In this document: piece by piece, positions 1 to 31,419 of the stretch
Numbering within the stretch: the stretch's first letter is position 1
Layout: each line of letters begins with the position of its first letter
IMG/VR virus record: IMGVR_UViG_3300032326_000028
Coordinates: 1 to 31,419 of that record
Length of the DNA stretch: 31,419 nucleotides
Direction: 5' to 3' (one strand)
Source of the DNA: a virus
Program-made: the position numbers and the translations under genes
The notes under the pieces: model-generated
Told to the model about the DNA's origin: nothing
The model's input: only the letters and a program-made list of their open reading frames with translations
Databases searched by the model: none

Positions 1-123
1 GTCTAGTTCTGTGCCACGTACATAACCACGTAGTGTATATCTAATGGTGCCCATTCTGCGTCCAACACCACCAATGCCCATGGTAATAGTTTCACGTTCT
101 TCTGTTTGAACTTGAACATGAAC
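1..123. repeat. Terminal direct repeat, left copy (circular closure)
   Basis: The first 123 bases are identical to the last 123 bases of the window (31297-31419). A minus-strand reading frame continues smoothly through the joined ends, which supports a circular or circularly permuted molecule rather than two unrelated copies. The length is compatible with an assembler overlap, so I do not read it as a biological terminal repeat. Confidence 0.95.
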
Positions 124-252
124 TGCTGGAAATTGTGTAATGGCCAGTTCCTGAGCAGCAAAAGGCTCACGGGTAACTAAAGCCAAAGCGGGATATTCTA
201 ACGATTGTAGAACATCCACAATGTTTTTTGCCACTTGATCTCTAATGCTCAT
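1..252 (-). CDS. Tail completion/terminator-like protein, N-terminal part (gene crosses contig ends)
   Basis: This is the 5' part (residues 1-84) of a gene that runs off the left edge and continues at the right end of the window. Joined across the 123-bp repeat the product is 146 aa, starting MSIRDQVAKN and ending NYLRGAT. The ATG at 252 overlaps the stop of the connector gene as ATGA, which fixes the start and implies translational coupling. I recognise no specific motif. Its size and its place between the head-tail connector gene and the tail-tube genes are those of a tail completion or terminator protein, which caps the tail tube and joins it to the head. That role is inferred from gene order only. 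Confidence 0.6.
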   Translation of the reverse strand, partial: MSIRDQVAKNIVDVLQSLEYPALALVTREPFAAQELAITQFPAVHVQVQTEERETITMGIGGVGRRMGTIRYTLRGYVRGTELD

Positions 253-677
253 CGCACCAACCTTAGACCTTTAAGGCTTTGTTTTTCTGAGTCAGTGACA
301 GTGTTGTTGTTGTCTATGTCATATTCAACGCCTAGACGTAGGCATAGATCCATTTCATGTTCAAAGCGTTGACTGTAATATTGAATCATCACTTGAAACT
401 TGTCTGGCTCAGCGCCACTGAATTGTGTGAGTTTAGGACAGATGTGATAGGCCAAGGCATGGTACACTGTGCTTTGTGTCCATTGACTTTCTGTTAGTAA
501 GGCGGCGTTAAATGTGCTATTGCCATTTGAACTTTTGTATGATTGAAACCAACGTACTTGTAGTATACGATTGACTTCTACTTCGCTGCGAGCAAGCTCA
601 GCATCCCAGTCTAATACTCCATACTCCGTAATAGTGGGTTCAACCTGTAAGAGGTTGGTAATTGTTGCGTAGGCCAT
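249..677 (-). CDS. Head-tail connector-like protein with EF-hand-like loop
   Basis: 142 aa, mostly helical in appearance, lying directly after the major capsid gene, where head-tail adaptors normally sit. A good ribosome site (AGGAAGGA) precedes the ATG at 677. Near the C terminus residues 120-131 read DIDNNNTVTDSE, which matches the 12-residue EF-hand/dockerin calcium loop at its ligand positions (D1, D3, N5, T7, T9, E12). It is followed by a basic tail ending RLVR. The middle (about 65-115) is probably a helical bundle. The connector role is inferred from position and size, and calcium binding from the motif alone. The stop overlaps the next start as ATGA. Confidence 0.6.
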   Translation of the reverse strand: MAYATITNLLQVEPTITEYGVLDWDAELARSEVEVNRILQVRWFQSYKSSNGNSTFNAALLTESQWTQSTVYHALAYHICPKLTQFSGAEPDKFQVMIQYYSQRFEHEMDLCLRLGVEYDIDNNNTVTDSEKQSLKGLRLVR

Positions 678-754
678 AGGTCCTTCCTAAATTGTATGTG
701 AGTCCTTCTCACAGTGTATTTACCTGGGTTGTTTCTAGACCACTAGATAACAGT

Positions 755-790
755 CAAAAAGAAAGGGATAACCTTTTGGGCTATCCCTTG
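755..790 (-). terminator. Rho-independent terminator after the capsid gene
   Basis: On the minus strand an 11-bp stem (AAGGGATAGCC pairing with GGTTATCCCTT, one G-U pair) with the loop CAAAA is followed by TTCTTTTTG. It lies 44 bases past the capsid stop, inside a 156-base gap that is large for this genome. It would cap the capsid message and reduce transcription of the connector and tail genes. The rest of the gap holds a short hairpin (697-713, stem TGTGAG/CTCACA) whose minus-strand loop is AAGGA. I found no convincing promoter there. Confidence 0.8.
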
Positions 791-833
791 TAAAGAGTAG
801 TTAAATGTCAATAAAACTACTAAAAACTATCTA

Positions 834-1694
834 TCACAGAATGCTAGAGTCAAACTTCAATGCGCGACCTAAGCTGTCTTGTAATTCGCCAACGCCATAA
901 TGGCAGCTAGCAACAACTTCAGTGCTCAAGTAGTCAATACGACGAGCTGTTTCAATTTGAACATCACCAATCATAGCAAGACCCAAAGCGTCTCTGTGGA
1001 ACACAGCACCTGGATAATCACCAGCGTTGGTCACGTTGGCAATGTTGCTGGTCTCATAAACTGGAATACCAGCTAACTTCATTACAAAGCCTTCACGCAT
1101 TGCTTCGTTACCAACTTCACTGTAAGCACCCATAGAGAACGCAGCAGTTGAACCACCTAAGGTCAAAGCAGCCTTCAAGTCATAGGCAATTTCAGGATGT
1201 AGAACACATACCATACCTTCAATGCTTACACCAGCGGCACGTAGTTTAGCAACACTGTTGAAGATGCTAGCAGCAGTGATTTGACCAGTGTAGTCACCTA
1301 CACCAGCTGAGAAGCCAGCGAACAATGCTGTCAAGTCAGTATCAATCTTGCGAGCAATACCTTCTCCAAACAAACGTCCCAAGTCAGCAACTACATTGCT
1401 GGCACTACCAGCAACTGACAAGTCAGATACCATGGTACGGATTGCGTTTGTGGCCACTGTCAATGTAACACCGCTAGTAGAAACTTCAGTGTTAGAGATC
1501 AAGTCACCTTCTGTGATTGTTGCTGCTGAGATCTGTGGGTAAATTGGCACAGTCACTGTCTTACCTTGGCCAGGACCAAGTGTATAATTTTTAACGAGTC
1601 CACGCATGATACTGCGCTCGTTTGCTACGAACATTGCTTCAGCAACAATGCTAGGTAACAGGTCATTTAGAGTTGTAGTTGTACTTCCAGCCAT
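834..1694 (-). CDS. Major capsid protein (HK97-fold type)
   Basis: 286 aa, preceded by a strong ribosome site (AAGGAG, 8 bases before the ATG at 1694), as expected for the most abundant virion protein. It begins MAGSTTTTLNDLLPSIVAEA. It has the look of HK97-fold coat proteins of aquatic phages: an N-terminal helix (about 8-30), a beta-rich region with TVTVPIYPQ and an E-loop-like acidic stretch (about 45-75), a helical spine (about 95-160), and a C-terminal A-domain region. It lies directly after a scaffold-like gene and before a connector gene, and a terminator follows it. There is no separate protease gene. The call rests on order, size and overall sequence character. Confidence 0.85.
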   Translation of the reverse strand: MAGSTTTTLNDLLPSIVAEAMFVANERSIMRGLVKNYTLGPGQGKTVTVPIYPQISAATITEGDLISNTEVSTSGVTLTVATNAIRTMVSDLSVAGSASNVVADLGRLFGEGIARKIDTDLTALFAGFSAGVGDYTGQITAASIFNSVAKLRAAGVSIEGMVCVLHPEIAYDLKAALTLGGSTAAFSMGAYSEVGNEAMREGFVMKLAGIPVYETSNIANVTNAGDYPGAVFHRDALGLAMIGDVQIETARRIDYLSTEVVASCHYGVGELQDSLGRALKFDSSIL

Positions 1695-1713
1695 AATATT
1701 TCTCCTTGATTAA

Positions 1714-2391
1714 TTAGGCAAATCCGTTAGTCTTGCGATACTCCGCATAGATCTTACGGTGCTCTGGTTTGGTCATATCCAGAGAACTTATATCTAACTT
1801 GCTGCTTTTGCCTGAATTAACTGAGTTTTGGCTCATGGTAGTTGCGGGTGTAGCCTGAACAAAATGTGGATTCTTATCTAAGAATTCCTTTACTAAGTCT
1901 TGAGTGGTAAAGGCTGTGCCCTTATCACTGTAACGAACTTGTCCTGACTCATCTATCACTTCTACATCACCATTGTTAAGTCTAATATTATTTCTTAACA
2001 ATGATTTTACCTGCTCTGGATTCACGCTTTTGAATTGACTCGCGGCTTGAATTAAGGGCATCTCAATTTTAAATTCCGTAATCATATGATCACGTCTGGC
2101 TATTTCAGCATCCTTTTTGTCAGCAAGTTCTTTGAGGATCTTTTCAAATTCCCCTTTTTTCACACTTTCTTCATGACGTCGCTTTTCAGCTTCTGTTTTG
2201 AGTTGGCGGAGTTCATCAATATCACCCAGTTCAGAGAATTGCTTCTCATACTTTTTAGCAATGCTGTTTTTCAAGCCTGCCATGTGTCTATCAAATTCTT
2301 CCTGTGTGTAAGTCTTTGCTGTATTTGCCTGATTCACGTCTGTAGCATCAGTGGCTAGATTATCTTTTGAACCTATGTCTTGGTCGCTCAT
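1714..2391 (-). CDS. Scaffolding-like protein
   Basis: 225 aa using the ATG at 2391, which has AAGGAAGG a few bases upstream. An in-frame GTG three codons earlier is less likely. The protein is very charged. Residues about 25-105 form a Lys/Glu-rich coiled coil (FDRHMAGLKNSIAKKYEKQF and onwards), and the C-terminal half is polar with a short conserved-looking helix at the end (KIYAEYRKTNGFA). This is the composition and position of phage scaffolding proteins (DUF4355-like), which guide coat assembly and are then expelled. It sits 19 bases upstream of the capsid gene. No protease motif is visible. Confidence 0.75.
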   Translation of the reverse strand: MSDQDIGSKDNLATDATDVNQANTAKTYTQEEFDRHMAGLKNSIAKKYEKQFSELGDIDELRQLKTEAEKRRHEESVKKGEFEKILKELADKKDAEIARRDHMITEFKIEMPLIQAASQFKSVNPEQVKSLLRNNIRLNNGDVEVIDESGQVRYSDKGTAFTTQDLVKEFLDKNPHFVQATPATTMSQNSVNSGKSSKLDISSLDMTKPEHRKIYAEYRKTNGFA

Positions 2392-2433
2392 AGTTAGCAC
2401 CTTCCTTTGAAGTAATTGTATTGTTATTTACCA

Positions 2434-2453
2434 ATGCTGTTGATAAACAGCAT
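2434..2453 (-). other. Perfect 8-bp hairpin in the scaffold leader
   Basis: ATGCTGTT and AACAGCAT pair perfectly around a 4-base loop (GATA on plus, TATC on minus). It lies between the small 27-aa gene and the scaffold gene. No T-tract follows on the minus strand, so it is not a standard terminator. An mRNA stability or processing element is possible. Confidence 0.4.
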
Positions 2454-2463
2454 GATTATGGTA

Positions 2464-2547
2464 TTATCGTCTTGGTGGACGTTTGTCTTTGTTCTTTTTA
2501 GTTCTCATACCTCTAACAGGTAATGGGCTATGTTCTTCTTGGTTCAT
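2464..2547 (-). CDS. Very small basic protein, unknown
   Basis: A 27-aa reading frame beginning MNQEEHSPLPVRGM and ending in a strongly basic tail (KKNKDKRPPRR). It is preceded by CTAAGGAG, a near-perfect ribosome site 5 bases before the ATG and one of the best in the genome, which is the main reason to believe it is translated. It lies between the iron-sulphur-like gene and the scaffold gene, in the head-gene block. The basic tail suggests nucleic-acid or scaffold contact, but no function is known to me. Confidence 0.5.
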   Translation of the reverse strand: MNQEEHSPLPVRGMRTKKNKDKRPPRR

Positions 2548-2556
2548 AATAACTCC

Positions 2557-2883
2557 TTAGTTGTTATTTCTTGCTGCTTGTGCTGCTGCTTGTGCTATGT
2601 CTTCCACAGTGACACCTGGGATAGCTGCCATGATTTCACTGTTGGTCATACCACTCATCAGCATTTCTTGAATTTGTGCCATGACCGCTTGATCAGGCAA
2701 CACTTCATCTTCTTCCATTGGCTCCCACTTGGCACACCAGAACACAGCGCGAACTGGAGCATCAAACTTGGTACAATAGAGTTCACCTGGCTTGTAGTAT
2801 TCACAGTTGGCACAGTTTTGTCCCTCTGGGACTTCAGCGTTACTTGCTGGCTGATAGGCCGCAGGCAAGTTGCTGTTGATCAC
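2557..2883 (-). CDS. Small HiPIP-like four-cysteine protein next to portal
   Basis: 108 aa from a GTG at 2883. Cysteines at 24, 27, 37 and 50 form CxxC-x9-C-x12-C, and the last is embedded in FWCAKW, which matches the [YW]-C-x2-[FYW] end of high-potential iron-sulphur proteins. The C-terminal half is helical (PDQAVMAQIQEMLMSGMTN and onwards). Similar small proteins occur beside portal genes in aquatic phages, though their role is not established. The reading frame is open upstream all the way to the portal stop codon, the GTG has no clear ribosome site, and no ATG is available, so the true start or mode of expression is uncertain. Cluster binding is inferred from the motif. Confidence 0.6.
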   Translation of the reverse strand: MINSNLPAAYQPASNAEVPEGQNCANCEYYKPGELYCTKFDAPVRAVFWCAKWEPMEEDEVLPDQAVMAQIQEMLMSGMTNSEIMAAIPGVTVEDIAQAAAQAARNNN

Positions 2884-2934
2884 TTCGCCATCAGGATACA
2901 GTCTGCCAGGTTGTGGATTAGGGTCAATGAATGG

Positions 2935-4266
2935 TCAACGTTCTTTTTCTTCGCCCAACATTTCAACTAACTGTTCGTCAATGATGCGTAGCACTACTGG
3001 ATCTGTGGCCGCGCTCTTGGACTTGACCAAACGATCCACATCAGCATCAAGATCCTGAATGTTGAAGCTGCCTGGATATTCAATCTCTCCATCCCATGTG
3101 ACACCTTGATACATGGCATAGAACTGCCACATTTGTTCTTCTGCCAATTCAAGAGCATCCGCAAATTCACTCAGTTTGGCATTTAATAATTCAAACTCAG
3201 TACGCATGGCCACCCCACTGCTGATACGACTTTCAGTGGCACGAATAGCACCTGTATTGGCCATCTTGTCAATGCTGCTGACACGGGCAGCAATACTGGC
3301 ATAGATGGCACTTAGGCCATTACCACCTGGCTCTAACAAGTAAGGTTTAAGACCTGGATCTAGTCCATCAGGCATTTGTATCACAGCACCTGCTCCAGCT
3401 GACGCTTCTACATCAGCAGTCTTAACCAGTGCTGGGTGATTTTGTAAACGCACTAACTGTTCAATCTCACTGTATTCATTGAATATGGCCTTTTGTTGAT
3501 CCGCAATATCCGCAATTGAACTGATACCAATTCCACGAATAGGACTACGACCAGCATAGACCTGTACAGCAGGAATTACACCTAGTCCGTTGACTTCTTC
3601 AATTTGTTCAATTACCTTGGTTTCTTTTTCATCAACCACAGTGGTAATAATTAGGTCGCGTGTCCATTCTTTGTAGGTCACTAGATTGTCGCTGACTTCT
3701 TCAATGTATTTGAGATAGTTCAGTTGATAACGACCAGTGACACTGCGACTCCATGTCCAATCAACTACCATAAGTGGGCTAATGATATTCAAGTAGGGAC
3801 GAACACCAACTAAGATTTCATCTGCCTTGGTAACAGCACCCACATTGGGCTTGGTCATAATGATCCAGCTGTGTCCAAACACATTACTCCATATGGCAGC
3901 TTCTTTCATAACAGCATCAAGACTGCGACCTTCTAGGTCAGCATCTTCCATGAAGTCCTCTAACATGGCTTCATATTCCATACTGCCCATGTCACGATCT
4001 GGCTCTTCACGAAATAAGAAACTAACATAGCAACTGATTACACTCTTACAGTGATTGTCAAGTGGGGTAGCATCTAGTCTTGCTTGATACTCTTTGTCTG
4101 TTTCCATTTGGTAACGTGTTAGGTGACCAGCTTGACGATATTCCTCGCCGCCCATATAACTTTCAAGATAGAACTGATATCTTTTCTTGTACTGATTATA
4201 CAAGGTATTGGTGCTAGTGACATTCAAATATTGTTCTAGACTGGGTTGATTATTTGGTAAACTCAT
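2935..4266 (-). CDS. Portal protein
   Basis: 443 aa, immediately downstream of the large terminase (12 bases apart) and upstream of head genes. The N-terminal region has YKKRYQFYLESYMGGEEY and RLDATPLDNHCKSVISCYVSF, resembling the start of DUF4055/SPP1-type portals. A wing and stem region follows, with a long C-terminal helix (about 330-385) and an acidic-basic end. Portals form the dodecameric ring through which DNA is packaged and to which the tail attaches. The length is normal to slightly short for the family. The stop is TGA and is followed in frame by a further open stretch leading into the HiPIP-like gene. Confidence 0.85.
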   Translation of the reverse strand: MSLPNNQPSLEQYLNVTSTNTLYNQYKKRYQFYLESYMGGEEYRQAGHLTRYQMETDKEYQARLDATPLDNHCKSVISCYVSFLFREEPDRDMGSMEYEAMLEDFMEDADLEGRSLDAVMKEAAIWSNVFGHSWIIMTKPNVGAVTKADEILVGVRPYLNIISPLMVVDWTWSRSVTGRYQLNYLKYIEEVSDNLVTYKEWTRDLIITTVVDEKETKVIEQIEEVNGLGVIPAVQVYAGRSPIRGIGISSIADIADQQKAIFNEYSEIEQLVRLQNHPALVKTADVEASAGAGAVIQMPDGLDPGLKPYLLEPGGNGLSAIYASIAARVSSIDKMANTGAIRATESRISSGVAMRTEFELLNAKLSEFADALELAEEQMWQFYAMYQGVTWDGEIEYPGSFNIQDLDADVDRLVKSKSAATDPVVLRIIDEQLVEMLGEEKER

Positions 4267-4278
4267 TTTTATTCCTTA

Positions 4279-5511
4279 TTATGCCACTTGATGTCCCCAA
4301 CGACGAGGTTGAGCAATTGAACTAGTATCTCTTTCTATTCCATACAGCCACGATACAGCATATCTTAAAGCATCTGCCATGTGATCGTAACCACTGTCTT
4401 TGTCTGGCACACTGGTACCCTCTTTGTAGGTATAGCGTTCAAACATTTCTATAGTGGCCTTACACTTGGGATCAACAAACAGATTGATTTGTTTTTTGAC
4501 ATTGAGCAAGCGACTGTTCACAATGTTCAATCCGTCTCTGACTGCTTCGTGTCTATGTGGAGCTTTGACGATGAAACCAGCATTTTGGAGCTGGATGAAG
4601 TCAGTAGAGCCGCCAGCACTGGTCTTTCTTTGGCGACTTGCTGGATCTGGCATTGCCCAGATTTTATTGAATGGGTATCTGCTACGAATTTCTTCCACGA
4701 GCTCCTGGGTGTTACTAGAATACATACGGATTTCGTCAATGACATGAACCAGTTCTCCTTTTTGAGCAAGTATTACACAGGTCATTGGATCAATGTTGAA
4801 GTCAATGCCCAAATACAGTGTGCTGGGTACAGGTTCTGTCCACACCTTGACATGTGTCTTACGGTCAAAATTATAAAAACAACGACCACTGTAGGTTTCA
4901 AATGTGGCCAAAAACTCTTGATTGAACTGCTTTTCGTTCATGTCTCTCTTGGCAGCTTCAATTTCTTCCTCTGGGACATTACCTCCATCAATAGTGGTAT
5001 AGGTAAAACTTTTCCAGTTTTTTGGATCTTCTATTTCTTTTTGGTAAAGATCATGTGCCCAGTTTAGACCTTTGGGAGTGCCAATAAACAGGGCCTTGCC
5101 CTGCTTGTCAGCTAGAGTAGGACGCAGTGTTTCATACCATGCTTCTGGATCTATGTCAGCAAATTCGTCCATGACCAAAAAGTCAAGCCCAATTCCACGT
5201 AGGCTGTCATGGTTGTCAGCACCTTTGAGACTGATAGTTGATCCGTTCTTTAACAACAAGGTAAGTTCACTTTCATTGACTTTCTTGACCCACTTTAAAT
5301 CTTCCAGTTTGCGTTTTAATTTTTTCCAAGCGATCATTTTGGCAGCACGATAACTGGGAGCCACGTACCAAACTTCCCTGTTGGGTTCTTTGGCATAGTA
5401 GCACAGTTGACGTATGGCCAAGTGTGTTTTGCCAAAGCGGCGTCCGCACACAGCCACACAAAATCTTTGCGGGCTGTCTACTATTGCCTGTTGTGCTGGG
5501 CTCAGTGCCAT
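4279..5511 (-). CDS. terL: Terminase large subunit
   Basis: 410 aa, the ATPase-nuclease motor that packages DNA through the portal. Visible motifs: Walker A GRRFGKT (residues 23-29), Walker B FLVMDE (111-116) with the catalytic glutamate, coupling motif FIGTPKG (142-148), then an RNase H-like nuclease with YLGIDFN (first acidic residue D237), a central PDPASRQRK segment, and a final DHMADALRY carrying the last acidic residue. All key residues are present. Its ATG directly follows the stop of the upstream fibre gene. The small-terminase-like gene is about 10 kb away rather than adjacent. Confidence 0.97.
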   Translation of the reverse strand: MALSPAQQAIVDSPQRFCVAVCGRRFGKTHLAIRQLCYYAKEPNREVWYVAPSYRAAKMIAWKKLKRKLEDLKWVKKVNESELTLLLKNGSTISLKGADNHDSLRGIGLDFLVMDEFADIDPEAWYETLRPTLADKQGKALFIGTPKGLNWAHDLYQKEIEDPKNWKSFTYTTIDGGNVPEEEIEAAKRDMNEKQFNQEFLATFETYSGRCFYNFDRKTHVKVWTEPVPSTLYLGIDFNIDPMTCVILAQKGELVHVIDEIRMYSSNTQELVEEIRSRYPFNKIWAMPDPASRQRKTSAGGSTDFIQLQNAGFIVKAPHRHEAVRDGLNIVNSRLLNVKKQINLFVDPKCKATIEMFERYTYKEGTSVPDKDSGYDHMADALRYAVSWLYGIERDTSSIAQPRRWGHQVA

Positions 5512-5847
5512 TTATAGATATCTCTCTTCTACTTTGATACGGAATCGTCTGCTGTCTATGAGACCGTTTGTGGTTACAATACGGCAGGTCACTGTGTAAA
5601 TTTCACCATCTGTACCACGATCAATGGTGGCATAACTCTTGGTTGTGGTAACTCCTGCGCCCTGCGCTCTCAGTGCTGTGCCTGCTGGGTCACCTGTAAT
5701 GGCAGTGATAGTCCAAGTGGTTGAACTTAGGGTGTCGCCACCATAAAGCCAATCAGTCCAATCTACTGAATAGATTAAGACTGCTCCAGGATCCTTTTGT
5801 ATCCAGCTGCCAATATGGTCCTGTTTGAACCCTGTTAATTGCGTCAT
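5512..5847 (-). CDS. Small virion/fibre protein with Ig-like end
   Basis: 111 aa. The KDPGAVLIYSVDWTDWL segment (about 18-34) followed by a beta-rich, Ig-like C terminus (TVTCRIVTTNGLIDSRRFRI) matches a small structural protein common in phages, where it usually sits with fibre or head decoration genes. It overlaps the upstream LamG-type fibre as ATGA and directly precedes terL, so it is probably translated by coupling. It may be an accessory or linker protein for the fibre. The family resemblance is from memory of the motif pattern and the exact role is unknown. Confidence 0.55.
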   Translation of the reverse strand: MTQLTGFKQDHIGSWIQKDPGAVLIYSVDWTDWLYGGDTLSSTTWTITAITGDPAGTALRAQGAGVTTTKSYATIDRGTDGEIYTVTCRIVTTNGLIDSRRFRIKVEERYL

Positions 5848-8800
5848 TGAACTCTCCTTGATCCCACTGTAGGACTAAATGGTATGCGCCATATACTGGT
5901 CTCAGTGGGTACTATAATTGTTGTTGTGTCTATTAGTACAGTATTTACGCGGCTTTCGCTATCCACGGTTAAAATAGCAGTTTCTTGCGAGATCTTCTTG
6001 ATATTAGTTTCACGCTGTACCACTAACTGATAATAGGGATCCAGTGTGACCTTGGTGCCAATGGCAATCAAAAAGTCCAAGGCTGACATTGCGCTGCTAC
6101 CAGGACGTATTCTACTATTCAAAGTATTGACTGTCATGGTACTGGTACTGGTGGCATTGACGATGGCCAACTTGCCAGCAACCGCATTGGCTACAATCTC
6201 AGCTTGACTTGTCAACACTGCGCCATTGACAAAGTCTACTCTTGCCTGCGTTGTCATTGTGACCACAACAGGCATTTGATTATTCAAACTGCCACTAAAC
6301 GCAATAGGAGCAGCCACAGTGGTGGCCTGTGCTACCAGTGCGGCACTGTATTCTCTTGGCTGTGGTTGTTTTAAGAATGCTGCTGAAACACTGGCTGTAC
6401 TGTTTAAGAATATAGGAACAACAGTGGTTTTAACAGCATCTACTGTTAACGATGCTGTGGTTGCTATTGATACCAGTGTGCGTCCAGTCTTAGCAGCCGC
6501 AGTTAATTCTGTGAATATTGCTTCAGTGGCTACCGCACTGGTTTTTATGCGTAGTATGGTGGCTGTTTGTGTGGCCACTGCTGTTAATGTGTCAGTGATG
6601 CCTCTGAATCTCTTAGCTGTGGCAGTTAAACTAGCAACAGAAGTCAATGCTGCTTGAGATACCAAAACTCTTTGTGCTTGAGCAGTTGTTGTGGCTGTGC
6701 TGGTCAATGCTCTAGACACACGAGCAGTTTTAACAGCATTAGTTGTTTGTGTGAATGATGCCGCAATAATAGGCGTAATAGGACCAAATTGTCTTATGGC
6801 ACTAGTTGACTGCGTAAAGGTTGTGGTCAATGTGGCACTGGCACCTACAATCTTTCTAGCCACAGTGCTTTGTGTGGCTTGACTGGTTAACTGTGCTGAA
6901 CCATCTTTGATGTAGCCATAAAGCACACGATTGGTAGCTGTGTAATCCCATGTTGGGCTTGGTGTAGCCTTGTCCAGGAGTGTGCGCCATGGTAACCAAA
7001 CATCTGCTTGATAATTGCCAGGAGTCAATCCTTGAGCAATAAAAGTTTGATAGCCTGCGTTGTAAAATTCTGTTGCTGGAGGTTGTGTGCTGTTGGGAGC
7101 GCCTAGGTTTTTAACCCACACTTGATCCAAGATTAAACTAACACTATTGGTATTGGCACCCCACTTGCCACCATCTACAACACCAAGACTTGATGTAGTG
7201 TATGCTGGAGCAGTGTAATCATTGCCATTGGCAGTAGGACCCAATTGAGTACTGGTACTAGTACGTGTTTCAGTGACTTCACTACCATTAATTTGCCATT
7301 GACCCCATTGAGGTGTGATATCAAATGCGTATTCTGGATAGGGCGCATCACCACCTGTGCTAGTCCAACTTTGAACTATGCCAGGAGCAAGACGACCATT
7401 GACATTGACCCATTCGCGTATGGTGTTCCAATCACCAATAGGCACTGTAATGGCAGCAGTGCGACGATATTTTACATAATCTGTAAAGCCAGGTTTCCAC
7501 CAGTAGTCAAAAGAGGGGCTTTGAACAACCAATTGATATGTGCCTGAGGCATTTTCAAGATTGATGTAATTGCCGCCGTCAGTGCTGGTGTAAACACGAA
7601 CACTGGATCCGCTGGTTAACTCAGTGTCTAGTTTAATCCAGAAGTTGACATGTGCGCCTGTGCTTAACCAATAGTCAATCTGTTCAGGCGCATCTGAGTT
7701 ATCTACAGTATTTTTAGTAACAACTGTGCCACCTGTGCTGGTGATGAATCCACTGGTATTGCCTGCGCCATAGATCAACTGTAAGTATGGATCATCAATT
7801 GTGGCACTCAATGTGCTTGTGGCAGTTAAGTAGGCTTCATTAGTGGTAACAAGTCCTTCAGCAAGAATAAATCCTTGACAAGTTAAAGTGGCTGCTAACT
7901 GTTTGATCTTTACTGTGCTAGCACTCAATGATGCTGTGCTGGTTAATGCTGCTGTGAGAGCTGTAGCACGAATAGCAACAGCTGATAAAGTGGCTGCGCT
8001 GGTTAAAGCGGCTGCTCCTGATTCAACAACAGCTTGACTCTGATCATACCAAGAGCCATTCCAGTTCATTAACAGTTTGGTATAAGCTGTAGGAACAGTT
8101 GTGTCTGCTGTGGGCACTGTTGACGTGCTGGTGTCTACGCCTATCTCTATGTGTAAACCATCAATGTAGCCAACAGCACTGCCATTGCCGCTGCCATTGT
8201 CACCTATGTAGAGTGTTTTATTGCTGGTGCCGCTTGAGTAATCATTGGATAGATCAGTGACATCCACTGTGCCATTAACAGCGATGCGTAATTCACCTCT
8301 ATTGCCACTGGTCCATGCTCTGGTGACCACAACCCAGTTCCAATCATTCAGTGTTAGAACCAAGGTAGCAGTGGTAGTTTCACCTGTAGTACCATCACTT
8401 ATTCTAAATCTAATATCTCTACTACCACTTCTTTGAACAAACCAACCTTCATCAGTGCTGTTATCATAGGCGCTGACAATGTCATCAAAGGTGCCTGAAG
8501 TATTGGCTGTGGGATAGTACCAAAATGCTATGCTAAAACGGCCTTCTTCACCAATGCTTTGTGTGGCACTGGCTGCGCTGGGTATATTGAATTTGCTGTG
8601 TGCTGTTGCGGTGTATGCGCCGCTGGTGCTGTCTGGTAAAAATAAACTGTGTGAACCAAAATGTGTTTGGCTCGTGTTGATTAAGGCCTGTCCTGTTGCG
8701 TAGAATGGTGTAGGACTTGTAGAGATGTAGCTCTCATATTCAGTTGCTGTAACAGATTGACTCACCGTAGAGGTGAGAGTGGCACTAGCCAGCTGTAGAA

Positions 8801-9167
8801 CATCTGCTTGTAAACTGAGATTAACAATGGTTGACAGTGTTACATCAACTTTACCAACAATGACACCAGTCACTGACATTGTGGCCACACTGTCTAGCAC
8901 AGCAAATGAGTTCTTCAGTATGCCCACAGTGATCACTGGGCTAAATGCTCCAGTAATTGTAATTGAGTTGTCTGTTATCTTGCCCACTAAGGCAGTTTGA
9001 CTCGCAGTGCTCTCTAAGAGAACAGTGACATCTTTAACTTTGTCAGCCACACAGTCTAGAGTAAAAGTGGCTTGATCTACAGTGGGAATGGCCACAGCAT
9101 CAGCCGTGTAGACAAAGTACCCGTCTGGTGTGTAGTAGTCATCATCAATGTAGTATAGATCTGCCAT
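5844..9167 (-). CDS. Large fibre protein with LamG-like domain and degenerate repeats
   Basis: 1107 aa. It starts MADLYYIDDDYYTPDGYFVY, an N terminus typical of phage appendage proteins. Residues about 205-340 form a LamG/concanavalin-like jelly roll (FSIAFWYYP, then WVVVTRAW, then YIDGLHIEIG), which suggests sugar binding. A second lectin-like region lies at about 490-700. The flanks (about 40-140, 385-440 and 745-960) are built of short degenerate repeats of the type ALTSTATLSA, rich in Thr, Ala and Ser, roughly 20-25 residues apart, probably forming a fibrous beta stalk. There are few Cys or Trp residues outside the lectin domains. The likely role is host recognition. Composition differs strongly from the head genes. 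Confidence 0.75.
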   Translation of the reverse strand: MADLYYIDDDYYTPDGYFVYTADAVAIPTVDQATFTLDCVADKVKDVTVLLESTASQTALVGKITDNSITITGAFSPVITVGILKNSFAVLDSVATMSVTGVIVGKVDVTLSTIVNLSLQADVLQLASATLTSTVSQSVTATEYESYISTSPTPFYATGQALINTSQTHFGSHSLFLPDSTSGAYTATAHSKFNIPSAASATQSIGEEGRFSIAFWYYPTANTSGTFDDIVSAYDNSTDEGWFVQRSGSRDIRFRISDGTTGETTTATLVLTLNDWNWVVVTRAWTSGNRGELRIAVNGTVDVTDLSNDYSSGTSNKTLYIGDNGSGNGSAVGYIDGLHIEIGVDTSTSTVPTADTTVPTAYTKLLMNWNGSWYDQSQAVVESGAAALTSAATLSAVAIRATALTAALTSTASLSASTVKIKQLAATLTCQGFILAEGLVTTNEAYLTATSTLSATIDDPYLQLIYGAGNTSGFITSTGGTVVTKNTVDNSDAPEQIDYWLSTGAHVNFWIKLDTELTSGSSVRVYTSTDGGNYINLENASGTYQLVVQSPSFDYWWKPGFTDYVKYRRTAAITVPIGDWNTIREWVNVNGRLAPGIVQSWTSTGGDAPYPEYAFDITPQWGQWQINGSEVTETRTSTSTQLGPTANGNDYTAPAYTTSSLGVVDGGKWGANTNSVSLILDQVWVKNLGAPNSTQPPATEFYNAGYQTFIAQGLTPGNYQADVWLPWRTLLDKATPSPTWDYTATNRVLYGYIKDGSAQLTSQATQSTVARKIVGASATLTTTFTQSTSAIRQFGPITPIIAASFTQTTNAVKTARVSRALTSTATTTAQAQRVLVSQAALTSVASLTATAKRFRGITDTLTAVATQTATILRIKTSAVATEAIFTELTAAAKTGRTLVSIATTASLTVDAVKTTVVPIFLNSTASVSAAFLKQPQPREYSAALVAQATTVAAPIAFSGSLNNQMPVVVTMTTQARVDFVNGAVLTSQAEIVANAVAGKLAIVNATSTSTMTVNTLNSRIRPGSSAMSALDFLIAIGTKVTLDPYYQLVVQRETNIKKISQETAILTVDSESRVNTVLIDTTTIIVPTETSIWRIPFSPTVGSRRVQ

Positions 9168-9185
9168 TAGAATCTCTGTTAATAA

Positions 9186-9464
9186 TTATTTCAGCAAGTA
9201 TTGAGCTACTATGCCCGCAGCAGTGGCAATGCCAATTACATACCAACGCCAATTTTCCAAACTGGTGATGCGAACATTCTGCTCTTTGTGGGAGTTGTTT
9301 TCATCATCGCGCAATGATTGAATTTGAAATAAAATCAATTCACGTGTTTTGTGTAAGCAGGCATGAACTTCTTTTATGTCATGCCTAACTTCATCAAGTT
9401 TCGTACTGATGGCATCTACTTGTGTTTCCAGCACAGCAACTCTTGAGTTTAGTGTTTCTTTCAT
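9186..9464 (-). CDS. Holin-like protein: coiled coil plus C-terminal membrane segment
   Basis: 92 aa. Residues 1-70 form an amphipathic coiled coil with heptad spacing (VAVLETQVDAISTKLDEV, then a second helix). Residues 74-90 (WYVIGIATAAGIVAQYL) form one transmembrane segment with a Lys at the end. This layout matches XhlA/haemolysin-type phage membrane proteins that assist lysis. It lies in the fibre block with TAATG coupling to the upstream gene. No endolysin is recognisable nearby or elsewhere, so the lysis role is inferred. A membrane anchor with another role is possible. Confidence 0.55.
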   Translation of the reverse strand: MKETLNSRVAVLETQVDAISTKLDEVRHDIKEVHACLHKTRELILFQIQSLRDDENNSHKEQNVRITSLENWRWYVIGIATAAGIVAQYLLK

Positions 9465-10285
9465 TATGCTAGATACCTTATGATTACAATGCCACTGCCG
9501 CCATTTTTACCATTAAATGATGAGCCAGCAGCTTGGTTGGCTCCGCCTCCACCGCCACCACCTGTATTGGCAGTGCCCGCAGTTCCAGCGACTTCCCAAG
9601 TTGATCCACGTCCGCCACCACCTGCGCCACCTTGACCAAAACTGTTAGCACCAGAGTTATAGCCTTTACCGCCACCGCCGCCATATGTCACAGCACTTGA
9701 AGTAAAACTTACACTTAGGCCATCACGTCCATTGGCAGTGCCTGGTACAGCACTATTGGCAGCACTGCCACCGCCTCCTGCTGCTCCACTTGTAGAAACT
9801 GTACCACCATCTCCAGCGAGACTTCTCAATGCTCCACTAGTTTGACCGCTTGATCCGCCACTGCCGCCACCTTGTGCGGTATAAGTTAGGCCAGTTGAAT
9901 CTCCACCATTTGTGCCTTGAATACTAGTTGTTGAAGTGGCTACACCACCAGCACCAACTACAATACTGTAAGTTTGAGCAGTAACTGTGACAGCAGTTTG
10001 TGTTCGTGCTTCACCACCTCCACCACCACCTCCAGGAGTAGCATCACTGGCACTACTACCACCACTACCGCCGCCACCAACTAGAAGAATATCAACTGAT
10101 CCGCCTGTGCTTACTACAAAATTACCTGATGCGGTAAAAGTATGAACTTTGTAACTGACACCACCTATTGTTTGAGTGGTTACGGTTCCACCTGTGGCCA
10201 CAGGATTGCCACCACCACCGCCAGGGGCATTGCCACCACCAGCTGCCACAGCTCTAACAGCACTACGACCAAATGCGGTTGGCAT
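9464..10285 (-). CDS. Glycine-rich adhesin-like tail protein
   Basis: 273 aa with many runs of 4 to 8 glycines. The N terminus has a short helix (FGRSAVRAVAAGGG). Residues about 40-75 (YKVHTFTASGNFVVSTGG, then VDILLVGGGG) and the C-terminal GGSGIVIIRY are the signature of the phage glycine-rich domain, in which polyglycine-II helices pack into a sandwich, as in tip adhesins such as T-even gp38-type proteins. It would sit at a fibre tip and touch the host receptor. It is coupled by TAATG both to the 731-aa fibre gene upstream and to the holin-like gene downstream. Confidence 0.7.
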   Translation of the reverse strand: MPTAFGRSAVRAVAAGGGNAPGGGGGNPVATGGTVTTQTIGGVSYKVHTFTASGNFVVSTGGSVDILLVGGGGSGGSSASDATPGGGGGGGEARTQTAVTVTAQTYSIVVGAGGVATSTTSIQGTNGGDSTGLTYTAQGGGSGGSSGQTSGALRSLAGDGGTVSTSGAAGGGGSAANSAVPGTANGRDGLSVSFTSSAVTYGGGGGKGYNSGANSFGQGGAGGGGRGSTWEVAGTAGTANTGGGGGGGANQAAGSSFNGKNGGSGIVIIRYLA

Positions 10286-12480
10286 TATGCGTAGCCCTTG
10301 CTTAAACTGGCCCAGTAGTTGGTGCCATCATAGGTCACACTCAGTATATCTACTGCGTTAGCTGCTGTGCTCAGTGTCTTACTGGCACCAGCAAACTTCA
10401 TAGTTGAAGTTAGTGTGTATGGACCACCACTTGCTGGCTGAGTAATAATCATGGTAATTGTTTCACCAGCAATAGGTGTGCTAAATGCGTTGAAAGTTAT
10501 GTTGCCTGTTAGTGTGATTGACTGTATGGTGCCAAGAGCAGCATCAGGAGTGATGGTGCCAGTAGTTGAGCCAGCAGTGTAAACATATTCAATAGGCACA
10601 ATGTTGGTCACTACAGTTTTGCCTGTGCCGTTTGGCGTAACAGTGATGTCAGCATTACTACCTTGCGTGATCACAATACTGCCACTATTGGTTCCACTGT
10701 TGGTGTTGATTGTCAAATTACCAGTGCCATTAGTTGTCAGTGTATAGGCTGTATTGGTGTTGCCCCAAACAGTTGTGCCTGAACCAATCGTAGCATAACT
10801 TACTGTAGTTGTAAATCCATCTGGGCTACCACGCAATTCAAATGAAGGATTAGTGCTAGGACCAGCATAACGACCAATCCAACGACCAAACGTTCTATTA
10901 ACAGCGGCACTATCACGCACACTAAACGAATAGACAGCAGGCTCATCAGTCATGGCTGCTATGAGAATATCAGTGCGTTGTTTTTGTGCTGTGATACTAT
11001 GTCTCTGATCACTAGCACTGGCTGTGGCCTGATGGCGGCCTGTAACAGCACTATTGTTGTCGCCAAAACTGCCAATAATAATTTGAGGACTTAATGACGC
11101 AATAACACCTGTGCCATTACAGGCCAGGGTCATTTGACCATTAACACCTTGAGCAATGGTAATTGATCCAGTATTAGTGCCATTGTTGGTGCTTAATGTA
11201 AGATTACCAGTGCCAAATGTAGTAATGTTGGCAGTGGTATTCTGATCACCAATACGTAATGTGTCAGCAACTACAAATACGTCACCAGTTCCATTAGGTT
11301 CTAGTGTGATGTTGCCGTTGGCTCCACTGTTGATAGCAATGTAACCAGTGGTGCTGTTGTTGTTTGTGGATATACGCAGGCCACCACTACCATTGGTAGT
11401 AAGAACGGCTTCACTACCACTGTCACCAATACGCACAGTGTCAGCATCTAATCTGATATCACCAGTGCCATCTGTAGTAATTGTCACGTGTCCGTTGGTA
11501 GTGCCGTCTACCAACACACTGGCATTGCCACTCACCAAGGTAAAATTGGTTTGTCCGCTTAGAACACCTGCGCCACTAAAGTTAATTTGGTTATCACCAG
11601 CACTAATTTCTACATATTGTGCGCCGCTGACACTACGCACCTTAAAGGCGTCGCCACCTATCACAGCATCACTGGTCACTTGAATGCCGCCTGTCATGTT
11701 GACATACTTGTTAAAGTTCCAACTGTCAGTAGCACTGGCATAAGTGATTGTGGCTGCTGTTGTAGGACCTTCAAGTGTGATACCACCACCGTTGGCAGCA
11801 GCCGCATTAGCAGCACCTTTGGCTATGGTAATGTTGATGTCATCTACATCCAGTGTAGTTGAGTTGACAGTTGTGGTTGTACCATCTATTTGTAAGTCAC
11901 CACTAATAACAACCTTGCCAGTGCCATTGGGAGCAAGTGTAATATTGCCATTAACTCCATCAGCAATAGTAATGCTGCCACTGTTGGTACCACTGTGAGT
12001 ATCTAGTGTAAGATCACCTGTGCCTTTGGTAGTGATCTTGGCATTGGTGTTGTTGATACCCACACGAGTTTCACTAGTTTCAAAATGAACTTTACCTGTA
12101 CCTGAGGGCACTACAGTGATGTCATTGTCTAATCCATCCTGGATGGTGATCACACCGCTGTTGGTGCCGCCATTAGTGCTTAGGATTAAATCACCTGTGC
12201 CATTGGTAGTAATTGTGGCGTTGGCATTTGAATCACCTACACGCACAGTGTCTGCTGACAGCAAGACATCGCCAGTACCATTAGGTGCTAGCTCAATTGC
12301 GCCATTGGTAGTGCTAGTTGTAATAATATTAGCTTGAACGTCAAGATTGCCGCCCAGCTGTGGAGTTGTATCTTCAACAATGTTCTGAAGTTTATCGTTG
12401 TTTAAGTTGGTGAAGTTGGCATCACCCTCAGTCCATGTAAGGGCTGAACCTTTACCCGCTCTTGTAACTATTGTTGACAT
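10285..12480 (-). CDS. Repeat-built tail fibre protein (long paralogue)
   Basis: 731 aa with a good ribosome site (AAGGAG). The N-terminal motif KGSALTWTEGDANFTNL is a common phage fibre start and is shared with the 337-aa gene upstream. The body holds about five copies of a roughly 60-residue repeat (VRVGD, TTNGTGDLxLSTN, GTNSGxITI, NGxITLxPNGTG), predicted as a triple-stranded beta fibre. A segment with TLDVDDINITIAKGAA (about 205-260), known from marine phage fibres, lies inside the repeats. Residues about 480-580 form a distinct non-repeat domain, and the C terminus is another beta domain (YTLTSTMKFAGASKTLS). The likely role is a side or tip fibre for host binding. Confidence 0.75.
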   Translation of the reverse strand: MSTIVTRAGKGSALTWTEGDANFTNLNNDKLQNIVEDTTPQLGGNLDVQANIITTSTTNGAIELAPNGTGDVLLSADTVRVGDSNANATITTNGTGDLILSTNGGTNSGVITIQDGLDNDITVVPSGTGKVHFETSETRVGINNTNAKITTKGTGDLTLDTHSGTNSGSITIADGVNGNITLAPNGTGKVVISGDLQIDGTTTTVNSTTLDVDDINITIAKGAANAAAANGGGITLEGPTTAATITYASATDSWNFNKYVNMTGGIQVTSDAVIGGDAFKVRSVSGAQYVEISAGDNQINFSGAGVLSGQTNFTLVSGNASVLVDGTTNGHVTITTDGTGDIRLDADTVRIGDSGSEAVLTTNGSGGLRISTNNNSTTGYIAINSGANGNITLEPNGTGDVFVVADTLRIGDQNTTANITTFGTGNLTLSTNNGTNTGSITIAQGVNGQMTLACNGTGVIASLSPQIIIGSFGDNNSAVTGRHQATASASDQRHSITAQKQRTDILIAAMTDEPAVYSFSVRDSAAVNRTFGRWIGRYAGPSTNPSFELRGSPDGFTTTVSYATIGSGTTVWGNTNTAYTLTTNGTGNLTINTNSGTNSGSIVITQGSNADITVTPNGTGKTVVTNIVPIEYVYTAGSTTGTITPDAALGTIQSITLTGNITFNAFSTPIAGETITMIITQPASGGPYTLTSTMKFAGASKTLSTAANAVDILSVTYDGTNYWASLSKGYA

Positions 12481-12538
12481 TGTGTCTCCTTGAATGTAAA
12501 AGAGGGCTAGGCTGTAACACCTGCCCCCGTGCCTGCTA

Positions 12539-12961
12539 TTAGGCTAGACTAACTGTTAAGTTACCTGAAGTCACTTGGAATGTGTCTCCAGTTTCAATAG
12601 TCTTACTAGTTGTAACAGCACCCCAGAATAATACGTTGCCTGCTCCAGCAGTTGCGCCGTCCATGACTGCCACGTGAGTGATAGTGCCCCAGTTGGCTGT
12701 GGCTGCGTCAAAAGTCACTGTGGCATCAGTACTACTAGTACCGCTTGAAGCTGCGCCAAAGCTCAAAACCTTGCGAGCGTAAGCACTGCCACTAGTTGAA
12801 ACTTCATCAGTTAGAGTACCTGCTTCCAAGTTGGTTGCGGCATTGCCTGATGTATTAATGAATAATGCCAAGTACAAACTTGTACCTGGTGTTGTGTATG
12901 CTGTGTTATTTAAAACGTGATCTAAGAGTTTATTCTCTAAGTAATTACTTGCTGCTGACAT
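12539..12961 (-). CDS. Small tail-fibre-associated structural protein
   Basis: 140 aa. It begins MSAASNYLENKLLDHVLNN and has SAYARKVLSF (about 69-78), NWGTITHVAVMDGATAG and a C-terminal GDTFQVTSGNLTVSLA. This pattern belongs to a widespread phage structural family usually found beside fibre genes. It has a good ribosome site (AAGGAGA) inside an 85-base leader. The leader also holds the palindrome CTTATATAAG, but no clear -35 box. It lies between the two fibre paralogues. It probably forms part of the fibre or its attachment; no enzymatic residues are seen. Confidence 0.65.
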   Translation of the reverse strand: MSAASNYLENKLLDHVLNNTAYTTPGTSLYLALFINTSGNAATNLEAGTLTDEVSTSGSAYARKVLSFGAASSGTSSTDATVTFDAATANWGTITHVAVMDGATAGAGNVLFWGAVTTSKTIETGDTFQVTSGNLTVSLA

Positions 12962-13046
12962 GTAAATGTCTCCTTATATAAGTTTGTTGGATTGCGAGTC
13001 GCATGTGTATTTAACAAGCACTGAGCAAACCGCCTAGTAAATGCCA

Positions 13047-14060
13047 TTATTGGAACAAGGGAATGTAATAATAGCTGCCTCCAATGTCTACTTTGAGCCA
13101 TGAAACTGGTGTCATCAGCATGTCTTCATAATAGCCATTTTCAAATGTTGTGGGTGTACCTGATGTTGCTGCCACTGCTACAGGACCATTTAGGTTGATA
13201 ATACCAGTGCCGCTGGGTGTCATTGACACATTGCCAGCTGTGCTACTAGCTTGTACAGTGATTTGTGCGCCAGTATTGCTGTTGGGTCTAATGGTAATGC
13301 CACCAGTACCAGGTGTTGTGATCAGGCTACTGCTAGAACCTGTGCTTATGTTAACAGTGGTTGCTTCCAACTTGATCTGCCCACTGCCATCTGGGTTTAG
13401 TACAATGTTGCCATTGGCTCCTGTTTCCACAGTGACAGTGCCCACATAACTGGCACCAGGAGTAGTATCCAGCACACCCAATACAAGATCTTCACCTTCT
13501 AGAGCAAGTACTTGTGCTGCTGCTGTGCTGCCCACACGCACAGTATCACTTTTCAAGAAGATATCGCTAACACCTGTGGCTTCAATGACAATATCGCCCG
13601 TGTCATTGGTAATTTTAAAATCGTTTAGATCTAAGTTACCGCCCAATTGTGGTGTAGTATCACTGATTAATTCGCCGCCACCTGTGCTGGCAAATGTGAT
13701 AGTGTCAGTGGTGGCATTAGTGGTTATGGTGATATTGCTGCCAGCCACTAGAGTAAGAGTATCGCTGGCTGCGTCCGCACTTACTGTGCTTTGTCCACTG
13801 ACAGCAATATTCTGAAATATGTTTTGACTTTCTGTTGTGCTTAAGGTCACAGTCTTGGCAGTGTTGTCACCTGACAGCACAATGCCTGTGCCTGCTACCA
13901 ATGTGATCGTGCCGTTTAGATCACTCACAACACTAGTTCCGCCAGTGCCTGCTTGTAAAGTCACAGTGGCATCACGAAGATTCTGAAAGTTAGTGTCTAA
14001 TTCACTATAGGTAAGAGGCGTACCTTTGACTTGTCTCTTCGTGATTGCTGGCTTGGTCAT
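13047..14060 (-). CDS. Repeat-built tail fibre protein (short paralogue)
   Basis: 337 aa. The N terminus has KGTPLTYSELDTNFQNL, the same attachment-type motif as the 731-aa protein, and later SDTTPQLGGNLDLND, which is also shared. The middle carries shorter and more divergent versions of the NGTG/ITL repeat (NGNIVLNPDGSGQIKL, then STAGNVSMTPSGTGIINL). The C-terminal 45 residues (GYYEDMLMTPVSWLKVDIGG and onwards) are unlike the long paralogue and may be the receptor-binding or trimerisation tip. The start overlaps the upstream gene as ATGA. The two proteins probably arose by duplication and could share one attachment site on the virion. Confidence 0.7.
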   Translation of the reverse strand: MTKPAITKRQVKGTPLTYSELDTNFQNLRDATVTLQAGTGGTSVVSDLNGTITLVAGTGIVLSGDNTAKTVTLSTTESQNIFQNIAVSGQSTVSADAASDTLTLVAGSNITITTNATTDTITFASTGGGELISDTTPQLGGNLDLNDFKITNDTGDIVIEATGVSDIFLKSDTVRVGSTAAAQVLALEGEDLVLGVLDTTPGASYVGTVTVETGANGNIVLNPDGSGQIKLEATTVNISTGSSSSLITTPGTGGITIRPNSNTGAQITVQASSTAGNVSMTPSGTGIINLNGPVAVAATSGTPTTFENGYYEDMLMTPVSWLKVDIGGSYYYIPLFQ

Positions 14061-14260
14061 TTAGGATCCTTTTGATTATTTAATACCAAGGCCAATAAGT
14101 CACGTCGTAATAGCACAATTTGTTCATTTATGAGATTCTGTTGCTGTATCAAGAGATCTATTACTGCTTGATCTTGAGCTGCTCTTGTCTGTAGCTGTAT
14201 CATGCTGGCATGTAGTGTGGTCAACACTTCCCATGGGTCAAATTCGTGAAACTTATTCAT
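14057..14260 (-). CDS. Small coiled-coil protein, unknown
   Basis: 67 aa from the ATG at 14260, which overlaps the upstream stop by 8 bases. An in-frame GTG at 14296 would give 79 aa but overlaps much further. Residues 15-60 form a leucine/glutamine-rich amphipathic helix (HASMIQLQTRAAQDQAVIDL, then IQQQNLINEQIVLLRRDLL), so an oligomeric coiled coil is likely. No membrane segment is present. Its place just before a fibre gene, to which it is coupled by ATGA, suggests a fibre chaperone or structural partner. I do not recognise the family. Confidence 0.55.
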   Translation of the reverse strand: MNKFHEFDPWEVLTTLHASMIQLQTRAAQDQAVIDLLIQQQNLINEQIVLLRRDLLALVLNNQKDPK

Positions 14261-14615
14261 CTTGTTTGCTCTTGTAGGGACCACGTGTTTCGCCACGACG
14301 TTTAATGCCCTGTCTGCGATATTGTTCCAGTCTTGTGATCAATTCGCAGTTCTTTAGGCTCCATGGCTTGTCACCGTCTTTGCGTGTCAGTGCTAGATCA
14401 TAGTTGCCACGGCCACGGCTGTGCCAAGCATCACCCTCCCATATTGATTGCCAAGCAGGCCAATCAAGTTCATATGCTTCGCCACGATAAGCGGCCTGTG
14501 CCTTGTGTTTAAGCCAAGCATAATACTTCTGATGATCAAGGTAATTAGGCCCACTCTTCCAATGTTGTGGATGATGTCTAACGGGTCCAAGAGGTGCGTA
14601 GGTGTTTGCTGCCAT
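14253..14615 (-). CDS. Unknown basic protein with HNH/AP2-like motif fragment
   Basis: 120 aa, rich in Trp, His, Arg and Tyr. Residues 71-101 (NYDLALTRKDGDKPWSLKNC followed by ELITRLEQYRR) resemble the segment of HNH/AP2-type phage nucleases that reads LDRID-x-Gly-x-Y/W-x-x-N-C-x-W-x-T-x-x-x-Q, but the usual catalytic His-His-Asn set is not evident. The C terminus is strongly basic (GIKRRGETRGPYKSKQ). DNA binding is plausible and nuclease activity is doubtful. It follows the 101-aa gene after 8 bases. Confidence 0.5.
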   Translation of the reverse strand: MAANTYAPLGPVRHHPQHWKSGPNYLDHQKYYAWLKHKAQAAYRGEAYELDWPAWQSIWEGDAWHSRGRGNYDLALTRKDGDKPWSLKNCELITRLEQYRRQGIKRRGETRGPYKSKQDE

Positions 14616-14623
14616 AAAGATAT

Positions 14624-14929
14624 TTATGCCTCGTCTTCTAGTTCGTCTTGATCAAGATCCTCATACACTGGCTCACCCTTGCTGCCGCGTGTTTTACGCT
14701 GTCCCATATTGGTCAAGGTCAGGGTCAGCAGTTGTTCATCTGTGTACCATGAAGGCATGCCATCAGGAGTGACATCCAGTAGAGTCATACTGGGATTCTG
14801 TAGTAGCAAGTCTTTGACCTTGCTGAGTTGTGTAAAGTCCTGCCATGTGATGTCATCGCTTACTGGTAAGTCTAGACTTTCTTCCAGCATGATGCCAGAG
14901 TCATTTATTAGTGTTAAGTGGTATCTCAT
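14624..14929 (-). CDS. Small acidic protein, unknown
   Basis: 101 aa. The N-terminal half has alternating hydrophobic residues suggesting beta strands (MRYHLTLINDSGIMLEESL), followed by helices containing DFTQLSKVKDLLLQ. The C-terminal 20 residues are highly acidic (PVYEDLDQDELEDEA). No ribosome site is clear, but the ATG at 14929 lies inside the end of the small upstream gene, so coupled translation is likely. I do not recognise a family, and no catalytic or membrane signature is seen. Confidence 0.5.
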   Translation of the reverse strand: MRYHLTLINDSGIMLEESLDLPVSDDITWQDFTQLSKVKDLLLQNPSMTLLDVTPDGMPSWYTDEQLLTLTLTNMGQRKTRGSKGEPVYEDLDQDELEDEA

Positions 14930-15065
14930 TTAATCTTTGTTGCCATTTGGTTAGTTCTTGTTTAGCATCCTTGTATCCCTCACGATACTTTTGGCAGATG
15001 CTCTTGTAATATTCTATATTACATTCAATTGCTCTTTTGCTTAACGTGGGTTTGGGATCAATCAT
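14901..15065 (-). CDS. Small Lys/Glu-rich helical protein, unknown
   Basis: A 54-aa frame starting MIDPKPTLSKRAIECNIEYY and running through KYREGYKDAKQELTKWQQRL. Its ATG overlaps the lipoprotein stop as ATGA, the commonest junction in this genome, and its 3' end overlaps the next gene by 29 bases. The composition is that of a single amphipathic helix. There is no signal peptide or membrane segment, so it is not an obvious inner-membrane spanin. Without it the region would be a 132-base gap in an otherwise packed operon, which supports it being real. Confidence 0.5.
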   Translation of the reverse strand: MIDPKPTLSKRAIECNIEYYKSICQKYREGYKDAKQELTKWQQRLNEIPLNTNK

Positions 15066-15301
15066 CGTGTTCTGCTCACTTGGTTAAATGTTGTTGTTGA
15101 GCCGTTGCTTATCAGTTGAAAACTGCCTCTGTTGGTGTGTATGGTACTGGCACGGATGCCATGCCCACCTGGAGTAGAGGTTGAGCCCGTGTAGCTGGCG
15201 CTGCGGCCTATATTTTGTTGTTCAAACACTAGGCTATCAGTGTGAGTGCCAGCACAGCCCGTTAGGGCTATGGCCATTGTGATTAAGATTAGTTTTGCCA
15301 T
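15062..15301 (-). CDS. Small phage lipoprotein
   Basis: 79 aa. A short signal (MAKLILITMAIALTGC) ends in the lipobox LTGC with Cys16 as the lipidation site, followed by a polar, Ser/Thr/Gly-rich mature chain of 64 residues. It is the first gene after the promoter at 15336-15364, with an AAAGG ribosome site. Candidates are an outer-membrane spanin subunit or a superinfection-exclusion lipoprotein. No proline-rich stretch typical of Rz1 is present and no obvious Rz partner follows. Lipidation implies a Gram-negative or at least diderm-like host, but this is inference. Confidence 0.6.
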   Translation of the reverse strand: MAKLILITMAIALTGCAGTHTDSLVFEQQNIGRSASYTGSTSTPGGHGIRASTIHTNRGSFQLISNGSTTTFNQVSRTR

Positions 15302-15335
15302 TTTGAACCTTTCAAGTTCTGTTGTTGATGTGTTT

Positions 15336-15364
15336 ATTATATATTTAAGTCAATACATAGTCAA
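15336..15364 (-). promoter_or_regulatory. Sigma-70 promoter for the fibre/head operon
   Basis: On the minus strand TTGACT (15359-15364) is separated by exactly 17 bases from TATAAT (15336-15341). Transcription would start near 15329, about 28 bases before the lipoprotein ATG. It lies in the 84-base gap after the small-terminase-like gene and is the only strong promoter seen between there and the capsid terminator. Confidence 0.75.
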
Positions 15365-15385
15365 CACCTTTTGAGCAGACGGGGC

Positions 15386-15865
15386 TTATTCTTCTTCACT
15401 CCATGGTAAAGGAGCGTTGGCATCATTATTTTGATTTGGTGTATCACTCATTCCTAACAAATTCTTAGCCAAAAAGATTTGTAGAGCAGCGTTGCCGCCT
15501 AGAGCATTTTTAATCATGGCACGTCTAAGAGTGTGCTTAAGGTCCTCGCGGCCTTTTTGTATTATATCAGTAAAATTATAACGTAGAGTGTCATCATTGA
15601 TATCAAACCAACGAGCAATTTCTCTATCATCACAACCAATAGCGGCCAGTTTGTAAACATCTTGAGGACTGACAACTTTACGGCGCAAACCGCGGCCAAC
15701 TTCAAAACCCAAGACCTCCACAGCTACCAATCGTTTGGGCTTTGGGCCAGTCTTTGAATCAGGCTGCGCTTGAGGTTCTTGATAGGCTATTACATCATAC
15801 TCACTCAAGGGTAAGTCTGGTAAATCTTCATGGTCAAAGCCATCAATATCTATATCATTGTTCAT
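15386..15865 (-). CDS. Terminase small subunit-like protein
   Basis: 159 aa. After an acidic N terminus and a basic linker (GPKPKRL), residues 66-97 form a helix-turn-helix (SPQDVYKLAAIGCDDREIAR, then WFDINDDTLRYNF), followed by a long helix and KNALGGNAALQIFLAKNLLGM (119-139), a hallmark of small terminase subunits and related packaging DNA-binding proteins. The acidic C terminus (LPWSEEE) may contact the large subunit. It ends the first transcription unit, after the polymerase-like gene, and lies about 10 kb from terL, which is unusual. A replication-initiator or regulator role cannot be excluded. Confidence 0.7.
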   Translation of the reverse strand: MNNDIDIDGFDHEDLPDLPLSEYDVIAYQEPQAQPDSKTGPKPKRLVAVEVLGFEVGRGLRRKVVSPQDVYKLAAIGCDDREIARWFDINDDTLRYNFTDIIQKGREDLKHTLRRAMIKNALGGNAALQIFLAKNLLGMSDTPNQNNDANAPLPWSEEE

Positions 15866-15987
15866 AACAATATTTAAGTGCTGCCAGCGAAATTTGGTTG
15901 TTTATTGAGTTTTTAGTGAGAACCGCAATACTATAATGCTTGTGTGTGTGCTGTGTATTACAAGAGCAAATAGATCCTACATATCTC

Positions 15988-17013
15988 TCACATGTCAGCA
16001 TCATTGTCCTCATATATTGTCCACTCAATTCTTATATCAAATCCAGTATTAATTCTCACACATCTCGTCAGTTCCATGATGTCTATTGCTTTGTCACAAG
16101 TCCAGCCATCATGAACAAAGAAGTGTTTAGTTCTTTGTCGTTTCAAGTACTTCTTGATGACATCTGTCACTTGTTGTTCTAACTGATTGTATACTCGCAT
16201 CTTCTTCTTGTCCATTCGTTCTCCTGGATTCAACATCATGCTGGGACGAATGGCACTCCATACTGTTTTGAGTTCTTGTTTGTATTGCTGGATATCTGTG
16301 TGATTATTGATCTCTTTGATCATAAGTGAGTTGTAGTTGACTTCCGCATATATCTGATTACCTACCCATGCTTGAACACGACCTCCATTGAGAATCTTGG
16401 CCAAGATGCTTTTGATCTGTGTGGTACTTAAACCCAAGTCCTGACTTAGCTGTTGTCTGAATTGACTTCTATCTTGTATGATTTGATCCAGCAAGGGTGT
16501 TGCTTTTGCTAGGCCTAATTGACGACTGTGTTGTAATAACAGTGTTAGAGCACAGCATTCAATGTCGTATTCATAGCGCATTTTGTAACGACTTAGTAGA
16601 CTGCGTCTTTGTCGCTTGGGCAAATTTTGTAATCTGTGATAACTTCTGTGGCTTTTTGTCACATATTCAAATGAACCCTCTGTGAGTTCTTGATGTTCTT
16701 GTTCAGTAATCAATTCAGTGACTTTTTTAGTGCCAATGCCCAATATAGTTTTTAGTGCCGCAAGATTTTGTGTGTTGCGCCTATATCTTTGACACACATG
16801 TGCCTGTATGTCATAGTGCTTGTCCACACAGATCAACAGGCTGTCTTTGAGATATCTTGCCAAGGGTCTGCCAATGAATCCAAAATGTTTGGTGATTTGG
16901 CTTTGTGCTATGGGATAGCTTTTGTCTCCCTGTATCCAGCGGTCAATGAATTCAATGGCGCTAACACATCTTTTACGCACACGTGGATCTGTAAAGTTTG
17001 GCTTGTAGGTCAT
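15988..17013 (-). CDS. Putative miniature family-A/T7-type polymerase-like protein
   Basis: 341 aa. I do not recognise a named family, but three motifs appear in the order and spacing of the family-A/T7 polymerase palm. Motif A-like: YEYDIECCALTLL with D150. Motif B-like: K201 followed at +8/+9 by N209-G210, the spacing of K758, Y766 and G767 in E. coli Pol I. Motif C-like: FFVHDGW with H301-D302. D150 to K201 is 51 residues (53 in Pol I). K201 to D302 is 101, shorter than usual. The N terminus (1-140) has a helix-turn-helix-like part (SQITKHFGFIGRPLARYLKD) and no exonuclease domain. It is far smaller than Pol I (928 aa) or T7 RNA polymerase (883 aa). It starts 4 bases after the ExoX-C-like gene. 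It could be a DNA polymerase, RNA polymerase or primase. Catalysis is inferred. Confidence 0.45.
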   Translation of the reverse strand: MTYKPNFTDPRVRKRCVSAIEFIDRWIQGDKSYPIAQSQITKHFGFIGRPLARYLKDSLLICVDKHYDIQAHVCQRYRRNTQNLAALKTILGIGTKKVTELITEQEHQELTEGSFEYVTKSHRSYHRLQNLPKRQRRSLLSRYKMRYEYDIECCALTLLLQHSRQLGLAKATPLLDQIIQDRSQFRQQLSQDLGLSTTQIKSILAKILNGGRVQAWVGNQIYAEVNYNSLMIKEINNHTDIQQYKQELKTVWSAIRPSMMLNPGERMDKKKMRVYNQLEQQVTDVIKKYLKRQRTKHFFVHDGWTCDKAIDIMELTRCVRINTGFDIRIEWTIYEDNDADM

Positions 17014-17017
17014 GGCG

Positions 17018-17200
17018 TTAACGACCTAACTTGGGTTGTCTATAAACTAGTTCTTCAGCAAACCAAGTGGCAAATGCTCTATCCGTGTAATTTAACACAG
17101 CCCATTTGATATATTCAGTGGGCAAGTCTTTGATGTATATGCCTTTATACTTTCCCCAAGGCATTTTGGTATACAAACGTGATTGGTGATCTATTCTCAT
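17018..17200 (-). CDS. Stand-alone ExoX-C/DUF3820-like small protein
   Basis: 60 aa from the ATG at 17200. A GTG at 17251 would add 17 residues but overlaps the upstream gene by 47 bases. The core MPWGKYKGIYIKDLPTEYIK followed by WAVLN (residues 13-37) matches the DUF3820/ExoX-like C-terminal module, whose consensus is F-G-K-Y-K-G, then P-x-x-Y-x-x-W. In bacteria this module is often fused to DnaQ-type exonucleases. Here it stands alone, with no exonuclease active site. It sits 4 bases upstream of the polymerase-like gene in the same operon, so a role with that enzyme on DNA is plausible. Confidence 0.65.
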   Translation of the reverse strand: MRIDHQSRLYTKMPWGKYKGIYIKDLPTEYIKWAVLNYTDRAFATWFAEELVYRQPKLGR

Positions 17201-17204
17201 AGTG

Positions 17205-17609
17205 TTATTTGATATCCCACAAGCGTTGAAAGATTGTGTCTTCTGGATCACGTGCTTGTCTCACTGCGCTCCAAACTTCTCTCAGTGTCATGCTGAGTCC
17301 CCATGCGGTGTGTTTGTATTGTTTGGTGTCTAGTACGCGGGGATGTCCATGGCCCAATCGTTCCAGTGTTTCTGCCGCGTCTTTGATCCATTTGACATGA
17401 AATGTTTCAAAATACTCTGGATGGCGTATCAGCAGTTCACCAATGGCCACTATGACCAAGTACCATTCATGATTGTCCCACTTGTGTAGATAGCCCTGCC
17501 ATAATCTCTCATCATCGCGTTGTATACAACCTTCTGCTTGAAAGATTGCTTCTTGAGTTTCAGCAAAACTTTGCCAAAGGTCAAGTCCTTGTTCAATATC
17601 CGTTGTCAT
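17205..17609 (-). CDS. Early-position protein, unknown
   Basis: 134 aa, the first gene after the strong promoter at 17657-17685, with an AGGAA ribosome site before the ATG at 17609. It is predicted helical and unusually rich in Trp (about eight) and His. Segments include DLWQSFAETQEAIFQAEGCI, NHEWYLVIVAIGELLIRHPE and WGLSMTLREVWSAVRQ. There is no membrane segment long enough to be convincing and no cysteine cluster. First genes of early phage operons often encode host-takeover or replication accessory factors. I do not recognise a family and assign no function. Confidence 0.55.
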   Translation of the reverse strand: MTTDIEQGLDLWQSFAETQEAIFQAEGCIQRDDERLWQGYLHKWDNHEWYLVIVAIGELLIRHPEYFETFHVKWIKDAAETLERLGHGHPRVLDTKQYKHTAWGLSMTLREVWSAVRQARDPEDTIFQRLWDIK

Positions 17610-17633
17610 AATAGTTCCTAGTAGGTTAACCGT

Positions 17634-17644
17634 GCTGTCACAGC
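17634..17644. promoter_or_regulatory. Possible operator palindrome at the early transcription start
   Basis: GCTGT-C-ACAGC is a perfect 5+5 palindrome about 6 bases past the expected start of transcription from the 17657-17685 promoter. Its position would suit a repressor or autoregulator site. It is short, so chance occurrence is possible. Confidence 0.3.
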
Positions 17645-17656
17645 GGTATACTATTT

Positions 17657-17685
17657 ATAATACACTAAAAAAAACAGGGTGTCAA
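17657..17685 (-). promoter_or_regulatory. Strong sigma-70 promoter for the early/replication operon
   Basis: On the minus strand a perfect TTGACA (17680-17685), exactly 17 bases, then TATTAT (17657-17662, 5 of 6 to consensus). The start would fall near 17650, about 40 bases before the ATG of the 134-aa gene. It sits 11 bases downstream of a terminator, as expected for the first promoter of a transcription unit. Confidence 0.85.
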
Positions 17686-17696
17686 ATGATTTGAAC

Positions 17697-17724
17697 AAAA
17701 AAAAGCCCACCTAAGTGAGCTTTT
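17697..17724 (-). terminator. Rho-independent terminator closing the tail operon
   Basis: On the minus strand AGCTCAC pairs with GTGGGCT (one G-U) around the loop TTAG, followed by eight T. An A-tract precedes the stem. It stops transcription coming from the tail, fibre and zinc-ribbon genes just before the strong promoter at 17657-17685. On the plus strand only four T follow, so bidirectional action is weak. Confidence 0.9.
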
Positions 17725-17868
17725 CCCAGCGCATGACGCTGACCAGTAGATCTATTGGATTGACAGCCTACTAGAGAAATAAAACATATGGGAAACGGAA
17801 CAAGAACCCCACTGTTGTCTACTGGCAATGTCAGCTAGCAATGGCAATAGCATCACTGACATAATTAT
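17725..17868 (-). ncRNA. Structured non-coding stretch ending in a terminator (candidate small RNA)
   Basis: About 145 bases without a credible gene, between the zinc-ribbon gene and the terminator. In minus-strand order it can form stem A (17856-17861 with 17829-17834, TGTCAG/CTGACA), a long-range 8-bp stem B (17818-17825 with 17743-17750, CCAGTAGA/TCTACTGG), and stem C (17737-17741 with 17727-17731, CAGCG/CGCTG, 5-base loop), then the terminator hairpin. A chain of hairpins ending in an intrinsic terminator is the form of a small RNA or a structured 3' end. No tRNA pattern is visible and no promoter of its own is clear, so it may be processed from the upstream message. Confidence 0.35.
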
Positions 17869-18243
17869 TTATTTTTTATTTTTAAAGAGGCTTACAAAGT
17901 GATTGGCAATGGCCGTTCCTCTCAAATCAAATTGGCCTGTAGTAGGATCCTGTGTTAGGCCACAGCCACTACAACTTCTACGCCAATGTGGCTGCGGAAA
18001 ACGATGTAGTGCCTGTGTGATACGCTGATTGACCACCATGCGATCACAATATTCACATGGCCGTTCTTGATAGCGGATCCGTTTGATTTCCAACAGGTGT
18101 GTGGGATTGTCCTGTTCACTCAGCAGGTGTTCTTGTCCCTGTCTGAATACCAATTCAGGTTCATGTTCACTGGTGGTGCGTGATTTGCGTAGTTTGAGTT
18201 CAGCCAATTCATTTAGGCGTTCACGAAATAGTTTATCTTCCAT
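17869..18243 (-). CDS. Zinc-ribbon-like protein, unknown role
   Basis: 124 aa. The N terminus (1-25) is a charged helix (DKLFRERLNELAELKLRK). Cysteines C63-x2-C66 and C91-x2-C94 (RPCEYC and RRSCSGCG) form two knuckles of a zinc ribbon, with a basic stretch between them (ALHRFPQPHWRRS). This resembles small DNA-binding or transcription-factor-like phage proteins, and also zinc-binding nucleases without an obvious active site. It has no ribosome site. A 17-bp palindrome ends two bases before the ATG at 18243, and no alternative start exists upstream before a stop codon. It is followed by the structured non-coding stretch. Confidence 0.6.
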   Translation of the reverse strand: MEDKLFRERLNELAELKLRKSRTTSEHEPELVFRQGQEHLLSEQDNPTHLLEIKRIRYQERPCEYCDRMVVNQRITQALHRFPQPHWRRSCSGCGLTQDPTTGQFDLRGTAIANHFVSLFKNKK

Positions 18244-18244
18244 A

Positions 18245-18261
18245 CCATATTTAAAATATGG
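18245..18261. promoter_or_regulatory. 17-bp perfect palindrome at the zinc-ribbon gene start
   Basis: CCATATTT-A-AAATATGG is perfectly symmetric and occupies the place where a ribosome site would be expected for the gene starting at 18243. A one-base centre cannot form a good RNA hairpin loop, so a dimeric protein operator is more likely than an RNA structure. No matching -35 box was found. Confidence 0.45.
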
Positions 18262-18308
18262 CTCTAACTTGTGGCCTAGATGTGGCTAGCCAAGGCATAG
18301 GTACTAAT

Positions 18309-18343
18309 GGGCCTATAATTGTGCGAAACACAAAAACAGGCCC
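18309..18343. other. Nested hairpin in the 18244-18396 intergenic gap
   Basis: An outer 6-bp stem (GGGCCT/AGGCCC) encloses 4-base internal loops and an inner 5-bp stem (TTGTG/CACAA) with a 5-base loop. Neither strand has a T-tract after the 3' arm, so it is not a classical terminator. It could be an RNA structure or a protein or origin site. The gap also carries a 57-codon plus-strand frame, treated separately as doubtful. Confidence 0.35.
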
Positions 18344-18396
18344 AAAAAAGTCTTCTACTTCAAGAGGTTACAAGCGTAGAAAAATTATCTTTGAGT

Positions 18397-18870
18397 TTAA
18401 TCAGGTATTGCTGTCAGTGTCACTGTGCTAGTGATAGCGGCTGCTACTGTTTTACTGATGGTGCCTTGATTGAAAGTTAGAACATTCCAATTGCTGTTGG
18501 CATACACAGCCAAACAAGGATCTCCACTATCTCCGTCTGTAACATAGACCACATCACCATCTGTGCTATCTGCTAGTAAAAGAACCTGATCTGTTGTTAA
18601 CTGCTGTAATCTCAACACATCTTCAATTTTAACAACACCTGTTGTAGGAGCCAATGTTAAGTTTTCACTGGGACTGTAAGTGCTGGGCAAACGTGTACTG
18701 GCTATTCTTGCTGAGCCATCTAGTACAGCCACTCCACCAGCGCCATTGGCTTCACTCACAATGGTGTTGATGTGCTGTACAGCCAAGAGTAAATCAACTC
18801 TTGCCAAACTGGGATCACTGCTGCCACTTGATAAGTTGTCTGTTGTTATTGCTGATGTGGGAAATGTCAT
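18397..18870 (-). CDS. Tail fibre-type structural protein
   Basis: 157 aa with an AAAGGA ribosome site. It starts MTFPTSAITTDNLSSGSSDP and contains NGAGGVAVLDGSARIAS (about 42-58) followed by TRLPSTY, a motif often seen in phage fibre proteins where a chain changes from a helical to a beta region. The second half is beta-rich and resembles a small capping domain (LADSTDGDVVYVTDGDSGDP). It lies at the end of the tail module, after a 242-aa tail protein. The fibre assignment is from motif and context; the receptor is unknown. Confidence 0.6.
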   Translation of the reverse strand: MTFPTSAITTDNLSSGSSDPSLARVDLLLAVQHINTIVSEANGAGGVAVLDGSARIASTRLPSTYSPSENLTLAPTTGVVKIEDVLRLQQLTTDQVLLLADSTDGDVVYVTDGDSGDPCLAVYANSNWNVLTFNQGTISKTVAAAITSTVTLTAIPD

Positions 18871-18908
18871 AGGTTGTCCTTTTAAATATTTAACGTGCTT
18901 GTGGCTTT

Positions 18909-19637
18909 TTACTGGCTAATGAGGTTATTTCCCTGCATTCGCTGTTGAGGCAATGCTTTGATTTTGACATTGACCACCGCATCACGTGCCAAGCCATCCC
19001 AGCCAAATACGCCAATCTTTGGCGCTGTAAAACTTGTGTCTGTTACCATGGCGTGAACCAATTGTGTAGTTGAGATATCTGTTACATAAACATCTGGTGT
19101 GTAGGCTGTCACTGCCTCTGGGCTCACAGTCATGTTTACAATACCGCTGATTGTGCGGGGCAATGGCACTGTTCTATTGCCCGCACTGCCTGACAACAAA
19201 CTGGTGTCAGCACGAACATTGATGTCCACGCTAAAGTCACTGGCACGTATTACCACATTACGCAACACTGTGGGTAAGCCAGTATTGGTGACCTTGATCG
19301 CCACATAGACATTTCTACCTGTAAAACTGCCAACTGATGTGGCACCATTGGCTATTGTGGTCACAGTTTCTTCTCCAGCAAACAGTCCACTGTCACTGGT
19401 GTAAACGTCATAACTCACAGTGCCTTGTGCGTCTGTTTCAATTCTAAGATTGTAAGGAGTTGTAAATGGAACTTGTACAAGGTCTGAAATCCATACCATA
19501 GGATTGGCAGGGTTATTGGGCCATGATGTATATTCAACCCAAGCAGTGCCTGCTAGGTCACTCCAAGTGCCTGTGTTGGTGGGCGTAACTATGCCCAGTT
19601 CTGTGTCAAGTTGTCCTGTAATTGCTGGTAATGCCAT
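18909..19637 (-). CDS. Tail protein, beta-rich, unknown role
   Basis: 242 aa, almost entirely predicted beta structure, starting MALPAITGQLDTELGIVTPT. It contains WVEYTSWPNNPANPMVWIS, an Ig-like or jelly-roll central region (YNLRIETDAQGTVSYDVYTS) and a C-terminal domain with KIGVFGWDGLARDAVVNVKI. It has no recognised enzymatic motif. It lies just after the giant tail-tip gene (9 bases), which places it at the tail tip as a fibre-attachment or accessory tip protein. Similar companion proteins follow tail-tip genes in other aquatic siphophages. Confidence 0.55.
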   Translation of the reverse strand: MALPAITGQLDTELGIVTPTNTGTWSDLAGTAWVEYTSWPNNPANPMVWISDLVQVPFTTPYNLRIETDAQGTVSYDVYTSDSGLFAGEETVTTIANGATSVGSFTGRNVYVAIKVTNTGLPTVLRNVVIRASDFSVDINVRADTSLLSGSAGNRTVPLPRTISGIVNMTVSPEAVTAYTPDVYVTDISTTQLVHAMVTDTSFTAPKIGVFGWDGLARDAVVNVKIKALPQQRMQGNNLISQ

Positions 19638-19646
19638 ATCTTGTCC

Positions 19647-22600
19647 TTATTTCACTGCGGGTGTTGTGGTTGCTGGCGCAAAGGTTGGTGTAGTGCCTCC
19701 AGTGGCTGCGTTTGAACCTGCGTTGCCAAAAGCAAATGGTACAATGGTGTTATTGGCCATAAGACTACGACCACCATCCACACCTGTCAATGTGGCACTG
19801 CTCTGTGTGGTTGATTCAGATACTACATAAACACCAACTCCGCCTGTAGTGCCACTAGTTTGGCTAACAATCTTTACTGAACTAAAGAAAGATGTAGCCC
19901 ATATGTTCAATGTGTTACTGGCATTGCGAATAATCATACCAGTTGTCAATGTGCCACTGGCCACTGCGCTAACTGTCATATTGGTACCGCTAATGCTGGC
20001 TGTAAAGCTAGCTTCACGTACAGCAAGATTTCTACAGTAGCCCACATCTAGTGTGTTGAATGTGCTGACATCTCTAATGTATCTACCTGTGGTATCAGTG
20101 TTAATTGTGGCATCATAGGGCCAAACAATCACGGGCTGACTAGTAAAGCTGGGGTTGCTTAGTTTAGGCATGATTAAACACTTGGTACTGTAGGTAGCGC
20201 CACTGCCTCCTGTTCTTACCTGAATCAGGAATTCATGATTGGCAGCAGCAGCACTCAGTCTCATACTGTTGAAGTTTCTGCCAGCGTTTCTACTGAATAG
20301 GTTTTTAAAATCACCTGTTGCTCCAGTAAAACTGCTTTTTTCATAGTAGGCATTGAATTCATTAAACTCACTTGGCCCGCGTAGATTAACAGTTATTAGG
20401 CCGTTGACCACAGGATGATTTGAGGTATCGCTGGCCAAAATTGTGCCAACAAATTCCCAACGACCTGCGCCACGATACTTGGCAAAAGTTCCAGTGCCAT
20501 CACTGATGTTGTAGGCACCACCACTGGTCATCAAAGCTTCTCTACGATAGATGTCAATGCCAAAGTAATTTGTGATATGTTCTTTGCTGAACTGTAGTGT
20601 GTAATACCATTTGTCATGTCCATTACTGGCTGTGGTACCAGCATCAGTAATACGCCATCCACCGCTAGGTATTTGAACAGTAAATGCTGTGCTGGATTGA
20701 ACAATGGCAGTGCTGATATTGCCCAATGCTGTGGCAGTCAACATGCGTTGTAAGTTTAAATTGGTAACAGCATTCATACCATTGGTCATTACGCCTCTGC
20801 CATACCAACTGTTGGTGGCTTCTTGATTGGTACCTGCTGTGGTTGACACTAGAGGTGTAACAACAATTTCGTATTGCTCACCTGCTATGATAGGCACAGC
20901 CAGATTGCCCAGTCTGATGCCAGAGCCATTTACGCTATCTTGAATCAGTTGAGTACTGCTCCATACACTCAGTGTTGAACCTAGCACAACTCTACGATAG
21001 CGTATGCGTACACCATTGACATAGGTTGTCTGTTGCGCTGTTAAACTGGTAATCCATAATGTTAACGCTGATAGACTTGTGGTGTAAGTGCTGGTTGAAC
21101 TGTTGATGTCAAAGTTAAACAAACTAGGATCTTCAACTGTGCCAGGAGGCGCATTTTCCAGCAGAGCAATATTGGTGTTTGCTCTACCTTGTGCTGTACC
21201 GCCAGGTTGGGCACTGTCAATTTGAACATAGAAATTAGGGAAGTTATATTCATAACCGCTTTCTGTTCCATCACTCAATTTTAATCTAAACACAAAATCA
21301 TATCTATCATTGGAGTTAAGTGGACTACCTAATCCCACCGCAGGAGTCATTTGGCTCATTCTAAATGTGGGTGCCGCACTGCCTGGAGTAATTGGACTAG
21401 CCCATGAATAGGTAGCTGTTCTGTAATAGGCAAATCCTTGAGGTTTGTAATAGATGTTGATGCCTACTAGACTGTTTGTGGTCACAGGGTTAGAGACTGA
21501 TACTGCTTCAGGTGTAATGGTCCATGTAACATCTCTTGGATCCATAAATGAACCGCTTGGCTTGTAGGCAGTGCCTGAAATATTAAGTATCTTAGGATCT
21601 TTATACACTGTGGCACTGGCAGTGCCCAACTTTGCTCTTGCTGTGTTGGCAGTAGGAGTTGGAAATGTAGGATATGGTTCTTCTATGTTGGTCAGTTTGG
21701 TAACACCCAATACAGACAGATAGTTTTGTCCTGTTATGCTGTTGTTGATTGTGCCGCTGGCATAGAAAGCATTTAGTGCCTCTTTGGGTGTAGCACCAGT
21801 GTTGGCAGTGTATACCAAAGGAATAATTACATATTCTTTTGTGGTATTGAAATCAGTTGGCACTAAAACTCTAAAGGTTCCTGTGTCAAGAGCAGTGATG
21901 TTTAAGAAATCTCTACTGACCTGTGTGCTATAAGCAGCACCAGCAGTCATGGTGATTACACGCAATCCTGCCCATGATCCACGTACTTGTAATGGAGGTG
22001 GAGTAAACACAATTTCCATCAACTTGGTAGTGGTGTTGCCTGGGAAACCGTAGACGCCTGTAATGTCTATTGTAATGTTTAAACTATTGTCCACATAACC
22101 AGGAGCACTTGGATCTTCCACAATAAAGCCATTAGGCTGAGTGGCAATCCATGTGCTGACAACTTCTTGCGTTGATCCGCCACCGCCACCTGTTCCAAAG
22201 AAAGGATCAAATGTCCAATTGCCTAGCCAAAATTCACATGGTACACTGGTTCTTCTATATTGGAAAGTGCTTTCTGTATCATCTACATAGGCATATCTGA
22301 AAATAAAGTCAAATCTTTGAACAGCACCTGGATCACTTGGTGGTGCCACTGTGTCAACAGGAATACCAAGGTTAATGGCAGGGCTAGCGTCTGCTGTGCT
22401 GAATGTTATGGCAGTGCCTTCCTCATAAGTTGATGGGAAGTTCCAAGTGCTTTTTCTCCAAGCAGTGGCAGCACTTTGTTTGTAGTAGACATTGAGACCT
22501 TTGATGTAAAAGTTCTTTTGTGTACCACTCATTGTTTCTTGACGTGTGGTAATACTTAAACGTCTTGGAGTTGAAGGAACACCCCCAGTCAATACTGTAA

Positions 22601-25070
22601 CAGCACTGCCTTGGAAAAAGGCCTGCATGTAGGTATTACGTGCGTTTGGTGCTGGCGTTGTTGGCAATGTCCAACCAGCGCCCACAATCTCAATGATTTC
22701 ACTAGGATCTTCTGTAGGGCTAACAGCACCAGGATTGAATTGAATAGTACTGGTTCTAGTACTGCGTTCACCTGTTGAATATTTTACACGAGTAACAATC
22801 TTGTGTTGATAGCCTGTAACAACTGGTCCAACTCTAATGGTAATCTTAACACCAACACCAGGTACATCAGTGTTGTCTACAACTTTGAAGAATCCATCAG
22901 TGACACGTTGATAGTAGACCAACACGCCTGCGTATTGAACATGGTTAGGTTGTAGAAAACTTATTGTGGTAAAAAGATTAACACCTTCATAGCTGTGGCT
23001 TAGTTCTGTAATGTTAATCACAGTGTCTAATGCTTGGATAGGCACAGGAGTACCAGGAGTATTGTTGCTACTGGCTGTTAGACTAAAAGTCATTGCTGTA
23101 CTAGACACTGTTTGACTCTTGTCTACTCTGTAGGTGCCCACACCACCAGTAGTACCACTTAGTTGTGCTAGAATTTGTGTATTTGATGTAACACCAGTAC
23201 CTGTGATATACATGCCTATCTGTAAAGTTCCTGTAACCGCAGTCATGGTCAATGTGGTGGCAGCAATACTACCAGTACCACTTGCTGTGGTCACAGTGCC
23301 AGTGCCACCAGGATTGGTAACTGGGGGATTGGTTACACTGCCACCAGTACCACCACCTGTATTCCAAGGAGCACTGTTGGGACTTACCAAACCCACTGGC
23401 GGTGTTCTAATATCACCTGGATAATAAATTGTGGCACCTTTTGGCACATAAGTTGGCAACACTTGGTCAATTTCACCCACACGAGTGTAAGGGTAAATTG
23501 TATCTGGGTTACGCACACAACCAATGCTAAAGGTATAGTTGTTGTTGAGTTGTATGCTGACAATACGCCATGGAATGGCACTGGCAGTGGGTTCAAGTCC
23601 AAAGCGCAATATCTTGCTGTCAATGAAAATGTTATCGCCTGGCTCAAGGTCAAAACAACTGCTATCTCCAGTAAAACTACATGAGTCTTGTATTCTACTC
23701 TTGTTGAAAATCATTTTGGCATAGTCTTTGGCTATGGCATAGTTGGTAATACAAGGGAATGTTATTTCTGCCTTGTTTTCACGTCCACCATCTCTAGTGA
23801 TGTAAAGTTGTCTGTCTGCTTCACTTTCTGGATAGACTACCTGTTGAACACTCCACTTTTGATCTGGATCCACATAGCTTACCACAACTTGATTGTATTT
23901 GCTACTGCGGTCAATACCTGTGTAGGTAATGTCGCCCATGATGTTGCGTGTGCCTGTGTTCCAAGTGCTGCTGGTTCTGCCATCATTGGTAAAAGCAGCA
24001 ACTACATAGGCACTGCCGCTGGTAATGTCTGTTAGGTTGCCAGCATCTTCTATTTTTAATTTGTATTTGCCCTGTACATAGGGCAAGTAGCCGCGCATAT
24101 TGCTCAACAAGATTTTTACGTTGTTGAATATGGTTTGGCCTGTGTCCAAGACATAGTGACAGGTAATAATTGGACCATTGATGCCTGACACATAGGTTAC
24201 CAGTGTATTGGCCTTGCTGGCTGCTATACGGAAGCTGTCCCAGTCAATTTCGCTATTGCTCAAGCCCTTGCCATAACGTGGATTACGTAGATAGTCTAAC
24301 AATATCTCAGCAGGATTGTAACTGTAACGTTCTGTATAACCACTGCCGCCATATGTGGCACTTTCGCTGGCGCTATCTTGTAAACTGGCCACACGACGAC
24401 CTAATAGACTAATTTGTAGTTGTGGGATGCCACCGCCAAAAGGATTGTTATCCGCATCTGCCTGCGTGGTAATCTGCTTCCATTCAAAACGAGCAAAGAT
24501 AACAGCCATGCCATTATAATGGAAATTAGTTTTCCAACTGGGAGCATCTTTACAAATGCTTAGGTTAGCAATTTGGCTGCTGGCAGGATTGGCATGATAG
24601 ACTCCTGGGAATCCTTGTAATCTCACACGGCCATTGTATTTGCCTGATGTGATATCCACAATTTGTCCTGCGTTGATTTGTCCTGCTACTTCCACAGGCA
24701 ATTGATTGTCGTCAATGAATATTTCTCTTACACCTTCAACTGGACCTTCACTGAACACATAGGCCACCCATAGGTATTGGTTGTTGGTTGATCCTGTTTC
24801 AGCAAATACCACAGTGCCCGCTATTTTACGATAGCCATAGACTACAGGTATGTTGACATTACTGCCCTGTTGTTGAACCAGTATGCCTTGCTGTCTTGCT
24901 GATTCCGCACTGTCTGTGGGAGCATCAGGTGTTCCAAATAGGCCAGCAAAAGGACTTGCCACAAAATTGACCACAGCACTGACCACACTGCCAATGGCCT
25001 TGACCACACCTGTGACAACTTTACCAACAGCCTTAACTACACTTTTGACAGCTTTGACAACAAATGACAT
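19647..25070 (-). CDS. Giant tail-tip (J-like) host specificity protein
   Basis: 1807 aa, the largest gene, with an AAAGGA ribosome site. Residues 1-46 form a Val/Lys amphipathic helix of repeated VVKAV units. Residues about 60-560 match the tail-tip J/TipJ core: [49 protein letters not shown] and [11 protein letters not shown]. This hub closes the tail tube. Residues about 670-1690 carry repeated FN3-like or beta domains, each roughly 300 residues with related starts. Two copies of a small SGTTGGVG-x-Y module lie at about 595-670 and 1690-1760. The C terminus probably reaches the host surface. It follows hub-like and GNAT-like genes in lambda-type order. Confidence 0.9.
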
Positions 25071-25071
25071 A

Positions 25072-25530
25072 TTATAAATCCTTTACCATTAATAGTATTT
25101 CTTTGAACTCAAAGTGTTCATAGAGACGTCGCATTTTACTTGGATTGACTCCAATGTCACCTGCTGTAATCTTTTGTGCTTTGATGTTTTGCGCCCAAGC
25201 GGCGAACTCACTCATTAGTTGACGAAAGTTCTCCATGTTTCTATGGCTTTCTAATAGATAGATGAAAGCAATATTGGCATAGAGTATGTCTTTGTTCCAT
25301 GGTGCTTGGCTGATAAAGCCACTGACAAAGCCCACAGGACGTTGACCTTCAACAGCATTGAACCAGCAGTGTGTATGATGGATACTGTATTCTCTAATAG
25401 TTTCAAGAATGCTGTTCTCATCATATTCACTAGCCATGCTAGGGATTGCTTCCGCAGCTTCATCAAAGTAATATTGAAAAAGTCTTATGGTATTATCCAT
25501 CTCATGTGCTAACATAGGTCTAACTATCAT
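25072..25530 (-). CDS. GNAT-like acetyltransferase-fold protein in the tail module
   Basis: 152 aa with the GNAT pattern: an N-terminal strand and helix ([19 protein letters not shown]), a central antiparallel sheet ([18 protein letters not shown]), an acetyl-CoA-loop-like segment ([16 protein letters not shown]) and a C-terminal [14 protein letters not shown] matching the usual end (RLYE-x-x-GF) with Phe in place of Gly. The loop lacks the classical R-x-x-G-x-G/A signature, so activity is uncertain. GNAT-like proteins recur between tail or internal virion genes of T7-like and other phages, with unknown targets. It overlaps the hub-like gene as ATGA. Confidence 0.65.
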
Positions 25531-26105
25531 TTGGCCAATCTACCCCATAGAAATTCTGTTTGCCCCACAAAGCCAGCTTTTTCAAAACAGTTGTCAGCAC
25601 TAGAGCCTTGGTATAAGCTGTTGCTGCCGTTATTTGTTTTGCGGCCCGCGGTACGTTCAAAGTCAGCAAACAGTGTTGAACAATCCACTGTGATTGATGC
25701 CGTTGCTGATGCTTCAACTATACTTACGTTGTAGATTTGTCCATCAAAAATAACTATGGGACTATCAATAATTTGTAATGTATAAGGATCAAAGTCAAGA
25801 AATGCCTTGCGTATGACCACACGACGACCTTCAAAGTCTTGGTTAATGAACTTGTCAACATAACCATTGCCTATGGCACTGAGATAGATTGAAAACTTGC
25901 CCACCTTGACATCAAAGTCTTCACTCACTGTGCTAAAGCCTATAAAGTCACCTTGTGCTGCGTAAGTGTTGCCACCATGCGAAATATCAAAGCCACCTGT
26001 GGTCAATCTTAACGTTTCATTGATAAGATAAATCTCCACAAGGTCAACTGCTATGAACTTGTCGCGGTAAAATTCGTCCTTGGTTGTACTTGGATAACTT
26101 TTCAT
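25527..26105 (-). CDS. Baseplate hub-like tail protein (DUF2163-type)
   Basis: 192 aa from the ATG at 26105, joined to the previous gene as TAATG. A TTG at 26111 would add two residues. It contains YLINETLRLTTGGFDISHGG near the start, FEGRRVVIRKAFLDFDP in the middle, and a C-terminal FERTAGRKTNNGSNS, then WGRL, a pattern typical of DUF2163 hub-like proteins (GR-x-T-N ... WG). In lambda-like tails the gene in this place (L-like) builds the tip complex between the distal tail and J-like proteins. Only two Cys residues are present (VDCSTLF and DNCFEKA), so a lambda L-type four-Cys iron-sulphur site is not supported. Confidence 0.65.
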   Translation of the reverse strand: MKSYPSTTKDEFYRDKFIAVDLVEIYLINETLRLTTGGFDISHGGNTYAAQGDFIGFSTVSEDFDVKVGKFSIYLSAIGNGYVDKFINQDFEGRRVVIRKAFLDFDPYTLQIIDSPIVIFDGQIYNVSIVEASATASITVDCSTLFADFERTAGRKTNNGSNSLYQGSSADNCFEKAGFVGQTEFLWGRLAK

Positions 26106-26728
26106 TACCAAACTTCCCTAAAGTCCACACTCATGGTGCTGATGCCGCCGTTGCCCACAGTGTATTCTTGTATTTCATTATCACATATAACATTGAATGG
26201 CACTGCTGTGATAGTCAAGTTAGTACCGCTTGGCACACTGTTTACACAGGCACCACTAAATGTCAATGTGGCACTTCCACCAGCACTGCTGACCACATCA
26301 TTAACTGCCATGTAGACCTTGGTGTGATTGGCAAATTTAAAGAAGTCACCTGCTGCCAATACAGTTTTGGTATTGCCGCAATTGGTCAATGTGACACTGT
26401 TGCTGCCTGCTGCCAATGTGGCACTGGTTGCGGGTGTTGTGCTGGGTGGGTTAGGACTTTTGCTGTAACTTAATTCATCTACAATGATGCTAAAGTTATC
26501 AAACTGTCCCAGTTGAGCAGCCAAGAATCCTGTAACTGCGCCCATACTGTAGGCAGTGACATTGCTGTACTTGGCAGTGAATGTATAGAAACTAGTGCCC
26601 AGTGCCACGCGACGTCGTTTGCCACTAAAGGTGTCAGTGGTCAATACAGGAGTGTTAATTTTAAAGTTGACAGTTTCAAAACCTGGATGGGCTCCGCTTA
26701 CTGCTTGTGTTGGATAATTTCCTGACAT
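26105..26728 (-). CDS. Distal tail / minor tail protein
   Basis: 207 aa, directly after the tape measure gene (TAATG junction), the position of distal tail or lambda M-like proteins that begin the tail tip. It is beta-rich. The first 95 residues (FETVNFKINTPVLTTDTFSG, then YTFTAKYSNVTAYSMGAVTG) look like a Dit-type domain. Residues about 95-165 form a Gly/Ser/Thr-rich inserted beta domain (LAAGSNSVTLTNCGN). The end returns to the core with GNGGISTMSVDFREVW. The role is inferred mainly from position and size. Confidence 0.65.
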   Translation of the reverse strand: MSGNYPTQAVSGAHPGFETVNFKINTPVLTTDTFSGKRRRVALGTSFYTFTAKYSNVTAYSMGAVTGFLAAQLGQFDNFSIIVDELSYSKSPNPPSTTPATSATLAAGSNSVTLTNCGNTKTVLAAGDFFKFANHTKVYMAVNDVVSSAGGSATLTFSGACVNSVPSGTNLTITAVPFNVICDNEIQEYTVGNGGISTMSVDFREVW

Positions 26729-29154
26729 TATGCTCTCATTCCTTGTTCTAGTCTTGCGTCAGATATCATTTGTGTAATCATACCTCTACGCTGTAATAGT
26801 AAATCATCAAAGCCCTGTGCGTCATTGGCCACAATGGTAAAGTTCACATTGGTTGTACCGCCACTAAGTTGATTGTTGGGAGTAATTCTACCTGTGGTGT
26901 TGGGTGTAAACAATTCAGGACCACGTTCACCCACAATGTATGGTGTACCGCCCATAACAGGGCCACCAAGGGCACGTCCACTATAACTTTGTGCTCTGAT
27001 TTGTGCTACCTGTGCTAGACCCATACCCACAGCAGCCGCAGCAGCAATAAAATTGAAAGGTGGTGGATAAGTGGCCAGGGCCTTGGTAGCAGCCATGTAG
27101 GTGTTCATTACAGCGTTGGCAATGTTAAATGCCTTGGCTGCTTCAAATGCCTTTTTGTTTTGTGCGCCCAATGCTGAATACATCTCAGCAGCTGATTGAA
27201 TACCAAATTGATATTTTTCTAATTCGCTCTTCTTTTCAAAAGCAATACGTTCAGTCACAATGGCCTTGGTTCTTTCTTCATTGCCAATGCGTTGTAAAAC
27301 TTCTTGATCTCGTGTGCTTAAGGCCTTTGCCACAGCGCCTTGTTCAGCAGTTAAGACTCTTTGAATACGGTCAAGTTCTAATTGAACTCTTTTCTCAGCA
27401 ATTTGCTTGTCAAACTCTAATCTTTCTAACTGCTGGGACTTCATTAATTCAGTTTTAGCAACTTCTAAAGCCGCAATCTGGTCACCACTAAGTTTATAAC
27501 CATTAACTTGCGCAGTAAGTTCAATGTCTAATAGATCTTGAAGTTCTTTTTGTTGGCGTTGCTTAATACCATATAACTTATTGCCTTTGCCTATTTCAGC
27601 ATCAATAGCTTGTTGAACATTGCGATCCAATGATTTTTGAGCCGCAACGGCTAATTGAGGATTGTCTTTAATTTCTTGTTCGCGGATCTTTTTAATTTGC
27701 TCAGAAGTCTTGCCCTCCATTAATAAACGGAAATCAAGTTGTTTTTGTAAAGCCTGTTCAAATGGACTTTGTTGGCCAAGAATATTGCTTGTAATTGCTT
27801 GAGCTTGTTCTTTAGCTAGTGCGGTTATATCTTTTTGCTGTTTAAGTTGTGTGTAGCCACCACGAATTAATTGTTCTTGTTGATCAGTTAATGTGAGACC
27901 AACCTTGGCTAGTTTTTCTTGTTCTTCTTTAATGGCTTTGCGAATATCCGCTTCTTCTTCACCATATTGATTGATATCTTTCTGATATTCAACACTGGTG
28001 TACAGTTTGGTTAGACTTTCACCAAGAGCAATTAAGGCTTTTTCTTCTGCCTCATTGTACTGTTGAGCAGCAACGGCCACAGCTTTCTTTGCTGGTATTT
28101 GTGCTTCTACATTTGTCTTAATGCTGGCTGCTTTCTTGTCTAGTTCACCAAAGAGATCATCAACTGCTTCAACAGCCACAACAGCGCCGCCAATGGACAC
28201 CAGCGCACCCACAATCTTGATAATTGGATTTTTACCTAATACTGCGTTAAGCACACTAGCAGCACCAGTGGCAACCTTGATAGCAGTATACATCTGTAGC
28301 ATGGCACTGTAAGCAGCCACAACTCCAGCAGTGATAGCACCAGCAGCCCAGAAGGTGGCAAATACTGCCGCAGCCTTGGTGGCAAGTTCTAGCGCATCTC
28401 TAATCTTACGCATGATGCCTTCAAAGCCGCCTGCGTCTTTAATAGCTTCTTTGATTTCATTGGCAATGGCTATGATATAAGGAGCAAGTTCAGCAGCTGC
28501 CTTATTGACGCCACCTTTAATAATAGCTGCCATTTCATCAAAGCTGTCGCCTGCTTTACCAATCAATTCAACATCAAGGTCGCTAAGTGCTAGACCCAAT
28601 GCTTCCATTTCTTCTTTGACGCGAGCAGCATTGTCAGCAGCAGCCAATAACTTTGTACCATTCTTACCTAATAGAGCCACAGCCGCAGCACTACGTTCAG
28701 TTGGGTTGGGTATTTCCCTAATGGCATCGCCCAACAGCTTCATCTGTTCGTCAGCACCAAGGTTGACTATTTCACTAGCACTGATTCCTAATTTGTTAAG
28801 AGCATCAACTGCGGGACCAGCACCTTTAACAAAGGCATCACCAAGATTGGCCTGCATTTTACGTAGGCTAGCATTTAGTTCATCCGCACTGACACCTGCC
28901 AGTTGTGCGCTTTGTTGTAGGTATTGGAGATTTTGAGCACTGATGCCTAGTGCTTTGGCAGCGTCATCCAAGTCACCAATTCTACCAATGCTAAGGCCAA
29001 TGGCAGCTGACATGGCAGCACCAGCGGCAGCGATTACACCAAGACCTTTTGCGGCAAGACTGGCAGCGCCATTGATGTCCTTTAGTGCTCGTTCAAGGTT
29101 AGCAATTTGCCTCTCTGCTTGCGAGGTATCTGCTGTAATTACTACTGTGGTCAC
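26728..29154 (-). CDS. Tape measure protein
   Basis: 808 aa from a GTG at 29154 that directly follows the chaperone extension stop. The N terminus (VVITADTSQAERQIANLERA) and the region LDDAAKALGISAQNLQYLQQ are classical tape-measure openings. Hydrophobic, membrane-like stretches lie at about 255-290 and 310-335. A long coiled coil, rich in Glu, Lys and Gln, follows at about 340-650. The C-terminal GGTPYIVGERGPELFTP signature (about 735-755) is typical of siphophages. It sets tail length and is ejected with the DNA. No peptidoglycan hydrolase domain is visible. Its length suggests a tail of roughly 120 nm if about 0.15 nm per residue holds. Confidence 0.92.
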   Translation of the reverse strand: MTTVVITADTSQAERQIANLERALKDINGAASLAAKGLGVIAAAGAAMSAAIGLSIGRIGDLDDAAKALGISAQNLQYLQQSAQLAGVSADELNASLRKMQANLGDAFVKGAGPAVDALNKLGISASEIVNLGADEQMKLLGDAIREIPNPTERSAAAVALLGKNGTKLLAAADNAARVKEEMEALGLALSDLDVELIGKAGDSFDEMAAIIKGGVNKAAAELAPYIIAIANEIKEAIKDAGGFEGIMRKIRDALELATKAAAVFATFWAAGAITAGVVAAYSAMLQMYTAIKVATGAASVLNAVLGKNPIIKIVGALVSIGGAVVAVEAVDDLFGELDKKAASIKTNVEAQIPAKKAVAVAAQQYNEAEEKALIALGESLTKLYTSVEYQKDINQYGEEEADIRKAIKEEQEKLAKVGLTLTDQQEQLIRGGYTQLKQQKDITALAKEQAQAITSNILGQQSPFEQALQKQLDFRLLMEGKTSEQIKKIREQEIKDNPQLAVAAQKSLDRNVQQAIDAEIGKGNKLYGIKQRQQKELQDLLDIELTAQVNGYKLSGDQIAALEVAKTELMKSQQLERLEFDKQIAEKRVQLELDRIQRVLTAEQGAVAKALSTRDQEVLQRIGNEERTKAIVTERIAFEKKSELEKYQFGIQSAAEMYSALGAQNKKAFEAAKAFNIANAVMNTYMAATKALATYPPPFNFIAAAAAVGMGLAQVAQIRAQSYSGRALGGPVMGGTPYIVGERGPELFTPNTTGRITPNNQLSGGTTNVNFTIVANDAQGFDDLLLQRRGMITQMISDARLEQGMRA

Positions 29155-29675
29155 TTATCTGCTCCTTTTTTGTGCTTGTTTCCGCATCTCGTTGGCTTCC
29201 CATGTATAGAAAGCGGCCCAAGTTGCGAACTCCTCAACACTCATATCAAATACCTGCTCTAATGTAAGACCCAGATCCTTGCCTAGTCTACAGGCAAACA
29301 TCAAATCTGGATCTTTGATTAGTTTTTTTCTACTTGTTCCACATCAAGTTCTTGTCTTGTTGCTGTGTTGATTTCACCAACAATACGAATAACAATCTCT
29401 GGATCTACTTCATTCATAAACACTGCCTTTTCAGCAGTTTGAAACATCTTGGTACCATCACTGTTACGTGCTTTGACAATTAAACTTTCCACTAGTGCTT
29501 CCACAGTCTTACCTTGGCTGCTTAATTCAACCAACTTGCTTTGCTCACGTAGAGTAATGCTGTTCTTGAAATAGATTTTACAATCCCATTCAGGAACATA
29601 GATACTGTTTAAATCACCACTGACCTTGTCACGGAAGTGTGCTGTTGCTTTGTCTAATACTGATACTTTTGTCAT
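29155..29675 (-). CDS. Tail assembly chaperone, frameshifted long form (GT-like)
   Basis: This is the fusion product made by a -1 ribosomal frameshift at 29322-29328. The first 118 residues are the short chaperone. Reading then moves back one base and adds 55 residues (LIKDPDLMFACRLGKDLGLT, then EEFATWAAFYTWE, ending KRSR), for 173 aa in total. The extension has the W-x-A-F-Y-x-x-E character of lambda T-like domains, which bind tail-tube subunits while the G-like part binds the tape measure. Its stop is immediately followed by the tape measure GTG, the canonical arrangement. The extension has no start of its own. Confidence 0.85.
29266..29328 (-). promoter_or_regulatory. Programmed -1 frameshift element (slippery heptamer plus stem-loop)
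   Basis: The minus strand reads A AAA AAC at 29328-29322, in the correct phase, with the zero-frame stop TAA immediately after it. A 6-base spacer leads to a 10-bp stem (AAGATCCAGA at 29315-29306 pairing with TCTGGGTCTT at 29275-29266, one G-U). Inside its loop is a second hairpin (TTGCCT at 29297-29292 with AGGCAA at 29284-29279, 7-base loop). Slippery site, spacer and structure all fit known -1 frameshift signals. Confidence 0.88.
29319..29675 (-). CDS. Tail assembly chaperone, short form (G-like)
   Basis: 118 aa made without frameshifting, ending VEQVEKN. It contains a beta-type start (VSGDLNSIYVPEWDCKIYFK) and helical segments with TLREQSKLVELSSQGKTVEA, then EKAVFMNEVDPEIVIRIVGE, a layout typical of siphophage tail assembly chaperones. 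It overlaps the upstream gene as ATGA and lies between tail-tube genes and the tape measure. It should bind and protect the tape measure during tail growth and be absent from the virion. Confidence 0.85.
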   Translation of the reverse strand: MTKVSVLDKATAHFRDKVSGDLNSIYVPEWDCKIYFKNSITLREQSKLVELSSQGKTVEALVESLIVKARNSDGTKMFQTAEKAVFMNEVDPEIVIRIVGEINTATRQELDVEQVEKN

Positions 29676-29998
29676 TTTAATTTTCCTTTTACTGTTGTTA
29701 GAGTTGGTCCTATGATACCCTTAGGCGCCTGACGGCTCGCTCCAGCCTCTAGTTTTCCAATCCAAGGAACCCTGTTCGCCACTTCAAATTGGCGTTTCTT
29801 ATAATTCAATGTCCACTGATCTCTAGTGAAGCCAGTCTTTACAGGAGTGATAACATTACTTGCGTTGGGACTGCCATGTTTATTTTTAACAGTCTCAAGT
29901 GTAAGGTTGCCCACTTCTTGAACAGTCATCTCAAGAGCCTTTGATAAAGCTCTTGATGCTACCGCCAAATTGTCAATCCTGACTTCAGCAAAGGCCAT
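29672..29998 (-). CDS. HK97 gp10-like tail completion protein
   Basis: 108 aa. It has the pattern of HK97 gp10-type neck proteins: an N-terminal helix (ASRALSKALEMTVQEVGN), a small basic middle with VKTGFTRDQWTLNYKKRQ and VANRVPWIGKLEAGASRQAP, and a Gly/Pro-rich basic end. In gp10-like proteins the G-x-L/x-x-S-W and Y-A-x-x-x-E-F-G segments correspond to these stretches. It links tail and head. It is unusual that it follows, rather than precedes, the tail-tube genes. It overlaps the chaperone gene as ATGA. Confidence 0.65.
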   Translation of the reverse strand: MAFAEVRIDNLAVASRALSKALEMTVQEVGNLTLETVKNKHGSPNASNVITPVKTGFTRDQWTLNYKKRQFEVANRVPWIGKLEAGASRQAPKGIIGPTLTTVKGKLK

Positions 29999-29999
29999 A

Positions 30000-30446
30000 T
30001 TATGGATATGCTAAGTTAGTTGCGCTGTATGTTACACCAGCACTACCTTGGAAGCTGATTGAAGCCTCAACCATACCATCCATGCTAGAGTTGATTGTAT
30101 ACCCAGTAACAATAACACTGCCTGTGAAAGATTTATCAGCATCAGTGCCATCATTGTCTAGGTCTAGATACAACTTAACAGTAACACCACTGGCACCAAC
30201 TAGGCTTGACGCATCAGTTGGGTTGAATGTTGTCATCTCACCACTTGAATTCCACTCGTCTGTATCCCAGTAAATGTCAGCACTACCGCTAAATGTGCTT
30301 AGACCTTTAACATAGGTACGAGCATCAGTGCCCATAACTGTGGTCTCAATTGTGTCCGCAGTCATGTCTAAACTCCAACTGCGAACTGCTGCGATGGCAT
30401 AACTGTTAATACTAACAGCGCCATTATTTCCTACCATTGTTGCCAT
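30000..30446 (-). CDS. Tail tube protein, second paralogue
   Basis: 148 aa, with an AAGGAGA ribosome site. It is clearly related to its upstream neighbour: both have an N-terminal GNNGxVxI strand, SxDMTADTIExTVMG, YxKGLST-x-SGSADxY, and the nearly identical end NSSMDGMVEASISFQG. The family is the phage tail-tube beta-sandwich, which stacks into the hollow tail. This copy has an acidic insertion (YLDLDNDGTDADKSFTG) in the loop before the last strands, absent from the other copy, and a short extra tail. It could be a minor or alternating tube subunit or a decorated version. Confidence 0.8.
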   Translation of the reverse strand: MATMVGNNGAVSINSYAIAAVRSWSLDMTADTIETTVMGTDARTYVKGLSTFSGSADIYWDTDEWNSSGEMTTFNPTDASSLVGASGVTVKLYLDLDNDGTDADKSFTGSVIVTGYTINSSMDGMVEASISFQGSAGVTYSATNLAYP

Positions 30447-30458
30447 GATTGTGTCTCC

Positions 30459-30884
30459 TTAGGCTGTGTAAGTAGCACTGCCAGTACCTTGGAAGCTGAT
30501 ACTAGCTTCTACCATACCGTCCATGCTGCTGTTTACTGTGAAACCAGTAATGATTGCTTCACCACTGAACTTGTTGGCTGTACTGTTTAGATACAACTCA
30601 ACTGTAACACTGGCTTCACCAACTGTACCGCTGGTAGCAATTAAACTGGCAATTGCGCTGGCACCACCAGTCATGTGTGCGTCATCTAGGTATACATCAG
30701 CACTGCCACTCCATGTAGAAAGACCCTTTAGATATTGACGTGTGTCATTACCCATTACAGTTCTTTCAATAGTGTCCGCAGTCATGTCAACTGAGAAGTT
30801 TCTCACACCCAACACTGTTACCAATGAACCACCTACTGATCCATCAATCTTGATAACTCCATTATTTCCTGTTAAAATAGCCAT
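30459..30884 (-). CDS. Tail tube protein, first paralogue
   Basis: 141 aa. It starts MAILTGNNGVIKIDGSVGGS and carries FSVDMTADTIERTVMGNDTR, LKGLSTWSGSADVYLDD and NSSMDGMVEASISFQG in the order seen in the second paralogue 12 bases downstream. The tube fold is inferred from this layout, its place before the chaperones, and its length. A good ribosome site (AAAGGAGACG) supports high expression. The start forms a TAATG junction with the 74-aa gene. Which copy is the main tube subunit cannot be told from sequence. Confidence 0.8.
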   Translation of the reverse strand: MAILTGNNGVIKIDGSVGGSLVTVLGVRNFSVDMTADTIERTVMGNDTRQYLKGLSTWSGSADVYLDDAHMTGGASAIASLIATSGTVGEASVTVELYLNSTANKFSGEAIITGFTVNSSMDGMVEASISFQGTGSATYTA

Positions 30885-31108
30885 TATTCGTCTCCTTTAA
30901 GTTTATTTGATTTCTTTGGCTGAACCAAGTCTTTTACGGTGGACTTGTTTTTCACCGCGGGCTTAAGACGAATAACCTCTTCTAAAGCCTTGATCTTGGG
31001 CTGCTCTACTGGCACAACTTGAGCAGCCTCTTGTGGAACGATTCGCTCCCGTTCTTCTTTTTGTTTGTAGGGTTGGAACATAGCCCATATATTTTTGAAT
31101 AAAAGCAT
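30884..31108 (-). CDS. Small basic protein between tail completion and tube genes
   Basis: 74 aa, tied by TAATG junctions to genes on both sides. The first 13 residues are hydrophobic and aromatic (MLLFKNIWAMFQ). The rest is charged and disordered in appearance, with Pro/Val/Glu and then many Lys (VKDLVQPKKSNKLKGDE). It is too polar for a membrane protein beyond the N terminus. A role in tail assembly is suggested only by position. I do not recognise it. A second in-frame ATG at codon 10 could be the true start. Confidence 0.5.
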   Translation of the reverse strand: MLLFKNIWAMFQPYKQKEERERIVPQEAAQVVPVEQPKIKALEEVIRLKPAVKNKSTVKDLVQPKKSNKLKGDE

Positions 31109-31419
31109 TATGTTGCCCCCCTTAGGTAATTGTACTTGACTTCAAAAGTCACTATGACTTCAGCAAGTGGAGGTTGACGTTCAACAACTTCTATTAGAAC
31201 AACTTGACTGTCTATGACACCTTCTGTTCTTAGTTCTCTATACCTGTCGCCTTCTAATTGTTCTTCTATGCCCTCTATGAGTTCATTGCGACGACGGTCT
31301 AGTTCTGTGCCACGTACATAACCACGTAGTGTATATCTAATGGTGCCCATTCTGCGTCCAACACCACCAATGCCCATGGTAATAGTTTCACGTTCTTCTG
31401 TTTGAACTTGAACATGAAC
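31108..31419 (-). CDS. Tail completion/terminator-like protein, C-terminal part (gene crosses contig ends)
   Basis: Residues 44-146 of the 146-aa protein that begins at base 252. The part within 31297-31419 duplicates the left-end copy. It contains IGGVGRRMGTIRYTLRGYVR (beta strands), an amphipathic helix with RRRNELIEGIEEQLEGDRYR, and a final strand VIVTFEVKYNYLRGAT. The strand-helix-strand order is compatible with the tail terminator fold. Read without closing the circle, a start at 31377 (ATG inside the repeat) would be called wrongly. The stop forms a TAATG junction with the 74-aa gene. Confidence 0.6.
   Translation of the reverse strand, partial: VHVQVQTEERETITMGIGGVGRRMGTIRYTLRGYVRGTELDRRRNELIEGIEEQLEGDRYRELRTEGVIDSQVVLIEVVERQPPLAEVIVTFEVKYNYLRGAT
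31297..31419. repeat. Terminal direct repeat, right copy (circular closure)
   Basis: Identical to bases 1-123. The base before this copy (31296) joins to position 1 in the circular molecule, giving a unique length of 31,296 bp. Confidence 0.95.

Follow-up and report, generated by a model that had tools for sequence, protein, structure and literature searches.

A minimal family-A polymerase fold fused to a winged-helix-like domain, and a 23-bp DNA element tied to its gene, in small tailed phages

INTRODUCTION

How does a small tailed phage start to copy its DNA when its genome shows no familiar replication gene? In many phages of ~30 kb, not a single replication gene can be seen, and the question is raised again by the metagenomic phage record IMGVR_UViG_3300032326_000028, the whole of which (31,419 nucleotides) was analysed here and is referred to as the window. 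A preliminary description of the window, made from the sequence, had singled out a 341-aa product as a miniature polymerase-like protein and the only candidate replication enzyme. We followed this proposal through homologue searches, structure prediction, and comparison of the surrounding DNA among relatives.

RESULTS

The polymerase-like gene lies in a complete phage genome

The window carries a 123-bp direct repeat at its ends (1-123 and 31297-31419), which shows that the genome is complete, being either circular or repeated at its ends. Its clear genes all lie on the minus strand, and head, tail, and packaging functions predominate. When the 35 window proteins were compared with PHROGs, named matches were limited to head, tail, packaging, HNH, and acetyltransferase proteins, the rest being weak and unnamed, so that the earlier statement that no other replication gene is seen holds for what was scanned. 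A PADLOC search for defence genes gave no match. Upstream of the polymerase gene, a 77-aa protein (17018-17251, minus strand) matched PF12843 (E = 5e-8), the part matched being the C-terminal, non-catalytic portion of an exonuclease family; relatives of this protein adjoin the polymerase gene in six loci. The features discussed below are collected in Table 1.

Table 1. Positions of the polymerase-like gene, its domains and motifs, the adjoining DNA element, and the longer polymerases of two sibling phages (window coordinates unless a locus is named)
Feature	Position	Strand	Basis
Polymerase-like protein gene P0001, 341 aa, ATG start	15988..17013	-	ORF listing, alignment, model
N-terminal domain, residues 1-92, predicted winged-helix topology	16738..17013	-	Model secondary structure, pLDDT ~90 or more
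Palm-fingers polymerase core, residues ~98-337	16003..16722	-	Model, fold searches
R123, invariant Arg, beta-hairpin before palm (E118-120/E123-125)	16645..16647	-	68/68; model
Motif A, Y149-D150-I-E-C-C-A155-L-T157, D150 catalytic	16543..16569	-	Alignment
Motif B, K201 with N209-G210 at +8/+9	16381..16425	-	Alignments
Motif C, F-F-V-H301-D302-G303-W304	16102..16122	-	Alignment
A/C-rich tract TAATACACAGCACACACACA adjoining the element	15941..15960	-	Sequence; family base composition
23-bp element AGCATTATAGTATTGCGGTTCTC, candidate priming/origin site, 47 nt past stop codon	15918..15940	-	Sibling and family comparison
Longer related polymerase, G049	L198:4411-6093	-	Motifs YDLSASV / KEVITAVGFGA / HDA
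Longer related polymerase, G015	574-aa frame in L194		Family profile

The protein belongs to a family reached through sibling phages

Searches of the 341-aa protein against Pfam, PHROGs, PDB sequences, GenBank phages, and plasmids gave nothing above chance, and a scan of viral contigs with this single protein returned zero relatives. We reached sibling phages via their terminase subunits and searched their whole records, which yielded eight homologues at 32-47% identity. Searches of viral contigs with an alignment of these eight found 47 loci at first and 78 later; beyond viral contigs, family members occur in one contig assigned to Legionella by binning and on one Janthinobacterium chromosome, and the GenBank phage set holds none. 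In total, ~70 distinct relatives were found, from metagenomic phages, and 68 distinct members, with relatives at 23-47% identity, make up the alignment (A3) used below. As a group, the relatives were likewise without an above-chance match in the same database searches. In a tree, the window protein falls in a well supported branch with those of L100, L102, and L103. The polymerase gene of L105 and L131 is disrupted (frameshift; in-frame stop).

Genes often found near it across the family code for HNH nucleases, for a small protein of zinc-binding type, and for the terminase. In many phages, the polymerase gene has beside it the gene of a small CxxC protein of ~75 aa (L116:5777-6004, plus strand; relatives in 26 loci), which is a possible partner. 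Known replication enzymes are scarce in these records: a DnaB helicase was found in 1 of 50, that one a 101-kb contig, and among the 34 long family records, neither PF00476 nor the D5 helicase (D5_N, PF08706) was found in any, nor did a DnaC-type helicase loader exceed the cut-off.

The predicted fold is a family-A palm-fingers core preceded by a winged-helix-like domain

A model built from the single sequence was useless (pLDDT 38), a problem cured by the alignment of 68 relatives, with which AlphaFold returned a pLDDT of 94.2 and a pTM of 0.86. For this model, the leading Foldseek matches in the PDB were family-A polymerases without exception (probability 1.0 and E = 2e-4 for the best), the closest solved structures being Bacillus Pol I, Taq, T7 gp5, and Pol theta (E = 2e-4 to 1e-3), with mitochondrial RNA polymerases further down the list. 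VIA-align gave Z scores of 12-13 over ~205-260 residues to Pol theta, Pol I, and T7 gp5, many rows covering model residues 94-337, and among the best 50 VIA matches listed, no family outside superfamily A was noted. In a viral structure library, uncharacterised proteins of uncultured Caudovirales came first, followed by virophage replication proteins among others, the named ones including those of the Zamilon and Qinghai Lake virophages. The Pfam model PF00476 (DNA_pol_A) matched nothing in the window or in 33 family phages, with controls positive. We conclude that the predicted fold is almost certainly that of family A and that the protein, which by its fold and catalytic residues is a member of superfamily A, very probably polymerises nucleotides.

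The palm-fingers core anticipated in the preliminary description was thus recovered by the model, Foldseek, and VIA, but the suggestion that the protein keeps nothing else was not borne out, since about a quarter of it forms an extra N-terminal domain. In the model, this domain comprises H10-26, H37-44, H50-59, E60-64, E76-79, and H81-91, and by topology and order of secondary structure, it looks like a winged helix; a few relatives each gave one weak HTH-type Pfam match. The modelled 341 residues contain no exonuclease and no clear thumb, the winged-helix-like domain standing instead. Only short helices (98-101 and 104-112) precede the hairpin in the model, where the thumb of the TV-Pol proteins discussed below consists of two antiparallel helices.

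Catalytic residues are invariant, and the Pol I sugar-gate residues are replaced

All of the residues named in the preliminary description were as given, namely, Y149-D150-I within YEYDIECC, K201, N209-G210, and H301-D302-G-W within FFVHDGW, and the spacing of 51 residues between motifs A and B was confirmed. Twelve positions are identical in 68 of 68 members of A3: R123, Q129, Y149, D150, R186, K201, W252, Y275, E279, H301, D302, and G303. The three residues on which the polymerase assignment had been staked (D150, K201, and D302) therefore show no variation. In an alignment to T7 gp5, K201 corresponds to K522 and N209-G210 to Y530-G531. Position 209 had been considered unusual for its Asn, a view that the family does not support, as N209 is one state of a freely varying position (A in 22 of the 68 relatives, C in 16, Q in 11, N in 10, and others).

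In Pol I, E710 (D+5) and F762 (K+4) exclude ribose. Among the 68 relatives, the first of these positions (D150+5, which is A155 in the window) is A in 64, C in 3, and M in 1, and the second (K201+4) is N in 53, T in 11, and other residues in 4. Since the ribose-excluding residues are replaced, we predict a weak sugar choice or the use of ribonucleotides. The Arg of the RxxxK signature (K-4) is absent in all 68, the Lys being present in every one; the invariant R186, 15 residues before K201, may take the place of the lost Arg.

Two sibling phages carry a longer polymerase at the same locus

The family profile found a protein of 560-574 aa at the same locus in two siblings (E = 3e-16 and 1e-6). 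Motifs A, B, and C are in place in both longer proteins, and the DNA element described below is absent from this locus in both genomes. The longer polymerase of G049 had no match in Pfam or GenBank phages. The occurrence of a small and a longer polymerase at one locus looks like polymerase swapping in a single replication slot.

A 23-bp DNA element is tied to the polymerase gene

Repeats in the DNA were first noticed because C-terminal tails of family proteins repeated a linker peptide. About half of the family has a direct DNA repeat of 14-77 bp, one copy in the interdomain linker and the other at the 3' end of the gene, ~760 bp apart. These repeats share a 23-bp core (gene strand), yATACCCTA[GT]TGTAnyAC[AT][AT][CG]Ty or GCATTATAGTGTnRCGGTTCTC, which ~50 of 70 relatives carry at the gene's 3' end or immediately beyond it, many of them without a linker copy; ~20 of 70 have no recognisable copy in the stretch searched. 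The ten bases before the core, on the side of the A/C-rich tract, contain 4% G across the family. In the window, the element is unique within 3 mismatches and is followed by the terminase small subunit gene. It matches the L100 site at 21 of 24 positions and the L102 site at 21 of 23 (0 of 300 shuffles were as good); against the family-wide matrix, the window copy alone is not significant, as a third of simulated genomes reach its score.

A matrix trained solely on members of <50% protein identity was used to score the whole locus on both strands. In 51 of 71 loci, the highest score was found in one of two windows, that of the linker or that of the 3' end, although these windows make up 7.7% of positions, and 89 sites of >=17 bits were found in family loci versus 0.8 expected. 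Across 11 genomes, nearly all sites were at the polymerase gene, and no genome had more than one elsewhere. Seven near-complete siblings that lack the gene (G003, G004, G009, G014, G015, G037, and G049), as well as DSL-LC06, had no element at the locus, stray matches elsewhere scoring 13 to 18 bits. The element at this gene is new here, and by computation its tie to the gene is strict.

The two copies of one genome are 82% alike over 45 bp (32 genomes), whereas copies at the same position in relatives of 50-97% protein identity are 65% and 62% alike, which argues that the copies within a genome evolve together. On the tree, the linker copy must have been gained or lost about nine times, and firm branches account for at least four of these events. 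The element often stands between the polymerase gene and the next start codon, and the gene downstream varies between phages.

Several explanations for the repeats were tried and rejected. A reason at the level of the peptide is ruled out by the 32 copy pairs, in which the second copy lies past the stop codon in 15 and in another frame in 7, indicating that it is the DNA or RNA that matters. A packaging (cos) site was raised by the adjacent terminase small subunit gene and discarded because the element is kept where other genes follow and is duplicated inside the gene. The likeness to a T7 promoter, striking by eye, was not above background when scored against the T7, T3, SP6, and K11 consensus sequences, and a 9-of-12 match to a sigma-70 promoter at the element was of a kind no commoner than in shuffled sequence. 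Rfam gave no match, and GC skew was inconsistent in the 11 genomes and marked no origin at the element.

Individual loci vary in arrangement. Repeats flank the core at 288 and 1050 in L107 and at 328 and after the stop codon in L165 (gene coordinates), and such flanking repeats are near identical within one phage and differ between phages. L110 has three repeat copies, L135 and L138 have tandem copies behind the gene, and the 3' copy of L139, L154, and L156 is inverted relative to the linker copy. A third element (22.6 bits) was seen in L215 at ~11705 (G064 31705), between two structural genes and 39 nt before a start codon; in the genomes examined, no other site apart from those at the polymerase gene scored as high.

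DISCUSSION

Known systems of the same superfamily

Among the closest known systems is the TV-Pol family of Iyer, Abhiman, and Aravind (2008, PMC2579912), which includes virophage replication proteins and a protein of Microcystis phage Ma-LMM01. TV-Pol proteins and the 341-aa family have in common a minimal family-A core without exonuclease, the invariant hairpin Arg (R123 in 68 of 68), the two palm Asp residues, and the fingers Lys, and virophage proteins of TV-Pol type rank high among the named viral proteins that match the fold of the 341-aa protein. In an hhalign comparison, Ma-LMM01 gp030 aligned over 196 columns spanning the three motifs, with A and B in register (E = 9e-4, probability 22%); judging from its neighbours, gp030, which lies beside a transposase, is probably the TV-Pol of Iyer et al. 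The 341-aa protein lies near that family in the viral structure library and may work like TV-Pol. In contrast to TV-Pol, the 341-aa family lacks RxxxK and the D5 helicase that is linked or fused in many TV-Pol members, and it shows the winged-helix-like fusion and the tie to a DNA element. Because the RxxxK signature and the helicase link are missing, we do not file the protein as TV-Pol.

Two further families are of mobile elements and phages. The CCPol-MP and PolA-SSB primases (PMC7581432, PMC10061031) are also family-A cores of mobile elements that have been shown or proposed to prime, and CCPol-MP too prefers to start within the DNA of its own mobile element, at a site that follows one of the replication-operon genes. 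CCPol, however, keeps E710 and F762 and makes DNA primers, needs its partner MP, and comes with a helicase, while the gate residues are lost here and no helicase was seen. Judged by the aligned gate residues, the 341-aa protein is not a CCPol-type primase. The divPolA2 proteins of barbaviruses and others (Yutin et al. 2024, PMC11348598) are likewise small phage family-A proteins without exonuclease and with an N-terminal domain of their own in place of the thumb; barbaviruses differ in also carrying PolB, and the section of that paper on these proteins mentions no DNA element. Just 43 columns aligned in the sequence comparison to divPolA2 (E = 0.03).

A model for the protein and its element

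The 341-aa protein probably serves replication. Loss of the sugar gate, combined with the adjacent element, favours a priming or initiating role over genome-length synthesis by the protein itself, and on balance, we predict that the element is the protein's site of action. Our joint model, held with slightly better than even confidence, is a one-protein, helicase-free initiator-primase with its own priming site. The N-terminal winged-helix-like domain would bind the 23-bp element behind the gene that encodes it; in about half of the family, it would bind the intragenic copy between the domains as well. Binding would place the C-terminal minimal family-A core at the element, and there, the core would join the first nucleotides and lay down a short primer. 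The primer would probably consist of ribonucleotides or be made without strong sugar choice, because small residues replace those that exclude ribose in Pol I. It would then be extended by the host replisome or, over a short distance, by the core itself. That one 341-aa protein makes the whole start of replication, without helicase or partner, at a 23-bp site that is retained beside its gene, is often duplicated within it, and has its copies homogenised in each phage, is a more tentative proposal, about which our doubts slightly outweigh our confidence.

Parts of this arrangement have precedents. The region behind the T7 RNA polymerase gene is known as the primary origin of T7, and the first promoter after that gene sits 26 nt behind it. 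The SCCmec family-A primase has a preferred start downstream of the operon's helicase gene, at a site that is also bound by the helicase (PMC7581432, PMC10061031). The primase ColE2 Rep binds the plasmid origin and synthesises a short RNA primer there, from which the host polymerase Pol I takes over (PMC4538821); the proposed model likewise has one protein for both tasks, but the fold of ColE2 Rep is that of archaeo-eukaryotic primases, and the likeness is one of analogy only.

Alternatives to an initiating role

One alternative is that the protein is a replicative DNA polymerase that extends host primers and copies the genome, the element being a loading site or a by-product of replication. 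The closest solved folds are indeed DNA and not RNA polymerases, siblings replace the small protein by a longer polymerase, and no other polymerase was found in the family phages. We nevertheless consider this reading unlikely, since the 341 residues offer no exonuclease, evident thumb, or processivity part, nearly all family phages are without DnaB or D5 helicase, and the Pol I sugar-gate residues are gone.

A single-subunit RNA polymerase that transcribes from the element as its promoter would fit the superfamily common to T7 RNA polymerase, the small residue at D+5 (Ala here, Gly542 in T7 RNA polymerase), the mitochondrial RNA polymerases in the lower part of the Foldseek list, and the T7 promoters, which are also 23 bp long and one of which lies just behind the polymerase gene. 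A transcribing enzyme would nonetheless be expected to have sites at many gene starts, and those of the 11 genomes are almost solely at the polymerase gene. The element lacks significant likeness to the T7-type promoters scored, hhalign to T7 RNA polymerase yields no motif alignment, and the position of Tyr639 is Tyr in 0 of 68 relatives. T7 RNA polymerase differs further in its 883 aa and its promoter loop. The Tyr639 position, as aligned, indicates that the protein is not a T7-type RNA polymerase, and transcription as its function appears quite improbable to us.

The element could instead be an operator or attenuator under the winged-helix domain, acting on its own or the next gene, with the core serving repair or being loosely tied to replication. 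A DNA-binding-type domain is fused to the core, the element often precedes the following start codon, and the strong extra copy before a structural gene in G064 would fit a regulatory role. Yet the element stands at the 3' end of the gene and not in front of it, the downstream gene differs among phages, and a near-identical second copy within a coding region is unusual for an operator, so that we give regulation little credence. Finally, a mobile cassette in which the core, flanked by direct repeats, sits inside a winged-helix gene would account for the two flanking element copies, their homogenisation within genomes, and the frequent HNH neighbours, but it is scarcely credible given that no locus has a stand-alone winged-helix gene or an empty site, that the winged-helix domain occurs without a whole core only in two disrupted genes, and that in many members the element is present just once or as two copies of opposite orientation.

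Implications for small phages and for family-A polymerases

If the initiator-primase model is true, small tailed phages of a diverse, unrecognised group would follow a T7- or ColE2-like strategy with a family-A polymerase architecture that is among the smallest. A protein that primes would add a further primase of the family-A kind to the DnaG and archaeo-eukaryotic types, in a simple form of one protein and one short DNA. The family bears on the question, posed by Iyer et al., of the minimum size of a family-A polymerase and on how polymerases of this fold begin chains without a primer. Because it is missed by Pfam, PHROGs, and sequence searches and yet is a polymerase by fold, it offers a candidate for the start of replication in small phages that seem to lack replication genes.

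The Janthinobacterium member (L147:7965-9329, plus strand) lies on the bacterial chromosome close to a phage-type integrase. No recognisable phage structural genes were seen among the ten neighbours scanned, and genes for FG-GAP repeat proteins and a GMC oxidoreductase are found nearby.
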